Assembly (NCBI GenBank): GCA_009993045.1
Contig: JAACUG010000063.1
Location: 1-64,000 of the forward strand
DNA: 64,000 nt
Direction of reading: 5' to 3'
DNA from: Cyanobacteria bacterium CG_2015-22_32_23
GTDB taxonomy: Bacteria; Cyanobacteriota; Cyanobacteriia; Cyanobacteriales; Cyanobacteriaceae
Part shown: piece after piece, positions 1-64,000 of the stretch
How positions within the stretch are numbered: position 1 is the first letter of the stretch
How the letters are laid out: every line of letters begins with the position of its first letter
The notes under the pieces: model-generated
The model's input: only the letters and a program-made list of their open reading frames with translations
Told to the model about the DNA's origin: nothing
Databases searched by the model: none
Program-made: the position numbers and the translations under genes

Positions 1-60
1 TCAGAAGATAAAGATTTTCTATATCTGAATAAAAGTTAGATATAATTCAAGTATTGTTTT

Positions 61-575
61 TTACGAACTACATGATGACGTGCGGAATGTGGGTTCTAAT
101 TGTCGTTTCGGTATTTTTCCCCAGTATTTTCTTTGATTAGTTCTTCTGTTTGTTCAAAACCATTAAATGCCACTGCTTGTGATACTTTTTGTGCTAGTCC
201 ATGAGAATATTTTTCTACGGGTAAATTTAATTCCCCATCTAAGGGATGAAGACTGGTTATTTTTCTTCCCCCATAACCAATTCGATTTACTGTCACTTCC
301 CCCAAAATCGTCATTAGTGTTCTGGAATGATGACGTTTATGAGTTCTTTTTTCTTCATCGATTCCGAAACATTCTTCTTCAATCTCATCCTCTTGACGAC
401 TATCTAAATATCCTTGTAATAGTCTTCTCAATAATTCATTACCATTTGTCCAGAGATTTTTTTCTAAATCACTATGTTGAATTCCATAGACACTCTCTGA
501 ATTTAACCAGCAGATAATATCTTCAAACAATTCTCTTGCTTGGGAAAAACACTTATTTTGTTGGAAATTCTCCAT
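61..575 (-). pseudogene. ISKra4-type transposase, N-terminal remnant
   Basis: The first 150 or so residues read like the N-terminal part of ISKra4-family transposases: a helical start, an RTHKRHHSRTLMTILGEV stretch and an SLHPLDGELNLPVEKYSHGL stretch typical of that family. The open frame then ends prematurely after TGEK. Another frame continues with IPKRQLE, the expected family motif, until a stop at 61-63. The T-run at 114-118 is the likely frameshift site, since one extra A on the coding strand restores the frame. The catalytic C-terminal domain is absent. The short GTGCGG at 80-85 recurs inverted at 640-645 and may be what is left of the ends, but six bases prove little. Dead element. Confidence 0.8.
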
Positions 576-650
576 TTATTTTATTCCTATGACCTTAAAT
601 ATTGTTCTTATTTTATGTAATTATCTATCTTGAAAAGAACCGCACCCAAA

Positions 651-3600
651 TTAATTAGATATTTTTTGACGACATTCTTCCGCCTGTGGAAGATATCCGC
701 CTTTTTCATAATATTTAACTGCCGTTTCAAAGTCATTCATTTTGATACATACTAAAGCGGCTTTTTCCCACTTTTCGAGATATTGCCAAAGTTGCGCCGC
801 TTCTTCCCATTTTTTTTGATATTCACAAATAGTAGCTAATTTTTCCCAATTGGCAGTTTTTCGCCAACATTCTTCTGCTTTCTCCCAATCTTGACATTTT
901 TCATAACAAATAGCGGCTTTGTCAATTTCATTATTTAATAACCATGCTTTACCAGCATCTTCCCATTTTTCTTGATATTCACAAACCATGGCTAATTTTT
1001 CCCATTTCCATAATTTTCGCCAACATTCCTCCGCATTACTCCATTTTTCTGCTTTTTCATAACAAATAGCAGCTTTTTCTGTTTGATTAACTCTTAAATA
1101 AGAAGATGCAGCTAACTCCCATGCTTGTAGTTGTTCACACACATGAGCAAATTTTTCCCAATTCTGGGATTTTTCCCAATATTTAGCAGCTTTCTCCCAA
1201 TCTTGACAGTTTTCATAACAAAGAGCTGCTTTTTCTAATTGATTTGCCTGTAACCAATCATAAGCTGCTTTTTGCCATGTTCCCTGTTGTTTACAAGCAT
1301 TCTCCACTTTTTCCCAGTTTTTTAACTTTTGCCAACAATCTTCAGCTAATCGCCAATGTTTTCCTTCTTCATAACATAAGGCTGCTTTCTCAATGTCACC
1401 GTAATTATGCCAACAATTACCAGCTTTTTCCCATAGTGTTAATTTTTCCCATATTTGGGCGGCTTCTTCCCATTTTTCTTGTTTTTCTAAGGTTTTAGCG
1501 AGAAAATCACTTTTTTGTAACTGACGCCAACATTTTTCAGCTAAATGCCAACATTCTCCTTCTTCATAACAAAAAGCGGCTTTTTCTGTTTCACCAATGT
1601 TTTCCCAAGCTAATCCAGCTTTATGCCATTCTCCTAAATTTTCCCAACTTTCAGCGGCTTCTTGCCATTTTCCTTGTTTTTCACAAGCTAAGATAATCCT
1701 AGCCCAATTTTTCGCTTCTAACCAACATTTTTCGGCTTTTTCCCACTCTTGACATTGTTCGTAACACAAGGCTTCTAATTCGTTAGGATTGGTTTTACTC
1801 CATGCGCAAGCAGCCGATTGCCATTTATTTTGTTGTTGTAATGAAATAGCGACAAAACCCCAATAACCCAACTCTAACCATAATTTTTCTGCTTGATGCC
1901 ATTGATTTGCTTTTTGATAACATAAAGCCGCTTTCTCAATTTCAGCCATTTTTAACCATGTTTGAGCCGCTAAATCCCAATTTTCCTCAGATTCATAAGA
2001 TAACGCCAATTCTTGCCAATTACCTAACTCTTCCCAGCATTTTTGTGCAGAAGCCCATTTTTGTGCTTTTTGCCAACACAAAGCCGCTTTTTCTACATCC
2101 CCTTGTTTTTGCCAACAATTACCAGCTTTTTCCCACTGTTGCGACTCTTCCCAAATTAAAGCCACTTTATCCCATTTTTCTAATTTTGTCCACATTTTAA
2201 TGGCGGCAGAAATTTGTTGATGTTGGCGATAATATTTATCTGCTAATTCATAATATTTATCTCTTTGTAAAACTAAGTTTTTTTCTCCACATTCATCTCC
2301 AGCTAACTCCCATTGATTATCTCTTTCTAAACATCTTAATTTACCTTCAAAATCTTTAGCTTTCTCATAACAAAATTTAGCTAATTTATAATCATTTTCC
2401 TTTTCAAAATAAAGTCCTTTTTTTTGCCATTCTTCAGAATCTATTACTGCCCATTTTGCTAACCAAAGTTTTTTATCTACTTCATTCCAACAATTAATTG
2501 CTTCATCAAAAATACCTAATTTATTCCAAATATCTCCTGCTTTACCCCAATTTCCTTGCTCTTCTTCTAATAAAGCCTCAACTTTTGCTGCACCAATTAT
2601 ATTATCATAACGATGATATATTTGACTAGCTATTTGATAAGATTTATCGCTACCTTTGTGAAGATAATTCTCCGTCATTAATGAGATTTCTGCTTCTAAA
2701 TATTTATTCTCAAATAATGATTCTAATTCCGTTTCATATCCCCACTCAATTAAATTACTTATATTAGGTAAACTCCAAATTTCATCAATATTTTGATCAT
2801 AAAAAAATAACTTTTTCTTCGCTAAATTAGTACAGGAATAAAGGTAATTATACTTTAGTTTATCATAAGATTCATGATCCAGTGAATTATGTTCTTTTAA
2901 CATAGCAATTTTTGTAAACATTTTCCAGATTAAAACTTCTTCAAATTCTAAATCATTAATATTATCAAAATGTAAAATTCTTTCGCTATCTTCAGGAAAC
3001 ATTGCTGTCAATTTATTTCTTTCTTCCTCGTCAAAAACTACTATGGCACTATTAATACTAATATTAGATTTTGATAGTAAAAAATTTGTGCTAATATCTG
3101 CAATAACTAAAATTTTATCCTGGGATTTTATCCAAGAATAATGATGAATATTTTCCCCTGACAAATTAGCAACAATAACGCCCAAATTAGTTATATTATC
3201 AGTATAATTAAAATTATAATTTAATTCTGTCTGTTCGATTAATTCTCTAATAATTCTCCATGCTGGTAATTTATGATAAGATTCTACTAAAATCTTTTTA
3301 ACTCTATTCCAAGTAATATTATTTTGATTAAAACTGATTTGATTATTTCCCACTAAAAATATTTGAGGAAGATAATTTTCTTCTTGATTAATTTTTAATA
3401 ATTTAAGAGAAAATTGTATTTGTAATTCTGTAAATTTATCAATTCCGTCAATATAAATAGACTCATATTCTCCTTGATAATTGTCAGGTAACTTATTTAA
3501 AAGATACCGAGTTAAATCTAAATCATCCCAGTAATTTTGTAATTTTAGCCATTCTTGATACTGAGTTGCTAAATTATAAATTGATTCAAAATCGGTATTT

Positions 3601-4577
3601 TTAGGTAATAAACTTTGATTTTTTATAGCTAAATATTCTGGTAAAGAGATTAATCCACTATTACTTTTAATTGCTTTTATTGAGCCTTTAATAATATATC
3701 TAATTTCTTGCCATAAATCTTCAGCTTTTAGAATAAATATTTTTTTAGTTTTGAAAAATTGCTCAGTAAATTTATGTAAAGTTATTTGTCTTTGTGCTAA
3801 AAATTTTTGCGTGAAGATAAGAGGATATTTTTCCATAATAGTTTGAATTAATAACAAATAGTGATAAAAATTAATATGATCATTTAAAGTTATACTATTA
3901 CTAATTTTTTTCGCATCTTTTGCTAAGAATTTATTTTCCCCAAGATAAAGTATTTTTTCTTGGCCATTTTTACTTAAGATATTACCTTTTTTTATAGCTG
4001 AATAAATAGCAGTTTTAGTTTTTCCCGTGCCATAGTTACCAATTATAAATTTTGGTAAAAGATTTTCATCATTAATTATTTTGTATTGTTGATTAGATAA
4101 TAATATAGAATTATTTAAAGAATCTTCTAAAGGAAAATAACACCAAAAATCATCATCATTTAAACTTAAATCTTGTGGTTTAAATAGATATTCATTACTA
4201 AATAAACTATTAATTTCTATTAGGTTAATTTCTTTAACAATATCTATATTTTCAAAAACAAATTTTTGATTATTCTCCATTTTTAAAGGATAATCTTTAA
4301 TATCTTTTGAATTAACTAAATCTATTATTTTGATAATTAATTCTTGTCTTTCTGATTTTAATAAAACTGTTAATATTTTTAAGTCTTCCCTATAGGTAAA
4401 ATTTATAATTATTACTGAATCATGTTTATATATCGTAGAAATTTTTTCCTGAGATTCTGAGGATAGAATTATTGAATAAAGATTATTAAGAAAATTATTT
4501 TGACATAAAGAAGATAAAGAATTTAATTTTACCCAAACACGGTTAGAAAAACTTATTATGGAATCTGTAGAGTTCAT
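651..4577 (-). CDS. Degenerate SF1 (UvrD-like) NTPase with W-rich helical repeats
   Basis: 1308 residues; no characterised homologue recognised. Residues about 160-190 hold a Q-motif-like SNQQYKII and a Walker A GNYGTGKT. A motif II counterpart lies near 376-384 (YIDGIDKFT, where active helicases have DEAQ), a motif III-like LVGNNQ near 408-413, a motif V-like DLEFEEVLIW near 542-551 and a motif VI-like YLYSCTNLAKK near 578-588 in place of YVALTRA. The order is that of UvrD-type SF1 helicases, but the Walker B glutamate and the motif VI arginine look lost. From about residue 650 to the end the protein is a helical repeat of about 13-residue units built on W-x-x-A and A-x-x-C/Y patterns, as in the helicase-plus-repeat layout of TRANK1-like proteins. 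No signal peptide or membrane segment. It may bind a nucleotide or act as a sensor or scaffold; that is inference. Monocistronic, next to an IS remnant. Confidence 0.7.
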   Translation of the reverse strand: MNSTDSIISFSNRVWVKLNSLSSLCQNNFLNNLYSIILSSESQEKISTIYKHDSVIIINFTYREDLKILTVLLKSERQELIIKIIDLVNSKDIKDYPLKMENNQKFVFENIDIVKEINLIEINSLFSNEYLFKPQDLSLNDDDFWCYFPLEDSLNNSILLSNQQYKIINDENLLPKFIIGNYGTGKTKTAIYSAIKKGNILSKNGQEKILYLGENKFLAKDAKKISNSITLNDHINFYHYLLLIQTIMEKYPLIFTQKFLAQRQITLHKFTEQFFKTKKIFILKAEDLWQEIRYIIKGSIKAIKSNSGLISLPEYLAIKNQSLLPKNTDFESIYNLATQYQEWLKLQNYWDDLDLTRYLLNKLPDNYQGEYESIYIDGIDKFTELQIQFSLKLLKINQEENYLPQIFLVGNNQISFNQNNITWNRVKKILVESYHKLPAWRIIRELIEQTELNYNFNYTDNITNLGVIVANLSGENIHHYSWIKSQDKILVIADISTNFLLSKSNISINSAIVVFDEEERNKLTAMFPEDSERILHFDNINDLEFEEVLIWKMFTKIAMLKEHNSLDHESYDKLKYNYLYSCTNLAKKKLFFYDQNIDEIWSLPNISNLIEWGYETELESLFENKYLEAEISLMTENYLHKGSDKSYQIASQIYHRYDNIIGAAKVEALLEEEQGNWGKAGDIWNKLGIFDEAINCWNEVDKKLWLAKWAVIDSEEWQKKGLYFEKENDYKLAKFCYEKAKDFEGKLRCLERDNQWELAGDECGEKNLVLQRDKYYELADKYYRQHQQISAAIKMWTKLEKWDKVALIWEESQQWEKAGNCWQKQGDVEKAALCWQKAQKWASAQKCWEELGNWQELALSYESEENWDLAAQTWLKMAEIEKAALCYQKANQWHQAEKLWLELGYWGFVAISLQQQNKWQSAACAWSKTNPNELEALCYEQCQEWEKAEKCWLEAKNWARIILACEKQGKWQEAAESWENLGEWHKAGLAWENIGETEKAAFCYEEGECWHLAEKCWRQLQKSDFLAKTLEKQEKWEEAAQIWEKLTLWEKAGNCWHNYGDIEKAALCYEEGKHWRLAEDCWQKLKNWEKVENACKQQGTWQKAAYDWLQANQLEKAALCYENCQDWEKAAKYWEKSQNWEKFAHVCEQLQAWELAASSYLRVNQTEKAAICYEKAEKWSNAEECWRKLWKWEKLAMVCEYQEKWEDAGKAWLLNNEIDKAAICYEKCQDWEKAEECWRKTANWEKLATICEYQKKWEEAAQLWQYLEKWEKAALVCIKMNDFETAVKYYEKGGYLPQAEECRQKISN
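660..2250 (-). repeat. 39-bp-phased coding repeat array
   Basis: The 3' half of the W-repeat gene is a DNA-level repeat. A recurring TCATAACA-like anchor lies at 901, 1057, 1213, 1369, 1564, 1759 and 1915. The gaps are 156, 156, 156, 195, 195 and 156 bp, all multiples of 39 bp (13 codons). The usual super-unit is therefore four 13-residue helices (52 residues), with five-helix units in the middle. Confidence 0.85.
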
Positions 4578-4906
4578 AATTTGGTAAAAGTATATTTTAA
4601 AAATATCAAAGAGGATTATCTTTCTAGTATAAATTAAGTAACGACAAGGTTAACAGAAAAAAAGTATTTTTTACAAAATCTCTAAAACATCTCCTATTTT
4701 CAGAGTACTAATTTTTATAATTTCAGATATGATCAAAGTACCATACATTAGATAAATAGTTTATCAGCTTTTATGGATTATTTTTCTCCTCCATAGTAAT
4801 CTTTTCCTTAATTAATGATAAAATTTCTTTAAATTATATTCCTGATAATTTACTATTTTATTCTCTTAACTATCAATAATAATATAATACAATTAAACCT
4901 TCTTTT
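4578..4906. other. Intergenic, divergent promoter region
   Basis: AT-rich spacer between two divergently transcribed genes, so promoters for both should lie here. I found no tRNA, credible small gene or strong hairpin. Confidence 0.5.
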
Positions 4907-6073
4907 ATGGCTAATAAAACCAAAATATCTGTCATTATTCCCGATTTATCATCTCAAGGTACTACCAGAGGTTACGTTATCGCTCAAGGTTTACAAAAAC
5001 TGGGTTATCAGGTAAATATTTTCGGTTTTTTGTATGGAGAACAGATATACCCTGAACCTCCTTATTCATTACCTATTACTTACTTTCACGGTGTTAATTT
5101 ATCTAGTTTTATAACAACAGCTTTAAATTTTATGACAGAAATTGATGGAGATATATTATATATAATTAAACCTCAATTAAGTAGCTTTGCTATGGGATTA
5201 GTTAAAGCATGGCGCAGTAAAAAACCAATAATTTTAGATATTGATGATTGGGAGATGGCAAATTTTGGTGGGGATAATTGGCAATATCAAGGAAATTTAA
5301 TTAGCGATATTTTTAGTAACCATAGTGAGTTAAAAAAACCGCAAAATCCTTTATATATTAAATGGTTAGAAAAACTCATAGATAAAGTAAACGGTATCAC
5401 CCTTAGCAGTAAATTTTTAGAATATCGTTATGGTGGAACTTATCTTCCTAATGTCAAAGATACAGATTTATTTAATCCTAGTAATTTTGATCCTATCGCT
5501 ATTCGGTCAAAATACGGCTTATCAGATTATAAACTATTAATGTTTACGGGTACACCAAAACCAGATCAAGGATTAGAAGATATACTTACCGCCTTAGATA
5601 CTTTAAATCAACAAGACATAAAATTGGTATTAGTAGGAGGAAATCAAAATCAATCTGCTTATATTCATACTTTAACGGATAAATGGGGACGTTGGATCAT
5701 CAAAATTCCACCTCAAGCCTTCGATGATATGCCAGAATTTATCGCTATGAGTCATATTATTGTGGTAACACCGAGAGACGATTTAACTAATATTGCTAAA
5801 TTTCCTTTAGAATTAATTGAAGGAATGGCTATGGCAAAACCGATTATTGCGACAAAAGTAGGCGAAATTCCTCGCATTATAGAAGATACAGGGTATTTAA
5901 TTCCTCCCTCCTCTCCTGAAGCTATTTCTCAACAAATTAATCTTATTTTTGCCGATTATCCTCAAGCCCAAAGTAAAGGTAATTTAGCAAGGGAACATTG
6001 TTTGCGCAATTATACCATGGGAAATCTTACCACAACTTTAACACAAGTGCTCAACTTAATTGTTGTCAAATAA
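4907..6073 (+). CDS. Glycosyltransferase, GT4-like (GT-B fold)
   Basis: 388 residues. The N-terminal half starts with an ISVIIPDLSSQGTTRG Rossmann strand and loop. The C-terminal half has the nucleotide-sugar site typical of group 1 glycosyltransferases: LLMFTGTPKPDQGLEDIL near 205-222 and the E-x7-E-like region LELIEGMAMAKPIIATKVGE near 303-322. It probably transfers a sugar from a nucleotide donor to a lipid, polysaccharide or protein acceptor on the cytoplasmic side; the acceptor cannot be read from sequence. It stands alone, convergent with the NAD kinase gene 5 bp away. Confidence 0.8.
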   Translation: MANKTKISVIIPDLSSQGTTRGYVIAQGLQKLGYQVNIFGFLYGEQIYPEPPYSLPITYFHGVNLSSFITTALNFMTEIDGDILYIIKPQLSSFAMGLVKAWRSKKPIILDIDDWEMANFGGDNWQYQGNLISDIFSNHSELKKPQNPLYIKWLEKLIDKVNGITLSSKFLEYRYGGTYLPNVKDTDLFNPSNFDPIAIRSKYGLSDYKLLMFTGTPKPDQGLEDILTALDTLNQQDIKLVLVGGNQNQSAYIHTLTDKWGRWIIKIPPQAFDDMPEFIAMSHIIVVTPRDDLTNIAKFPLELIEGMAMAKPIIATKVGEIPRIIEDTGYLIPPSSPEAISQQINLIFADYPQAQSKGNLAREHCLRNYTMGNLTTTLTQVLNLIVVK

Positions 6074-6078
6074 ATTTT

Positions 6079-6996
6079 TTACGGTAATTCTACCGATGTT
6101 GGTTTAGCTATATGAGGTAAACCCCAACCTAGTTTTTCTCTGAGAATACGGAAAAATTCAGGGGATTGTAAACGAATAAACTTAACATCATAAGGCGATC
6201 GCATAATATGAACTTGATCATCAGGTAGTATATAACAACCAGCATTACCATCAACTACCATCACCATTTGATTAGGAGTAGCGGGGAAAATGGTTACAAG
6301 TTCTTTATCAGAGAATACTAAAGCACGAGAAGCCAGAGAATGGGGGCAAATGGGGGCAAGTTGAAATACTGGTACGTCAGGGGTTACAACAGGCCCTCCA
6401 GCACTTAAAGAATAAGCAGTTGAGCCTGTAGGAGTAGAAATAATAACCCCATCTGCCGCAATATCCACGGGGGAGTGTCTGCCAATGGCAATTTCAAAAT
6501 GACACATACTTGTTAGTGGCTCTCTATGAACTACAACTTCATTCAAACATAGAGCTTCCCATAAAGCAATATCCTCACGAATAACCGTAACTTTCATCAT
6601 CGAGCGTGTTTCTATTTCGTATTTGCCCCTTAAAACTTGCTCTAATGCCGTAGAAAGTTGATTTAGATAAATTTCGGTCAAAAATCCTAAGTGTCCTGTA
6701 TTGACTGTTAAAAGAGGGATATTGTGAGGTGCAACTTGTCGAGAAGCGGATAAAACTGTACCATCACCTCCTAAGACGATGGCAAAACTCATGTCTTTAT
6801 CAAATCCAGGGGGCGCAATTTGTTCGATAGGACTATGACACACAGGGCGATGAGGATAAGAGTATCCTAAAATACCAGCATAACCAGTAGCTAAATAAAC
6901 TTGATAACCTTGACTTTCTAATTGCTTTTGTAAGTCTTCTGCCACTTGACAAGCAATAGGTTTTATATCGTTGTAAATTACGCCGATTTTGGGCAT
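6079..6996 (-). CDS. nadK: NAD kinase
   Basis: 305 residues; ATP-dependent phosphorylation of NAD to NADP in the cytosol. The diagnostic GGDGTVL (catalytic Asp) lies near residues 76-82, followed by the [15 protein letters not shown] signature and the C-terminal VVDGNAG region. The ATG at 6996 is chosen over an upstream TTG because AGGAAG sits about eight bases before it. Cyanobacteria usually carry two NAD kinases; this sequence does not say which one this is. Confidence 0.95.
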
Positions 6997-7233
6997 CAAT
7001 AATTCTTCCTAGTTATAATGGGTATTATCTTTTGAGTAAAGTTACTACTTCTAGTGTAATCCTCACTTTTTTACTCAATGGACAAAAGTTTTCCTTGTTT
7101 TGTAACAATTGGAATGAGATTGAGTTACTAATAATAGTTTATCAGAACTTGTCCAATTTGAATAGTTGATCAGTAATAAAAATTAATAAAAAATATGACT
7201 TTATTACTTCTGTTTGTGATAAATTATTCTTTT

Positions 7234-7261
7234 ATCAGGTGTCAAGTATCAGGTGTCAAGT
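7234..7261. repeat. Tandem 14-mer, two copies
   Basis: ATCAGGTGTCAAGT is repeated exactly twice, followed by a partial third copy. This resembles the short tandemly repeated heptamers (STRR) of cyanobacterial intergenic DNA. Confidence 0.8.
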
Positions 7262-7288
7262 CTCAAGTATTAGGGAAAACATAAATTT

Positions 7289-7381
7289 ATAACCAATTTA
7301 ATTATTAATTCTTATAATCCCTGTAGTGCCAACTTGATAATGTTTATTTTATCTGAATTTGTCCTAACCACTGTAGAGAAG
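7289..7381 (-). repeat. Dispersed intergenic element A, copy 1
   Basis: Read on the minus strand, this matches 21709-21814 read on the plus strand. Shared blocks include CTACAGT, AAATTCAGATAA, GGCACTA and AGAATTAA-AATTAAATT-GTTATA in the same order. The other copy carries an expanded 9-bp tandem repeat in the middle. Confidence 0.7.
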
Positions 7382-7416
7382 CCTAAAATATCAAGATGGT
7401 ATAAGAAGAAAGTAAT

Positions 7417-8616
7417 TTATAATTTTTTGGGTGGTTTTGCTATTTTTAATTTAATTAAAATTGCTTCTAATTGTTTGATAAACTTACTATCTTTTCGATA
7501 AATTTGATCATTCCCACTAGGATATAAATTATAGGGAGAAAAAGGGTTGTTTTCTAAGAAAGAAAATGCTTGAAGAAATTGTGTTGGTGTCGCTTTTATC
7601 GGTGAGGAAAAATGAGCGGGGATAATCTGATTAAAATCCCATGTAGAAATTATAGTTGCCCAATTAATCACTTCTTTTGGCGCTTGAGGTAAAATTAATG
7701 TTTCAAGTATCGGTGCAACTAATGGTATTTCTCGATTAGCAATAGCTTGAAAAGATGTTTGCCAATTTTTTTGCCAACGAAAAGGATATAAGCCGAAATA
7801 GTTACTAAAAGAGCGATTAGGTGCGTTAATAGCTTCTTGAATTAACTGTTTAATGGTGGTTATTTTAACCATACTAGGGCGAAAATAAAGAGCAAATAAA
7901 CAAATTCTTTGCCAACCCTTGAGACGATTTTCCGCAGTATTTTCCAGATTATCTAAAGCTGTTTCTCTACCATGAAAAAGTAAAGGAAAGGGATTTAACT
8001 GTAAAATTTCGGGGGGATGTTGGGGAATTTTCACCACCGCATCGGTAACTAATAAGATTTTAGTTTCTTTATGTAATAAAGCGACTTCTACAAACGAACC
8101 TTTAGTTAAATCGATGTCTAAAATGTGATATTGAAACTCATCAGCAAAAGGAGATTCACGAAAATCTAAAGGTAAAAATTTTGTGCGTTGAGAAGGAAAA
8201 CCAAGCCATGTTAAAGGTAAATTAAGAGGAAAACTCCATTGACTAGGCGCACTCCAGACTTCGGCAGTGGGGAAAAAATGAGCAAAAGGGCCAACAAAAA
8301 TTTTATGCTCTAACCCTGAGCTGGTAGAGTGAATAATATACTTAACTTTTCCGTGACAATTTTCTAATTCTTGTACTAGATTAACGCATTCTTTCGTAGG
8401 TGCTACAGGACAATAGACTAATAAGCCTCCCTTGGCTAATCTAATGATAGTCATGCGAATAGGCACAACAGCATATAATAAACCATGAGGTTGATCAAAA
8501 GTCCAAACAGTATCTTTAATTACTTCTTGTCTTAAAGTGGGGCGTTGTTGATAAGGATAAAGAGGTAGTAAAAACCAATAATCCCAATTTTGCTCTTTTT
8601 TGTTGTTTGCATTCAT
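7417..8616 (-). CDS. DUF4336 protein
   Basis: About 399 residues. The N-terminal half matches the cyanobacterial/plastid DUF4336 family (TVWTFDQPHG, RMTIIRLAKGGLLVYCPVAPT, IIHSTSSGLEHKIFVGPFA), a diverged metallo-beta-lactamase-like fold of unknown function. The C-terminal part ends in a lysine-rich tail. The ATG at 8616 is preferred because the in-frame ATG at 8643 lies inside a dispersed palindromic repeat (8631-8672), so the extra nine residues are probably repeat-derived. No signal peptide or membrane segment is obvious. Confidence 0.75.
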   Translation of the reverse strand: MNANNKKEQNWDYWFLLPLYPYQQRPTLRQEVIKDTVWTFDQPHGLLYAVVPIRMTIIRLAKGGLLVYCPVAPTKECVNLVQELENCHGKVKYIIHSTSSGLEHKIFVGPFAHFFPTAEVWSAPSQWSFPLNLPLTWLGFPSQRTKFLPLDFRESPFADEFQYHILDIDLTKGSFVEVALLHKETKILLVTDAVVKIPQHPPEILQLNPFPLLFHGRETALDNLENTAENRLKGWQRICLFALYFRPSMVKITTIKQLIQEAINAPNRSFSNYFGLYPFRWQKNWQTSFQAIANREIPLVAPILETLILPQAPKEVINWATIISTWDFNQIIPAHFSSPIKATPTQFLQAFSFLENNPFSPYNLYPSGNDQIYRKDSKFIKQLEAILIKLKIAKPPKKL

Positions 8617-8630
8617 AGGATAAATTTGCC

Positions 8631-8672
8631 TATAAATCCCCAATTATGGGGACTTTTTTCTCAAAACTTGAG
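8631..8672. repeat. CCCCAAT-ATTGGGG palindromic repeat
   Basis: Contains TAAATCCCCAATTATGGGG followed by ACTTTTTT. It matches the two copies inside uvrA (40005-40131) in the same order. It belongs to a palindromic repeat type common in cyanobacterial intergenic DNA. It lies across the 5' end of the DUF4336 gene. Confidence 0.75.
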
Positions 8673-8694
8673 GGAAGAAGGCGATATTTTCAGA

Positions 8695-9252
8695 TTATTG
8701 AATTCCTAACAATTCCACGTCAAAAATTAAAGTAGCGTTAGGAGGAATTGCACCACCTGCACCCCTAGCACCATAACCTAAATCTGGTGGAATGATCAAA
8801 GTAGTTTTAGAACCGACGCTCATACTAGCTACTCCTTCATCCCATCCTTTTATAACTTGCCCTACACCAATAGTAAAGGTAAAAGGTTGATTGCGATCAA
8901 GTGAACTATCAAATTTTTTGCCTCTTTTAAAGCCTTCTTCTGCTAAGTAACCTGTGTAATTTACTGTTACTTTTTGTCCTCTTTGGGGGTTAACTCCATC
9001 TCCTGCTACAGTTTCAATAGACTTTAAGCCTGTAGAAGAAGTTTGTGCGGTTGATAAATCTATATCCATTTTTCCTTTCGGTTTAAGTTGACTAGCGTCT
9101 GCGATTAAAGACACATTTTGAGTTAGTGTAACATTGTTTGTACCTATTTCTTCCGCTATGGCTTCTGGTTTATTGTTATTAAAAATAAGGGAAATTATTA
9201 AAAATACTCCACAAACCAGAACAATTCCCATGCTAAATATAATCGGTTTCAT
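8695..9252 (-). CDS. FKBP-type peptidyl-prolyl isomerase
   Basis: 185 residues. A short N-terminal hydrophobic anchor (IIFSMGIVLVCGVFLIISLIF) is followed by a linker and a complete FKBP domain over about the last 110 residues: GQKVTVNYTGYL, KFDSSLDRNQPFTFTIG, VIKGWDEGV, IPPDLGYGARGAG and IPPNATLIFDVELLGI. It should speed prolyl folding outside the cytoplasm (thylakoid lumen or periplasm), membrane-tethered or secreted. The ATG at 9252 is used. The frame stays open upstream only because it runs through a purine-rich tandem repeat, which translates to improbable P/S/F/L-rich sequence. Confidence 0.9.
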   Translation of the reverse strand: MKPIIFSMGIVLVCGVFLIISLIFNNNKPEAIAEEIGTNNVTLTQNVSLIADASQLKPKGKMDIDLSTAQTSSTGLKSIETVAGDGVNPQRGQKVTVNYTGYLAEEGFKRGKKFDSSLDRNQPFTFTIGVGQVIKGWDEGVASMSVGSKTTLIIPPDLGYGARGAGGAIPPNATLIFDVELLGIQ

Positions 9253-9346
9253 GTTCAATTTATTATGAGGGTCAATTATTAATTGTCTATCACAACTTCT
9301 CCTTTGTCTATTACAAACCTGAATTAGACACAAAATTTTCAATAAC

Positions 9347-9449
9347 GATAGGAGATAGGAGTTAGGAAGGAAATGGGGAGATAGGAAGGAAATAGGAAGA
9401 TGGGAAGGAAATGGGGAGATGGGAAGAAAATGGGGAGATAGGGGGATGG
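9347..9449. repeat. Purine-rich heptad tandem array
   Basis: Imperfect repeats of units such as GGAAGGA, AATGGGG and AGATAGG (about 21 bp per full cycle), lying 95-200 bp upstream of the FKBP start. STRR-like, with strong purine/pyrimidine strand asymmetry. Confidence 0.8.
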
Positions 9450-9489
9450 TAAAAATAATTGATTTAAACCTTATCAATCAAGAAATTTT

Positions 9490-10653
9490 TCACAGCGATG
9501 GTAAACTTTCAATAATTGGATCACTATTTTCGGTTAAATAATGGGCGAAATGTTTTGCTAAAGGGGGTACAAATACAAATGGACTCGTAAACCCTGAAAA
9601 TATCGATAAACCTTCAAATTTCTTTATTTTCCCAACTTGAAAAGGCATTCCTTGACTAAAAGCAATTTGACAATTATGCCATGTGCCTTCTATATTTGCT
9701 AAAGATGGTAACGTCTTGGCGATCGCCTCTCGAATTCTTCTTGCACTGGTGTTTTTAGGCACGAGAGCATCGATATTTGTAATAATTTGACTGATTTGCC
9801 CTAAACAGAAACTACCGTCTAAAAATTGAATAGCACCAGCTTCTAGGACATCATTTTGGATAAGATTATTGGATGTTTGCCAAATAGATTCTATCTCTAA
9901 AGAAGTCGCTTGTTTTTCCATTTCAAAACGTTTAGTAGTAGCGGGCATAACTAAAGTACGCAATTTTATGTCTGAAGGAGGAGTTTTAATTAATTGTGCA
10001 TGGGTAAAATAAATCGGTAAATTTAAGCCTAAATCCTGTAGAATTTGTCGAGAAAATGCTCCAGCACAAATAATAACTTCATTAGTAAAATAATTTTTAT
10101 TATTAGTTTTAATACCGATAATTTTATCCTCTTTTTGAATTAGTGAAATAACTGTTTCTTGAACAACATTTCCTCCATTGTTTTTGAGAGCTTTTTGATA
10201 AGCTAAAATAGTTTTTTGAGGATTAACATGACCTTGAGGAAATCTTAAACAACCAGTAATATTATTTTTATTTAGTAATGGTTCTAATGCTAAACTTTCA
10301 TCAATATCTAATAGTTGAGGTTGAATAAAAAAGTGCTTATAATCTTCTAAAGTTTCTTGAGGATTTTGGTCAATATCAATGGTAAATAAAAGATCTATTT
10401 CCCTAAATTCTGTATTGGCAGATAATTCTTCTTCTAAATTACGATGAATATTAATCCCTTCTTGACATAATTGATTCGTTAAATTACTTGTGCCTCCCCA
10501 ATAAGAAATTCCACCATAACTATAAATAGTAGCATTATTTAAAACTGAATCTTTTTCTATTAATAAAACCTTTAATTTTTTTTGTGATAATTCATAACTT
10601 AAAGCAGAACCCGTTAAACCACCACCAATAACAATTACATCATAGTTAATCAT
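9490..10653 (-). CDS. FAD-dependent oxidoreductase (DAO family)
   Basis: 387 residues. The N-terminus is a classic dinucleotide-binding fold (VIVIGGGLTGSALSYELSQ, then the LLIEKD strand end). The rest follows D-amino-acid-oxidase-type enzymes, with VIICAGAFSRQIL near 192-204 and a C-terminal EGLSIFSGF-like substrate/FAD region. It should oxidise an amine or amino acid. It lacks the extra domains that would identify glycine oxidase, which is encoded separately at 14474-16495, so the substrate is unknown. It lies just downstream of the FKBP promoter region and is divergent from the mechanosensitive channel gene. Confidence 0.8.
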   Translation of the reverse strand: MINYDVIVIGGGLTGSALSYELSQKKLKVLLIEKDSVLNNATIYSYGGISYWGGTSNLTNQLCQEGINIHRNLEEELSANTEFREIDLLFTIDIDQNPQETLEDYKHFFIQPQLLDIDESLALEPLLNKNNITGCLRFPQGHVNPQKTILAYQKALKNNGGNVVQETVISLIQKEDKIIGIKTNNKNYFTNEVIICAGAFSRQILQDLGLNLPIYFTHAQLIKTPPSDIKLRTLVMPATTKRFEMEKQATSLEIESIWQTSNNLIQNDVLEAGAIQFLDGSFCLGQISQIITNIDALVPKNTSARRIREAIAKTLPSLANIEGTWHNCQIAFSQGMPFQVGKIKKFEGLSIFSGFTSPFVFVPPLAKHFAHYLTENSDPIIESLPSL

Positions 10654-10733
10654 ATAATAAATAGAAATTAAGAAAATAATATGATGTTTTATATGTTAAC
10701 ATAAAATCGAAAAATCTATATAATTAAAGTGTA

Positions 10734-12668
10734 ATGATACTTACCAAACAAAAAATTATCTCTTATTTATTAGTTTTTCTTTTTACTTTGTTTGTAGTAT
10801 TACCCGTCAAAGCACAAATTCCTTTTTTCCCTGCACCTGAAACATTAGATGCTTTTCCTGAAACACCTACATGGGATTTGAATAAAGCTGAAACTTGTGG
10901 AAGATTTTTATGTAGTAGCGTTTTTTTCTTTTCTGATTTAGATTTTAGGAGAGAAAGGATTATAGTTGCATTACCAAGAGATATAACAAAAAGTACCAGA
11001 GAAGTAGCCTTAGAAGTTGAACAAAGGGCGAGATTCATTCAAACTGTTTTCAGAGGTATTTTTAATAATATGCGTACTTTTATCATAAATAATCCTGTAG
11101 AGGAAAGAAAAAATCGTAATTTTTGGTTAATAACCAATGAAAAACCTTTACATCCAGCAACTCCCATTGTAGAAGTAGGAATCGAAAATAGTCAAACCGT
11201 TATCTATGTAACATTAAATCCGAAAATAGGATTAGTACAACAAGCAATTTTAACCATTACCGAAGCTGATGCTAGAGCAAATACAACTACTATTTCACAG
11301 TTAGCTCAAACATGGCGCAACAAAATTAGAGAATCTTTTAGTAACGCACTTTGGGGATTAGAAATGGATATACAAAGGCCATTTTTAAGAATAAACGTCC
11401 CTATTACAATAATAATAATCACATTTTCTTTGATAACTTTTATTAGAATTTTAAAAAAAATCTTAAAAAAATGGCACAGAAATTTACAAAAAGAATTTCA
11501 CGAAATTTATGAAACTTTAAAAGTTAATCCTGAAGAAAATTTCTCTCAAAATAATACTTCTAAAGAAGTTAAATCACAATCATATCAAAAAACTTCTAAG
11601 AATCTTAACTTAATCCAAAAAATATTTACCAGAGGAGTTAATGATACCAAAGAAGTGATTCAGGAAAGTTTATCTTTTTCAGCTAAGTTATTTCTCGTTG
11701 ATTTTAACCAAAGAAGAAATTTTATTAAGCAAAAAATGAACTTAATTGAATTAATTTCTAATCTTTTATTTCTCAATCAAATAACATTAATTTTGTTTTG
11801 TGTCGCAGTTATTTTAGTTACTTTTAGAGATACCCGTTTTCTCTTTAATTTATTTTTTACTCAAAGCATTTTACTGCCTTTAATTTGGATTGCAATGGTA
11901 TTAACAGATAAAATTATTGATTTCTGGATTGATAATTTATTAGATGATTGGGCAAAAGCAAAACAAGAAATTAACCCGAATTCTAACCGCCCCATTTTAC
12001 GAGTTAATACTTATTCTCCTGCTTTAAGAGGTGCGACAACCATTTTTTTTAATGTTATCGGCATTTTCCTAACCCTTGCTGTCATTGGTATTAGCCCAAG
12101 TATTCTTGCTAGTGCTGGGGCTTTAGCGGTGGTGTTTGCTTTTTTATCTCGTAATCTTTTTGACGATATGCTCAATGGTATCTTAATTTTAATCACGGAT
12201 CGTTATGCTTTAGGGGATGTCATCGAAATTAATGGTTTTATGGGATGTGTAGAAACCATGAATCTTTATATAACCGCATTACGCAACTTAGATGGGCAGT
12301 TAATTATCATTCCTAACGGCAAAATTTCCACTGTGGTTAATATGACAAAAAATTGGTCTCAAGTTAACTTTACCATTGAAGTGGCGTGGAATTCTGAACT
12401 TCAAAAAACCATGAGTATCTTACAAGAAGTAGCCGATCAGATGTATCAAGAAAAAGACTGGAAAGATAAAATGATTACCTCTGCGGATATTTTAGGTATC
12501 GAAAAAATCGCTCATGATGGAATTACCATTCGATTAATTATTAAAACACAACCTTCAGAACAATGGCGAGTAGGTAGAGAATTTCGTTGGCGAGTAAAAA
12601 AGGCTTTTGATAAGGCTGGAATTTCTTTAGGTATTCCTCAAACAGTTATTTGGCATAAAGATAATTAA
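10734..12668 (+). CDS. MscS-family mechanosensitive channel
   Basis: 644 residues. A signal peptide (about 1-27, ending VKAQ) precedes a periplasmic domain (about 28-210). Membrane segments follow near 213-235, 345-385 and 430-500, and the last of these runs into the MscS pore and beta domain (FLSRNLFDDMLNGILIL, DRYALGDVIEI, LRNLDGQLIIIPNG). The C-terminal alpha/beta region is complete. It should release osmolytes on hypo-osmotic shock. The long N-terminal extension is seen in several cyanobacterial relatives and may sense an extracytoplasmic cue. Single gene. Confidence 0.9.
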   Translation: MILTKQKIISYLLVFLFTLFVVLPVKAQIPFFPAPETLDAFPETPTWDLNKAETCGRFLCSSVFFFSDLDFRRERIIVALPRDITKSTREVALEVEQRARFIQTVFRGIFNNMRTFIINNPVEERKNRNFWLITNEKPLHPATPIVEVGIENSQTVIYVTLNPKIGLVQQAILTITEADARANTTTISQLAQTWRNKIRESFSNALWGLEMDIQRPFLRINVPITIIIITFSLITFIRILKKILKKWHRNLQKEFHEIYETLKVNPEENFSQNNTSKEVKSQSYQKTSKNLNLIQKIFTRGVNDTKEVIQESLSFSAKLFLVDFNQRRNFIKQKMNLIELISNLLFLNQITLILFCVAVILVTFRDTRFLFNLFFTQSILLPLIWIAMVLTDKIIDFWIDNLLDDWAKAKQEINPNSNRPILRVNTYSPALRGATTIFFNVIGIFLTLAVIGISPSILASAGALAVVFAFLSRNLFDDMLNGILILITDRYALGDVIEINGFMGCVETMNLYITALRNLDGQLIIIPNGKISTVVNMTKNWSQVNFTIEVAWNSELQKTMSILQEVADQMYQEKDWKDKMITSADILGIEKIAHDGITIRLIIKTQPSEQWRVGREFRWRVKKAFDKAGISLGIPQTVIWHKDN

Positions 12669-12948
12669 CTATCAATATTAGGTTTCAGGTTTCAGATTTC
12701 GGTTTTTAATCATAAGTTTATAGATGATTCAATATTCTTCCTATCTCTTAATTCCTCTCTTATTAAATCGAAATATAAGAAATTCCTATCATTAATTTGA
12801 AAATAAAGGAACATTTCCTGATACATTGAGCTAGAATTTAAACTGAAAAAATAATTATTATTTAACATTCGCCATTGTAAATCATCTTTTAACTAGATAG
12901 TTTGCGATCGCAAATTCAGAGTGTGACGAGTAATAGGAAATTGTATCT

Positions 12949-14232
12949 ATGAATCTAAAATTAATCTCACAAAAATTACCCCAAGCAACTTTAGCCTTGA
13001 TTTTAGGGTTAATCTTTTATCCTCAATCAGCAAAAGCTACTTCGACAGTAATTACGGAAGATTTAGATCTTTCAAAGCCTACTTTATTAGTTAATAGTGT
13101 TAAAGAAGTATCTCTGTTGGCTAAAAACTCAAGCAACATCACTACACCATTGACAACGGAGACAACGGAGAATGTTTCTGCCATCAAAGTAGATAATTTT
13201 GCCAAGAATAATTACACTCTTGCAAAAAATGAACGTGTTACTGATATATCGGAAGAAAAACAGAATTCGAGGGAAAAACCCGAACTTTATCCACAAGAAT
13301 TATCTTCCTTTAACTCCATTAAATCATCACCTTCTTTAATTGCTTCTAGTGATAATTCAAATACTTCGGTAAAATCTTTACCTATAGCCGTAGAAGTACC
13401 GTCTCAGACTGTTAATAATAGCGAATCTATCTCTATTCCTATTCAGTTTGAAAATAACACTCCTAATGTTAATAACAATACTTCTGACGTTAACAATAAA
13501 ATAGTTGCTAACAATACAGTTATAAATATACCTGTTGCACCTCCTGAAATAGAACAACAGACTGTCGCAAACTCCTCAGAAATGATGGAGAATGTAGAAA
13601 AACCTACTTTAATTAGTAACACAAATACCAGAACTCTTATTAATCAGAATTCTGACAGAAGAAATATTAGTATTCCAACCCCTTCGGCAAATACAAGAAC
13701 TTCTAATTCATCAAATTTAGTGAGTTCTATCCCTATTCAAGTAGAATACTATAATCCGATGATTACTCCTTCGGCAGGGGAAATGGTATCTCCTGAATTA
13801 CCACAAATTAATTCCCCAGATCCTTATCTACCTGATAATAGTCGTCCTTTTAATGGCTTTATTTGGCCTGCTAAAGGAGTTTTATCTTCTGGTTATGGTC
13901 CTCGTTGGGGTAGAATGCACAAAGGAATTGATATTGCTGGTCCTGTGGGTACTCCCATTGTTGCCGCTGCTGATGGAGAAGTTATTACCGCAGGGTGGAA
14001 TTCTGGCGGTTTTGGTAACTTAGTTAAAATTAAACACCTTGATGGTACTGTCAGTCTTTACGCTCATAATAGTAAAATTACCGTTCGTAGAGGACAATTC
14101 GTTACTCAAGGACAACAAATCGCTAATTTAGGTAGTACTGGTTTTAGTACTGGCCCTCACTTACATTTTGAAATTCATCCTAACGGTGGAAAAGCGATGA
14201 ATCCTATGGCTTTTTTACCTCGAAAAAACTAA
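12949..14232 (+). CDS. Secreted M23 (LytM) peptidase
   Basis: 427 residues. Signal peptide 1-30 (ending SAKA). A long low-complexity Asn/Ser/Thr-rich linker follows (about 31-290). The M23 domain (about 300-425) has both zinc motifs intact: H-x3-D in RMHKGIDIAG and H-x-H in HLHFE. It should cut peptidoglycan cross-links or activate amidases in the periplasm. The ATG at 12949 is preceded by AGGA at the usual distance. A HIP1 octamer lies about 45 bp upstream. The disordered linker probably spans the envelope. Confidence 0.9.
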   Translation: MNLKLISQKLPQATLALILGLIFYPQSAKATSTVITEDLDLSKPTLLVNSVKEVSLLAKNSSNITTPLTTETTENVSAIKVDNFAKNNYTLAKNERVTDISEEKQNSREKPELYPQELSSFNSIKSSPSLIASSDNSNTSVKSLPIAVEVPSQTVNNSESISIPIQFENNTPNVNNNTSDVNNKIVANNTVINIPVAPPEIEQQTVANSSEMMENVEKPTLISNTNTRTLINQNSDRRNISIPTPSANTRTSNSSNLVSSIPIQVEYYNPMITPSAGEMVSPELPQINSPDPYLPDNSRPFNGFIWPAKGVLSSGYGPRWGRMHKGIDIAGPVGTPIVAAADGEVITAGWNSGGFGNLVKIKHLDGTVSLYAHNSKITVRRGQFVTQGQQIANLGSTGFSTGPHLHFEIHPNGGKAMNPMAFLPRKN

Positions 14233-14431
14233 GTTAATCTGAGAAATCTATAAAATTTACTTATAAGACATAGGGAAAAAACAAAAGTTAACTTAAACTT
14301 AAACCGTCAAAACTTATCGACTCTGGTTTAATCTTAGTTTTACCTTAAAATTTTCCTTTAATTCTAATAATCCTGATTATTTAAAGATTCTTATAGCTCA
14401 CTAAAGCAGGTTAAAATTAATGTGGGTTAAT

Positions 14432-14446
14432 GTGGGCATTGCCCAC
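14432..14446. terminator. GTGGGCA-TGCCCAC hairpin between convergent genes
   Basis: A 7-bp palindrome lies between the convergent M23 and thiO-thiG genes. This palindrome recurs widely in cyanobacterial intergenic DNA. It could end both transcripts, but no long T-run follows, so the terminator role is inference. Confidence 0.4.
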
Positions 14447-14473
14447 CCTACTTTGTGTCATCAACAACTATAA

Positions 14474-16495
14474 CTATTCAACTATCCCCATAACAGGGGA
14501 ACTTGCACAAGCATATTGTTTTACAGGAATACGCCCTGCTTGATAAGCTAGTCTTCCTGCCACGGCGGCGAGTCTCATTCCTTGTGCCATTTTAACTGGA
14601 TTTTTAGCCTGTGCGATCGCACTATTAATTAATAAAGCATCTGCACCTAATTCCATTCCCAAAGCAGCTTCGCTAGGTGTACCAATTCCAGCGTCAATTA
14701 CTACGGGTATTTTGGCTTGTTCGATGATAATTTTTATGTTAGCTAAATTCTGAATACCTTGTCCTGAACCGATAGGAGAACCTAAAGGCATAACTGTCGC
14801 ACAACCAACCTCTTCTAATCTTTTACAAAGAAGGGGATCTGCATTAACATAAGGTAACACAGCAAAACCCTCTTTTACTAACTGCTCTGCTGCTTGTAGT
14901 GTTCCGATAGGATCAGGTAATAAATATTTAGAATCAGGAATAACCTCTAATTTGATGAAGTTATTGTCTTCCTGCCCTAGCAATTTAGCCATTTCTCTAC
15001 CTAAACGAGCAACTCTGATAGCTTCTTCAGCATTAGTACAACCTGCGGTATTAGGTAACATCCAGATTTTACTCCAATCAAGAGCTTCTGCTAATCCTTC
15101 GTGGCCAGGGGCATTAGTTTGCACTCTACGCACAGCAACGGTGACGATTTCGCAACCACTAGCCATAACGCTTTGTTGCATAGATTCCATAGTCGGATAT
15201 TTACCTGTACCTGTCATCAACCGAGACTTGAATTTTTTTCCTGCAATAATTAAACTATCGTCTTCATCAGAATTATTGGGGAAAATTTCTTTAGCATTTG
15301 AAGGGCTTAAATAACCTAAATTTTCAGTTTTAGGAGAAAAATGACCTCCATTTCCGTTTGTTGAGGTTATATCACTTCCATTCGAGCTTATATTACTATT
15401 TTGAGGACTGCTAGGGGTAGGATAACTCATAATTTTGCTTTGAGATTGATTAAATCGTTGGTAAGTAAAATGTTTTAATAAAGGATCAACATATTGATGG
15501 GTGATAAGATTACTGATTAATTGAGCGGTTATGGGTGCTAATAGAATACCATTGCGGTGATGTCCTGTAGCGAAGATTAAGTTATCACTATCGCCATAGC
15601 CTAAAATAGGCATTTCATCTACCGTAGCGGGGCGAAAACCAGACCAAATTTCTTCTAATTGCCAACAAGCAAGGGGAGGATATAAACCAATGGCACGATT
15701 TAACAAAGTATTAATACCTTCGGCTGTAGTGCCTTGTTGCCAACCAATATCTTCAGAAGTTGCACCCACAATTAAACGCCCGTCTTTTTTAGGCACTAAG
15801 TAGGTATTTTCGCCAAAAATTACTCTTTCTAAGGGATTATCCGAGGCTATTCTTAAACTTAACATTTGCCCTTTTAATGGACGCAGTGGAAGAGGAAATA
15901 GTTTACTTGACCATGCACCACTAGCGACAATATAAGTATCAGCAGAAAAAATGCCAGATTTGGTGAGGATATTTTTGATTTTACCATGATCACGAGTGAA
16001 GGCGATGGCTTCAACACCTTCTTTAATTTCAATGCCAATGGATTGAGCTATATTTAACAGTACTTTACCCACACGACGAGGATCAACTTGCCCCTCTTCA
16101 GGATACCAATAACCCCCCATAACGGCTTTTCCTAACTGGGGTTGATATAGTTGAATGGTATCTTTATCTAACCAATGATCATTAATGGTAGAAGGTTGCT
16201 CATAAACTGGGGCGATGATACCACAAGGATTGTAGTCTATATCTTCACCACTTAATTGTTCTAATTTCTGTGCCCATTCTGGATATAAAGCAAGAGATTG
16301 TAAAGCTAAATCTAAGATAACACCATCTAACTGTTCTGCCCTAGGTGCTAACATTCCAGCGGCGGCGTTGGTGGCGGCTTCGGTATAATTTTTACTTAAG
16401 ACTGTTACCCCTAATCCTTTTAATTTTAATTCAAGGGCGATGGATAGTCCGATAATTCCACCACCAATGATTATAATTTCGTTGCTAGTTTTCAT
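14474..16495 (-). CDS. thiOG: Bifunctional glycine oxidase / thiazole synthase ThiO-ThiG
   Basis: 673 residues. The N-terminal half (about 1-345) is Thi[18 protein letters not shown] for FAD, and an [10 protein letters not shown] segment and a [11 protein letters not shown] end typical of glycine oxidase. A linker rich in Ser/Asn (about 350-400) leads to ThiG (about 410-665), with [25 protein letters not shown] (Schiff-base lysine region) and [13 protein letters not shown]. ThiO makes dehydroglycine and ThiG builds the thiazole of thiamine. The fusion is known in cyanobacteria and channels a labile intermediate. Other thi genes are not nearby. Confidence 0.95.
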
Positions 16496-16606
16496 AATAG
16501 ATAATTAACAGATAACTATACTTTATCATTTTCAGGTCCTGAGTTCGGAAAATTAAACCTGAAACCTACCTAAATAGGATATTATTGTATCGAACTGAGG
16601 CAAGTA

Positions 16607-18385
16607 TTACTTTCCTAATAGCCACATAATATTAAAACCAACACTGACGTTATCTTGAGATTGAGTAACAACACTACCAATATTACCTGTACCTGCGGCA
16701 TTAGTGCCATAAACACCAACTCCGACATTAGTTTGAGGAGGCATATAACGAGCTCCCGCCGCCCAAGTTGTGGCATCGTTACTTAACATAGGGGTTACTT
16801 CTCCCATTAACTGTAATCCTGAAATAGGCTGAAAATTGATCCCAAAACCAGCACCTAAGATGCGATTTGAACCAAATACCCCTAATTTAGGATTAAACAT
16901 AAAGGCAATTTTGTCATTTGCTTCATAAATAAAAGATGCTTCTCCTGAAAAAGCTCCCACTCCATCATCTTTAGTTGTAGCTTCTTCAAAAGCTCCTTTA
17001 ATACCAAAGGAAAAAGGATCACCTTGGGCTTGGTTAAGAAACCTGAGTTTGGTAGCCGCCCCCAGTTTCAATGAATTACCAATAGGTTTATCACTGTCTC
17101 CTAATTGTTGTCCGATAAATTCTAATTGTGCGTCATTGCTCATACCATAGCCGATTTGAAAATTAGCACTAGGGCCGATGCCACCATTAACAGAAAATGT
17201 CCCTTGTCTGATGGTGTTAGGAGAACTCAGGGTGATACCATCAAAAAGTAATTGTTTATCTCTGTCAGAAAGGGGTTGAAAAGGACGAGTATCGAAACTA
17301 GATTGATAATTATGACCAATATCAGGAGTATATCTGACATTTAAACCCACCCCGACTTGATTACCATCAGGAAGAAAGGTTAATAATTTAGTAGCTGGGG
17401 TATCCCCTAATCTATTGCTAATGGATAAATCAACACCAACAGTAGGGCTATGAAGGTAGTTTAACCCAGTACTCCATACAAGACTTTTACCCACTTTACC
17501 ATTAGTTCCCACACTATTGCCACCAGGACCTAAAGGGACATTTATATCAGCGAAAAAGCCAAATCGTTCGTTAAACTTAAAACTAAGTCCAGTACCAATA
17601 TTAAAAAATGTACCGTAAAAATCTCCACCATCATTAACGGTATCAGGAAAAAAACTTAAACCGCCGACAATATGCCATTGATAATTTTTGGCAACATTAT
17701 AGGTAAAAGGTACTTGAATTGTACCAGCAAAAGTATTATCAGTTTGAAAATTATTTTTTGAGGTAAATAAACCATTTTCTGAAGAGATTTTTAACCATTC
17801 TAAAGATCCAACTATGGCTAAACTATAGTTATCTTTTTTCATTAACTGATATTTGACATTAGGCGCTAAGGAAAAATAACCTAAGTCTGTAGGTTTACCA
17901 TTAAATTTACTACCTAAAAGATCATCAAAGAAAGATAAGGTTACCCCTACTTGTAATTTATCAGTTACACCGCCATTAATAGTTAAAGTATATACCTGTA
18001 ACCCTGTACCTTTACCTTGTGAACCTTTAGGAAAAACAAGAGTACCATAATTGGTATAAATTGCACCTACAGGTAAAATATTTGCCGTTTCTACCGTCAT
18101 CGGCTCAAAAGGAAATAGTTGTAAAGGTGTTAGAGTATATTCTACAGGTTTTATTTCTTCTAAAGGAGGGATAACATTTTCTGTATTGTTTTGAGTCTCA
18201 GGGGATAAGTTTTCTTGAGACATGAGTAATTGAGAACTATTACTTGGTACAAGAGTATCTACTGTGGTGGGATTTTTCTGAGTATTGGAGTCTGTTATTT
18301 CATCCCCATAAATAGGAATATTGGCATCTACACAAAAAATAGAAGCAAAAGTGAGATTAAGGAAAATTAAGGTTTTAAATTTCAT
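16607..18385 (-). CDS. Putative outer-membrane beta-barrel protein
   Basis: 592 residues. An N-terminal signal peptide (about 1-22) is followed by a Thr/Asn-rich spacer to about residue 85. The remainder is alternating Gly/aromatic amphipathic strands (for example LQVGVTLSFFDD, FGFFADINVPLG, VGVGLNVRYTPD) and ends with VGFNIMWLLGK, a terminal strand compatible with BAM insertion. There may be two barrel-like halves split near residue 375. No family recognised; a transporter-like barrel is the best guess. Single gene. Confidence 0.6.
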   Translation of the reverse strand: MKFKTLIFLNLTFASIFCVDANIPIYGDEITDSNTQKNPTTVDTLVPSNSSQLLMSQENLSPETQNNTENVIPPLEEIKPVEYTLTPLQLFPFEPMTVETANILPVGAIYTNYGTLVFPKGSQGKGTGLQVYTLTINGGVTDKLQVGVTLSFFDDLLGSKFNGKPTDLGYFSLAPNVKYQLMKKDNYSLAIVGSLEWLKISSENGLFTSKNNFQTDNTFAGTIQVPFTYNVAKNYQWHIVGGLSFFPDTVNDGGDFYGTFFNIGTGLSFKFNERFGFFADINVPLGPGGNSVGTNGKVGKSLVWSTGLNYLHSPTVGVDLSISNRLGDTPATKLLTFLPDGNQVGVGLNVRYTPDIGHNYQSSFDTRPFQPLSDRDKQLLFDGITLSSPNTIRQGTFSVNGGIGPSANFQIGYGMSNDAQLEFIGQQLGDSDKPIGNSLKLGAATKLRFLNQAQGDPFSFGIKGAFEEATTKDDGVGAFSGEASFIYEANDKIAFMFNPKLGVFGSNRILGAGFGINFQPISGLQLMGEVTPMLSNDATTWAAGARYMPPQTNVGVGVYGTNAAGTGNIGSVVTQSQDNVSVGFNIMWLLGK

Positions 18386-18619
18386 AAAGATAACTATTTC
18401 TAATAGATAATTAATGTTTGATAAATAAGTTTAGTTTTTTATTCTTAAATATATAAAATGGAAATTGTTATTGTTAGTAAATTTCATGATACTGGATTAA
18501 TAAAGAAATAAATAAATTATTAGGAATCAATTTTCTTCCTTTATAGCTTAATTAACTATTGTCAGACTAATATATAATAAGAGGTTTGCAGTTTAATCAT
18601 ATTCAGTAGAAAATAAATT

Positions 18620-20188
18620 ATGTTTTGGGCGGATAAAATAGCGGAAACATCGCAACAACCAGAATTAGTTAACGATTCCAAAACTCCTTCAGGTAGAGTT
18701 CATGTGGGTTCAGTAAGAGGGGTAATTATTCATGATGTCATGTATAGGGCATTAAAAAGAGCAGGAAAACCCGTTAAATTTACTTATGGCGTTGATGATT
18801 ATGACGCTTTGGACACCGTACCCCATTACTTAGATAAAGCCAAATTTGAGCCATATTTAGGGTATCCCCTTTGCAATGTACCTTCCCCTGATGATAGTGC
18901 TTCTGATTATGCTAAGTATTTTATGGGAGAATTTTTAGAAGTATTTGATTATTTAGGTGTCAAAGCCGAAATTTATTATTTAAGAGACTTGTATCGTTCT
19001 GGTAAATTAAATCACTATATTGACTTATTTTTACGTCACGCCCAAGATATTCGAGAGGTATATTTAGATGTAAGTAAATCTCAGAGAGCTAATAATTGGT
19101 ATCCTTTTCAGTTAATCTGTCCTCATTGTGGTAAGATTGCAACTACGAATGTAACTGATTATAACGGCAAAGAAGTTTATTATACTTGTAAAGAAGACGC
19201 TACGGATTGGGTGAAAGGTTGTGGTAGTCAAGGTTGGGTGTCACCAATGGATGGTAACGGTAAATTGCCTTGGAAAGTGGAATGGGTGGCTAAATGGGAT
19301 TTAGTTGGTGTTACCATGGAAATGGCGGGGAAAGATCACTCTCAAAAAGGTGGATCTCGTGATGTAGCAAATGCGATTTCTCGTAAAGTTTTACATAAAA
19401 AACCACCCTTTCATTCTCCTTATGAATTCATCCTCGTTAACGGCACGAAAATGAGTTCTTCTAAGGGTGTTGGCTCAAGTGCAAAAGATATGGCACAATT
19501 ATTACCTCCAGAATTATTGCGTTTTTTAATGTTAAGAACTCAGCCAAAAACTGTTATTAATTTTGCTCCTAATTATGATACAATTATTCGTCTATTTAGA
19601 GATTATGATAATTTATTAAATGAGTATGCTAAATTAAAAGAAAATAACGAGAATGTAGAGTTAAATAAAACTTTATTACCTTTATTTTATGCTCAATTAG
19701 ATGAAGAAATAAAACCTTATTATACTTTTGATATTAGTACTTTAATTTCTTTATTACAAGTACCCCATTTAGACTTAAAAGAAGAAATTATCAAAAGAGC
19801 AGAAAAAGAATTAAATGACTATGATTGGGAGAAAATAAATCAAAGAATAGCTGTAGCTAAAAAATGGTTACAAGACTATGCTGATGAGGAAGAAAAACTG
19901 GTTATTTATTTTGATAAAATTCCCGATACTGCTAATAATTTAACCATAGAACAAAAACATTATTTAAGTACATTAAAAGATATTTTAACAACTCTCGAAA
20001 ATTGGGAAGGAGAAGAATTACAAACGGCTTTGTTTACCGCTACTAAACAATTAGGAGTAAGTCCAAATATTGCTTTTCCTGCAGTTTATTACTCATTTTT
20101 AGGTAAGGAAAAAGGGCCAAAAGCTGGTTATTTATTTTCTTATTTAGATAAAGATTTTGTCCTAAAACGTTTAGAAGAAATTATATAA
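18620..20188 (+). CDS. lysS: Lysyl-tRNA synthetase, class I
   Basis: 522 residues, the usual length for class I LysRS. It starts with the family's MFWADKIAE and has the HIGH-type signature PSGRVHVGSVRG near residues 23-34. Cys pairs follow in CPHCGK and a second knuckle. The KMSKS loop is KMSSSKG near residue 277, followed by the alpha-helical anticodon-binding half. It charges tRNA-Lys. This is the archaeal-type class I enzyme, unrelated to the class II LysRS found in most bacteria. No second lysS is in the window. Divergent from the barrel gene. Confidence 0.9.
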   Translation: MFWADKIAETSQQPELVNDSKTPSGRVHVGSVRGVIIHDVMYRALKRAGKPVKFTYGVDDYDALDTVPHYLDKAKFEPYLGYPLCNVPSPDDSASDYAKYFMGEFLEVFDYLGVKAEIYYLRDLYRSGKLNHYIDLFLRHAQDIREVYLDVSKSQRANNWYPFQLICPHCGKIATTNVTDYNGKEVYYTCKEDATDWVKGCGSQGWVSPMDGNGKLPWKVEWVAKWDLVGVTMEMAGKDHSQKGGSRDVANAISRKVLHKKPPFHSPYEFILVNGTKMSSSKGVGSSAKDMAQLLPPELLRFLMLRTQPKTVINFAPNYDTIIRLFRDYDNLLNEYAKLKENNENVELNKTLLPLFYAQLDEEIKPYYTFDISTLISLLQVPHLDLKEEIIKRAEKELNDYDWEKINQRIAVAKKWLQDYADEEEKLVIYFDKIPDTANNLTIEQKHYLSTLKDILTTLENWEGEELQTALFTATKQLGVSPNIAFPAVYYSFLGKEKGPKAGYLFSYLDKDFVLKRLEEII

Positions 20189-20256
20189 TTGACGTTATAC
20201 AGGATAAGCTGATTAAGTACCATAAAAGTTTTTAGGTGTTAGTTGTGAGGTATTCG

Positions 20257-20351
20257 GTTAAATAAAAACTGTTAAATTAAAAGAATCCAATGAGTGATAA
20301 TTCTATAATTTTTAAATATAAATAGTTTTAGTAATAATTATTGATTACTAA
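20257..20351 (+). repeat. Dispersed intergenic element B, copy 1
   Basis: About 95 bp aligning to 56485-56580 at roughly 80% by eye. Shared blocks: GTTAAATAAAAACT, CAATGAGT-ATAATTCT, TAATTTTTA and AATAATTA. In both places a heptad tandem array begins immediately after the element. Confidence 0.75.
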
Positions 20352-20431
20352 TCCCCGAAGCCTGAAACCTGACACCTAATCCCCGAAACCTGAAACCTGA
20401 AACCTGACACCCGAAACCTGAAACCTGAAAC
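20352..20431 (+). repeat. CCTGAAA/CCTGACA heptad array in GST leader
   Basis: About eleven imperfect heptads (CCTGAAA, CCTGACA, CCCGAAA) fill the 80 bp before the GST gene and end three bases before its ATG, leaving no Shine-Dalgarno sequence. STRR-like. Confidence 0.85.
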
Positions 20432-20434
20432 TTT

Positions 20435-21634
20435 ATGACAATCACTCCTCTAACTTGGCAAGAATTAGAAAAACTTACAGATTATCACCTTGATACTGTT
20501 AATGGATTAACTAATTCACAAGCACTGTTAAGATTATTTAATCAATCGGAAGAAAATATTAGAGTAACCTTATATCGAGACTATCACGCATGGTGTCCTT
20601 ATTGTCAAAAAGTGTGGTTGTGGTTAGAAGAGAAGCAAATTCCTTACCGCATTAAAAAAGTAACCATGTTTTGTTATGGGCAAAAAGAAAGCTGGTATAA
20701 AGAAAAAGTGCCATCAGGAATGTTACCTGCTATCGAATTAGATGGAAGAATTATCACTGAAAGTGACGATATTCTGTTGGCGTTAGAAAATGCTTTTGGA
20801 GTCTTGGGGTTAGGAATGCAACACCCTCAAGTTATGGCTTTAAGAAAGCTAGAAAGATTGTTATTTCGTGCATGGTGTAGTTGGCTTTGTTATCCGACAA
20901 TGTTTAAAATACAGGAGGAGAATAATCGTAAACAATTTCTTGAAGTTGTCAAGCAAGTGGAGGCAGCTTTAAGCGTTACTGATAGCCCTTATTTTCTGGA
21001 GGTTTTTTCTATCGTCGATGTCATTTTTACCCCTTACGTTGAGCGTATGAGTGCCAGTCTTTACTATTATAAAGGCTACTCTTTGAGAGAAGAAAATCCG
21101 TATTTTTCTCGTTGGTTTGATGCGATGGAAACTCGAACAACTTATAGAGGTACACAAAGTGACTTTCATACTCATGTTCACGATTTACCGCCGCAAATGG
21201 GGGGTTGTTATGAAAATGGCACAGAAAAAGCGAGAATTAACCAAAAATTAGTAGATGAAGGAGACTGGTTTAGTTTACCTGATGTTAGCTATCCTGAGCC
21301 TAAAAATTCTCGTCAAGAGGCGTTATATCGAGTTTTAAAACATCGTCATAACATTATCAAAGTCAATCCTACGGATAATCAATTATTTGATGAAGCCTTG
21401 CGTTGCGCTTTAACTAATCTGATGACAGAAGAAAATTGTCTTCCTCCCTCTAATTCTGCTATGGGGTTGCGTTATTTACGAGATAGAATCAGTATTCCTC
21501 GAGATATGTCGATTTATGCAGGAAAAAGATTGCGTACTGCTTTAGAGCATACAGCTAGTTTACAAAGTAATGTACAACCTGAATCTTTACCGATACGTCA
21601 TCGAAGAGATCAAAATCCGATAAACTTTACTTGA
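20435..21634 (+). CDS. Glutathione S-transferase family protein
   Basis: 399 residues. A thioredoxin-like N-terminal domain begins near residue 43 with [20 protein letters not shown] (CPYC at 54-57), then the cis-Pro [11 protein letters not shown] and the ESDDIL glutathione-binding segment. An all-helical C-terminal GST domain follows to about 240, plus about 150 residues of C-terminal extension not typical of small GSTs. Glutathione-dependent reduction or conjugation is likely; the substrate is unknown. The start is dictated by the reading frame. The leader is a tandem repeat with no obvious ribosome binding site, so translation may be weak or SD-independent. Confidence 0.85.
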
Positions 21635-21708
21635 TAATGTAAATTTTTGTTAAAGTATCCGTAAATATACTTAAACTATTAATTTATAATTAATGAAAAT
21701 TTTTGGAT

Positions 21709-21814
21709 CTTCTACAGTAGTTATGATAAATTCAGATAAGATAAAGGTTATATGGCACTATAAGGACTATAAGGACTATAAGGACTATAAGAATTAACAA
21801 TTAAATTTGTTATA
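21709..21814 (+). repeat. Dispersed intergenic element A, copy 2
   Basis: Plus-strand copy of the element seen inverted at 7289-7381. It differs mainly by four tandem ACTATAAGG units (21757-21791) where the other copy has a single degenerate one. Confidence 0.7.
21757..21791 (+). repeat. ACTATAAGG x4 tandem repeat
   Basis: Three perfect 9-bp units and an 8-bp fourth, inside dispersed element A. Likely replication slippage. Confidence 0.9.
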
Positions 21815-21834
21815 GATTGACAGTTTGTATTTTA

Positions 21835-21857
21835 CCTGACACCTGACACCTGACACC
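21835..21857 (+). repeat. CCTGACA heptad array
   Basis: Three perfect CCTGACA units plus a partial one, about 30 bp before the response-regulator start. Same heptad as in the GST leader. Confidence 0.85.
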
Positions 21858-21885
21858 TTTTTCAAGATAGAGGTTAATATTTTCG

Positions 21886-23751
21886 ATGAAGATTATTTTA
21901 GTAGAAGATGATGAAAGGTTAGGAAAATTAATCAAAGAATATTTAATTCATGAATCAGAAGTATTTGATATAGTAAAAACTGGAGTTAATATTGCACAAC
22001 AATTAGAAGAAAAAAAATATGATATTCTTATATTAGATGTGATGTTACCTGATAGAAATGGTATCGATATTTGTCGGGAATTACGGAAAAATAATGTTAA
22101 TATCAGTATTCTATTTATCACTGCTTTAAACAATCAAATAGATAAAATAAAAGCCTTTGAATCTGGCGCTGACGATTATTTAACAAAACCCTTTGATTTT
22201 CAAGAATTGTTAGTAAGAATAAAAGCATTAGTTAGAAGAGAAAATAATATTGAATCTCCTAAATTAATTTGGCAAAACCTCATCATGATGCCAGAAGAAA
22301 AAAAGGTAGTTTATGAGAATAAATATTTACATTTAACTCCTACAGAATTTAAGATTTTACAGATTTTTTTAGAAACCCCTAACAAAGTATTCAATACTGA
22401 AAATATTATCGATAAACTTTGGGATATAGATACTATTCCTACTAATAATACTTTAAGATCTCATATTAAATCATTACGGAAAAAATTAGAACAAGTTGGC
22501 TTAGATAAAGAATTTATTGAAACAGTTTATGGTATGGGTTATCGGTTAAAAACTCCATCTATTACTAATCAACCAACATTAGAAAATAATAGTCAAACAG
22601 AAAATAAAATAATTAGTCATAAAGAAGAAAAGTTAACACTATTCATGGAAGAAATATGGTTAGATAATCAAGAAAGTGTTAGTAATGATTGTCAAACTTT
22701 ATTAGATTATATTCAAGGAAAAAAAGATGATATTTCTATTGATGATATAATTCGTATTCCTCATAATTTTGTCGGCTTTTTAGGGAGTATTGGTTTTAGT
22801 TATGCTGGAGAAATAGCTAGAAATATTGAAGCCTTTTTAAAAGAGAATAAAAATAATTTAAAAGAGGAAAAAGTACAATTAAAAATAACTAATCTAATTT
22901 ATGATTTACAAAAAAGTTTATTCCCTGAAGCAAAATTAATTTTTAAGAAAAATAATCAGTTAATGGGTATAAACTATAAAGTCAATATACTTGTCATTGA
23001 TGAAGATCAAAAATTAGCAGATGAATTAATATTTTTTATAGAAAATCCTAACATTGATCTTAATTTTGCCTATACTATTAATACTGCGATTAAATATATA
23101 AATGACTATGAATATGATTTAGTTATTTTAGAAACTCAGTGGAAAAATAAGGGGGATAGACAAAATTTAATTTTAGATTTATTAAGTCAAAAACAAGATA
23201 AAACTAAAATAATAATCTATAGTAAAAATGATGATTTAGAAAATAGATTATATTGTTCAAAATATCCTATTAATGCTTTTTTAAGTAAAAATAATTCTTT
23301 AGAAATTCTTTGGCAAAATATAGAAAATATCTTAGGGGAAAATAATGATAATTCTCAGATAAAATCTCTCTATGACATTCTAATAATTGATGATGATATA
23401 AGGTTTACTGAAGTTTTAAAACAAAAATTAATTCTTAACCAATTACCCGTTAATATTAATATTATTTCTGATAGTGAAACTTTTTTAGATGAGATAAAAA
23501 AAATTAAGCCTCATTTAATTATTTTAGATTTAGAAATGCCAAAACTTAATGGTTTAGATATATGTAAAATTATCAAAAAAGATCCTTTTTTACAATCCAT
23601 TCCAGTTTTATTTCTTACGGGAAATTTAGCGGAAGATGTTATTACTAAGTTTATCGAAGCTGGTGCGGATGATTTTATCAGTAAATCAAAAATTGATGTA
23701 GAATTATATCCTAGAATTATCACTCATTTGAATAGATATAAAAAATCATAA
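21886..23751 (+). CDS. OmpR-type response regulator with HPt, pseudo-receiver and second receiver
   Basis: 621 residues. REC1 (1-118) is complete: acidic pair at 8-9, phospho-Asp 51 in LILDVMLPDRNG, Lys 101 in LTKPFDF. A winged-helix DNA-binding domain follows (about 125-222, ending GMGYRLK). Residues about 250-350 form an HPt-like domain with His 293 in IPHNFVGFLGSIGF. A receiver-like domain (about 365-485) has Glu 416 where the phospho-Asp should be. A final receiver (about 495-621) has D502-D504, phospho-Asp 548 and an ADDFISKSK end. The layout suggests an internal phosphorelay on a transcription factor. No partner kinase is adjacent. Confidence 0.9.
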   Translation: MKIILVEDDERLGKLIKEYLIHESEVFDIVKTGVNIAQQLEEKKYDILILDVMLPDRNGIDICRELRKNNVNISILFITALNNQIDKIKAFESGADDYLTKPFDFQELLVRIKALVRRENNIESPKLIWQNLIMMPEEKKVVYENKYLHLTPTEFKILQIFLETPNKVFNTENIIDKLWDIDTIPTNNTLRSHIKSLRKKLEQVGLDKEFIETVYGMGYRLKTPSITNQPTLENNSQTENKIISHKEEKLTLFMEEIWLDNQESVSNDCQTLLDYIQGKKDDISIDDIIRIPHNFVGFLGSIGFSYAGEIARNIEAFLKENKNNLKEEKVQLKITNLIYDLQKSLFPEAKLIFKKNNQLMGINYKVNILVIDEDQKLADELIFFIENPNIDLNFAYTINTAIKYINDYEYDLVILETQWKNKGDRQNLILDLLSQKQDKTKIIIYSKNDDLENRLYCSKYPINAFLSKNNSLEILWQNIENILGENNDNSQIKSLYDILIIDDDIRFTEVLKQKLILNQLPVNINIISDSETFLDEIKKIKPHLIILDLEMPKLNGLDICKIIKKDPFLQSIPVLFLTGNLAEDVITKFIEAGADDFISKSKIDVELYPRIITHLNRYKKS

Positions 23752-23959
23752 TTATGAAGTACAATTTAACCGTTAAATCTGGATAACTTTTTATTTTAAT
23801 CATTTTAATTAAACCTAAAACCTGATACTTATTAAAACTTAATATGATGAATGAGTGGGTAATGTCAGTTACTTAAATCGAAAGTAGCTTATTAATTATT
23901 TATTAATTATTGATATTATTATGGAATAGGAAAACAATAAACCTATTGAGGTAAAATGT

Positions 23960-25651
23960 ATGTTATCAAAAATGTATCCCCGTGTTATCGATAGTGTCGG
24001 GGAATGGAATCCCCAGTTATTTCGAGAAGTAAAAGGTAGATTAACACCAAAAACTATTACTATTATTTCTTTAGTTTCTATTATTGGACAAGCATTATTA
24101 TATTTATATTTTCAGGGATTATTGCCAAAAGTAGAAGGTAATTATAGCCGTTATTGTACTGCCATTGTTGAAAATGAATCTTATTCCTCCAATCTTGGTG
24201 TTTGTAGTAAAGATTTATTAGGCAATTTACAGATGATTAAAGAATTATGGTGGTTAGATTTATTTACTACGATGAGTATTCTAGGAGTTTTTATTCTCTT
24301 AGTTGTTGGTAGTTATATGTTAATGGCAGATGTCTCAAAAGAAAATAGTAGAAATACTCTTAACTTTATTCGTCTTACTCCTCAATCAGCCATAACTATT
24401 TTAGGCGGAAAAATCTTAGGTGTGCCGATTTTAGTCTATTTATTCGGTATTTTAGCGATACCTCTACATTTAGTAGCTGGATTAAAAGCTAATATTTCTC
24501 TCCCTTTAATTATCGGCTTTTATCTCGTTTTAGCTATTAGTTGTTTATTTTTTTATAGCGCCAGTTTACTATTTAGTTTAGTTTCTAGTGATTTAGGTAA
24601 TTTTCAAGGATGGTTAGGAAGTATGGCAATTTTCTTCTTCTTATCCACCATGACGGGAGTAGCGATGGAGGCAAAAAGTTTTACAGCCACTTCCCTTGAT
24701 TGGATTATTCTTTTTAATCCCATGATGTTTTTACCTTATCTCATCAAATCTACATTTCTTTCTCCTGATACCATCGGTTATTTATCTATCAAAGGATTAA
24801 ATAGTCTTAACTGGTATGGTAACTTTTGGTGGCAAAATAGCTTAGTTAGTTTATGCTTAATTATCGCCAATTATGGAATTTGGACATTTTGGATATGGCA
24901 AGGAATCAAACGTCGTTTTCATAATCCTTCCGATACCATTCTCTCTAAATATCATAGTTATTTAATTTCTGCTTGTTTCGTTATTTTTAATGTGGGATTT
25001 ACTTTACAACAAATCAAGTCTTATTCTTCCCTTAATGACAAACTCATTAGTTTACAAGTATTTAACTTTTTCTTTTTCTTGTTACTAATAATCGCTTTAA
25101 CTCCTTCTCGTCAGAGTTTACAGGATTGGGCACGCTTTCGCCATGAAAATTCTTCTTATCGTCATGGGATTCATGATTTATTATTAGGAGAAAAAAGTCC
25201 TTCTCCTTTAGTTATTGCTGGTAATATAGCTATCGTTACATTATATACCATTCCTGCTGTATTAATATTTCCTTTTCAAACGAATAAATTATCAATTTTT
25301 GCAGGTTTATTTTTAGGCGCAACCATAATCATAATTTACGCCACCATATTTCAATTATTATTGATGATTAAAAGTAACAAAAGAAATTTAATCGCTACTG
25401 GAGTTTTGGCAACTTTGATTTTTTCCCCATTTTTAGGTTTAATTATTTTAGGTGAAAGTTATCGTAGTTTTCCACTTTTATCCTTATTTTCCGCTTTTCC
25501 TTTAGTCGTCACTACTGGTAAAGTAACAATTATTCCGATTATGCTAGGTTTATTAACTCAAATCATGGTAATAATCGCTGCTAATTATCAGTTAAAAAGA
25601 GTCTTACATAAAGCAGGAATGTCGGAAACAAAAATATTGTTAGATAATTAA
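23960..25651 (+). CDS. ABC-2-type transporter permease
   Basis: 563 residues with about 12 hydrophobic segments, in two sets separated by a polar stretch around residues 325-410. The N-terminus (NPQLFREVKGRLTPKTI) and the segment MADVSKENSRNTLNFIRLTPQS are typical of cyanobacterial ABC-2 permeases that pair with a separately encoded ATPase. No ATPase gene is adjacent, so substrate and direction are unknown; export is the usual role. The ATG at 23960 follows a weak GAGG about ten bases upstream. Confidence 0.75.
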   Translation: MLSKMYPRVIDSVGEWNPQLFREVKGRLTPKTITIISLVSIIGQALLYLYFQGLLPKVEGNYSRYCTAIVENESYSSNLGVCSKDLLGNLQMIKELWWLDLFTTMSILGVFILLVVGSYMLMADVSKENSRNTLNFIRLTPQSAITILGGKILGVPILVYLFGILAIPLHLVAGLKANISLPLIIGFYLVLAISCLFFYSASLLFSLVSSDLGNFQGWLGSMAIFFFLSTMTGVAMEAKSFTATSLDWIILFNPMMFLPYLIKSTFLSPDTIGYLSIKGLNSLNWYGNFWWQNSLVSLCLIIANYGIWTFWIWQGIKRRFHNPSDTILSKYHSYLISACFVIFNVGFTLQQIKSYSSLNDKLISLQVFNFFFFLLLIIALTPSRQSLQDWARFRHENSSYRHGIHDLLLGEKSPSPLVIAGNIAIVTLYTIPAVLIFPFQTNKLSIFAGLFLGATIIIIYATIFQLLLMIKSNKRNLIATGVLATLIFSPFLGLIILGESYRSFPLLSLFSAFPLVVTTGKVTIIPIMLGLLTQIMVIIAANYQLKRVLHKAGMSETKILLDN

Positions 25652-25686
25652 CCCTAATTACAGGCAAGAAGTAACAAACATTTTTC

Positions 25687-28263
25687 TTAATTTTTCTTTA
25701 AATCTTGTGAAACTTGCCAAACTTTCCACAAGTTACCCTGCATTAACCCACTAATACCTTTTAGATATTGAAACTCAATCACATTCGGTTTAATTTTTAA
25801 CGCTGGTTGTAATGCTTTTTCTCCTTCTCTTCCTTTCCAATCATAGAGATATAAAACGCTTAAATATCCATGATTAAACGCATTCTCTGGATTTATTTCT
25901 ACTAATTTTTTAGCGGTGGCGATCGCCTGAACTACTTTTTGTTGTAATACTTGAGATAAAAGTAAAGTATATAAATAATCTAAATTATTATCACTTTGTA
26001 ATCGATATTGCATGGCTTTTTCCGTTACTTTGAGATAATCTTGAGTAGGATCATATTGATTAATTCTACCGATATTAGAAAAAATAGGATCTAAACCTTC
26101 AATACCTTGAGATAAATTAGGCGCTAATTGTCGAATTTGAGACACTAAATCTAGGGGTTGATTAGAGTTAATTAAAGGAGTATTTTTATCCACTGTAACT
26201 TGAATATTTGGGGTAGAAATGGGATAAGTTTCCCCAGTGATTTTGTCTAAGTAAGTGGCTTGTAAAATATAATCACCGTCAGAAATATTTTGATTAACAA
26301 ACATAGCGGTATTTTCTATTACTTGAAAATCTTGTTTTAACTCTTCTGTGTTGACATTAGCAGAGTGTAAATTACCCATAGCAATGCCATGATCATGAGT
26401 CCATTTTTCGCTATTATTTAAAGATTGCCAATTTAAAATAACGATACCATTTTCTAAATTATATAATGATCCAGACCATTTATAAGTAATAGGAATAGAT
26501 TGTAAAATATTAAATTTTTCAGGAATAATTACTGCATCTAATTTAACTTTACTATTATTAGTAGAAAGAGGTAAAACTTCGTTATGAGGTAAAGTGCGAT
26601 GATATAGTTTTAATTCACTTTTATCTGGCAATTGCCAAGTATTTACTATGTTAAAATCACCATTATTTTCTACTAAATCTACTGTAGCTGGTTGTGATTC
26701 TGGTATAGATCCTTGCTCTCCTGTTTTCGTCAAAAACCAGTCTAAAGAATTAACATCTTCAAGCACAAATTTTTGTTGCACTCCGACTTGTCTTCCGAAT
26801 ACTTGAAAATTAGGAATTGAGCCATAAAAAGAGATATTATGTTGATTAATTTCAGGGGTAGAAGGTAAAACTCCGATGTTAGATCTTAAATATGGGTTAA
26901 GATTAATTGTAGCAGGAATAACGTCTTCAGTTGCCCATTTTTCTGAGGTATAGGGAAAATGTTGCATTTTTGGGCTTAGTTTTTTTGTTAATAAACTACC
27001 TCCTAAAGGGAATAAATTTAACATCATTAAAACTATAGCTAATATTATAGTAAAGATTTTTAAAAAAGATGAATAAATAGCGGTATAACTAAATATTAAA
27101 GCAGCTAAAATTAAGGCTAAAACTGGTAATAATGGTAAAATATAACGAGCATCTTTATTTACATTTAATGATGATAATAAATAACCACCTATTAAAAAGA
27201 CAAATAACCAAAGAGTAATTAAAAAAGTTAAAGAATATTTATTATTTTTTATATTAACTGTGTTTTGATAAAAATTAGTTTGAAGATAATACCCAATATT
27301 TTTATATTTGATAGATTTTTGAACATAAAATTTTATCACTAAATAAATTAAACATATAAGGGGTATAATAAATAAATGCCATGATAATAAATAGGGTAAA
27401 ACTTTACCGTAAAAAGTCCAGGCTTCTAAAGTATTTAAAGGTGGATCTCCTTCTAAAATGGCTGAGTCTATAGTGGCGCGTTTTCCTGATGTAAAAATTA
27501 ATAGCCAATTAGTGCGATACCAAGGGAAAAAGATAAAAATAGCAATAAAAAAACTGGTAATTAATTGTGTTAATTTCTCCCATTTTTTATAGAGAAGTAA
27601 AGAAATAAAAGCAAAACAAATGGGGAAGAATAAGAAGAAAATAAAAGTTTGTTTTAACATTATTCCTAAACCTAAAGAAATACCTGTTAGTAGGCTTAAA
27701 TACCAAGATAATTTATTGGCTTTTGTGAAATACCAATAACTTAAACAAGTAAAACTAAAAGTTATAATTACGGTGAGGGGATAGTCTAAAAGAAATTCTA
27801 AACGATAAACATATAAAGCTGGTATTAATTGTACTAATAGACAGGCAAATAAAGCTATTTTATGATTGAAAAATAATCTACCTAAATAAAAAATTGAAAC
27901 TAATAAAACTATGCTAAATAGTGATAAAACTAAGTTACCTTTATCGACACTAGCACCTAAAATCAAAAAAAATGGTGCAGTAATAATATACATTAAAGGT
28001 GGTATTTTATTTGATAATAACCAAAATTCACGCCACCATGAACTATCAAAAAAATGAGGGTTTTTCAGCGCTTCTTTATATAACATTACTCCGTTGAGAT
28101 ATTCAGAAGGATCCCAAGGTGGTATAGTATTATCTAAACTAAACCAAATACGATCAATGATAAAACCAAAACTCCAAATTAGTATTAAACAGACAATAAT
28201 AAATTGTCGAGATACATTATTTGATTTTTGATAATTATGGTTAAATAGTTTGTTAAATAACAT
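25687..28263 (-). CDS. GT39-type membrane glycosyltransferase with C-terminal TPR
   Basis: 858 residues. About ten transmembrane helices fill the first 430 residues. A PMT_2/GT39 acidic site lies in the first loop (PPWDPSEY near 53-60, the family's catalytic Asp region). A lumenal or periplasmic beta-rich domain spans about 440-690. Two TPR-like units end the protein (NPENAFNHGYLSVLYLYDW). Such enzymes move a sugar from a polyprenyl-phosphate donor to lipid or protein. The gene lies 11 bp downstream of the HD-like gene, so the two are probably one operon. Confidence 0.8.
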   Translation of the reverse strand: MLFNKLFNHNYQKSNNVSRQFIIVCLILIWSFGFIIDRIWFSLDNTIPPWDPSEYLNGVMLYKEALKNPHFFDSSWWREFWLLSNKIPPLMYIITAPFFLILGASVDKGNLVLSLFSIVLLVSIFYLGRLFFNHKIALFACLLVQLIPALYVYRLEFLLDYPLTVIITFSFTCLSYWYFTKANKLSWYLSLLTGISLGLGIMLKQTFIFFLFFPICFAFISLLLYKKWEKLTQLITSFFIAIFIFFPWYRTNWLLIFTSGKRATIDSAILEGDPPLNTLEAWTFYGKVLPYLLSWHLFIIPLICLIYLVIKFYVQKSIKYKNIGYYLQTNFYQNTVNIKNNKYSLTFLITLWLFVFLIGGYLLSSLNVNKDARYILPLLPVLALILAALIFSYTAIYSSFLKIFTIILAIVLMMLNLFPLGGSLLTKKLSPKMQHFPYTSEKWATEDVIPATINLNPYLRSNIGVLPSTPEINQHNISFYGSIPNFQVFGRQVGVQQKFVLEDVNSLDWFLTKTGEQGSIPESQPATVDLVENNGDFNIVNTWQLPDKSELKLYHRTLPHNEVLPLSTNNSKVKLDAVIIPEKFNILQSIPITYKWSGSLYNLENGIVILNWQSLNNSEKWTHDHGIAMGNLHSANVNTEELKQDFQVIENTAMFVNQNISDGDYILQATYLDKITGETYPISTPNIQVTVDKNTPLINSNQPLDLVSQIRQLAPNLSQGIEGLDPIFSNIGRINQYDPTQDYLKVTEKAMQYRLQSDNNLDYLYTLLLSQVLQQKVVQAIATAKKLVEINPENAFNHGYLSVLYLYDWKGREGEKALQPALKIKPNVIEFQYLKGISGLMQGNLWKVWQVSQDLKKN

Positions 28264-28274
28264 TTCATTTTATT

Positions 28275-29627
28275 TTATTTTTCATTCTTTGTCATGATAA
28301 CAGCTTTTTGTTTCTCCATTAATAATTTAGCGATCGCTTCTGATATAATGTTAATTAAACTGAGGGGAAAAAAGCGTAAAAATTCTTCAGAATCTAGTTG
28401 ATTATCAAAAAAAAGATAACATTTAGTTTGATAGTTTAAAATTTCTGTAAAACTTAAATATTTAGCAATGAAACTAGAAAAAAGAGTATTTTTAAAACTG
28501 TCATATAAACTGCAATCAAACTCAGAATCTAATAGAATAAGTACTTGTTTTTCTATTTCATTTTGAGGATGGTAAGGTTTAGATGAAGGTAAAAAATTCA
28601 TGATAGATAAATATTTATGAGAAAAATCAAACAAAAAAGATAAGGATATATTAGCACTAAAACGATAACATAAAGCCTCTAGTATAGAAATGCTGACTAA
28701 TTTTGTTGCTAAATAATATTTACTAATAGTCAGATTATATCTAGTAATATTAACTAACTCTTGAAATTCGAGAATATTCGGCTGATTATTATATTGATGA
28801 AAAATTAATTGAGGAGATAAAGAGTTAAGAAATAAAGTAGTTTTAGCTAAAGAAAAACGATAGTCTTTAATGGTATATTTATGGGTATCAATTAAATCGT
28901 GATTAGTTTCGGCTAATAATAACCATGTATTATTAATAAAATCAGATACATTATTAGAAGCAAAACCGCCAACATCAATATTAGCAAATTTAACAGCTTG
29001 GGAAATAGTCAAGATAATTTCTGCATTGTTTAAACCAAGATTAAATTCTTGATTAACTTCTGTTAAACGTTGTTGCAACTGATGAGGAATACTTTTTTCT
29101 CCAGTAATAATTTTCCGAAAAGGAATAGTTAATTCAATCATCGTCACAATACGAGTAATGATAGATAAAGGTAAAAAAGATTCTAAAATTTTAGCTGCAA
29201 TTAAAGCGCTTAAAAATTCGTTTTGATTTAATGGTGACAATTTATCTCCTAAATGTAAATCAAAAATTCTTAAAACAATTTCTCCGCAATTATCTTGATA
29301 ATCTAAATTAGATTTAATAAATAAAACTCCTTCTTTCTCAACAATAAAAGGGTTTAAATAAGGAGTTAAATGAAAGGAAATTTTATTATCTATTTGTAAA
29401 TAAACTAAATCATGGAATAATGCGGCTAAAGTTATTAAAGAATCTCCAGTTTTTGATACCATTAATATATGTTCAAAAGAGTGAAAATATCTCCATTTAC
29501 CCGTCATACTTTCTAAAATTAATTCCGAAATTTCACAGATTTTCTTATCTGTCACCAAAAAGCCTAATTCATTAATAGCAGTAGTAAGTATTTGACGACA
29601 TTGATAAAAATAATCTGCTGAATTCAT
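28275..29627 (-). CDS. HD-domain-like protein
   Basis: 450 residues. The pattern YFHSFEHILMV near 47-57 and AALFHDLVY near 69-77 gives H, H and HD residues in the spacing of HD phosphohydrolases. The C-terminal 200 residues are hydrophobic-helical with no recognised domain. Nucleotide or phosphoester hydrolysis is possible but unproven. It is the upstream member of a likely two-gene operon with the GT39 gene. Confidence 0.55.
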   Translation of the reverse strand: MNSADYFYQCRQILTTAINELGFLVTDKKICEISELILESMTGKWRYFHSFEHILMVSKTGDSLITLAALFHDLVYLQIDNKISFHLTPYLNPFIVEKEGVLFIKSNLDYQDNCGEIVLRIFDLHLGDKLSPLNQNEFLSALIAAKILESFLPLSIITRIVTMIELTIPFRKIITGEKSIPHQLQQRLTEVNQEFNLGLNNAEIILTISQAVKFANIDVGGFASNNVSDFINNTWLLLAETNHDLIDTHKYTIKDYRFSLAKTTLFLNSLSPQLIFHQYNNQPNILEFQELVNITRYNLTISKYYLATKLVSISILEALCYRFSANISLSFLFDFSHKYLSIMNFLPSSKPYHPQNEIEKQVLILLDSEFDCSLYDSFKNTLFSSFIAKYLSFTEILNYQTKCYLFFDNQLDSEEFLRFFPLSLINIISEAIAKLLMEKQKAVIMTKNEK

Positions 29628-29732
29628 TAGTTTGAGTAATTCTTCCTTGAATAATTATGATGAAAATAAAATATTTTCTGGATTTTTATGTCCTAAAATT
29701 TATTTACCTCCATCTTAGGAAATATTATCTCA

Positions 29733-30125
29733 TTATTCAAATAAAATATCTTCAAAACAACTTTCTCCTACTTCCCTAAGTTGCGAAGCTACTTTTGCAT
29801 TACTATTGATTTGTCTTGTTAATTCCTTAAATTTTTCTGTACTGTAACGCTTTCTAAACTCTTTTATACTGCAATCACAAACACTTTTTGCTGCTTCTGC
29901 TGGTAATCCTTCTTTTTGCGATCGCACTAAGCACTCTTGTTTATAATTACACCACACAGATGCTTGTTGGGGTTTTAAACCTTCTTTAGTTAAACCTTGA
30001 ATACATTGTTGTGAATTAAAAGGTGATTGAGTAGATTGTGCGATGGTTTTTTCAGCTATAAAAAAAGGAGAAAAAGTAAGAAAAGAAAGACTAAATACTG
30101 TCAAAAATTTATGAGATTTAAACAT
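29733..30125 (-). CDS. Small secreted Cys-containing protein
   Basis: 130 residues. Clear signal peptide (about 1-30, cleavage near TIAQS). The mature part is helical with six Cys (CIQG, WCNYKQEC, VCDC, ESCFED), probably forming disulfides in the periplasm or lumen. No family recognised. Single gene. Start supported by signal peptide position. Confidence 0.6.
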   Translation of the reverse strand: MFKSHKFLTVFSLSFLTFSPFFIAEKTIAQSTQSPFNSQQCIQGLTKEGLKPQQASVWCNYKQECLVRSQKEGLPAEAAKSVCDCSIKEFRKRYSTEKFKELTRQINSNAKVASQLREVGESCFEDILFE

Positions 30126-30241
30126 ACTTAATAACCTAAAAATAGTTAAGACACTTATATGACGATAAAAAGGGAAAAAAGTTCCAAAAGAAAGAGATAA
30201 ATAAATTTATTATTGATTATTAGAGAGAAAATATTTAAGAT

Positions 30242-31324
30242 TTATTTAAAAATAGCACCTTTAAGAATTAACTCTTGTTTTTTATCATCTTCTAAACCTA
30301 AATTATTGCCAAAAATAGCACCTTTAACATTAGCATTACTAAAACTGGTATTTTGTAAATTAGTATTAGTTAAATTAGCATTAATTAAATTAGCACCGAT
30401 TAAATTACTTAAGGCTAAACTAGAATTTTGTAAACTAGCATTCTCCAGATTTACACCTTCTAAATAAGCACCACTTAAGTCAGCACCATTAAGTTTAGCA
30501 TACTTTAAATTACCATCACTTAAATCAATATCCGTTAAATCTGCACCCCTTAAATTAGCGGCTTGAAAATTACCACTACTCAAAGATAATCCGCTTAAAT
30601 TTACTCCCGTTAAATCTCCTCCAGCAAAATCTATCAAAGGATTTAAACCAGCCATTTGTGCTAATTCAGGGAAATTATTTTTAGTAGTTAGATAAATTGA
30701 TTGAATAATTTTTCTTAATTCAAGAGCTTGTTTTTCAGTTAAATTATCTTGTTTTTGATGAGGTAAAGTTGATGAAAAATTAGCATCTTTAGAGCAAAAA
30801 ATTACTTGACTAATGTAAGGAGTTAATTGAGTATTTTCAATAAATTCTGCTAATTTACGTTCTAAAATACTATGTTTATTGGGAGTAATATCATGTCGCC
30901 ATAATCCTTCAATATCTGTTATAAATATATCTGCTTTTTTTGCTACAATTTGAGCCTTTAATTCATAATAATCGCTATTTAATTCTAAAACTCCTAACTT
31001 AATTTTAGTTAAATTACCTTGTAAAAATTTACCATCAGATAAATAATTAATATCCCAGATTAGTTGGGAGGAAAAAACATTATTAGCCACAGTAATTATT
31101 GAAGAATTTATCTCAGCTTTCTCAATAAAGACTAAATTATTTAAAGTTAACAATAACTTACTATATCTTAGCCCAAATTTAACTCTTCCGTCTAAAATTT
31201 CTTCCTGTTGCTGATTATGTTTAAGATTAAGATATAATTCAAATTGATTATTAACTTTAGGAATAAATTGTAATTCCATGAATAAACAATCAGGACATTG
31301 ATGATGAGATTCTAGTAATTGCAT
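30242..31324 (-). CDS. DUF2993/LmeA-like protein with pentapeptide repeats
   Basis: 360 residues. The N-terminal 150 or so (CLFMELQFIPKVNNQFELYLNL, then alternating polar/hydrophobic strands) resemble the DUF2993 phospholipid-binding family of cyanobacteria. From about residue 228 the protein is a pentapeptide-repeat solenoid, A(D/N)LXX (GADLTDIDLSDGNL, GADLSGAYLEGVNL), of roughly twenty units, forming a right-handed beta helix. Cytoplasmic or membrane-peripheral; role unknown. Divergent from pyrB. Confidence 0.7.
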   Translation of the reverse strand: MQLLESHHQCPDCLFMELQFIPKVNNQFELYLNLKHNQQQEEILDGRVKFGLRYSKLLLTLNNLVFIEKAEINSSIITVANNVFSSQLIWDINYLSDGKFLQGNLTKIKLGVLELNSDYYELKAQIVAKKADIFITDIEGLWRHDITPNKHSILERKLAEFIENTQLTPYISQVIFCSKDANFSSTLPHQKQDNLTEKQALELRKIIQSIYLTTKNNFPELAQMAGLNPLIDFAGGDLTGVNLSGLSLSSGNFQAANLRGADLTDIDLSDGNLKYAKLNGADLSGAYLEGVNLENASLQNSSLALSNLIGANLINANLTNTNLQNTSFSNANVKGAIFGNNLGLEDDKKQELILKGAIFK

Positions 31325-31450
31325 AGAAATATAGTATTAATAAAATATAAACAAATTTGATAATTAGTAATGAAATATCTTTAAATAGAATATCATCTTG
31401 AGTTATGATAAGTTAAGACTCTCTAAAACAATTGTTTACTCAACACACTA

Positions 31451-32443
31451 ATGACTGCGATACCTTGGACTAGAAAGCATATTATTTCCTTAGAAGACTT
31501 TAGCCTAGATGAATATAACGCAGTTTTAACCACCACTTCAAGTTTCAAAGATGTTTTGCAAAGTCGCACAAAAAAAGTACCAGCATTACAAGGGCAAGTT
31601 GTAGCCACTATGTTTTTTGAACCTTCCACCCGTACTCGTAGTAGTTTTGAACTAGCAGCTAAAAGACTTTCCGCCGATATTCTCAATTTTGCCCCTAGTA
31701 GTTCTTCTTTAACTAAAGGTGAGACAATATTAGATACAGCAAAAACTTATCTAGCCATGGGGGCGAATATAATGGTAATTCGTCATAGTCAATCAGGAGT
31801 ACCGTTAAATATTGCCCAAGAAATGGATAAGTTACAATCAGGAGTGAGTATTTTCAATGCTGGTGACGGTTTACATCAACATCCTTCTCAAGGTTTACTA
31901 GATTTATTCACCATCTGCTCTTTATTAGACCACAAAAATCCGCAAATGTCGTTACTTAAAGGCAAAAAAATCGCCATTGTAGGAGATATTTTACATTCTC
32001 GTGTTGCTCGTTCTAATATTAACAGTTTACTAGCAGGAGGAGCTCAATTACATTTAGCCGCACCACCGACACTTTTACCCACTTTATTCGCTGAGACTAT
32101 CAATAATAACTATAAAGATCGTTTATTTTTACATTGGCAGTTAAAACCAGCTTTAGAAAATGCCGATTTTGTTATGACATTAAGGCTACAAAAAGAACGC
32201 ATGACAGATTATTTATTACCCAGTTTGCGAGAATATCATCAGTTATTTGGCATTACTCGTCAGACTTTACAATGGTGTAACCCTAATGTTAAAATATTGC
32301 ATCCAGGCCCTGTTAATCGTGGTGTAGAAATTAGTTCTGATTTAATGGATGATCCCCAGTTTAGCTTAATTTCCGATCAAGTTACCAACGGTGTTGCCGT
32401 GCGTATGGCTTTATTGTATTTAATTGGTAATTCTTCTAATTAG
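31451..32443 (+). CDS. pyrB: Aspartate carbamoyltransferase catalytic subunit
   Basis: 330 residues, normal length. Carbamoyl-phosphate site [18 protein letters not shown] near 56-73, the HxxQ aspartate/CP segment [15 protein letters not shown], and the C-terminal [11 protein letters not shown] loop are all intact. It joins carbamoyl phosphate and aspartate, the committed step of pyrimidine synthesis. Single gene; no regulatory-subunit gene (pyrI) follows. Confidence 0.97.
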
Positions 32444-32488
32444 GGTTTACACTAGGAAATCAACTGAGTTTTTAATTTATCAGTATTT

Positions 32489-32528
32489 CTCCTAACTCCC
32501 CGTTTCCTTTTATCTCCTAACTCCCCAT
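32489..32528. repeat. CTCCTAACTCCCC degenerate array
   Basis: Two CTCCTAACTCCCC units with a related spacer lie between the convergent pyrB and rel genes. They share the CCTAACT heptad with 56581-56661. Confidence 0.7.
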
Positions 32529-32532
32529 AATT

Positions 32533-34782
32533 TTATTTATTTATACTAGAAACTTCACTAACACGACGGATATTTAAAATATCACTCATGTTTTTAATTT
32601 GGTTAATTACATAACGAAATTGAGTAGCATTTTGTACGTCAATAGTCAAAGAAATTAATGCAGGTTTACCAAAATCAGTTTTCACACCAGCATTACTTAC
32701 GTTAATATTTTGATCAGTTAATCTTCCCAAAATGTCTCTTAAAATACCAACACGATCCAGTGCTTCAATTACTATATCCACAGGATAAGTGGAATTACGA
32801 CTTTTGCTATCACAAGAATTCCAACTAACAGGAATTAAACGCTCACCCGGTATAGTACTTAGATTAGGGCAATCTAAATGATGAATAGAAATACCACGAA
32901 TATTTGTCACCACTCCAATAATATTTTCTCCGGGTAACGGGCGACAACATCCAGCAATATGATACATTAATCCTTCAATACCACAAATAGGATATTTATT
33001 GCCGTTGATTTCTTTATAAGTTTTGGTAACAGTAGTCGCTAAAGGAGTTTCTCCTAATGGTTGAGTTTTAACTTCAGGTTGTTGTTGTTTATTTTCTTCT
33101 CGCAAACGACTAATAACCTGCATACAAGTTATTTCTCCGTAACCTAAGGAAGCTAACAAGTCATCTACCTTGACAAAATTGCATTTTTGTGCTACTTTTT
33201 GCATGGTATCAGATTTTAACAAAGATTCTAAGCCATTTTTACCTAATTCTTTTTCTAATAATTCTCTACCTCTAGCGATATTTTCATCACGATGAGATCT
33301 TTTATACCATTGACGAATACGATTTTTTGCGCTAGGAGTAACGGCATAATTTAACCAATCGAGACTAGGATGACTATTATTGCTAGTAATAATTTCCACT
33401 ATATCGCCATTTTGGATAGATTGATCAAGAGGACACCATTTACTATTAATTCTTGCACCTTTCATGCGATTACCGACTTCACTATGAATGCGATAAGCAA
33501 AATCTACCACCGTTGCGCCTCTTGTCAAGGGGATAACTTCTCCTTTGGGGGTAAAAGCATAAACGTCGTCATCAAATAAATTTTCCTTGAGATTATCTAC
33601 ATATTCCTGTGCGTCTTTTAAATCTTTTTGCCAATCTAATAATTGTCGTAACCATGTAAATTTTTCCTCATCACTAGATAAATGAGTGTTATTAGAGTTT
33701 CCAGCTTCCTTATATTTCCAATGGGCGGCGATACCATATTCGGCGATATTGTGCATTTCAAGAGTCCGAATTTGTATTTCTAAAGGTCTTCCATTAGAAT
33801 TAACTACAGTAGTATGTAAAGATTGATATAAATTAGGCTTGGGTAAACCGATATAATCTTTAAATCTTCTTGGTATTGGACGAAAAGCATCATGAACTAC
33901 AGCCAAGGCACGATAACACTCATCATTAGTATTAACAATAATTCTGACACCTGCCATGTCATAAATTTGATCAAACTCCTTGTGTTGAAGTTCCATTTTA
34001 TGATATATTCCATACAGATGTTTAGGACGACCTTTTACTTCTATAGGATTAATACCTAAACTATTCAAACGACGATTAACAATAGCGATGACATTTTCAA
34101 TTCTCCCCTCTCTATCTTTTCTTCTCTCAGATACTAAATTTTTGATGTTATTATAAGCGATAGGATTGAGATATTTAAAAGATAAATCCTCCAATTCCCA
34201 TTTAAAATGCCAAATTCCGAGACGATTAGCTAAAGGTGCAAAAATTTCCTTTGTTTCTTCGGCGATTAATCTTTGTTTTTCTGGAGGTAAAAACTCCAAA
34301 GTGCGCATATTATGTAATCTATCGGCTAATTTTACCACAATCACTCGAATATCTTGAGCCATAGCCACAAACATTCGACGAAAATTCTCTGCTTGTCTTT
34401 CTTTTTTGCTAGAAAAATTATATTTAGAAAGTTTTGTTACTGCTTCTACTAACTGACGTACGTTTGCACCAAAAAGAGCTTCAATTTCTTCACAAGTAAT
34501 CTCAGTATCTTCTACTACATCATGAAGAAAACCCGCCGCAATCATTTCACTATCTCCGCCCAAGTCTCGTAATAACTCCGCAACGGCTACAGGATGGGCG
34601 ATATAAGGTTCTCCTGATTTACGATATTGTCCTTCATGCAAAGAATAAGCAAAGTTGAATGCTCTACAGATTAAGCTATTATGAGGATCATTTTGGTCTC
34701 CTGTGAGACAATTATTTAACCAATTGGGAATATGTAGTTTTTTGACTGCTTTGGTTTCAGAAATTAAGGTTGTGGTATTCAT
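32533..34782 (-). CDS. spoT: Bifunctional (p)ppGpp synthetase/hydrolase, Rel/SpoT
   Basis: 749 residues. An intact HD hydrolase domain (about 40-200; H63, H87-D88 with FLHDVVEDT, RLHNMRTL) is followed by a synthetase domain (about 235-350; GRPKHLYGIYHKM, YDMAGVRIIV, RFKDYIGLPKPNLYQSLHT). TGS (about 405-465), a Cys-containing region (HIAGCCRPLPGENI) and a C-terminal ACT domain (about 670-745) complete it. It sets (p)ppGpp levels in response to starvation or dark stress. The conserved HD residues argue for hydrolase activity. Single gene. Confidence 0.95.
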   Translation of the reverse strand: MNTTTLISETKAVKKLHIPNWLNNCLTGDQNDPHNSLICRAFNFAYSLHEGQYRKSGEPYIAHPVAVAELLRDLGGDSEMIAAGFLHDVVEDTEITCEEIEALFGANVRQLVEAVTKLSKYNFSSKKERQAENFRRMFVAMAQDIRVIVVKLADRLHNMRTLEFLPPEKQRLIAEETKEIFAPLANRLGIWHFKWELEDLSFKYLNPIAYNNIKNLVSERRKDREGRIENVIAIVNRRLNSLGINPIEVKGRPKHLYGIYHKMELQHKEFDQIYDMAGVRIIVNTNDECYRALAVVHDAFRPIPRRFKDYIGLPKPNLYQSLHTTVVNSNGRPLEIQIRTLEMHNIAEYGIAAHWKYKEAGNSNNTHLSSDEEKFTWLRQLLDWQKDLKDAQEYVDNLKENLFDDDVYAFTPKGEVIPLTRGATVVDFAYRIHSEVGNRMKGARINSKWCPLDQSIQNGDIVEIITSNNSHPSLDWLNYAVTPSAKNRIRQWYKRSHRDENIARGRELLEKELGKNGLESLLKSDTMQKVAQKCNFVKVDDLLASLGYGEITCMQVISRLREENKQQQPEVKTQPLGETPLATTVTKTYKEINGNKYPICGIEGLMYHIAGCCRPLPGENIIGVVTNIRGISIHHLDCPNLSTIPGERLIPVSWNSCDSKSRNSTYPVDIVIEALDRVGILRDILGRLTDQNINVSNAGVKTDFGKPALISLTIDVQNATQFRYVINQIKNMSDILNIRRVSEVSSINK

Positions 34783-35017
34783 AATCTTGCGATAAAAAAA
34801 TGGCTAAATTTGATATTATTTAGTTATAATCTTGAACGATTACGATCAAGTAAAAAATTTCAGAAATAAAAATCATTCCCTCAAGGAAACCTTAAACTTA
34901 TTATTTCCATTGATATGAGAATCACCCCCACTGTGATGTTTTCTTTCTTTTACTATCACGGTAAAGGCTTTGATATTAGTAATTCAATTTCTTAAATTTT
35001 AACTCAATTTAGCCAAA

Positions 35018-35386
35018 ATGTTATCAAAATCACATCAACAAGAATTGTTAGGTTGGTTAGAATTACTTAAAAGTTTAAACCTGTTGTTATGTGCTGATAC
35101 AAATAATTTTACTCTTATTCAAAATAAATGGTATCAAATACAAGACTATTTGCAAATCAAAATAATGACTCTTAATAGTGATGAGTTAGACATAAGTCAA
35201 CAATCCTTATTTCAATCTTGGCAAACAGAAACCTATCGTTATATACGGCTTTTAAAAACAGATTTTTTATTCTATCAATCAGCAAAACAAATCACTACCA
35301 AAGAAAGTCGATTTTTAGTTATTCAACAACGTTTAAATGAAGCCATAAATTTAACCGATAATTATTTATTAGCTGTCTTAGATTAA
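35018..35386 (+). CDS. PatD-like protein
   Basis: 122 residues, all-helical, no signal peptide. Length and pattern (N-terminal HQQ-x-LLGWLELL, central NSDELDISQQSLFQSWQTE, RLLKTDFLFYQSAKQ) resemble the small cyanobacterial PatD family, linked to heterocyst frequency and FtsZ in filamentous strains. Homologues occur in unicellular strains, where a cell-division link is possible. Family assignment is from memory of the pattern. Confidence 0.5.
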   Translation: MLSKSHQQELLGWLELLKSLNLLLCADTNNFTLIQNKWYQIQDYLQIKIMTLNSDELDISQQSLFQSWQTETYRYIRLLKTDFLFYQSAKQITTKESRFLVIQQRLNEAINLTDNYLLAVLD

Positions 35387-35413
35387 TAATTATTTTTTGT
35401 CTAAAATTAAAGC

Positions 35414-35587
35414 CTAATTTAATTTAAAGTTGATATAAATTTTTTCTTTTATTTTAGTTATATCGAAATTATATTTATAAGTTTCAAGGGCATTTTTATC
35501 TATATCATTAGCCCAAATAATATCATGTCCTGCCCGTTCAAATCCTAAATCTAAACCACCACAACCACAAAATAATGATACTTTCAT
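35414..35587 (-). pseudogene. C5-cytosine DNA methyltransferase, N-terminal remnant
   Basis: 57 codons. The start, MKVSLFCGCGGLDLGFERAG followed by HDIIWANDID and a Y-x-x-N, matches motifs I and II of C5-cytosine methyltransferases (SAM-binding FxGxGG, acidic ND-x-D). The frame then becomes low-complexity and stops. The catalytic PCQ loop and the target-recognition domain are missing; intact members exceed 300 residues. It is divergent from the controller-protein gene, which suggests the remains of an earlier or larger restriction-modification locus. Confidence 0.8.
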
Positions 35588-35681
35588 TTTTATTTATTTT
35601 ATATTTAAGGCAAATAAGTTAGTACTTATTATCTTTAGACAATTATTACAATTTAACCTATTTATGATTCTGATATGAATT

Positions 35682-35718
35682 AATGCTAACTATAGTATGT
35701 CGATTTATAGTTAGCATT
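35682..35718. promoter_or_regulatory. 13-bp inverted-repeat operator (C-box candidate)
   Basis: AATGCTAACTATA at 35682-35694 is repeated perfectly inverted at 35706-35718, with 11 bp between, ending 41 bp before the controller-gene start. The size and place fit the operator that a restriction-modification C protein uses to control its own gene and the nuclease gene. Confidence 0.7.
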
Positions 35719-35759
35719 TATCTAAACTGATATTTAGGATTTCTAAAGTCAAGCTAATT

Positions 35760-35972
35760 GTGAAAGAAAAAATATTAGTTAAATTCGGAAATAAAGTCAG
35801 AGAATTAAGATTAAAACAAAATATTTCACAGGAAAAATTAGCAGAAAAAGCTAAGGTTCATCGAACATATATAGGGATGATTGAAAGAGCTGAAAAAAAT
35901 ATTACATTGATTAATATTGAGAAAATAGCAAAGGCTTTAGAAGTGAATATATATGATTTATTTACTGAGTAA
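35760..35972 (+). CDS. XRE-family controller (C) protein
   Basis: 70 residues; one helix-turn-helix domain (VRELRLKQNISQEKLAEKAKV, then HRTYIGMIERAEKNIT, typical of HTH_3 and of R-M controller proteins). The start is GTG at 35760, with no Shine-Dalgarno and no ATG until residue 41; weak or leaderless starts are common for C proteins. The endonuclease gene follows 5 bp downstream, so one promoter should serve both. A 13-bp inverted repeat upstream is the likely operator. It should delay nuclease expression until methylation is established. Confidence 0.85.
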   Translation: MKEKILVKFGNKVRELRLKQNISQEKLAEKAKVHRTYIGMIERAEKNITLINIEKIAKALEVNIYDLFTE

Positions 35973-35977
35973 TAATA

Positions 35978-36934
35978 ATGCAACCAGATATTAATTTAAT
36001 AACAATCAAAGATAATAAAGTATTGATTAAAAAATTATTAGAAGAATTAGTTTTAGAACCCAGAATAAACGCTTTAAAATGGTCTGAAGTTACTCATCAA
36101 ACTCCGAATTTAAGAATAGGTTATCCAGGACAGCATTTAGCATCTTTAATAACGGGAATTAAAGGTAGGAAAACAGGAGCAAGAGGAGATGATTTAGAGG
36201 ATGGTACGGAGGTAAAATCTTGTTCAAGAATTGATCAAATGGATAGTTGTAAAGATTGTAAATCACCAGTGGCAAGAATAGAAATAAAATGTTCAAGTTG
36301 CGGTTCATCAAATATTGAGAGAAAAGATGATTCTAAATGGTTATTTACGATAAGAAGTGAAAATGATTTAAAAGTATTAACCCAAGATGTTGAAAGAATA
36401 TTTTTGCTTTTAGCAGATTATCCTAATTTTGCTCAACAAGATTATGATACTTTGAGATTTCAATCTTTTGAGATTTGGACAAATAGCATTCGACAAGAGA
36501 AATTTCAAGAAATTATGACCAATTATTATTACAATATTTATTTACAAAACAAAAAAAATAATCCAGACGATACCCCAGCACCACAAAACTTTTGGCCTTA
36601 TCAATATCAATTCTACCTTTGTAATCCGATCTTAACTTTTGCCTGTACTATTACAGAGGCATCAACTAAACCAGAAGTTACGATTGATCACTATATTGAG
36701 CCACATATTAACAGAAAAAATATTCCATCTATTCTAATGCCGTTAAATATTCTTCAGAAAAAAGAGAAAAAATTAATAAAAGATTATCTTCAAATCAAAA
36801 AATATGAAGATTTACCTGAATCAATTGATGAAGAAATGCGAAATAAATTATCTTTAAGACCTCCTAGAAAAAGAAATATATCTAAGAAACAGTATAATAG
36901 AGCATCCCAAAAGAATAAAAACATAAGGGAATGA
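35978..36934 (+). CDS. Type II restriction endonuclease, MamI-like
   Basis: 318 residues. The block HQTPNLRIGYPGQHLASLIT (40-59) and GARGDDLEDGTEVKS resemble MamI-family endonucleases. D72/D75 with E78-V-K80 fit a PD-(D/E)xK metal site. Two Cys pairs (91/94, 105/108) form a probable zinc knuckle, and NFWPYQYQFYLCNP is another family-like block. If the assignment holds, the target would resemble MamI's interrupted GATNNNNATC; specificity cannot be read here. Follows the C gene by 5 bp; convergent with the methyltransferase. Lysine-rich C-terminal tail. Confidence 0.75.
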   Translation: MQPDINLITIKDNKVLIKKLLEELVLEPRINALKWSEVTHQTPNLRIGYPGQHLASLITGIKGRKTGARGDDLEDGTEVKSCSRIDQMDSCKDCKSPVARIEIKCSSCGSSNIERKDDSKWLFTIRSENDLKVLTQDVERIFLLLADYPNFAQQDYDTLRFQSFEIWTNSIRQEKFQEIMTNYYYNIYLQNKKNNPDDTPAPQNFWPYQYQFYLCNPILTFACTITEASTKPEVTIDHYIEPHINRKNIPSILMPLNILQKKEKKLIKDYLQIKKYEDLPESIDEEMRNKLSLRPPRKRNISKKQYNRASQKNKNIRE

Positions 36935-36968
36935 GTCATTATTGCAGCTAAGTTTAATAATTATTTAT

Positions 36969-37934
36969 TTAAAATAAATTTAGATCAAGTTGTTTATTCT
37001 TATCTCCTAATTTATTATTTCTCAAATTAGTTGTTGGAAAATAATTGTAATTTTTATATTGTTCAATTCTATATTTAATTTTTTCAATATATTGTTCTTC
37101 TTTTTCAATACCAATATAATGACGATCAAGATTTAAACAAGCTAAAGCCGTTGAACCTGAACCCATAAAAGGATCTAAAACTATCATCTCTTTATTGGTA
37201 CTAGCTTTAATAATTCTTTCAATTAACTTAACTGGTTTTTGTGTTGGATGGTAACGTTTTTCTTCATAAAAATTAATATCTTCCCAAACATCTGTTACGC
37301 CCATTTCAATATTAAAAACTTGTGCAATATCTTCATAAGGATATTTAAAATCAAGAATTTTTTGTAATTTTTCCCACATTTCTTTAGTCGGTACTTGAGC
37401 TAAAATATTATCCCCCGTATAAAGTGACCACATTCCACCACCATTAGATTTTACTCCTAATTGTTGATTTATTTCTAATGCTGTTAGCCCTAATTTTTTT
37501 TGTTTTTCTTTAAGTAATTTTCTAATAAAAGGTTTACTATCATAAATAAAAAATAATAAACTTTCGGTAACGTTAGGAAACATTTTATAATTTTTTGTTG
37601 CTCTACCACCAATAGCTTTTATCCCTTTATTAATAATTATTTGTTGTCTAAAATTAAATCCTAAATTAATCAAAGGATGGTATAAATAAAATAAATTTCT
37701 TAAATATCCAAATAAGTATAAACTACCCGATAATTTAATTACTCTTGTTATTTCAGAAAACCATTGTAAACACCATTGTAAATAATCTTCTTCAGTGCGC
37801 CATTGATAATCCCATTTTTGTTGTATCACTTTCCAATAAGGTGGATCTAAAATAATTAAATCAATGCTTTTATCAGGTATATTTTTTAATATTTCTATAC
37901 AATCGCCGTGAATAATTTTGTTTAAGTATTTCAT
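36969..37934 (-). CDS. DNA methyltransferase (beta-class, N6-A/N4-C)
   Basis: 321 residues. Catalytic motif IV DPPYW lies early (30-34), before the SAM motif DPFMGSGSTALACL (about 253-266), the order of beta-class amino-methyltransferases. A HPTQKP box lies near 228. DPPYW is more usual for adenine N6 methylation. It pairs with the MamI-like nuclease, whose gene ends 34 bp away in convergent orientation. It starts 17 bp downstream of uvrA on the same strand, so it may also be read from the uvrA transcript. Confidence 0.9.
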   Translation of the reverse strand: MKYLNKIIHGDCIEILKNIPDKSIDLIILDPPYWKVIQQKWDYQWRTEEDYLQWCLQWFSEITRVIKLSGSLYLFGYLRNLFYLYHPLINLGFNFRQQIIINKGIKAIGGRATKNYKMFPNVTESLLFFIYDSKPFIRKLLKEKQKKLGLTALEINQQLGVKSNGGGMWSLYTGDNILAQVPTKEMWEKLQKILDFKYPYEDIAQVFNIEMGVTDVWEDINFYEEKRYHPTQKPVKLIERIIKASTNKEMIVLDPFMGSGSTALACLNLDRHYIGIEKEEQYIEKIKYRIEQYKNYNYFPTTNLRNNKLGDKNKQLDLNLF

Positions 37935-37951
37935 TATTAATAAATTGATAA

Positions 37952-40837
37952 TTATAATAATTTTTTGAGGTATTTTGCGAGGTAAGATTTTTTAGATTTA
38001 GCAATTTTTTCAGGTGTGCCAACTGCTACTAATTCCCCTCCTTTATCACCCCCTTCTAAACCTAAATCGATAATCCAATCTGCACATTTTATCACATCTA
38101 AATTATGCTCAATAACGATGATAGAATTACCTTTATCTGCCAATTTTTGCAACACATTTAATAAGTGGTGAACATCATAAAAAGATAATCCTGTAGTTGG
38201 TTCGTCAATTAAGTATATAGTTTTACCCGTTGCGCGGCGAGATAATTCCGTAGCAAGTTTTACCCGTTGCGCTTCTCCCCCTGATAAAGTGGGTGCAGAT
38301 TGCCCTAATTTGATATAAGTTAAGCCAACATCCACTAAAGTTTGTAAACGATTTACTGCGCGAGGGATATTTTCAAAGACATTTAAGGCTTCTTCTACCG
38401 TCATGTTTAACACATCGGCGATGGAAAATCCTTTATACTTAACTTGTAAGGTTTCACGGTTATATCTTGCACCCTTACAAATATCACATTGTACATAAAC
38501 ATCAGGTAAAAAATTCATAGAAATTACATTAACACCTTGCCCTCCACAGGCTTCACATCTACCGCCTTTAACATTAAAAGAGAATCTTCCAGCTTTATAA
38601 CCTCTGGCTTTGGCTTCGATGGTTTCCGTGAATAACTCTCTAATCACATCAAAAACTCCCGTATAAGTAGCAGGATTTGATCGAGGAGTGCGTCCGATAG
38701 GGGATTGATCAATTACAATAACTTTATCAATAGCTTCGATGCCTTCTAATGAGTCTAAGTCTTTGGGAAAAGGTACATTACGACTGAGATAATGTTGTAG
38801 AGAAGGATATAATAACTCATTGACGAGGGTTGACTTACCGCTACCAGAAACTCCAGTGACACAGACAAATTTACCTAAAGGGATTTCTACATCAAGATTT
38901 TGTAAGTTATTGCGATGACAGTTTTTCAGAGTTAAAAATTTACCGTTGCCTTCTCTTCTGGTTTCAGGTATGTCAATTTTTTTTCTACCTGATAGATAAG
39001 CGCCTGTCAAAGATTTTTCGCACGTCAAAAGTTGTTGAAAATCACCTTGCATAACAATTTCGCCACCGTGTACTCCAGCTTTTGGGCCAATATCCACGAT
39101 ATAATCAGCAAACTTGATCGTATCCTCATCATGTTCTACAATAATCAAAGTATTGTCGAGATCTCGTAATTTTTTTAAGGTTTCTAGTAGGCGATCATTA
39201 TCTCGTTGATGTAAACCGATACTAGGCTCATCTAAAACATACAAAACACCCGTTAAACCTGAGCCGATTTGAGTAGCTAATCTAATACGTTGCGCTTCTC
39301 CTCCCGATAAAGTCATGGCAGTTCGATCTAGACTAAGATAATCTAAGCCAACATTTAACAAAAATTGTAAACGTGTTTTGATTTCCCTTAAAGCTAATTC
39401 ACCGATTTGGGCTTGTTTAGGGGTTAACTGTATATTGTTGATACGATTAAGACATTCACCGATAGAAACGCTAGTTAAATCATAGATGGAATATTGCCCC
39501 AACTTTACCGCTAAGGCTTCGGGTTTAAGGCGTTTACCGTGACAAACTTCGCAGGTTTTATACTCTAAATATTGCTCTAATTTTTGCTTGGCAATTTCTG
39601 AGTTAGTTTCTTGATAAGTTTTATCTAACATGGGAATCACCCCACGATAATAACCATATTGGATATTTTGAATTTCCTTATCACCGTATAAAATGATGTG
39701 TTGTTGTTGCGGTGTTAAACTATTCCATGAATCTGTGAGTTTGAATTTATATTCTTTGCTGACATATTCAAGGAGAGAGAGATAATAGGGGTTATCTTTT
39801 TCAGCCCAAGGTACGATGGCATTAATTACTTTAGCATGGAAATCTGGTATGATTAAATCGGGAGAAAACTGCCTTAGACTACCTAAACCGTGACAATTTG
39901 GACAAGCACCATAGGGTGAGTTAAAAGAAAAGAGACGGGGTGATAACTCTTCCATCACCGCTCCATGAGTATGACAAGCAAACTTCTCCGAAAATACGAT
40001 ACTTGCCCCTAAATCCTCCATACTGGGGACTTTTTTTTCCCCCAAAGTTGGAGGATAGAGGCTATTTTCCGCCCCTAAATCCCCAATACTGGGGACTTTT
40101 TTAACTTCCTCTAAAGTTGTAGGTAAGGGGGTAAGAATCTCTACAATAGCGATACCTTCGGCAATTTTTAAACAAGTAGAAAGAGAATCTGCTAATCTTT
40201 CTTGAATATTAGGTTTCAGAATGAGGCGATCAACCAAAACACTGATATGATGAGATTGTGATGCTTTTAGTTCAATATTATCCGCTAATTCTCGAATTTC
40301 TTTATTAATCTTAACTCTAACGAAGCCTTGCGATCGCAAACTAGATAACAATTGATGATGATTGCCTTTTTTGCCTCTAACCACAGGCGCTAATAAATGT
40401 ATCTTAGTTTTTTCAGGTAAAGATAAGACTTGATCGCACATTTCGTCAATGGTTTGAGGTGTGATAGGATGATCACAAATTGGACAATGAGGAGATCCTG
40501 CTCTACCATAGAGTAAACGTAAATAATCGTAAATTTCTGTAACTGTACCTACCGTTGATCGGGGATTATGGGAAGTGGACTTTTGATCAATAGAAATAGA
40601 TGGAGACAACCCTTCAATAGTATCAACATCTGGTTTATCTAATTGTCCTAAAAATTGTCTTGCATAGGCACTCAATGACTCTACATATCGCCGTTGCCCT
40701 TCTGCGAAAATAGTATCAAAGGCGAGGGATGATTTACCACTACCTGAAACTCCCGTAAAAACAATCAATTGATTGCGGGGTAAGTCTAAATCGATATTTT
40801 TTAAATTATGTTGACGTGCGCCACGAATACGAATCAT
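37952..40837 (-). CDS. uvrA: UvrABC excinuclease subunit A
   Basis: 961 residues. Two ABC modules: Walker A GVSGSGKSS at 29-37 and GVSGSGKST near 649, signatures LSGGEAQR in both halves, and the C-terminal zinc module (CEACGGQG, CDICKGARYN). It detects helix-distorting DNA lesions with UvrB. Residues about 238-281, between the first signature-insertion region and FSEKFAC, are an extra stretch made of two copies of a repeat-derived peptide (KKVPSIGDLGA and KKVPSMEDLGA). The first zinc site reads FACHTHG rather than CxxC, a variant I believe is normal in cyanobacteria. Confidence 0.96.
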   Translation of the reverse strand: MIRIRGARQHNLKNIDLDLPRNQLIVFTGVSGSGKSSLAFDTIFAEGQRRYVESLSAYARQFLGQLDKPDVDTIEGLSPSISIDQKSTSHNPRSTVGTVTEIYDYLRLLYGRAGSPHCPICDHPITPQTIDEMCDQVLSLPEKTKIHLLAPVVRGKKGNHHQLLSSLRSQGFVRVKINKEIRELADNIELKASQSHHISVLVDRLILKPNIQERLADSLSTCLKIAEGIAIVEILTPLPTTLEEVKKVPSIGDLGAENSLYPPTLGEKKVPSMEDLGASIVFSEKFACHTHGAVMEELSPRLFSFNSPYGACPNCHGLGSLRQFSPDLIIPDFHAKVINAIVPWAEKDNPYYLSLLEYVSKEYKFKLTDSWNSLTPQQQHIILYGDKEIQNIQYGYYRGVIPMLDKTYQETNSEIAKQKLEQYLEYKTCEVCHGKRLKPEALAVKLGQYSIYDLTSVSIGECLNRINNIQLTPKQAQIGELALREIKTRLQFLLNVGLDYLSLDRTAMTLSGGEAQRIRLATQIGSGLTGVLYVLDEPSIGLHQRDNDRLLETLKKLRDLDNTLIIVEHDEDTIKFADYIVDIGPKAGVHGGEIVMQGDFQQLLTCEKSLTGAYLSGRKKIDIPETRREGNGKFLTLKNCHRNNLQNLDVEIPLGKFVCVTGVSGSGKSTLVNELLYPSLQHYLSRNVPFPKDLDSLEGIEAIDKVIVIDQSPIGRTPRSNPATYTGVFDVIRELFTETIEAKARGYKAGRFSFNVKGGRCEACGGQGVNVISMNFLPDVYVQCDICKGARYNRETLQVKYKGFSIADVLNMTVEEALNVFENIPRAVNRLQTLVDVGLTYIKLGQSAPTLSGGEAQRVKLATELSRRATGKTIYLIDEPTTGLSFYDVHHLLNVLQKLADKGNSIIVIEHNLDVIKCADWIIDLGLEGGDKGGELVAVGTPEKIAKSKKSYLAKYLKKLL
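40005..40131. repeat. Two in-frame copies of a palindromic intergenic repeat inside uvrA
   Basis: Copies start at 40005 and 40071 (66-bp period, 22 codons). Each has GCCCCTAAATCC, TACTGGGGACTTTTTT and an AAAGTTG tail. The same order occurs between genes at 8631-8672. The insertion keeps the uvrA frame open. Confidence 0.85.
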
Positions 40838-40861
40838 TTTTTTAATCAGGAATTATTAATT

Positions 40862-40896
40862 GTAGGGGTGAATGGCATTCATCCAAATATTCACCC
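40862..40896. repeat. GTAGGGGTGAATGGCATTCA repeat
   Basis: A hairpin-prone element in the uvrA leader, with the downstream TATTCACCCAA itself repeated. A second copy lies at 61016-61042. This repeat type is widespread in cyanobacterial genomes. Confidence 0.7.
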
Positions 40897-40948
40897 AAAT
40901 ATTCACCCAAGTATTTATCGAAAGATAATAGTAAATAATTTATTTATT

Positions 40949-41746
40949 TTAACTCAAATTAGACATTTTTTTATGTAAATCTAAAGTATAATAATAAAGT
41001 GCAACTGGCAGGTCAAAAGCGATAAAATAATCAGGATCTTGAGGAGATAAATAAATAGCAGTAACTTGTTTTCCTTGAATATAATCAGGGTTTATTAACT
41101 CATATTTAGTGGTAGTTTCTACTAAGTTTAAATACACACTATTCGGACGACGAAAAAATTGTCTCGTAATTTCGCAGGTGATAAATTTATCTTCAGCAAT
41201 TGTCTCTTGTTGTCTTCCTATTACAGTAGAAATTAGTTCGTTTTCTCCTTTAAATTTAGTAATTTGTTCCGTAGAATTATTTTTATTTATTATTACTTCT
41301 TTGACATTTTCTTCTCCTAAATATGCTTGGGCGATGGCCAATCCATTAAAAGCTCTATCTGGGATGATAACTGGTTTTTTATGGATAATACTGGGGATAA
41401 AATTATCATTTTTAGGATTAAAGATAGTGGGAATAAATTGTACAAAAAAAGTAATATTTTTATCAAGATATTGTTCATTACTATCAAAAGCGGGGGTTTT
41501 AAATTTCGGAGACAGAGGGGCGATTTGTTGTTTTAAAGTGGACATAACATCCCATTTTCCTTCAAACCAAGAGGGAAAAATTAACTCTTGATGGGGAGTA
41601 GGTAAAGAAAGCTGATGTTCCCAATGAGGATATAATGCTATTCTATCAGCCAAAATACCACTATAAGCAGGATAAATATTTAAAAACAAAGTAACAAATA
41701 ATGCTATAGTCAATACTAAACTTTTTTTGATAAAATTATTATTCAT
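40949..41746 (-). CDS. DUF6816-like lumenal/periplasmic protein
   Basis: 265 residues. Signal peptide about 1-29 (ending PAYS). The mature part has the pattern FPSWFEGKWDVMSTLKQQIAPLSPKF and a C-terminal FDLPVALYYYTLDL that I associate with DUF6816, a cyanobacterial/plastid thylakoid protein family of unknown function. It is probably lumenal. Divergent from the small membrane protein gene 69 bp away. Confidence 0.6.
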   Translation of the reverse strand: MNNNFIKKSLVLTIALFVTLFLNIYPAYSGILADRIALYPHWEHQLSLPTPHQELIFPSWFEGKWDVMSTLKQQIAPLSPKFKTPAFDSNEQYLDKNITFFVQFIPTIFNPKNDNFIPSIIHKKPVIIPDRAFNGLAIAQAYLGEENVKEVIINKNNSTEQITKFKGENELISTVIGRQQETIAEDKFITCEITRQFFRRPNSVYLNLVETTTKYELINPDYIQGKQVTAIYLSPQDPDYFIAFDLPVALYYYTLDLHKKMSNLS

Positions 41747-41815
41747 TAATATAAAAATTACTTTTAACCTTATTTATAAAAATTAATTAACTTCTTATTA
41801 ACTATCAATTAATCT

Positions 41816-42217
41816 ATGACACTAACACTAAATAACTTAATTTTAATGGCAGAAGATGAACTAACACAGTATAGCACTGATGCTCGTAAAATTGAAAAAT
41901 TAAGACGAAAAATTGGCATTGCTTTAACTTTGAAAGAGCAACAAAAATTAAAAGAAGAATTATTAACAAAAATGCCTCAAGGATTCTGGGCAAAAAAATT
42001 AGAAAAAGAGCGTCAAACTTTTGCTTTACCTTTTTGGGGTATCGCTGGTTTAGGTTTATTATTAGGTATTTCTTCTCAACAATATTTAGATTTTTTAGCA
42101 CCTGTTATTGCTTTACCCATTGCGATTAAAATACAACAAGTAGGATGGAAATTTCAAGCACAAACTTTATTGTTACAAACTTTTGAGGATATAGAAAAAA
42201 AGGTTAATAATGGATAA
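41816..42217 (+). CDS. Small membrane protein
   Basis: 133 residues. A charged helical N-terminal half (about 1-60, possible coiled coil) is followed by two closely spaced hydrophobic segments (FWGIAGLGLLLGISS and FLAPVIALPIAIKI) and a short tail. No family recognised. The ATG at 41816 starts immediately after a divergent promoter region. Confidence 0.5.
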   Translation: MTLTLNNLILMAEDELTQYSTDARKIEKLRRKIGIALTLKEQQKLKEELLTKMPQGFWAKKLEKERQTFALPFWGIAGLGLLLGISSQQYLDFLAPVIALPIAIKIQQVGWKFQAQTLLLQTFEDIEKKVNNG

Positions 42218-42431
42218 ATACAGAAGATAAATAAATCGAAAATGCTAGGGCTTTCTGGTTAATTATGAGGAAAAAAAAGAAATTAACAAATATTAAGCTG
42301 GTATTAAGATTATTGTTAATTCGTTAAACCAAAAAATTAGCACCTATAATGAGGACATACGCAAGGTTGTTAAACTGACTCAACTAAGTGATTCTCAAAT
42401 TCAATTAATGAAATTAAAAAAGGAACACATT

Positions 42432-42614
42432 ATGAGTATGAAAGATAGAGCAAAAGCAACAGCGAAAAATGTTGAAGGTAAACTCCAAGAAGTAGCTGGA
42501 AACATTACAGGTGATCCTAAAGCGCAAGCAGAAGGTAAAGCAAAACAAGCGGAAGCAAAAATTCGTCACACCACAGAAGATGTGAAAGACGAAGTCAAAA
42601 AAGTTGTTGATTAA
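42432..42614 (+). CDS. CsbD family stress protein
   Basis: 60 residues: KDRAKATAKNVEGKLQEVAG, then NITGDPKAQAEGKAKQAEAK, a textbook CsbD-like sequence of low complexity, hydrophilic and helical. CsbD proteins rise under general stress; their molecular role is unknown. The ATG at 42432 has AGGA about eight bases upstream and is preferred to one 24 bp earlier. First gene of a stress-protein cluster reaching 46524. Confidence 0.9.
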   Translation: MSMKDRAKATAKNVEGKLQEVAGNITGDPKAQAEGKAKQAEAKIRHTTEDVKDEVKKVVD

Positions 42615-43125
42615 TTCTTTATCCCTCTAAAAAAGATAAATAATTAAAATCGCTTTTTATCATAAGACAAATTTATTTCTAGTAGCAGATGGCGTGAATT
42701 AATCCATTAATTCGGTTAACAAAATAATATAAAATTCTCTTTTTATCAAACTTTTATCTACAAAGGTTTAAACTCGAACTCGTTTTTAAAACTATAATTT
42801 TGTTTAGGTACTTAATATCTAACATCGATAAATTTATTTGTCGATATACGTTATCAGGTGCTAGAAATATTTTGCTTATGGAAACATATTAAGTAATTAA
42901 TTACCGTGAATAAATCATAAACATTGTTGAATAATATCAGCAGTACTTTTTGCACCGATGCAATAGATTATGAATAATTAATAATTAAATTTTCAAGGTA
43001 TTAATACTATTAATTAAGTGTTAATTTATTTGATAATCTAATTTTAAATAACCATTTTTTAGTGAAATTCACGTTAATTATTCATCATTAATACATAATC
43101 AATCCAATTATTTTTGGAGTTAAAA
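42615..43125. other. Long intergenic region in stress cluster
   Basis: 510 bp of AT-rich DNA ending in a good ribosome binding site (GGAG at 43116-43119). I saw no gene, tRNA or strong hairpin. Its length suggests separately controlled promoters for the cluster's genes. Confidence 0.5.
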
Positions 43126-43578
43126 ATGATCTCATTTACAAAGTTACGAAACTTATTTTTCAAGACAAGTTTAGTTATATTGTTGGCAACAGCGACAACT
43201 TTTAGTTTTGCTTCTGAATATAGTTGGGCTAAAACTTTAACCCCTTTGGTGAGTCAGCCTCAAACCTATATTGCCATGAATAAAGTTGAGGAAATCCGTA
43301 AGGATATTAAAGGAAAAATGGGAGAAACGGTTAGTAATGTATCAAATACTTTTGATAATATTACAGATGACTTGAAAAACAAAGATGAAATTTTGGAACA
43401 GGGAAAAGAACTTCAAGCTGAAACTTTAGAAGGGATGAATAATAGTATTCAAAATCCAGACTATCAACCCAGTGGTAAAACTAAACAAGCTGAAAAAGAA
43501 GCCATCAAAGGGAAAAAAGAGATAATGTCTGAAGCTCGTGATGCTTTAAAACAAAATACACAAACAAATAACTACTAA
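43126..43578 (+). CDS. Secreted CsbD-related stress protein
   Basis: 150 residues. Signal peptide about 1-36 (ending SWAK), then MNKVEEIRKDIKGKMGET and a charged helical region with a weak CsbD-like pattern (PDYQPSGKTKQAEKEAIKGK). The N-terminus (MISFTKLRNLFF...SWA...LVSQPQ..IAMNKV) is clearly paralogous to the protein at 45723-46205. The ATG at 43126 has GGAG six bases upstream, so the earlier in-frame TTG at 43114 is rejected. Confidence 0.75.
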   Translation: MISFTKLRNLFFKTSLVILLATATTFSFASEYSWAKTLTPLVSQPQTYIAMNKVEEIRKDIKGKMGETVSNVSNTFDNITDDLKNKDEILEQGKELQAETLEGMNNSIQNPDYQPSGKTKQAEKEAIKGKKEIMSEARDALKQNTQTNNY

Positions 43579-43635
43579 AGCATTTAGGGATTGTGGACTT
43601 TTAAATTAATAAAAATAACTCATAATCTTTGTTGC
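43576..43635 (+). repeat. Dispersed intergenic element C, copy 1
   Basis: 60 bp matching 48604-48663 at 54 of 60 positions (TAAAGCATTTA, ATTGTGGACTT, CTCATAATCTTTGTTGC). Similarity resumes further on in a TACAAT-AATTTTAC block. It overlaps the stop codon of the preceding gene. Confidence 0.85.
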
Positions 43636-43696
43636 TTTTTGGATGAGTGCATGAAGATAAAGTAAACATACAATCAATTTTACCTACCTATTTATT

Positions 43697-44041
43697 ATGT
43701 CAACTCAAGTCTGTAAAACAAATTCTTCTGATTCTGATAAAGATCTTAAATCATTAGTATTACCTGAAGAACAACAAGGTAATGAATTAGATGATTCACC
43801 TACTCCTGATAGCTATGATAATCACATCATTCCTGCAGAAACCGCCGCAAGAAAAGAGCGTGAAGGCAATCATTTTAAACATCTGGATACACACCCTGAA
43901 GGATTAGAACATATTGAAACAACTGGTGGTTATACCGTTGATAAAGAGGGTTTAGTGGATAACTTTGCTATTGAACCTGAAATGTATTATGACACCCCTG
44001 GGGATTTATCCAAAAAAAAATCTAGTAAAAAGAAAGTTTAG
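43697..44041 (+). CDS. Hydrophilic acidic protein, unknown
   Basis: 114 residues, highly charged, no signal peptide or membrane segment. It has Asp/Glu/Ser-rich ends and a lysine tail (KKKSSKKKV). A central HIIPAETAARKEREGNHFKH and PEGLEHIETTGGYTVDKEGL suggest a conserved cyanobacterial small protein, but I cannot name a family. Likely disordered. Position inside the CsbD/BON cluster suggests a stress role. Confidence 0.55.
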   Translation: MSTQVCKTNSSDSDKDLKSLVLPEEQQGNELDDSPTPDSYDNHIIPAETAARKEREGNHFKHLDTHPEGLEHIETTGGYTVDKEGLVDNFAIEPEMYYDTPGDLSKKKSSKKKV

Positions 44042-44115
44042 GAAAAAATTACTATCATAAAACAATTTTTCAAGATTCAATATAACCATCTTATTAAGAT
44101 AAGGAAGATACTGTT

Positions 44116-44976
44116 ATGAATCCAAAAGATAATAAAAATTTTACCCGAGTTATTCATCGAGAATATACTGATCCTCAAGGTAATATTAGGACTGAATACA
44201 AAGATATTAAAGGTAATATTTACACTGAATATCGGGATAGTCAAGGTAATTTTCACACTGATCAAAATCAATCAGTTAATGGAAAATTGGCGGACGCACA
44301 TATCCAAGATGTACGGGTGGAACACGCTGATAAAAATATATCTAAAGGCTTACTCATTGGTGTTATCGTCACTACGGTGGCAGGTTTAATAGCTGGAGTA
44401 ATCTACTTTTTAAACGATGTCAATAATCCTCAGCCTATATCTGTCATAAATATTCCAGCCGAAAAACCTGAAAAAAATGATCCTTCACCGCCTCAAATAA
44501 AGGTTGTAGAGAAAGAGGTGGTTAAAATTGTACCCGTAGAAGTACCCGTACAAACATCTCCTACCGTAGTAGAAAAAGTGCCAGAGGCTCAAAATAATCC
44601 TTCAACGGTGAATAATAATATCACTGTTAAACCTTCGGAATCTAATCCACCACCGAAAGAAAGTAGCACTAAAACACCAGCGGCTAAACCTGCTCAAAAT
44701 CCAACGCCATCGCCAACAAAACCTGTTGTTATACCATTATCCAACGATAATGCAATCAAAAATGATGGTGATCTTAAAAATGAAATTTTGAAACAGTTTA
44801 AGAATAATTTACCGAATAATCAATTAAAAGTTGATGTTAAAACTGGTGTAGTAATTGTGTCAGGCAATGTTGACTCTCAAGAACAAATGCAAAAAATTGA
44901 ACCTTTACTTAAATCTGTAAAAGGCATTAAAAAACTTGAGATAAATGCAACTATCGCTAATGGTGTGACGAATTAA
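44116..44976 (+). CDS. BON-domain membrane protein
   Basis: 286 residues. Three tandem 11-residue units (DPQGNIRTEYK, DIKGNIYTEYR, DSQGNFHTDQN; residues 19-51) are followed by one transmembrane helix (about 78-99). A Pro/Lys/Val-rich linker (about 105-210) leads to a C-terminal BON domain (about 215-283; VDVKTGVVIVSGNV, LKSVKGIKKLEINATI). BON domains bind membranes or lipids under osmotic stress. AAGGAAG precedes the ATG. Part of the stress cluster. Confidence 0.8.
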   Translation: MNPKDNKNFTRVIHREYTDPQGNIRTEYKDIKGNIYTEYRDSQGNFHTDQNQSVNGKLADAHIQDVRVEHADKNISKGLLIGVIVTTVAGLIAGVIYFLNDVNNPQPISVINIPAEKPEKNDPSPPQIKVVEKEVVKIVPVEVPVQTSPTVVEKVPEAQNNPSTVNNNITVKPSESNPPPKESSTKTPAAKPAQNPTPSPTKPVVIPLSNDNAIKNDGDLKNEILKQFKNNLPNNQLKVDVKTGVVIVSGNVDSQEQMQKIEPLLKSVKGIKKLEINATIANGVTN

Positions 44977-45036
44977 TTATTCAGCACAAATAAGTAATAA
45001 GTAATTTCAAATAATAAATAAATTTTAGGAAAAACA

Positions 45037-45654
45037 ATGATTTTAAAAAAACGTGCAGTGGGTACATTTTCAAATTATGAAACAACGGAAGTTGCCCTTC
45101 GTGATTTAAAAGAAAATAACTTTTTAATGGAGCAAATTTCTGTCATCGGAAGTGACATCAAAAATGAAATTGAAACCACAGGAGTTAACACCAGTGAAGA
45201 TCTTGTCAATATCAATAATTTGCGTACTGATAAAAATAAAGCCTCGGAAAATGCCACTGATGGCGCTATCGCAGGTATAACCTTAGGCGGTTTTACTGGT
45301 TTATTAGTTGGTTTAGGTGCGATGGCAATACCCGGAGTTGGTCCTGTAATGTTAGCAGGAGCAGCCACTACCGCTTTAGCAACAACCCTTTCTGGTGGTG
45401 TTATTGGTGGTGCTATCGGTAGTCTAGCTGGTGGCTTGGTAGGTTTAGGTATTCCCGCAGATCGGGCTAAGGTTTATAGTGATCTGATTTCTGACGGTAA
45501 TTATTTAATTATGGTGGAAGGATCAGAATCTGATATAACCCTCGCTGAAACAATTTTTAGTAACCATGACATTCATGATTGGTACACCTACGATTTACCC
45601 AATGAATCAGTATTAACTCCCAAGCCAATTTTGACTGATTACTCACGGGTATAA
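45037..45654 (+). CDS. General stress protein with glycine-zipper membrane hairpin
   Basis: 205 residues. The N-terminal AVGTFSNYETTEVALRDLKEN and QISVIG resemble the alpha/beta domain of general-stress (17M/YflT-like) proteins. A Gly/Ala-rich hydrophobic hairpin (about 80-145: GAIAGITLGGFTGLLVGLG, GGVIGGAIGSLAGGLVGLG) is followed by a C-terminal alpha/beta portion. Probably membrane-associated; molecular role unknown. Sits between BON and CsbD genes. Confidence 0.75.
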   Translation: MILKKRAVGTFSNYETTEVALRDLKENNFLMEQISVIGSDIKNEIETTGVNTSEDLVNINNLRTDKNKASENATDGAIAGITLGGFTGLLVGLGAMAIPGVGPVMLAGAATTALATTLSGGVIGGAIGSLAGGLVGLGIPADRAKVYSDLISDGNYLIMVEGSESDITLAETIFSNHDIHDWYTYDLPNESVLTPKPILTDYSRV

Positions 45655-45722
45655 AACAAAAGTTTATTTCATCAAAAGACTAATTTTCAATTATTTTTCA
45701 TTAATTTTTTAAGGAGTTCAAA

Positions 45723-46205
45723 ATGATTTCATTTAGACAGTTTCGTCGCTTTTTTGTAATGGCAAGTTTAACTTTGTTAATTACCTCCACTGTAACTATT
45801 ACTTTTGCACCTTCTCAAAGTTGGGCAGCTACAACCTTTACAAAATTTACCAGTCAACCTCAAATTGCTATGAATCGTGTTGATGCTATCAGTAAGGATA
45901 TTGAAGGCAAAACTCAAGAACTCAAAGGTAACATTACAGGTGATCCTCAAGATCAATTTATGGGTAAAGCCAAACAAGTTCAAAGTGATGCTATTAATGT
46001 CGGAGAAGACATCAAAGACAATATGAAGTTGAAAGGGCGTTCAAAAGCCGTCAGCAAAAATATTGAAGGTAAAGCACAAGAATTAAAAGGTAATCTTACA
46101 GGCGATCGCAAAGATCAAATAGTGGGAAAAGCTAAACAAACTGAAAGTGAAGGCAGAAATGTAGTAGAAAACTTGAAAGATAAAGTTCAAAATATTTTCA
46201 ACTAA
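45723..46205 (+). CDS. Secreted protein with two CsbD repeats
   Basis: 160 residues. Signal peptide about 1-35 (ending SWAA). Two CsbD units follow: MNRVDAISKDIEGKTQELKG with NITGDPQDQFMGKAKQ, then SKAVSKNIEGKAQELKGNLT with GDRKDQIVGKAKQ. This is an exported two-domain CsbD, whereas the 42432 gene encodes a single cytosolic unit. A strong AAGGAG precedes the ATG. It shares its N-terminal region with 43126-43578, evidence of local duplication. Confidence 0.85.
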   Translation: MISFRQFRRFFVMASLTLLITSTVTITFAPSQSWAATTFTKFTSQPQIAMNRVDAISKDIEGKTQELKGNITGDPQDQFMGKAKQVQSDAINVGEDIKDNMKLKGRSKAVSKNIEGKAQELKGNLTGDRKDQIVGKAKQTESEGRNVVENLKDKVQNIFN

Positions 46206-46368
46206 TCATCAACAATCAACAATTAACAATTCTCAGAATTTAAGCAAAAAAACGAATTTAAGCCCTTATCCTAAAATCTGGTTATGGTTTAATTGCTTTT
46301 ACCTCCAAACTTGGGGATTAAAAAGCTAATTCGGTAAATTGCGTTTTAGTAAATAAAATTTAAAAATT

Positions 46369-46524
46369 ATGTTTAACTTAATTTGGACAGCCGTTGGAGT
46401 ACTTTTGATTCTTTGGTTATTAGGATTTTCGATCCACATTGGCGGTGGATTAATTCACTTACTCCTAGTATTAGCACTTATCGGTATTGTTTATAACTTA
46501 TTCATTGGTCGGCGAATAGGTTAA
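46369..46524 (+). CDS. Small lmo0937/DUF5670-like membrane protein
   Basis: 51 residues. Two hydrophobic helices (TAVGVLLILWLLGFSI and LIHLLLVLALIGIVYNLF) are separated by HIGGGLIH. The pattern and length match the lmo0937/DUF5670 family of tiny membrane proteins, often near stress genes. The ATG at 46369 has no strong Shine-Dalgarno. It closes the stress cluster and ends 76 bp before the ABC-F gene. Confidence 0.75.
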   Translation: MFNLIWTAVGVLLILWLLGFSIHIGGGLIHLLLVLALIGIVYNLFIGRRIG

Positions 46525-46600
46525 GTTAATAAGGTATATTAACAATGGAGAAACAATTATAATGAGACTCTGTTAATCATTCCCTATTTTTACCGATCAC

Positions 46601-48529
46601 ATGACTATTATCACCATTCAATCACTAAAAAAAGACTTCGGCATTAAAGAAATTCTCAAGGATGCTAGTTTCAGTATCGACGATAACGATAAAGTAGGTT
46701 TAATTGGGGTTAATGGTTCAGGTAAATCAACCCTCCTCAAAATCTTATCAGGATTAGAGCCTTATGATAGTGGAGAAATGGTGGTAAAGTCTGGGGCAAA
46801 AATCATCTATCTTCCTCAACAACCCGAAATTGAACCAAATAACACCGTTTTAGAACAAGTTTTTGCCTATAGTGGCGAACAAATGCAGTGGATTAAAGAA
46901 TATGAAGATTTATCACATCATATCGCCCATGCTGATAGTGTAACCCAAGAAAAACTACTAGATAAATTAGCAAAAGTGACAGAAAAAATTAACGCTGCTA
47001 ATGCTTGGGATGCAGAAACTAACGCCAAAATTATTCTCGATAAACTGGGAATAAGTGATTTTGATGCCAAAATGGGAGATTTATCTGGAGGTTATCGCAA
47101 AAGAGTTGCCCTTGCTTCGGCTTTAATGGCTGAACCTGATTTATTATTAATGGATGAACCTACTAACCATCTCGATGCTGAATCAGTACAATGGTTACAA
47201 GAATATATGCAAAAATTTAGCGGTGCAATTTTCTTGATTACCCATGATCGCTATTTCTTAGATCAGGTTACAACTCGTATTCTGGAAATTGATCGAGCTG
47301 ATATGTACGGTTATGCAGGTAACTATAGTTATTATCTTGAGAAAAAGGCTCTAGCTGAGGAATCTGTGGCTAGTAGTCAAAGAAAACATCAAGGAGTACT
47401 TAGACGAGAATTAGAGTGGCTTAAAAAAGGACCTAAAGCCCGTAGTACAAAACAAAAAGCTAGAATTGATCGTGTTTATGACTTGAAAGATAAAGAGTTT
47501 AAGCAAACTCAAAGCAAGGTAGAAATTGATACCCCTAGTCGTCGTATCGGTAAAAAAGTCATTGAATTACATAATATTAGCAAATCTTTTGGCGATCGCA
47601 CAATAATTAAAGATTTTACCTATGAATTTGCGCCAGATGATAGAGTGGGAATAATTGGTGGTAACGGCGTTGGTAAGTCAACTTTGATGAATTTAATTAT
47701 GACAAAAATAGAGCCAGATAAAGGGAAAGTAGAAATTGGTAGTACAATTCATATAGGCTATTTTGATCAACATTCCGATGATTTAATCACCGCAGCACAA
47801 AATGAACAACGAGCCATAGAATATATAAAAGATGTGGCTACCTATATCGAAACCAGTGATGGTAGTCAAATTAGTGCCTCACAACTGCTAGAAAGATTTT
47901 TATTTACTCCTAACCAACAATATTCTCCCATTGCTAAACTTTCGGGAGGAGAAAAACGTCGTTTATTTTTACTGAGGATGTTAATTAGTAATCCGAATGT
48001 ATTAATTTTAGATGAACCTACCAATGATTTAGATGTTCAAACTTTAGCAGTATTAGAAGAATATATCGAATCTTTTAAAGGTTGTGTAGTTATAGTATCT
48101 CATGATCGGTACTTTCTTGATCGCACGGTAGAAACAATTTTTGCCTTTGAAAGTAATGGTAATCTGCGTCAATATCCAGGGAATTATTCAGTTTATTTAG
48201 ACTATAAAAAGAAACAAGAAAAAAAATTACAAGAAGAAAAAACAGCTAATTCTAAAATTACTAAACAAGTTAAAAATATTGAAGAAAAAGAAAGTAAATC
48301 TAGTACAACTATCCGTAAAATGTCAACTTATCAAAGAAGGGAATTAGAGAAATTAGAAAACAAAATTATTCCTGATTTAGAAAGTAAAAAAGTTGATGTT
48401 GAAAGTAAATTACATAGTAATTCTGATGATTATGAAAAACTCCATCAGTTAACACAAGAATTAGCTAAAATTAATGAAAATATTGACAAAGCCACAGCAA
48501 AATGGATGGAATTATCAGAATTAAGTTAA
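46601..48529 (+). CDS. ABC-F family ATPase
   Basis: 642 residues. Two ABC domains without membrane segments: Walker A GVNGSGKSTLLK (about 37-48) and GGNGVGKSTLMN (about 350), signatures LSGGYRKRVALASAL and LSGGEKRRLFLLRML, Walker B LLLMDEPTNHLD and LILDEPTNDLD. A linker with KKGPKARSTKQKAR sits between the domains, and a charged coiled-coil tail (about 540-640) follows, as in Uup. ABC-F proteins act on ribosomes or, for Uup, also on DNA structures. Confidence 0.93.
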   Translation: MTIITIQSLKKDFGIKEILKDASFSIDDNDKVGLIGVNGSGKSTLLKILSGLEPYDSGEMVVKSGAKIIYLPQQPEIEPNNTVLEQVFAYSGEQMQWIKEYEDLSHHIAHADSVTQEKLLDKLAKVTEKINAANAWDAETNAKIILDKLGISDFDAKMGDLSGGYRKRVALASALMAEPDLLLMDEPTNHLDAESVQWLQEYMQKFSGAIFLITHDRYFLDQVTTRILEIDRADMYGYAGNYSYYLEKKALAEESVASSQRKHQGVLRRELEWLKKGPKARSTKQKARIDRVYDLKDKEFKQTQSKVEIDTPSRRIGKKVIELHNISKSFGDRTIIKDFTYEFAPDDRVGIIGGNGVGKSTLMNLIMTKIEPDKGKVEIGSTIHIGYFDQHSDDLITAAQNEQRAIEYIKDVATYIETSDGSQISASQLLERFLFTPNQQYSPIAKLSGGEKRRLFLLRMLISNPNVLILDEPTNDLDVQTLAVLEEYIESFKGCVVIVSHDRYFLDRTVETIFAFESNGNLRQYPGNYSVYLDYKKKQEKKLQEEKTANSKITKQVKNIEEKESKSSTTIRKMSTYQRRELEKLENKIIPDLESKKVDVESKLHSNSDDYEKLHQLTQELAKINENIDKATAKWMELSELS

Positions 48530-48544
48530 TTTAACATAAAGTAA

Positions 48545-48576
48545 GTTGGGTTGAATTTATTTCATCAAAACCCAAC
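48545..48576 (+). terminator. Rho-independent terminator after ABC-F gene
   Basis: GTTGGGTT (48545-48552) pairs with AACCCAAC (48569-48576), loop 16 nt, followed by ATTTTT. It lies 16 bp past the ABC-F stop codon. Confidence 0.75.
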
Positions 48577-48603
48577 ATTTTTAGTCTTATTTTGTCTAAA
48601 TAT

Positions 48604-48663
48604 TAAAGCATTTATGAATTGTGGACTTGAAAATTAATAAGAATGACTCATAATCTTTGTTGC
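48604..48663 (+). repeat. Dispersed intergenic element C, copy 2
   Basis: 90% identical to 43576-43635. Here a TTGCCT-rich insert separates the core from the distal TACAAT-AATTTTAC block. Confidence 0.85.
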
Positions 48664-48801
48664 CTATTGCCTTTCATCTTTTATATCTTACCTTTTGCCT
48701 TTAATAAAATAAATATACAATTAATTTTACTTACTTAAAATATCATTTTTAATACCTTTTTTTTTAGATAATTTATCCCGACAAGAAATAACATCGCCTT
48801 T

Positions 48802-50283
48802 TTAATTTTTATAAGTTATTGACTGTTGATTTCCGTATAAAATTGCAGTAGCTTCAGTTTCACTCCAACGAGTCATTAAGTTTGGTTGTAAACCGAAAAT
48901 AACGATTAAAAAAGCAAGAAATAACGCTGGTATTCTTTCACTCCATAAAACTTTTGGTAGATTACTTAACTCAGGTGTAAGTCTGCCAAAAAAAACTTTA
49001 TTTACCATTAATAAGAAATAAACTGCGGTTAATCCAGTGCCAACTAAACATAGTAAAGTGGGGATGGGGAAAATAGGGAAACTACCTCTAAATACCAGAA
49101 ATTCTGAGATAAATCCTACCATGCCAGGAATCCCAGAACTAGCCATTACTGCTACAATTATTAAACTACCCGTAATAGGTAAACCTTTTTCAGGATTAAG
49201 TAAACCCCTTAAATAATCAACGTCTCGACTGCCTGTTTTTTTGTAAACGATACCCACAAGAATAAATAACATTCCCGATATTAAGCCATGACTTACCATC
49301 TGTAAAATAGACGCATTAATACTTAGTCTTGTCGTCGCTGCCGCCGCTAATAACACATAAGCCATGTGCGCAATGGAAGAATAAGCAACTACTTTTTTCA
49401 TGTCTTTTTGGGCGATGGCACAACAAGCACCATATAAAGCACTTATACCTGCTAAAATCGCTAAATAAGGCGCACAAACTACCCAAGCATCTCGGAAAAA
49501 ACCGATACCAAATCTTAATAAACCATAAGTGCCAAGTTTTAGTAATACTCCAGCCAACAAAACAGATACAGGAGTACTGGCTTCAACGTGCGCATCAGGT
49601 AGCCAAGTATGAAAGGGAAAAATGGGGATTTTGATAAATAAACCAATTAAAAGGGGGATTAATAGCAAAATTTGGCTATTTACTGTCAAAGAATGGGATT
49701 TTAATGGCTCAAATGCAAAAGTTGATTCTCCACTTAACCACACTAAACCGAGGAAAGAAATTAAAACTAAAAATCCTGATAAGGCGGTATAAAGTAGAAA
49801 TTTCATGGCAGCATAACCTCTTTTTGCACCACCCCACACGGCAATAAGAAAATATAAAGGCACAATTTCAATCTCATAAAATAAGAAAAATAAGAGTAGA
49901 TTTTGTGCTAAAAATGCTCCTGATACTCCACCACTTAACAGTAACATCATCCCATAATAAAAACGAGGACGTTGTATATCTTTTGGGGTAATATAAACAG
50001 CAATTAAAGTTAATAAACTATTAAGACAAAGGAGAGGAAAAGATAAACCATCAATCCCTAAGTCATAGCCTAAGCCTAACCAACTTAACCAGATAAAACT
50101 TTCGCTAAATTGTAAGCCAACAATGTCAGTTTGAAAATTAAAGCCTAAAATAATATTAAGAATAACTATTATTCCTGCTGTTATTAGAGCAATATTGCGA
50201 TAAATTAAGGTATTTTTAAAACTAGGTAAAAAACAGATGATTATGGAAATAATTATAGGAATCCAAATAAATAAACTTAACAT
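48802..50283 (-). CDS. ndhD4: NDH-1 subunit NdhD, probably NdhD4
   Basis: 493 residues, about 14 transmembrane helices. Conserved proton-channel motifs: YDLGIDGLSFPLL, LFYEIEIVPLYFLI (Glu of TM5), FPFHTWLPDAHVEASTPVSVLLAG and VAYSSIAHM. Part of NDH-1. Directly downstream of ndhF on the same strand. The F-D order without a cupA gene behind resembles the ndhF4-ndhD4 pair of Synechocystis (constitutive CO2-uptake complex, NDH-1MS'), but the D3/D4 choice is inference from context. Confidence 0.85.
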   Translation of the reverse strand: MLSLFIWIPIIISIIICFLPSFKNTLIYRNIALITAGIIVILNIILGFNFQTDIVGLQFSESFIWLSWLGLGYDLGIDGLSFPLLCLNSLLTLIAVYITPKDIQRPRFYYGMMLLLSGGVSGAFLAQNLLLFFLFYEIEIVPLYFLIAVWGGAKRGYAAMKFLLYTALSGFLVLISFLGLVWLSGESTFAFEPLKSHSLTVNSQILLLIPLLIGLFIKIPIFPFHTWLPDAHVEASTPVSVLLAGVLLKLGTYGLLRFGIGFFRDAWVVCAPYLAILAGISALYGACCAIAQKDMKKVVAYSSIAHMAYVLLAAAATTRLSINASILQMVSHGLISGMLFILVGIVYKKTGSRDVDYLRGLLNPEKGLPITGSLIIVAVMASSGIPGMVGFISEFLVFRGSFPIFPIPTLLCLVGTGLTAVYFLLMVNKVFFGRLTPELSNLPKVLWSERIPALFLAFLIVIFGLQPNLMTRWSETEATAILYGNQQSITYKN

Positions 50284-50345
50284 TTTTATTAATAAATAAA
50301 TTAAAGACAGTAACAGATTAGGAGAATTTTCTTAATTCCTGATTA

Positions 50346-52217
50346 TTAAAATAATGACCAAAAGTTGATAATATTTTGCCATTGTCCGCTTAAAATTGAC
50401 CAGATTAACAAACTAACGCCGATAATAATAGTTAAGATGTAAAATTGTGATTGTCCCGAAGTGTTATATTTGAGAGTATTACCACTAAAAACTGTGACTA
50501 AGCTAACCAGATTCACTACACCATCAATGACATAGCGATCGCACCATGTGGTAAATTGAGCTAAATTAGAGATAAAAGCCACCACAGTAACCTCGTATAT
50601 TTTATCAAGATAAAAATCATAAGCTAATAAATCTTGAATAACACGAAGTGATTTTTGTATCGGGCGATTCCACCCTCGTCTTAAAGGAATAAAAGCACCA
50701 ATAAGACAACCAATCAACCCTGAAACCATGATTAAAGGTAAACTATAAGTCACAATCATTGAAGAGGATGTACTTGAACTTAAAGAATAATTTAAAGTTA
50801 GAAAAGGAGCAAGTAAAGTGATGATAGTTAAAGATACCATAGGAATCGCCATTTGCCAAGGCACTTCTGGGGCACGTTTTGTTTTTGGTTGGGATTTACC
50901 GAGGAAAACTAAACGAAAAACTCTGGTGAAATTAACAGCATTAACTAAATTAACGATAAGTAAAATTATTAATAACCACCAAGTAACTTTTAAGTTACCG
51001 TTAAACCAACTGCTAAAAGTCGTTAACATTCCTAAAGGTAATAAAGCTATAATTCCAGCACTTCCCGTCATATAAGCTAATGTAGTACAAGGCATTTTTG
51101 ACCCAATTCCCCCTAATTCCGTGATATTTTGACCACTGGTTGTTAAGATGATAGAACCAGCACTCATAAATAATAAAGCCTTTGCTACCCCATGAGTAAA
51201 TAATATCAAAAAAGCAATATTAACATGACCTAATCCTACAGCAATAAAAACTAAACCAAGATAAGCGCTAGTAGAATGGGATAAAGTACGTTTGAGATCA
51301 ATTTGTGCTAAGGCAATTAATGAGCCACCAATGGCAGTAATTGCACCAATAATAATTAAAGCATCCGTTACTACGGGAGAAAGATTGAATACAGGTTCTA
51401 ATTTTATTAATACATATGCACCAGCAGATACAACGATAGAGTTACGCATAATACTAGCAGGACTTGGTCCTTCCATACCTTCATCAAGCCAGAGATTTAA
51501 AGGAAATTGAGCGCATTTACCTATAGGTCCTGCGATGAGAGCTAAACCGATTAATGTTATGGTAAAAGGAGGTAATGGGGAAGTCTGTGCCCAATTTTGT
51601 AGTTGTGAAAAAGTTAATCCTGCACCATCAGAAGAAAGTGCCACAATACCCATTAATAATAAAATATCCCCTACCCTTTTGGTTAAAAAGGCATCCCTAG
51701 CCGCAGTAACAACTAAGGGTTGTGCATACCAAAAACCCACTAACAAATATGTAGAGAGTGTTAATAATTCTAGTAACCCATAACTTAGTAATAGAGAATC
51801 ACTTAAAGCAATACCTCCTAAAGCTGCTTCAAAAAATCCCATTAAACCAAAAAATCTGGCGATGGCCCAATCTTTCTCCATGTAACCTAATGCAAATACT
51901 TGAGCTAATAAACTAATACCCGTAACTAATTGTAATGCACCAACACTAACGGGAGAAATTTCAATAGCCAAAGATAAATCTAAATCAGCAATGGAAAACC
52001 AAGGAAAAATAATACTTTGAGTAGGTTGTTGCCAAATATGACTAAAAACGACACCATCATGAATAAATGATAATAGCGTCATAAATATATTAATATAAGC
52101 AGCAGGACGTGGCCCTGTTTTACGAATAAAACCAAAACACCAAGGAAGACTAAAAACCGCTCCTAACAAGCCATATAAAGGTACTAACCAAATATATTCT
52201 ACTAAAAAATTTATCAT
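50346..52217 (-). CDS. ndhF4: NDH-1 subunit NdhF, probably NdhF4
   Basis: About 623 residues, about 15 transmembrane helices. It starts MINFLVEYIWLVPLYGLLGA, as NdhF4-type proteins do. The frame is open for 33 more codons upstream, but that stretch (Cys/Asp/Ser-rich) does not look like family sequence, so the ATG at 52217 is used. The LKRTLSHSTSAYLGLVF and LNLWLDEGMEGPSPAS motifs match CO2-uptake NdhF rather than respiratory NdhF1. First gene of the ndhF-ndhD unit. Confidence 0.85.
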   Translation of the reverse strand: MINFLVEYIWLVPLYGLLGAVFSLPWCFGFIRKTGPRPAAYINIFMTLLSFIHDGVVFSHIWQQPTQSIIFPWFSIADLDLSLAIEISPVSVGALQLVTGISLLAQVFALGYMEKDWAIARFFGLMGFFEAALGGIALSDSLLLSYGLLELLTLSTYLLVGFWYAQPLVVTAARDAFLTKRVGDILLLMGIVALSSDGAGLTFSQLQNWAQTSPLPPFTITLIGLALIAGPIGKCAQFPLNLWLDEGMEGPSPASIMRNSIVVSAGAYVLIKLEPVFNLSPVVTDALIIIGAITAIGGSLIALAQIDLKRTLSHSTSAYLGLVFIAVGLGHVNIAFLILFTHGVAKALLFMSAGSIILTTSGQNITELGGIGSKMPCTTLAYMTGSAGIIALLPLGMLTTFSSWFNGNLKVTWWLLIILLIVNLVNAVNFTRVFRLVFLGKSQPKTKRAPEVPWQMAIPMVSLTIITLLAPFLTLNYSLSSSTSSSMIVTYSLPLIMVSGLIGCLIGAFIPLRRGWNRPIQKSLRVIQDLLAYDFYLDKIYEVTVVAFISNLAQFTTWCDRYVIDGVVNLVSLVTVFSGNTLKYNTSGQSQFYILTIIIGVSLLIWSILSGQWQNIINFWSLF

Positions 52218-52372
52218 CCCTGTTTTTATTAATAAATCATCACAACATAATGAATCAATCTTATAGCAATGTGTTGATGTCTGATCAGATTTCTCTATAA
52301 AAGATTCTGATACCATTGTAAATTTTCTATAATCAAACTAGATTTTAGATTTTAGGTTTCAAATAATTAGTT

Positions 52373-52418
52373 TATAGAACCCATTTGGTATCTACTAAAT
52401 GTAAGTTATAATATTATC
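52373..52418 (+). repeat. 46-bp perfect inverted repeat, left copy
   Basis: Begins TATAGAACCCATTTGG and ends TAATATTATC. It matches the reverse complement of 54490-54535 at all 46 positions. The match ends cleanly on both sides apart from a TAA one base further in. Confidence 0.95.
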
Positions 52419-52421
52419 TTA

Positions 52422-52440
52422 AATAATGATAATCATCATA
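52422..52440. promoter_or_regulatory. Fur-box-like site
   Basis: AATAATGATAATCATCATA agrees with the classical 19-bp Fur box at 16 of 19 positions. It lies 3 bp inside the left inverted repeat, 140 bp before the DJ-1 pseudogene and about 205 bp before the divergent ndhF start. Confidence 0.5.
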
Positions 52441-52579
52441 AATGACATATTCTAGTAGCCATTGGTTTTAAATTAGTAAACCAACGGGATAATAAACCTA
52501 ATGACATTACACCTCAGCACTCAAGAAAATAGAGATGACAGAGTTACAATGAGAACAAGTACAAGCAGAAAAAAATATA

Positions 52580-52823
52580 ATGAGTAATAAAATACTTATC
52601 GTTCTAACCAGTGTTGAAAAGTATCCCAATTTGAATCGAGCTACTGGTTTGTGGCTAGGGGAAGCAGTTCACTTTGTCAAAAAAGTAGAAGAAGCAGGTT
52701 ATGAAGTTGATTACGTCAGCCCCAAAGGAGGATATACACCGATTGATCCCCACAGTCTTGCAATGGCAGAACCCAGCATCTGGTGAAGCCGTCGCTAATT
52801 TACTGATTACCTCCTTAAAATAG
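52580..52823 (+). pseudogene. DJ-1/PfpI-family gene with internal deletion
   Basis: Codons 1-64 encode the N-terminus of a DJ-1/PfpI-like protein (KILIVLTSVEKYPNLNRATG, then GYEVDYVSPKGG and DPHSLAMAEP). The frame then stops after two codons. In another frame, QNPASGEAVANLLITSLK and a stop at 52821-52823 are the exact C-terminus expected of the same family. The middle, including the nucleophile Cys and catalytic His, is missing. Both frames share CAGAACCC at the junction (52767-52774), which suggests a deletion between short direct repeats. Non-functional as an amidotransferase or glyoxalase. Confidence 0.85.
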
Positions 52824-53060
52824 TGCAACGCTATTGTTCAGGGTAGTGGAGGATAAAACTGAGAAATAAACTTAGTAGCTGACGAGTATTCTTCTGCTGT
52901 CTTAGTATTAATATACTGGTGAGAATCTTCTATAAATTTTATGTGTTTATATATTTTATTCATCCTATAAATTAACTATTCGATACCGTCAGCAAATAAT
53001 CGAGATAATGACGATTATACTTCTTATAGCCTTTTTTCTTACGAATAACCAAGAGAATAA

Positions 53061-53219
53061 TTAATTATCACATTTAATTACATTATTAATCAAACGACAA
53101 TTTTTCCCTTTTAAATCACATCTAACTATACCGTTAATTACAGGACAATCAGTTGTATTTTGGGCTATAGATACATTCTTGAGATTCAATGCCATCAACA
53201 AAATTAATTCGGAAATCAT
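53061..53219 (-). CDS. Candidate small secreted Cys peptide
   Basis: 52 residues. A hydrophobic start (MISELILLMAL...SIAQ) resembling a signal peptide is followed by a mature part with two copies of C-x-x-I-N-x-(I/V)-(V/I)-(R/K)-C-D: CPVINGIVRCD and CRLINNVIKCD. The DNA of the two units differs mostly in ways that keep residue type, as expected of a selected coding duplication. Against it: no charged n-region and only a weak ribosome binding site. No family recognised. The flanking DNA (52824-53060 and 53220-53321) shows no other gene. Confidence 0.4.
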   Translation of the reverse strand: MISELILLMALNLKNVSIAQNTTDCPVINGIVRCDLKGKNCRLINNVIKCDN

Positions 53220-53321
53220 AAGCTGTCATTAATTACATAACAATAATATTGTATCATAACTATTCTTATAAAATTCGTAAGAAAAAAGCCCTAAAATAGA
53301 AACAGAGTTAGGGTGAATATA

Positions 53322-53579
53322 ATGAGCAGATATAGTAAAGATTGGAAAGAAATATCGATAGAAGTCAAAAAGAAAGCCCATTGGAAGTGTAATAAATGTG
53401 GTGCAGACTTTAAGGATAAATCAAGGAAAGGTAACTGTCTGCAAGTGCATCATTGGAATAGAATACCAGAAGATAACAGACCAGAGAATTTAGTAGCTTT
53501 ATGCAATAGCTGTCATTTACAATATCATCAGGGCAGAAAAGGTAATATTTCCCTCAATCAATTATCCCTTAATTTATGA
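53322..53579 (+). CDS. HNH endonuclease-like protein
   Basis: 85 residues. Zinc pairs C23-x2-C26 and C61-x2-C64 frame the HNH core VHHWNRIPEDNRPENLVALC with H43/H44, N56 and H65. Small stand-alone HNH proteins nick or cut DNA. The ATG at 53322 follows AGGG by nine bases, so the in-frame GTG at 53313 is rejected. CCCTAA...TTAGGG (53289-53294, 53308-53313) forms a hairpin over the ribosome binding site. It overlaps the next gene by 4 bp. Inside the inverted-repeat segment. Confidence 0.85.
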   Translation: MSRYSKDWKEISIEVKKKAHWKCNKCGADFKDKSRKGNCLQVHHWNRIPEDNRPENLVALCNSCHLQYHQGRKGNISLNQLSLNL

Positions 53580-54349
53580 TAAAGATGTCGTCTATTATCA
53601 GTAAAATACAAAAACAGAGAGTTAGTGACGGGAAAACTATCCCAATTTTTTCTGGTTGTGATTCATCTAGTTATACTTTAATTCTTGTTCTATCGAACCT
53701 CGGTGATTTTGATAGTCTTGAATATGTTTGGTGGTTAAAGAAGGAAACAGATTTACTTAAAACTAAAAATATAGCAGTGAAAGCGATCGCCATTGGGAAT
53801 AGAGAATCAGGGAAAAAGTTTTGTCAATATACAAGATTTTCCGAAGAAAATTTATTCATTGATTCTAATGCAGAACTTCATCAAGAATTAAGATTATATC
53901 AAGGTTTAAATTGGAATTTAGCTTTTTTTTCAGCGACACAAAATGCTTGGTTAAATCTATTATTAATGTGTGCGGGAATTGGTAGTAAAGGCACTTTGAA
54001 AGAGGTTTTGCGAGGTTATATAGGAGATAAAAATGCACCATCTCTATTTAAAGAAAATGAATCAATCAATATTAAACCTTTACCGATGATTAAAGGCTCA
54101 TTGTTTAACATAGCAGGAAAAAATTATCAACGTCCTTTTGAATTGGCAACACTACGTCTTCAGAATATGGTTGAGGTTTTAAAAAATTGGCAAACTTATG
54201 TACCAAATGACAAATATTTGACTCAAAGAGGGGGAACTTTTCTTTTTAACAAAGAAGGAGAATTAATTTATGAATATCGAGATAAAGGAATATTAGGATT
54301 TGCCGAAAATATGAGTAATCCTCTGACATTTTTAAAAACATTAACATAA
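53576..54349 (+). CDS. AhpC/TSA-type peroxiredoxin-like protein
   Basis: 257 residues (or 254 from the ATG at 53585). IFSGCDSSSYTLILVLSNLG, FDSLEYVWWLKKE, AIAIGNRESGKKFCQYTRF and a C-terminal RGGTFLFNKEGELIYEYRDK match the thioredoxin-fold AhpC/TSA-like family of cyanobacteria. C28 is at the head of the fold; the usual CxxC is not present, so redox activity is uncertain. The start overlaps the HNH stop codon (ATGA), so translation is probably coupled. Confidence 0.75.
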   Translation: MIKMSSIISKIQKQRVSDGKTIPIFSGCDSSSYTLILVLSNLGDFDSLEYVWWLKKETDLLKTKNIAVKAIAIGNRESGKKFCQYTRFSEENLFIDSNAELHQELRLYQGLNWNLAFFSATQNAWLNLLLMCAGIGSKGTLKEVLRGYIGDKNAPSLFKENESINIKPLPMIKGSLFNIAGKNYQRPFELATLRLQNMVEVLKNWQTYVPNDKYLTQRGGTFLFNKEGELIYEYRDKGILGFAENMSNPLTFLKTLT

Positions 54350-54372
54350 TTAGATAACACAACAGAGAAATT

Positions 54373-54513
54373 ATGAGTAACAATCAAAGTTTTGAAGAAA
54401 AATATCCTAACCTTAGGGATTTTGTTTATTATCAAGGAAAAATAGAAATCGGTTATAACCAGAACATTAACTCTTTTGTCTTTGCTTATGATAATATTAT
54501 AACTTACATTTAG
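54373..54513 (+). pseudogene. Conserved hypothetical gene truncated by the right inverted repeat
   Basis: 46 codons: EEKYPNLRDFVYYQGKIEIG, then a NSFVFAYDN-like end, resembles the start of a small cyanobacterial protein family (pattern YPNL..WV..G.IEIG....SFI.A.D.GG). The last seven codons lie in the 46-bp inverted repeat (from 54490), which supplies the stop. The remainder of the gene is not seen beyond the repeat. Confidence 0.55.
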
Positions 54514-54535
54514 TAGATACCAAATGGGTTCTATA
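54490..54535 (-). repeat. 46-bp perfect inverted repeat, right copy
   Basis: Reverse complement of 52373-52418 at all 46 positions; 2071 bp separate the copies. It interrupts the small gene at 54373. Confidence 0.95.
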
Positions 54536-54644
54536 GACATCAAATTACATAAGTTTTTTTCTTTCAGTTAATTTATCTATTAGACTTAGACTATTTAATA
54601 TTCTTCTTGTCTTCCTGTTTCCTAACTCCTTTTATTCTAGGAAA

Positions 54645-55325
54645 TTACCATTTATCAACTATGATTTTTTCTTTTTTTTTGAGGTTAAAAACATCAGGAT
54701 TTACGGATTCAATTTTTCCGTTTACCATACGCCAACAGTTATCAGCTATATCAACTAGATCTGAAGCATCATGGGTGACAATCAATAATGTCCAATGTTT
54801 TTTTAATCGTGATAATAAATTAACTAAATTTTCTTTCATTAACCAGTCTAACCCAGCCGTTGGCTCATCTAAAAGTAAAATATTCGGCTGACGAATCAAT
54901 TGTACTGCTAAAGACAATCTTCTTTGTTGTCCTCCACTAAGAGCATTAGGCGCAGTATCATAACTAAGATGATCTAATCCTACTTCCGTTAAAGCCTCTT
55001 TTACCCTCTCGGTACTTAATTCGGGATGTCCTAATCTTAACTCTTCTAAGATATTACTACCACAAAAATGACGCTCAGGAAATTGAAAAACAATACCGCT
55101 TAATTGTTGTAATTCCACTGATGTTAGTTCTTCTGTACCCCATAAAATTTGTCCACTGGTTTTCTGTGCTAATCCTGCTAAAATTTCGAGTAGTGTAGTT
55201 TTACCAGAACCACTTGTACCTACGATTAACCCTAATTTTTGTAACGGTAGCTGTAAATTTATATTTTCAATAATCGGATGAGGAGTTGCCGCAGGATGAT
55301 AACTAATATTTTTTAAATAAAGCAT
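54645..55325 (-). CDS. ABC transporter ATP-binding protein
   Basis: 226 residues; one ABC domain. Walker A GTSGSGKTTLLEIL near 36-49, Q-loop, signature LSGGQQRRLSLAVQL, Walker B ILLLDEPTAGLD and His of the switch (VTHDASD). The sequence type resembles stand-alone cyanobacterial/plastid ATPases related to ECF transporters (CbiO-like, NAP14/ABCI11-like). No permease is adjacent. It could in principle energise the CbiMNQ system 6 kb away, but nothing here proves it. Confidence 0.85.
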   Translation of the reverse strand: MLYLKNISYHPAATPHPIIENINLQLPLQKLGLIVGTSGSGKTTLLEILAGLAQKTSGQILWGTEELTSVELQQLSGIVFQFPERHFCGSNILEELRLGHPELSTERVKEALTEVGLDHLSYDTAPNALSGGQQRRLSLAVQLIRQPNILLLDEPTAGLDWLMKENLVNLLSRLKKHWTLLIVTHDASDLVDIADNCWRMVNGKIESVNPDVFNLKKKEKIIVDKW

Positions 55326-55386
55326 AGAAAGTTTAAGCTAAAATCATAAACAAGTTTATTTGACTGTAACTTAAAACTAGCTTAAT

Positions 55387-56328
55387 ATGACTTTTAACTA
55401 CTTTTCTTTTTTCGGTAAACACCCGTCTCCAATATTCTCTCCTAACAGAGTTTTTTCCTTCTTGACGATTTTTTCTTTAATTTCTTTTTCTAGCCCTTGT
55501 TTTGCAGGTGATCCTTTTCGTAATACTAATCCTCGCAACATCACTTCTCAAACGGAATCAGCTTTTAAAGCCTTATTTGAAGAGGGTAATTATCCTCAAG
55601 CAAAAGAATATCTAACTCAAGATAATAATTCTTCCAATGATCCCATGTTACCCGCTTTACGCGCTGCCGTTGCTTATACCGAAAAAGATTTTTCTACCAT
55701 GGAAACTCAAACTCTCCAAACTATTAAAATAGCTAAGGCGATCGCCAAAGAAGATCCTCTTCGTAGTAATTTATACTTAGCAGTAGGGAATTTTTTAGAG
55801 GGTGCGAATGAATATCAAAAAAAAGGAGCATTAGCAGCACTCACAAAATTACAATTAGTTTTTGATTATTTTGATAAAGCGGAAAAAATTGATAAAAATG
55901 ATCCAGAATTAAACTTAATTAAAGGTTATTTAAACTTAATGTTAGCAGTAAATTTACCCTTTTCTAGTCCTCAACAAGCCATCGATAATTTACAAACTTA
56001 TGCCTCACCTCAATATCTTGTAAATCGTGGTATTGCCCTTGCTTATAGAGATTTAAAAGATTATGATTTAGCTTTAACTTTTGTTAATAAAGCTATTGAA
56101 AGTACTCCTTTAAACCCTGAATTATACTATCTTAAAGGACAAATATTAAGAGGAAAAGGGCAAAAAGAAAACAGCTTACCGTTATTACAAGAAGCCGTAA
56201 AAAATTTTGATATTGCCTTAACTAAAATTAATCAATTACCTCAAGAAGCAGTACAAAAACCCTTACAAAGAGAAAAACGTAAAACCCTCGAAAAAATATC
56301 CGAGTTAGGCACTTCTTCAAGTAATTAA
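55387..56328 (+). CDS. TPR protein, Sll0314/Alr1548-like
   Basis: 313 residues. Signal peptide about 1-40 (ending PCFAG). The mature start GDPFRNTNPRNI and FKALFEEGNYPQAKEYL match a conserved cyanobacterial TPR family known by Sll0314/Alr1548. TPR-like helices fill the rest (ALAYRDLKDYDLALTFVNKA, PELYYLKGQILRGKG). It is a probable periplasmic or lumenal scaffold; function unknown. Divergent from the ABC ATPase gene. Confidence 0.7.
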   Translation: MTFNYFSFFGKHPSPIFSPNRVFSFLTIFSLISFSSPCFAGDPFRNTNPRNITSQTESAFKALFEEGNYPQAKEYLTQDNNSSNDPMLPALRAAVAYTEKDFSTMETQTLQTIKIAKAIAKEDPLRSNLYLAVGNFLEGANEYQKKGALAALTKLQLVFDYFDKAEKIDKNDPELNLIKGYLNLMLAVNLPFSSPQQAIDNLQTYASPQYLVNRGIALAYRDLKDYDLALTFVNKAIESTPLNPELYYLKGQILRGKGQKENSLPLLQEAVKNFDIALTKINQLPQEAVQKPLQREKRKTLEKISELGTSSSN

Positions 56329-56484
56329 AAATTAGAAAGGAAAGAATTTCTTAATTATCTGAGGTTATCCAGAATTAACTGATTAAGGTAGGGCAAAGGG
56401 ATTAAAATTGACTTAAACTATAGTAAAATTGATTTTTTGACTTTTGCTTATTAAGTATTTTAACTGATGTAAGATAATATCTCA

Positions 56485-56580
56485 GTTAAATAAAAACTTT
56501 TAAATAAAAAAATTCAATGAGTAATAATTCTCTAATTTTTATAGATAAATAGCTTCAGCAATAATTACTTGTTAGTAATT
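56485..56580 (+). repeat. Dispersed intergenic element B, copy 2
   Basis: Partner of 20257-20351, about 80% similar by eye, again followed directly by a heptad array. Confidence 0.75.
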
Positions 56581-56661
56581 CCTAACTCCTAACTCCTAAC
56601 TCCTAACTCCTAACTCCTAACTCCTAACTCCTATCTCCTATCTCCTAACTTCTATCTCCTA
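56581..56661. repeat. CCTAACT heptad array reaching the apt stop codon
   Basis: About eleven CCTAACT/CCTATCT heptads. The last unit contains CTA at 56659-56661, which is the apt stop codon (TAG on the minus strand). The 330-bp gap between 56329 and 56658 holds only this array and element B. Confidence 0.9.
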
Positions 56662-57180
56662 ACTATATTTAACTAAGCTAATAATTGGCACATCAGATAA
56701 TTTATTTCTACCTTGTAAACCTTCTAATTCCACAATAAAACCATAAGCAACAATATCACAACCCATTTGAGTTAGTAAATCTGCTGTAGCTTTAGCAGTG
56801 CCTCCTGTAGCGATTACGTCATCTACAATCATCACTTTTGCACCAGCGGTAAAAGCGTCTTGATGAATTTCGAGAATATCCGTGCCATATTCTAAATCAT
56901 ACTCAATGGAAAAAACTTGAGCTGGTAATTTTCCTTTTTTACGCACAGGTACAAATCCTCCATCGAGATGATAGGCTAAAGCAGGAGCAAAAATAAAGCC
57001 TCTTGATTCAATACCGACAATATAGTCGGGTAAAACTTCTAACTTTTGAGTTTCCACTGCTAAACTATCAATGACATACTTTAAACCTTGAGCATTTCTA
57101 AGTAAGGTAGTTATATCTCGAAAAATAATACCCTGTTGAGGAAAATCAGGAATATCACGAATTAGTGCTTTTAAATCCAT
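56659..57180 (-). CDS. apt: Adenine phosphoribosyltransferase
   Basis: 173 residues, normal length. [18 protein letters not shown] near 9-26, [22 protein letters not shown] and the PRPP loop [16 protein letters not shown] are intact. It makes AMP from adenine and PRPP (purine salvage). The stop codon comes from the heptad repeat at its 3' end, so the C-terminus may differ by a few residues from relatives. Confidence 0.96.
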
Positions 57181-57336
57181 AATGTTGAATATTTTTAAGA
57201 AAATTTTGATGATAAAACAATCTATTTTTTTTGTTTTGACAATGAATTGTATAATATAATGACTTTATTGAGTAAGGCAAAAGACAACTAACCAAAGTTA
57301 TTTATTGACCATTATCAATTATTAATTATTCTCACG

Positions 57337-57984
57337 ATGACTCAATCTTTATCTTTAATGCCCGATTCTAATTCTGATTCTGAAGTAATATCCGAAAATA
57401 TTTCACAACCTCTTATAATACGCCAACTTCCTGATATTAGTTTACCTTCTACTAGCAGTATGATGAAACTGCAACAACATCTTGATTTATTATTATTAGC
57501 CTTAGAAGCACTACAATTAGGTGGCTCAGAATATATGTTAGCTACGGCAAAAGAGTTAGAATTAAATGGGATTATCAAAAATCGTCTTAGTTTATGGCGT
57601 TTACGTTGTAGCAATCCTTGGCGTAAATGTTACTCCAGAAATTCTTTAACTTTACTTCAAGCTAAAGCCTTAGTTTGTCTGGCTTCTGAAAGTGCCAAAA
57701 AATGTAATATTCCCCTTCGTCAACTTTTACTAGCTGTACAACAGATGAAAGATAAAGAAATGCCTTTAGCTAATAATTTTCGTCTGTCTGAATATTTTTC
57801 CCAATTTCAAGCTCATTTTCGTCGTCGCATGAATCCTTTACGCGCTAAAGTATCTTTTTATTTATCCACCCCAGAAGAATTAAATTTATTAGCTTTATCT
57901 CTATTGGAAGAGTTATTATTTTGTACAGGCACAAGAGGAAAAGAAAGATTTTGGATTAGTCTTTTTGATGGTGAAGTCAAATAA
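57337..57984 (+). CDS. DUF3038 protein
   Basis: 215 residues. The block QHLDLLLLALEALQLGGSEY followed by MLATAKELELNG, NRLSLWRLRCSNP and LTLLQAKALVCLA is the DUF3038 family, restricted to cyanobacteria. No signal peptide. Helical, function unknown. It is followed 62 bp downstream by the DUF4335 gene, a pairing that is conserved in cyanobacteria, so they probably work together. Confidence 0.85.
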   Translation: MTQSLSLMPDSNSDSEVISENISQPLIIRQLPDISLPSTSSMMKLQQHLDLLLLALEALQLGGSEYMLATAKELELNGIIKNRLSLWRLRCSNPWRKCYSRNSLTLLQAKALVCLASESAKKCNIPLRQLLLAVQQMKDKEMPLANNFRLSEYFSQFQAHFRRRMNPLRAKVSFYLSTPEELNLLALSLLEELLFCTGTRGKERFWISLFDGEVK

Positions 57985-58046
57985 CTTCTTAAAATATAAC
58001 TTTTATTTCTATTTATTAAACTATTTTTTCTTAATTTAAAAGTATC

Positions 58047-58700
58047 ATGAGTAATCCTATGGAGCGTCAATATTTGTCACCTAACTGTATCTTATCTTTA
58101 CAAGGTTTTAGTGATGGGAATAATTCTTCTGATGTACCTATTTTATCAATCTTAAGTCAAGCACAATGTCAAATTATCGGTAATCCCGTCATTTTAAGCG
58201 GTGGTTTAACTTTTATTCAACACTTAATCAAAGCCGTTAGCGCCTATAGTCAAACTTTATTAAGTGGTTTAAATCATACTTGGGAATCAAGTGACGACAC
58301 AGATTATATTGTTTTACAGAAAATACCAGAAAAAAATCGTCATCTTTTAACTTGGCAGGAAAAAAAAGCACAAACAAAAAATCAGTTACAAATAGAATTA
58401 ACTACAGTACAACTTTTCGATTTATTAGAAACCATTGACCAACTTTATGTAGATAAATACACTTTACCTCAATTAGAAGATAATCCTCAACCTTTATCTC
58501 GTCGTTATCGTCAAGGGGAAATATCGATAATCGAACAATCTACCCCTATAACTTTAGGTTTTGCTGGTTTGGCTTTAGCTGCCATTGCTTTATTTATTCT
58601 CCCTAATCCTAACACCATTAAAGATCCAAATCAAGAACCTAAACCGAATATTAATAATACACAAACAATACCGCCATCTCCACCACTTCCTGATAAATAA
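58047..58700 (+). CDS. DUF4335 protein
   Basis: 217 residues. RQYLSPNCILSLQGFSD, PVILSGGLTFIQHLIKAVSAYSQ and the central VQLFDLLETIDQL region are typical of DUF4335. A single transmembrane helix lies near 172-191 (ITLGFAGLALAAIALFILP), followed by a Pro/Asn-rich tail, so it is a tail-anchored or single-pass protein. Partner of the upstream DUF3038 gene. Start could be residue 1 or Met 5. Confidence 0.85.
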   Translation: MSNPMERQYLSPNCILSLQGFSDGNNSSDVPILSILSQAQCQIIGNPVILSGGLTFIQHLIKAVSAYSQTLLSGLNHTWESSDDTDYIVLQKIPEKNRHLLTWQEKKAQTKNQLQIELTTVQLFDLLETIDQLYVDKYTLPQLEDNPQPLSRRYRQGEISIIEQSTPITLGFAGLALAAIALFILPNPNTIKDPNQEPKPNINNTQTIPPSPPLPDK

Positions 58701-58702
58701 TC

Positions 58703-58957
58703 CTAATTCTTTTGATTACTAGACTTAAATCTTCCCACCAAAAAGTCTCTTTGAGAAGAATGTTTTGTCTTTCTTCCAGACACACGTTTTCGCCACATTT
58801 TAAAGCTAGACTCTTTCATGGTTCGTCTCATTAAAGTAATCACTTGTTTCTCATCTAGGTCAAATTGTGCTTTAATTGCATTAAAAGATGTTCTATCTTC
58901 CCATGCCATCTCAATAATTCTGTCAATATCTTCTGGTTTTAAGTCAAGGAGTTTCAT
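58703..58957 (-). CDS. TIGR03643 family protein
   Basis: 84 residues from the ATG at 58957. MKLLDLKPEDIDRIIEMAWE, then DRTSFNAIKAQFDLDEKQVI and ESSFKMWRKRVSGRKTKH match TIGR03643, a small helix-turn-helix-like family of unknown function. The in-frame TTG 15 bp upstream is rejected for lack of a ribosome binding site. Convergent with the DUF4335 gene, stops two bases apart. Confidence 0.85.
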   Translation of the reverse strand: MKLLDLKPEDIDRIIEMAWEDRTSFNAIKAQFDLDEKQVITLMRRTMKESSFKMWRKRVSGRKTKHSSQRDFLVGRFKSSNQKN

Positions 58958-59009
58958 TAAGTAATTTCTCAAAAAAAATTGTTAATTGTTAATTGTAACT
59001 AATAAATAA

Positions 59010-59333
59010 TTAAGAGGCTAAAGCTACTTCAATCATTTGTTGTAATTCGCCAGTTTGATATAATTCAATGAGAATATCACTACCGCCAATAAATTCACCA
59101 TTGACATAAACTTGAGGAATTGTAGGCCAATTAGAGTATTCTTTGATACCTTGACGAATATCATAATCAGATAACACATCTACAGTTTCAAAAGGTACTC
59201 CGAGAGTATTTAAAATTTGGACAACATTGTTAGAAAATCCACACTGAGGCATTAATTTTGTGCCTTTCATGAAAACCACTACTTGGCTGTTATTTACGAT
59301 GTCGTCAAGACGTTGTTTTAATTCTGGTGTCAT
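59010..59333 (-). CDS. grxD: Monothiol glutaredoxin, Grx4/GrxD type
   Basis: 107 residues from ATG 59333. MTPELKQRLDDIVNNSQVVV, FMKGTKLMPQCGFS (active-site CGFS at 31-34), then the WPTIPQVYVNGEFIGGSDIL glutathione-binding segment. CGFS glutaredoxins bind a [2Fe-2S] cluster with BolA. The bolA gene lies 105 bp upstream on the same strand, so the pair likely forms one iron-sulfur unit. The 12-codon upstream extension is not family-like. Confidence 0.95.
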   Translation of the reverse strand: MTPELKQRLDDIVNNSQVVVFMKGTKLMPQCGFSNNVVQILNTLGVPFETVDVLSDYDIRQGIKEYSNWPTIPQVYVNGEFIGGSDILIELYQTGELQQMIEVALAS

Positions 59334-59438
59334 ATTAATCAATAAATTAAGATTACGAAAAATCATCAATCAATTTCTAGTTTAACCTTGATAGAGAATT
59401 TTTTTGAACATAAACGATTCCCTTATTTCCACAAAAAT

Positions 59439-59693
59439 CTAATTTTGTTCATTTAACCATGAAGAAGGAGTATAAGTTTTCAAGGCTAAAGCGTGGATAG
59501 CTTCAGATTTGAGTTCATTTTGTAATGCACTATAAACTAATTGATGTTGCTTTACTTTTGTTTTGCCTTCAAAATCAGGAGAAATCACAATCGCTTCAAG
59601 ATGATCTCCTCCCCCTGTTAAATCTTTCACAAAAACTTCAGCTTCGGAGATTTCTTCTTGAATAGTTTTTTTAACTTGTTCTAAACTTACCAT
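59439..59693 (-). CDS. bolA: BolA family protein
   Basis: 84 residues from ATG 59693. [40 protein letters not shown] and [12 protein letters not shown] (conserved His) are the BolA fold. It partners CGFS glutaredoxins in iron-sulfur cluster handling; the glutaredoxin gene follows. The upstream in-frame TTG is rejected. Confidence 0.93.
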
Positions 59694-59833
59694 AATCAAT
59701 TAATTTTACAGATTATTTTTATACTTAAGATTATAATATATAACTTTTAAATATTTAAAAAAAACTCAATTATTTATTAATAAATTTTATATTTTTGACA
59801 GTATTTTTCACTTAATAAATTTAACAATAAAAA

Positions 59834-60403
59834 CTATTTTTTTTCATTAGTAGAAGTTTGAAAAGGTGTTTCTACAAAGCCTATTTCGTATAATTGTTGA
59901 TAAGATTTTCTACCTAATTCACTGGTAGGATTTTGAGAGCGAATGATTTGAATTAAAAGAGGTACAGATAATTCAGGTTTATTTTGGGCACGATGTACTA
60001 ACGCCAGTTGATAAGTCGATTCATCTCTTAAGGCTGCCGTTTTTAAAGCCCCTGCCCGTTGCCCTTCTGCTAGACGATTATCAATACCTGAAAAACTTTC
60101 TGCTAATTGTAAATAAAAGTTAGAAAGTTGATTAAAAATTCGTCTTGATTGTTGTAATTTAGTAGCCGCTAAATCATAATTTCCTGCATTAATAGCAACT
60201 TCTGCTTCTTTCATTAATTTCTCGCCCCCTTGAAGACTTAAAAGGGTTTCAGTTTGATTAACTGGAGTTACAGTATTTTCTTCTACAGGCTCTGGATTAG
60301 TATTTGATTGAGCTAAAGTAGTAGAAGTAAAAGACAAAATTCCTAAAGACAAAACTAAACTGATACTGTGCTTTAACTTATTTTTTGAGAACAAAGGTAA
60401 CAT
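59834..60403 (-). CDS. Exported helical-repeat protein, unknown
   Basis: 189 residues. Signal peptide about 1-31 (ending LAQ), short Pro/Asn-rich spacer, then TPR-like helices (EVAINAGNYDLAATKLQQSR, TYQLALVHRAQNKPELSVPL). A conserved-looking lumenal or periplasmic protein, no named family recognised. Confidence 0.6.
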   Translation of the reverse strand: MLPLFSKNKLKHSISLVLSLGILSFTSTTLAQSNTNPEPVEENTVTPVNQTETLLSLQGGEKLMKEAEVAINAGNYDLAATKLQQSRRIFNQLSNFYLQLAESFSGIDNRLAEGQRAGALKTAALRDESTYQLALVHRAQNKPELSVPLLIQIIRSQNPTSELGRKSYQQLYEIGFVETPFQTSTNEKK

Positions 60404-60681
60404 ACAAAAATTATGACTTAGTAAATAAATTATTATATATGATTTCTACTTTTGCCTCTACCATTTTTTCTTTTTGGTTTTGGCTTTCCTCGTCCCAAAC
60501 TCATAGCAAATCTTATCATAAAGCTGTCCCAAAAGACGAGGTTTTAATGATAATAAGCCTTATCTTACCATAGAATTTAAAAATTATCGGTCAATTCTAA
60601 GGATGTTTTTTCTCCTGACTTTTATGATTGAAGACATCGAACTGAGGTAAAATTAGCATTACATCTATTTGATCATTGATT

Positions 60682-61005
60682 ATGCAAGAATTTAGTGACT
60701 TTTTACGACATAAATGTGCTTATATGGCGATCGCCACTTTTAAACCGGGTAAATTTCCCGAAGCACAAAAACTATTTGAAGAAGCAGTAGCTACTTATAA
60801 CAAAGGTTTCAAGGGTGCATATTTATTTCAGAAACCGAATACTGATGAGGGAATAGCCTTTATTATTTGGGAAAAAATAGAGGATATGGAAGAAAACCAA
60901 AACGAAACCTATGAAAAAATTATGGGAGAGATGAAACATTTATTTGCTTCACCGCCAAAAACTGATTTTTATGAATTATCCACAGAAATTAAACCTCAAA
61001 ATTAA
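60682..61005 (+). CDS. Antibiotic-biosynthesis-monooxygenase-fold protein
   Basis: 107 residues from the ATG at 60682. YMAIATFKPGKFPEAQKLFE, AYLFQKPNTDEGIAFIIWEK and the ENETYEKIMGEM tail fit a dimeric ABM/ferredoxin-like barrel, such as quinol monooxygenases or stress-linked heme-degrading relatives. No catalytic residues can be assigned. Single gene. Confidence 0.6.
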   Translation: MQEFSDFLRHKCAYMAIATFKPGKFPEAQKLFEEAVATYNKGFKGAYLFQKPNTDEGIAFIIWEKIEDMEENQNETYEKIMGEMKHLFASPPKTDFYELSTEIKPQN

Positions 61006-61015
61006 TGAGGAATTT

Positions 61016-61042
61016 GTAGGGGTGAATGGTATTTATTCGCCC
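61016..61042. repeat. GTAGGGGTGAATGG hairpin repeat
   Basis: GGGTGAAT pairs with ATTCGCCC (one G:U). Second copy of the element at 40862-40896. Confidence 0.7.
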
Positions 61043-61098
61043 AAATCACAAAAAAAAGAATAGATAGCTAACAGAATATGCTATAGTTATAACTTCAA

Positions 61099-61218
61099 TA
61101 TCGGTTCTTGCGATAAATAGTCGTGAGAGGAAACAGGGAAAGAGTAGTTAAAATCTACCACTGTCCCGCAACTGTGATTAAGAAAAATACTCTTATAAGT
61201 CAGAACACCTGCCGAGAT
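61099..61218 (+). promoter_or_regulatory. Cobalamin riboswitch
   Basis: The core is recognisable in order: a 5' part with GGTTCTTGCGA, then GAAACAGGGAA, the B12-box-like CACTGTCCCGCAACTGTGA and a 3' TCAGAACACCTGCCGA. It lies 33 bp before cbiM. The GAGGT ribosome binding site (61241-61245) can pair with ACCT in the riboswitch 3' end, which would fit translational shut-off when cobalamin is high; the pairing is inference. Confidence 0.92.
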
Positions 61219-61250
61219 GAATTAATAAGTGTTAATCTGCGAGGTACAGA

Positions 61251-62009
61251 ATGAATACACGTCTCAAGAATCGAATCTGCTTAGGTTTAATGGCAGGTTT
61301 GAGCTGTTTTATGATCATTTTTTCTCCCACTCCAGCCTATGCTATGCACATCGCTGAGGGTTTTTTACCTGTGACATGGGCGATTTTTTGGTGGGTTGTA
61401 ACGATACCCTTTTTGATATTTGGGTTTAAATCTCTTTCTCGTATTACAAAAGACAATCCAGAATTAAAGTTACTTTTAGCTTTATCAGGGGCATTTGGCT
61501 TTGTGTTGTCAGCCTTGAAAATCCCTTCAGTGACGGGTAGTTGTTCTCATCCCACAGGCATGGGATTAGGGGCAATTTTATTCGGGCCTTCCGTTATGGC
61601 AGTTTTAGGTAGTTTAGTATTACTATTTCAATCGGTATTATTAGCTCATGGTGGTTTAACAACTTTAGGGGCAAATGCTTTCTCTATGGCTATTGTCGGC
61701 CCTTGGGTTGCCTTTGTTGTTTATCGTCTTATAATCCTTAGCGGTAAGGAAAAATTAGCTATTTTCTGCGGTGCAAGTTTAGGAAATTTAGCGACTTATG
61801 TGGTTACTTCCATGCAATTAGCCATAGTTTTTCCTGCGGTGGAAGGCGGTGTTATGGCTTCATTTATTAAATTTGCAAGTATTTTTGCTATCACTCAAAT
61901 TCCTTTAGCCATCAGTGAAGGTTTTTTGACGGTGTTGGTGTGGAATTGGCTACAGTCTTACGCCATTAACGAATTACAAACCTTAAAACTATTAAAAAAT
62001 CAACCATAA
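61251..62009 (+). CDS. cbiM: Cobalt ECF transporter S-component CbiM
   Basis: 252 residues. Signal peptide 1-31, after which the mature start MHIAEGFLP gives the N-terminal Met-His that binds Co(II) in this family. About seven membrane segments follow, with [17 protein letters not shown] and [15 protein letters not shown] motifs. Brings cobalt into the cell for B12. Start preceded by GAGG; regulated by the riboswitch upstream. Confidence 0.95.
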
Positions 62010-62025
62010 AAACATAATTAAAACT

Positions 62026-62328
62026 ATGGCTAATAAAGAAGTAATAACATCTCAACCTAAAAAGAAACAAGGTAACTGGTGGTTAATCTTATCCGTAATT
62101 TTATTAACAGTTTTACCCTTAATTTTCATCAAAGGTGACTTTCAAGGTGCTGATGGTGAAGCAAAAGAATTAATCACAGAAATACAACCTAATTATAAAC
62201 CTTGGTTTGAACCTTTATTTGAACCTGCTAGTGGTGAAATTGAAAGTCTTTTATTTGCTTCTCAAGCAGCATTAGGTGCAGGATTTATCGGTTACGTTAT
62301 CGGATTTTATAAAGGAAGAAATAATTAA
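62026..62328 (+). CDS. cbiN: Cobalt transporter component CbiN
   Basis: 100 residues. Two transmembrane helices (WWLILSVILLTVLPLIF and FASQAALGAGFIGYVIGF) flank an external loop with FQGADGEAKELI and the PWFEPLFEPASGEIESL family signature. CbiN assists CbiM metal loading. It starts 16 bp after cbiM. Confidence 0.93.
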   Translation: MANKEVITSQPKKKQGNWWLILSVILLTVLPLIFIKGDFQGADGEAKELITEIQPNYKPWFEPLFEPASGEIESLLFASQAALGAGFIGYVIGFYKGRNN

Positions 62329-62350
62329 TCATGAGGAATTAGAAACAACA

Positions 62351-62447
62351 ATTATTAATTATTAATTATTAATTATTAATTATTAATTATTAATTATTAA
62401 TTATTAATTATTCATTATTCATTATTCATTATTAATTATTCATTATC
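62351..62447. repeat. ATTAATT heptad array between cbiN and cbiQ
   Basis: About thirteen ATTAATT/ATTCATT heptads ending just before the cbiQ start. STRR-like; it separates cbiQ from cbiN and contains no Shine-Dalgarno. Confidence 0.9.
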
Positions 62448-62451
62448 ATGA

Positions 62452-63243
62452 ATGCACCATCAAATTGATTCTTTAGCTTATAGTAATAAATTGCGATGGC
62501 TTCCCCCTGAACATAAATTAATATTTGCTTTATCATTATTTATTTTAGGTTATTTATCTACTTTTTATATCCAAATTTTAATCAGTGTTTGGTTAATAAT
62601 CTGGATAGTTATTTATAGTGGAATTCCTTTTGTTATTTATCGTCAATTATTAGGAATTCCCTTTAGTTTTTGGTTGATGAGTTTACCACCTTTAATTATT
62701 AGTATCAGCTTTTCTTCTAATATTAATAATTTTCAAGAAGATGTTATTTTTGGTTTTCCATTAGGTAATTTTTTCTTTTATTTTAGCCATCAAGGTATTA
62801 TGCAAGGGTTAATGATATTTTCTCGCTCATGGTGTTTAACTTCTTGTATGTATTTTATCCTTTTAACTATACCGTTTAGTGAAATTATCAGGATTTTACA
62901 AAAATATAAATGTCCTTCTTTATTAACAGATTTATTATTATTAATGTATCGCTTTATTTTTATTTTAACTACTACCATATCTGAATTAATCAGCGCCCAA
63001 AAATCTCGTTTTGGTTACATTAATTGGCGTAGAGGAATGTATAGTTTAAGTTTGGCGATCGCACAATTATTAACAAAATCTTTAGAAAACTATCGACAAA
63101 TATCATTAGGGTTAACATCAAGAGGATTTAATGGTGAATTACGAACATGGCACTCTCGTGGCTATAAGACAAACTGGCGTTATCTAACCGAAGCCATAGC
63201 AGGTTATAGCTTTTTATTGATGATAATATTCGTAACTAAGTAA
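62452..63243 (+). CDS. cbiQ: Energy-coupling transmembrane protein CbiQ
   Basis: 263 residues, about six membrane segments. It ends with the coupling region SLENYRQISLGLTSRGFNGE and WHSRGYK, whose A/S-R-G motifs contact the ATPase. Needs a CbiO ATPase; none follows, since the downstream DNA is non-coding and then an HPt gene. Confidence 0.9.
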   Translation: MHHQIDSLAYSNKLRWLPPEHKLIFALSLFILGYLSTFYIQILISVWLIIWIVIYSGIPFVIYRQLLGIPFSFWLMSLPPLIISISFSSNINNFQEDVIFGFPLGNFFFYFSHQGIMQGLMIFSRSWCLTSCMYFILLTIPFSEIIRILQKYKCPSLLTDLLLLMYRFIFILTTTISELISAQKSRFGYINWRRGMYSLSLAIAQLLTKSLENYRQISLGLTSRGFNGELRTWHSRGYKTNWRYLTEAIAGYSFLLMIIFVTK

Positions 63244-63607
63244 GTAAAATTATTTATTACTGAAACCTAACTCCTAACCTTTAGGAATTAGAAATTATAC
63301 TTAGCAAGAGCATAATTTGATATTATAGGTAGAATCATTGTTAACACTAAGGTTTCAAACATTTGACCATACTCAGATTATGAGGCTTTAAAGTATAGTA
63401 TCACTAATTATCAATCCTCCTCCTGGATTAAATTTTCACTCATCACAAAATAATATTTTTCCCTAACTGAAAATTAAATATCCTAAAAATACATGGAAAC
63501 TAGATTAAAATGTATAAATATAATCTTTTGCTGATCAAATAAATTGTTACAATAAAGAGTATTAAAGGCAAACTGCAATAATCTTAAACCTATCATTAAC
63601 TTGAGTC
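63244..63607. other. Intergenic after cbiQ
   Basis: 364 bp with an element-like CCTAACTCCTAACC near its start and the promoter region of the next gene. No cbiO, tRNA or other gene. Confidence 0.6.
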
Positions 63608-64000
63608 ATGAATCCACTAAATCAAGCATATCAACTATTTATTGACGAAGTACCTGAATTATTACAAGAAATTGAAAATGGTTTGTTGAATCTCAAACAA
63701 GCTAAAATTGATGGTATGATCCGAGCTGCTCACTCCATAAAAGATAGTTCCGCTAGTGTTGGTTTAAAAGGGATTAAAGATATTGCTCATCAATTAGAAG
63801 ATTATTTCAAAGCACTTTATAACGAAGATTTAGTTATCGACACAGAGTTAGAAAATTTATTTTTAGAAGGTTATGATTGTTTAGCAATACCCTTAACACA
63901 ACAAATAGATACGGGAAATTTTGATCGTAAAGAGTCAGAAAATAGGGCAAATAAAGTATGGGAAAAATTAGAATTAAAACTAGGTAATGCCCTTAAACAA
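63608..64000 (+). CDS. HPt-domain protein, probable CheA-like hybrid kinase (partial)
   Basis: 131 codons, cut by the window end. Residues about 1-100 are an HPt domain with His 42 in AAHSIKDSSASVGLKGI; the usual KGG after the His is KDS. Such HPt heads begin CheA-like kinases of cyanobacterial taxis and pilus systems (PilL/PixL type). The remaining domains are outside the window, so a stand-alone HPt cannot be excluded. Confidence 0.7.
   Translation, partial: MNPLNQAYQLFIDEVPELLQEIENGLLNLKQAKIDGMIRAAHSIKDSSASVGLKGIKDIAHQLEDYFKALYNEDLVIDTELENLFLEGYDCLAIPLTQQIDTGNFDRKESENRANKVWEKLELKLGNALKQ

Follow-up and report, generated by a model that had tools for sequence, protein, structure and literature searches.

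A probable domesticated SF1 pseudohelicase with a C-terminal alpha solenoid in a family of cyanobacteria

Few pseudohelicases have been described so far. PriA is a member of SF2. For the PriA pseudohelicase of Deinococcus radiodurans, a DnaB partner and DNA binding were shown, and in Deinococcus-Thermus PriA the Walker A Lys is changed to Arg (PMC4504706). The protein analyzed here appears comparable to D. radiodurans PriA (PMC4504706) and to Utp25 (PMC9539457), in that all three are helicase descendants whose motor was lost and whose binding role was kept. It differs from PriA, whose Walker A is altered, in that its own Walker A is perfect and the remaining motifs are lost; furthermore, the partner and DNA binding of PriA are experimental, whereas our protein has a putative partner. 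With the SF1A helicases UvrD, PcrA and FBH1 it shares the order of motifs, the P-loop, the block before motif II and the PDB profile matches. Unlike these helicases, it has lost the catalytic Glu and Gln, both Arg positions and the motif V Lys-Gly, and it adds a long solenoid and a probable RelE-like N-terminal domain. Cyanobacterial proteins named ‘UvrD-helicase domain-containing protein’ that carry a repeat tail (groups I1-I3, e.g., a Euhalothece plasmid copy) have the same domain order and are homologous over the whole helicase part. In contrast to our protein, their helicase motifs are all intact, their distribution is patchy, and some contain ordinary 34-residue TPRs. A first-pass annotation had likened the layout, a helicase-like module plus repeats, to that of TRANK1 (TPR and ankyrin repeat containing 1). 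Literature searches (RelE+UvrD fusions, Geminocystis helicases) yielded no description of this protein, and a literature search for TRANK1 together with UvrD found nothing.

The window, which is the whole stretch of 64,000 nucleotides that was analyzed, comes from a genome of 3.27 Mb in 142 contigs. We confirmed that the ORF at positions 651-4577 on the minus strand is a real gene, and we call its product the window protein. The protein comprises an N-terminal domain (residues 1-135), an SF1 helicase-like core (155-610) and an alpha solenoid (640-1308). Its nearest named match was from a Geminocystis MAG (79% across residues 572-1308). Judging from sequence comparisons, we consider that the window protein is probably (at a rough probability of 0.6) a domesticated, NTP-binding, non-hydrolysing pseudohelicase scaffold. 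The features that bear on this reading are as follows.

651-4577, minus strand: whole gene, a type A pseudohelicase with C-terminal solenoid; 1308 aa, ATG start.
4173-4577, minus strand: N-terminal domain, residues 1-135, probably a decayed RelE/YoeB-like domain (hhalign; YoeB_toxin and PDB matches of homologues).
4017-4040, minus strand: Walker A (motif I), GNYGTGKT, residues 180-187, intact; G180, G185 and K186 are invariant in 44/44 homologues.
3516-3728, minus strand: conserved inter-motif block, residues 284-354 (LWQEIRYIIKGS ... YQEWL..YWDDLDL), including the motif that precedes motif II; most core residues invariant in all 21 dead copies fall in or beside it.
3435-3449, minus strand: motif II (Walker B), DGIDK, with DGID at residues 377-380; Asp kept, Glu/Gln/Asp lost (alignment to intact homologues).
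3204-3215, minus strand: motif IV, NFNY, versus NFRS in intact homologues; Arg lost (alignment).
2943-2957, minus strand: motif V, NDLEF, versus KGLEF in intact homologues; Lys-Gly lost (alignment).
2814-2840, minus strand: motif VI, YSCTNLAKK, versus YVxxTRARx in intact homologues; Arg lost (alignment).
654-2660, minus strand: alpha solenoid, residues 640-1308, about 51 units of 13 residues with one 10-residue helix per unit (W periodicity, AlphaFold2 model, Foldseek/VIA, Pfam TPR_2 and Clathrin).

To place the motifs, we aligned the protein to homologues whose motifs are intact, instead of relying on the eye alone. The alignment confirmed a first-pass annotation of this DNA, which had placed the SF1 motifs in order with a perfect Walker A, a DGID Walker B and a motif VI devoid of its Arg. 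Where intact homologues read GSAGSGKT, CDEVQD, GDxxQ, NFRS, KGLEF and TRAR, the window protein reads GNYGTGKT, IDGIDK, GNNQI, NFNY, NDLEF and TNLAK. Its motif VI, CTNLAKKK, corresponds to CxTRAR, and the Gln of motif III is also lost. A family profile of the helicase part matched the PDB sequences of UvrD1 (E 3e-7), FBH1, UvrD, PcrA and AddA, and the motif regions followed the correct order. That is, both the alignment and the PDB profile matches recovered the SF1A (UvrD/PcrA) order of motifs I-VI, and the window protein lacked the SF1A catalytic set (DExQ in motif II, Arg in motifs IV and VI). A Pfam scan of the window protein found no UvrD domain, its sole core-related match being ADDB_N (E 0.009, below cut-off), and NCBIfam gave no match; Pfam detected a UvrD domain in 12/24 homologues. 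Because single-sequence AlphaFold2 of residues 1-660 reached a pLDDT of only 33, the fold assigned to the helicase part rests on homology.

We compared motif residues in a table of 44 homologues (23 intact, 12 type A and 9 type B). All 23 intact homologues retained II-E, II-Q, II-D, IV-R, V-K, V-G, V-E and VI-R, and the P-loop G/G/K and motif II Asp (D377) were present in 44/44 homologues. In contrast, the motif IV Arg and motif VI Arg were found in 0/21 dead copies, and the motif II Glu survived in 1/21 (0-1 of 12 type A, 0/9 type B); the motif V and motif II Gln positions persisted in a minority. Replacements in the dead copies were diverse (G/D/N at II-E; L/S/C/N/I/Q/T/V at IV-R). The order sample added eight complete homologues, each with intact motifs, for a total of 31 intact ones. 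The first-pass annotation had judged the protein not to be a motor, and the data support this: the loss is fixed family-wide, whereas every homologue compared keeps the Lys of the P-loop and the Asp of motif II. It had also allowed that intact homologues might reveal an ordinary helicase with local drift. Intact homologues do exist, but the dead state is that of an old clade under purifying selection, and the alignments indicate that the catalytic loss is not local sequence drift.

These data also bear on whether the window protein is a working but diverged SF1 helicase or translocase, with replacement residues standing in for the lost Glu and Arg fingers. We consider this quite unlikely. The P-loop Lys and Mg-binding Asp do occur in every copy, the window protein keeps the LEF of motif V, and the core as a whole is under purifying selection; however, catalytic and coupling positions of five motifs were lost together in both paralogues, and all intact relatives keep them, including the close paralogues of the same family (L037-L039). 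The many different replacement residues look like released constraint, rather than re-invention. Among the points that count against the pseudohelicase scaffold, one dead copy (L028) kept DE in motif II, and certain helicase-fold ATPases may hydrolyse slowly using shifted residues.

When the columns of motifs II, III, IV and VI were left out of the alignment, the tree joined types A and B in a single clade (98/96) nested among intact sequences. Its sister group was L037-L039, which are intact paralogues from the same family, and all other intact groups lay outside. When every motif column except motif I was removed, the A+B clade was recovered at 89/94, and type A alone at 100/100 if type B was left out. 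We therefore regard a single loss of the motor, ahead of the duplication into A and B, as the probable course; independent losses in the two types are less likely. We found both descent from intact helicases and catalytic loss under selection, which are the sequence-level marks of a pseudohelicase, a helicase descendant without a motor. Each type A genus was monophyletic on the tree, which fits vertical descent.

A type A orthologue was present in 15/15 sampled species of the window’s cyanobacterial family (Geminocystis relatives). Twelve copies were full length, one was cut by a contig end (G014), one was split over contigs (G003; L081, L082), and one contained two in-frame TGA codons (G005). 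Wherever the incomplete copies were readable, their motifs were degenerate too. The G005 genome is 67% complete, and we count its two TGA codons against our preferred reading. The type B paralogue, which is also dead, occurred as genes or remnants in about ten of these 15 genomes and reached up to ~2170 aa. Dependence of type A on type B or on an intact paralogue was ruled out by the window genome, which carries type A only.

Pairwise dN/dS was 0.08-0.30 for the core and 0.05-0.17 for the solenoid, values that are approximate because dS was 0.7-1.2 in several pairs; the N-terminal domain was much less constrained (0.1-0.8). The core is under purifying selection. These results speak to the idea of a decaying pseudogene or selfish relic adjoining an IS, which is scarcely credible for the window gene and is refuted for the clade. 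The fast-evolving N-terminal domain and the copy with two TGA codons would suit decay, as would the window gene’s place at the contig start, adjoining a multi-copy ISKra4 fragment. However, the 12 full-length reading frames span several genera, presence is 15/15, and dN/dS is far below 1 in both core and solenoid. The first-pass annotation had noted an IS remnant beside the gene, but because this ISKra4 fragment is at the contig end, the left neighborhood is an assembly break, and our survey found no IS gene recurring beside orthologues. Strong selection in every sampled species suggests that a motor enzyme became a scaffold that binds nucleotide.

Among the 456 core positions, only 26 did not vary across the 21 dead copies. 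They include the three P-loop residues, D377 and a block at residues 270-354, suggesting that this part of the core and the solenoid are the working surfaces. A scaffold whose solenoid works, and whose P-loop is a mere structural relic that binds no nucleotide, seems to us doubtful. It would accord with the solenoid being the most constrained part of the protein and with the near absence of catalytic residues, and possible retention of the P-loop for structure instead of NTP binding is a point against our reading. Nevertheless, the Lys of a structural relic would be expected to drift, whereas G180, G185, K186 and D377 were unchanged in every dead copy despite so few invariant positions.

According to the pseudohelicase-scaffold reading, the ancestor would have been an SF1A (UvrD/PcrA-like) helicase that carried a probable RelE-like domain at its N-terminus and an alpha solenoid at its C-terminus. 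The loss of its catalytic residues would date, probably as a single event, to the ancestor of this cyanobacterial family or earlier, followed by duplication into types A and B and retention as a vertically inherited gene. The RecA1 lobe would still bind Mg-NTP via the kept P-loop and Asp; lacking the catalytic Glu and both Arg positions, the protein would hydrolyse NTP very slowly or not at all and would not translocate. Which conformation the core adopts would depend on the bound nucleotide, and one or more protein partners would dock on the solenoid, the outcome being an NTP-dependent scaffold or sensor. The history is visible here: intact relatives exist, the loss can be placed on the tree, two paralogues survive, and the P-loop persists where the motor is gone. 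This history provides a natural test case for whether a helicase core can act as a nucleotide-gated scaffold. For this clade, the label ‘UvrD-helicase’ would mislead.

Of the 669 residues of the solenoid, 57 are W. Counting W-W pairs by lag gave 25 at lag 13, versus 4.7 ± 2.0 in shuffled sequences (0/2000 shuffles reached 25). Lags 26, 39, 52 and 65 were high as well, there were no pairs at lags 17 and 34, and DNA repeats of the region were spaced by multiples of 39 nt. Hence the 13-residue W period of the first-pass annotation stands, but the repeat extends over ~670 residues and not the 600 that it gave. In the AlphaFold2 model from two sequences, each 13-residue stretch is predicted to form a single helix of 10 residues, and pLDDT is mostly 75-90 over residues 800-1308. 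A canonical TPR array (34-residue, two-helix) was ruled out by this helix spacing and the empty lag 34, although Pfam TPR_2 still matches the helices; a Pfam scan showed no ankyrin match in the window protein. Foldseek/VIA matches indicated a general TPR-like class only, Z values below ~13 being unspecific for repeats. The solenoid resembles IFT-A subunits (WDR19/IFT144 solenoids) and TPR superhelices as a short-helix alpha solenoid (IFT144 sequence match E 1e-4, Foldseek E 5e-10), but the repeat type alone is shared and global superposition is poor (TM ~0.2).

Residues 1-130 are a separate domain that the first-pass annotation missed. The type A N-terminal domain matched that of the close intact paralogues in one hhalign comparison (E 3e-13), and the close and distant intact N-terminal domains were weakly linked (E 0.019). 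In the distant intact homologues (L048-L050), the domain matched YoeB_toxin and HigB-like models at E 0.0005-0.05, with YoeB_toxin at 5e-4 to 5e-3, all below cut-off. YoeB/RelE chains were the top five PDB matches of the N-domain family profile (E 0.2-0.6). These matches suggest a likely RelE-like ancestry. R57, R63 and H85 were invariant in the intact set, where they presumably correspond to the catalytic Arg/His of YoeB. Because the window protein has none of the three, any RNase activity of its N-terminal domain is probably gone.

A homologue of any kind occurred in 83/196 order genomes. Intact relatives were patchy and at least one was plasmid-borne (Euhalothece), which makes domestication from a mobile ancestor plausible. 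Shigella plasmids also gave matches, at ~21% identity. Patchiness, the plasmid copy and the probable RelE-like domain would likewise suit a conflict (defence/toxin) gene. In that case, phage or plasmids would be the targets of that domain and the helicase, with the window copy serving as a decoy or regulator in the system. We regard this as very unlikely, as type A is universal and vertical in the family and its RelE-like domain lacks the invariant R/R/H. Genes flanking the window gene are ordinary: to the right lie a glycosyltransferase (Pfam) and, farther on, an MscS-type channel, and the ORFs in between read as a putative NAD kinase and FKBP-type isomerase. The first-pass annotation had proposed a conflict-system setting and a survey of homologue neighborhoods; across genera, this survey found no conserved and no defence-like neighbor of the orthologues. 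PADLOC anti-phage models gave no match (E up to 1). With a family-wide vertical gene, no conserved neighbors and no PADLOC match, a conflict-system role is unsupported. A search of viral contigs for homologues found none.

Lastly, we considered that the pseudohelicase might be a domesticated descendant of a mobile RelE-helicase that now serves as an NTP-state hub and has a core function, perhaps in chromosome replication independent of DnaA. This extension is a long shot. The DnaA link is weak because it concerns a single clade, 27 of the 184 genomes that the order sample has from outside the family likewise lacked a DnaA match, and the close homologues that were inspected beyond the family were all intact; on the last two grounds, strict replacement of DnaA was rejected. 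Across the whole order sample, DnaA was unmatched in 39/196 genomes, of which 12 belong to the family. The window protein is a candidate for a core role in a cyanobacterial family with unusual replication. The DnaA C-terminal domain was matched in 0/15 family species, with control genomes positive, and this result agrees with the dnaA loss reported in Cyanobacterium/Geminocystis (PMC7198777).

The second dead paralogue of the pseudohelicase, type B, was found in approximately 10 genomes of the window's family (loci L040–L047, L065 and L066), and was absent from the window genome itself. The type A copy of genome G005 (L007/L031) was interrupted by two in-frame TGA codons, its reading frame being conserved apart from these. 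This genome is 67% complete; the two codons could reflect either a pseudogene or an assembly error.

Among the plasmid records matched, Euhalothece plasmid NZ_CP042327.1 carried an intact UvrD/solenoid homologue, whose N-terminal domain is probably RelE-like. The same plasmid-record search also returned distant UvrD-type matches on Shigella and Escherichia plasmids, at ~21%.

A search for the DnaA C-terminal domain gave no matches in any of the 15 family genomes (G000–G014, all searched), and 10 of 14 control genomes were positive. The missing matches agree with the published loss of dnaA in Geminocystis/Cyanobacterium (PMC7198777).

Several further features were located in the window:

8695–9477, FKBP-like ORF with a TTG-started N-terminal extension
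9358–9442, tandem repeat of a 19-bp unit, 4.5 copies
14474–16495, single 673-aa ORF fusing a ThiO-like FAD-dependent oxidoreductase to ThiG
21886–23751, response regulator combining three receiver domains with a single Trans_reg_C domain for DNA binding
61085–61230, cobalamin riboswitch (Rfam)
61251–62009, CbiM cobalt-transport gene

The 19-bp repeat falls within the N-terminal extension of the FKBP-like ORF. The real start of this ORF probably lies further downstream, and the repeat is probably non-coding. For the 592-aa ORF at 16607–18385, no Pfam match was obtained at 1e-5. Lastly, the CbiM gene was situated directly downstream of the cobalamin riboswitch.

What the first reader, a model, noticed from the sequence alone, without database searches (positions are those of the whole stretch)
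52373..54535. 2.16-kb segment bounded by a perfect 46-bp inverted repeat
The repeats match at 46 of 46 positions with non-matching flanks. The right copy interrupts a gene. Inside are an HNH protein overlapping a peroxiredoxin-like gene, a decayed DJ-1 gene, a Fur-like site and a possible tiny peptide. No transposase is inside. Options: ends of a non-autonomous mobile element, two insertions of a MITE in opposite orientation, or an invertible segment (HNH could nick the repeats).
Basis: partly seen in the sequence, partly recalled or inferred. Interest (0 to 1): 0.7.

Follow-up and report, generated by a model that had tools for sequence, protein, structure and literature searches.

The report
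Two dead insertion-sequence ends facing outward
The perfect 46-bp inverted repeat is two leftover copies of the same end of a dead, ordinary IS5-family jumping gene, bracketing a patchwork of decayed gene pieces in a Geminocystis-like cyanobacterium; it is not a new mobile or switchable element.

Summary
In detail: 52373-52418 and 54490-54535 match at 46/46 positions in inverted orientation, far beyond chance, and the right copy truncates a gene. The interpretation changes. Both arms are the left (5') end of one IS5-family insertion sequence (two ORFs: PF13340, then DDE_Tnp_1; NCBIfam IS5_3; TA target). That IS has a true terminal repeat of only 21 bp. The left arm runs on for 86 bp and still carries the first codons of the transposase (ATG ACA TAT TCT AGT AG). 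It then joins an antisense Abi_2 fragment through a 9-bp microhomology. The right arm stops at 46 bp, where it joins a truncated gene through GAT. So '46 bp' is where a deletion happened to end, not a functional terminal repeat. Between the arms lie deletion-fused scraps plus two genes under purifying selection: a stand-alone HNH gene and the genome's only copy of a Prx-like gene. Homologues of all these parts sit elsewhere in relatives, without the repeats. No intact transposase of this group is held in the genome. Best reading: the fossil of two identical ISs in inverted orientation, probably from one local event, later gutted by microhomology deletions. It is ordinary. Present-day inversion is untested.

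The parts
52340..52372 (+). Outer left flank: AT-rich intergenic stretch upstream of the ndhF-like gene, itself resembling dispersed repeats; ends in TT, with TA as the first bases of the arm
   Evidence: query 1-39 matches other contigs of the own genome and many places in G015
52373..52458 (+). Left arm: first 86 bp of an IS5-family IS (21-bp TIR including the TA target, leader, first codons of orfA: ATG ACA TAT TCT AGT AG at 52442-52458)
   Evidence: gapped alignment to the G004 IS remnant, which continues into the transposase reading frame
52450..52510 (-). Abi_2 gene fragment (antisense), joined to the IS end by a 9-bp overlap TTCTAGTAG
   Evidence: 58 of 61 bases identical to Cyanobacterium aponinum plasmid pCYAN10605.01
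52506..52556 (+). Fragment of a 117-aa plasmid ORF (contains ATG...MTELQ, the 'tiny peptide'), joined to the Abi_2 fragment by a 5-bp overlap ATTAC
52563..52823 (+). DJ-1/PfpI pseudogene: 5' part to 52774 fused to the last codons from 52765 through a 10-bp overlap, middle deleted
   Evidence: intact in a Planktothrix agardhii plasmid and in G013
52850..52964 (-). Decayed fragment, 71% identical to the start of a 124-aa ORF on a second replicon of G006
53322..53579 (+). Stand-alone HNH endonuclease gene, 85 aa, intact; dN/dS 0.10-0.38 against relatives
53576..54349 (+). Peroxiredoxin-like gene (AhpC-TSA_2), 257 aa, intact, only copy in the genome; dN/dS 0.26-0.34; in relatives at other loci
54374..54492 (+). 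OrfY, 5' half of a 79-aa gene that is intact in G002 and G008
54490..54535 (-). Right arm: first 46 bp of the same IS left end, opposite orientation, joined to OrfY through GAT

Best explanation
The two arms are truncated copies of the left end of one IS5-family, IS427-like insertion sequence, inserted in opposite orientation at TA sites with their outer ends pointing away from each other. Two near-identical IS copies once bracketed this stretch. They most likely arose together, either by intramolecular replicative transposition (which leaves an inverted IS pair) or as the two ISs of a composite unit; this step is inferred and I give it about 0.6. Later deletions at short microhomologies removed the bodies of both ISs and fused the remaining ends to an Abi_2 fragment (left) and to codon ~40 of OrfY (right); the junctions show this. 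The same process cut the DJ-1 gene and other scraps. The HNH and Prx-like genes are ordinary genes that survived. The structure now does nothing specific: no intact transposase of this group is held in the genome. The confidence below is for the arms being remnants of two copies of the same IS left end.
For: The 21-bp TIR TATAGAACCCATTTGGTATCT is shared by both ends of a ~0.9-kb IS present in many copies in G006. That IS encodes orfA (PF13340) and a frame-shifted orfB (DDE_Tnp_1); the joined protein passes NCBIfam IS5_3 at 171 bits against a cut-off of 110. Its left and right ends diverge after 21 bp, yet our two arms agree for 46, and the left arm runs on into the orfA start codons as a G004 remnant does, so both arms are left ends. 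Junction overlaps are 9, 5, 10 and 3 bp. This left-end sequence occurs nowhere else in the genome, although other TIR-like ends do; two random points would fall this close with probability 0.0013, which favours one local event. Only transposase fragments remain in the genome.
Against: The local-event step rests on a draft assembly (142 contigs), in which other IS copies may be missing or collapsed, and on only two survivors. No empty site or pre-insertion state was found: the flanking ndhF and ABC genes are neighbours in none of the genus genomes examined. The target duplication is only TA, which every such end carries, so it cannot tell one composite unit from two separate insertions.
Confidence: 0.85

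Rival explanations
1. Two independent insertions of the same IS (not MITEs) happened to land in opposite orientation 2.1 kb apart and were both truncated later. This shares the identity of the arms with the best explanation and differs only in how the pair arose.
For: Relatives carry scattered ends of this IS group; the TA target gives no signature of a joint event; gene order here is scrambled in the genus.
Against: The own genome holds this left-end sequence only at these two spots, and two random positions would be this close with probability about 0.0013.
Confidence: 0.3
2. Ends of a live non-autonomous element: the 46-bp repeats serve as terminal repeats and the 2.16 kb is cargo moved by a transposase in trans.
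For: TA at both outer ends; outer 21 bp are a perfect TIR; an inverted pair of left ends could in principle be cut out as a unit.
Against: No second copy of the unit in own or related genomes; contents are the genome's only Prx-like gene and decayed scraps whose homologues lie at unrelated loci; no intact transposase of the group held; arms differ in length, 86 and 46 bp.
Confidence: 0.05
3. Invertible segment: the repeats recombine and flip the 2.1-kb stretch, aided by the HNH protein.
For: 46 bp of perfect inverted identity could support rare RecA-type recombination (general knowledge).
Against: HNH homologues in G001, G002, G004, G008 and C. aponinum sit without any such repeat; no recombinase inside; the repeat is explained as IS remnants. 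No reads could be examined.
Confidence: 0.03

Closest known systems
IS5 family, IS427 group (two overlapping ORFs, mostly 2-bp target duplication, IRs of roughly 13-21 bp; PMC3281130)
   Same: Relatives' full copies: ~0.9 kb, two frames (PF13340 then DDE_Tnp_1), 21-bp TIR, TA at the ends
   Different: In the window only 86 and 46 bp of the left end remain, and no working transposase
Composite transposon with inverted IS copies, such as Tn10 or Tn5 (general knowledge)
   Same: Two copies of one IS end, inverted, like ends outward, around a gene-bearing segment
   Different: ISs are gutted; no empty site, no second copy, target duplication only TA; membership not shown
IS-derived MITEs
   Same: Same TIR; MITE-like pairs about 112-125 bp apart exist on other contigs of this genome (C84, C33, C96)
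   Different: The window arms have no second TIR nearby, and the left one keeps the full-length IS leader plus transposase start codons

Membership tests
IS5 family (IS427-like group) | Transposase of the IS5 family encoded by the parent element | tested here: met
   Full copies in G006: NCBIfam NF033580 171 bits, cut-off 110; PF13340 and PF01609. In the window only the first codons remain
IS5 family (IS427-like group) | Terminal inverted repeat of the family present at the window arms | tested here: met
   21-bp TIR matches with 0 mismatches at both arms
IS5 family (IS427-like group) | 2-bp target duplication (TA) | tested here: inconclusive
   TA at both outer ends and at the ends of full copies in G006, but no empty site to prove duplication
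Composite transposon | Unit found inserted as a whole: empty site or second location | tested here: inconclusive
   No second copy; the neighbouring genes ndhF and ABC are apart in the relatives examined, so no empty site can be read
Non-autonomous element / MITE | Both ends of one element (left and right TIR) on a short internal sequence, in several copies | tested here: not met
   Both arms are left ends, truncated at 86 and 46 bp; single occurrence
Invertible DNA segment | Site-specific invertase encoded with the segment | tested here: not met
   No recombinase among the ORFs or family matches inside
Invertible DNA segment | Both orientations seen in one population | not testable with these tools
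   No reads and no second strain of the species were held

The most novel reading that the evidence does not exclude
The paired left ends still form a mobilisable or invertible unit that moves or flips the HNH-Prx gene pair when an IS5 transposase (or RecA) acts in trans, altering Prx expression.
Probability: 0.03. Interest if true: 0.45.

Novelty: new member of a known kind. Interest (0 to 1): 0.17.

Why it matters
It shows how a striking perfect inverted repeat in raw sequence can come from two truncated copies of one IS end, with its length set by deletion junctions rather than function. It also gives a clean example of microhomology deletions wearing down an IS pair and captured genes in a cyanobacterial genome with scrambled gene order. 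As a mechanism it is ordinary.

Tried and rejected
MITE pair: rejected because both arms are left ends and the left one keeps transposase codons. HNH as partner of the repeats: rejected; HNH homologues elsewhere lack the repeat. Empty-site search through the flanking genes: gave nothing, because ndhF, Prx and ABC are far apart in the relatives. Exact 29-mer in viral contigs: no match. Plasmid records: homologues of single pieces, never of the segment as a whole. The one genome-contig scan, with the HNH protein: only distant Laspinema loci. Fur-like site: not clearly above chance.

Full report
Observation. The two 46-mers at 52373-52418 and 54490-54535 are exact reverse complements. At the window's 31% G+C about 1e-16 such pairs are expected by chance in 64 kb. 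The outer 29 bases occur only at these two places in the genome, even with three mismatches.

What the arms are. A blastn search of relatives with the left arm found its outer part at many places in G006, in inverted pairs about 0.9 kb apart. The DNA between is an insertion sequence with two reading frames: first PF13340, then DDE_Tnp_1. Read together they pass NCBIfam's IS5-family model. Its two ends share 21 bp, TATAGAACCCATTTGGTATCT, and differ beyond. Copies carry TA at their ends. Two overlapping frames with a frameshift, a 2-bp duplication in most members and terminal repeats of roughly 13-21 bp are listed for the IS427 group of IS5 in PMC3281130. The window's left arm aligns for 86 bp to a remnant in G004, where the reading frame of orfA continues. 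In the window it stops after ATG ACA TAT TCT AGT AG, at 52458. The right arm is the first 46 bp of this same left end. So the inverted repeat is two copies of one IS end, not the left and right end of one element, and its length is an accident of where the right copy was cut.

Junctions. I aligned each piece to an intact relative. The IS end (to 52458) overlaps an antisense Abi_2 fragment (from 52450) by 9 bp. The Abi_2 fragment (to 52510) overlaps a fragment of a 117-aa ORF (from 52506) by 5 bp; both match neighbouring genes of the C. aponinum plasmid pCYAN10605.01, with about 640 bp missing between. The DJ-1 gene has its start (to 52774) and its end (from 52765) fused over 10 bp, with about 440 bp lost; an intact gene is on a Planktothrix plasmid. 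OrfY (to 54492) overlaps the right IS arm (from 54490) by GAT. Overlaps of this kind are typical of microhomology deletion scars (general knowledge), and they explain the uneven arms. Three other junctions (117-aa ORF to DJ-1, HNH to Prx, Prx to OrfY) show no overlap, so not every join is of this type. A 3-bp overlap alone would be weak evidence; the 9- and 10-bp ones carry the argument.

The genes between. HNH homologues lie in G001, G002, G004, G008 and G011 at other loci, none with the repeat. In G002 (Geminocystis sp. NIES-3709 plasmid pGM3709_07) and G008 the order is HNH, methyltransferase, OrfY, HU-like protein. Here the methyltransferase, absent from the own genome at E 1e-20, is replaced by the Prx-like gene, which in G001 and G004 lies at other loci without HNH or OrfY. 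The Prx-like gene is the only copy in the genome and is under purifying selection, dN/dS 0.26-0.34, as is the HNH gene, 0.10-0.38. So the segment holds resident genes rather than spare cargo.

How it arose. Shown: both arms are IS left ends; the IS bodies are gone; the arm junctions carry microhomology. Inferred: two near-identical ISs in inverted orientation, left ends outward. A member of the IS427 group formed co-integrates, a sign of replicative transposition (PMC3281130); within one molecule that process can leave an inverted IS pair (general knowledge). One local event is favoured because the genome has this left end only here and two random positions would lie this close with probability about 0.0013. 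Separate insertions cannot be excluded: the assembly is a draft, and no empty site can be read because ndhF, Prx and ABC are scattered in the relatives.

Present state. Only fragments of this transposase group are held in the genome, so I expect no transposition. Rare inversion by homologous recombination over 46 bp is possible in principle, and nothing here tests it.

Verdict. Observation confirmed, interpretation partly right (mobile-element ends), mechanism ordinary.

Noticed in passing
window 53322-54492; L121, L122, L124, L125: The stand-alone HNH gene is followed by a different gene in different genomes: methyltransferase (G002, G008, G011), a 109-aa ORF (G011 second copy), Prx-like (window). 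In the window the swap is almost exactly at the gene boundaries, between HNH and OrfY. Both G011 copies lie beside arrays that look like CRISPR repeats.
   Followed up: partly
G000 contigs C84:31196, C33:5457-5579, C96:~11960-12083 (L038, L039, L040): MITE-like pairs of the same IS5 TIR, about 112-125 bp apart, elsewhere in the own genome.
   Followed up: partly
L082 (G004) 5926: A TIR-like IS5 end (2 mismatches) lies about 25 bp upstream of the Prx-like gene at its separate locus in G004, so IS activity may touch this gene in two genomes.
   Followed up: no
window 53031-53046 and 53273-53288: A perfect 16-bp inverted repeat 226 nt apart just upstream of the HNH gene; the right copy is conserved in front of HNH in G008.
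   Followed up: partly
window 52340-52378: AT-rich stretch AGATTTTAGATTTTAGG... with similar copies on C123, C23 and C57 of the own genome and many in G015: a dispersed intergenic repeat.
   Followed up: no
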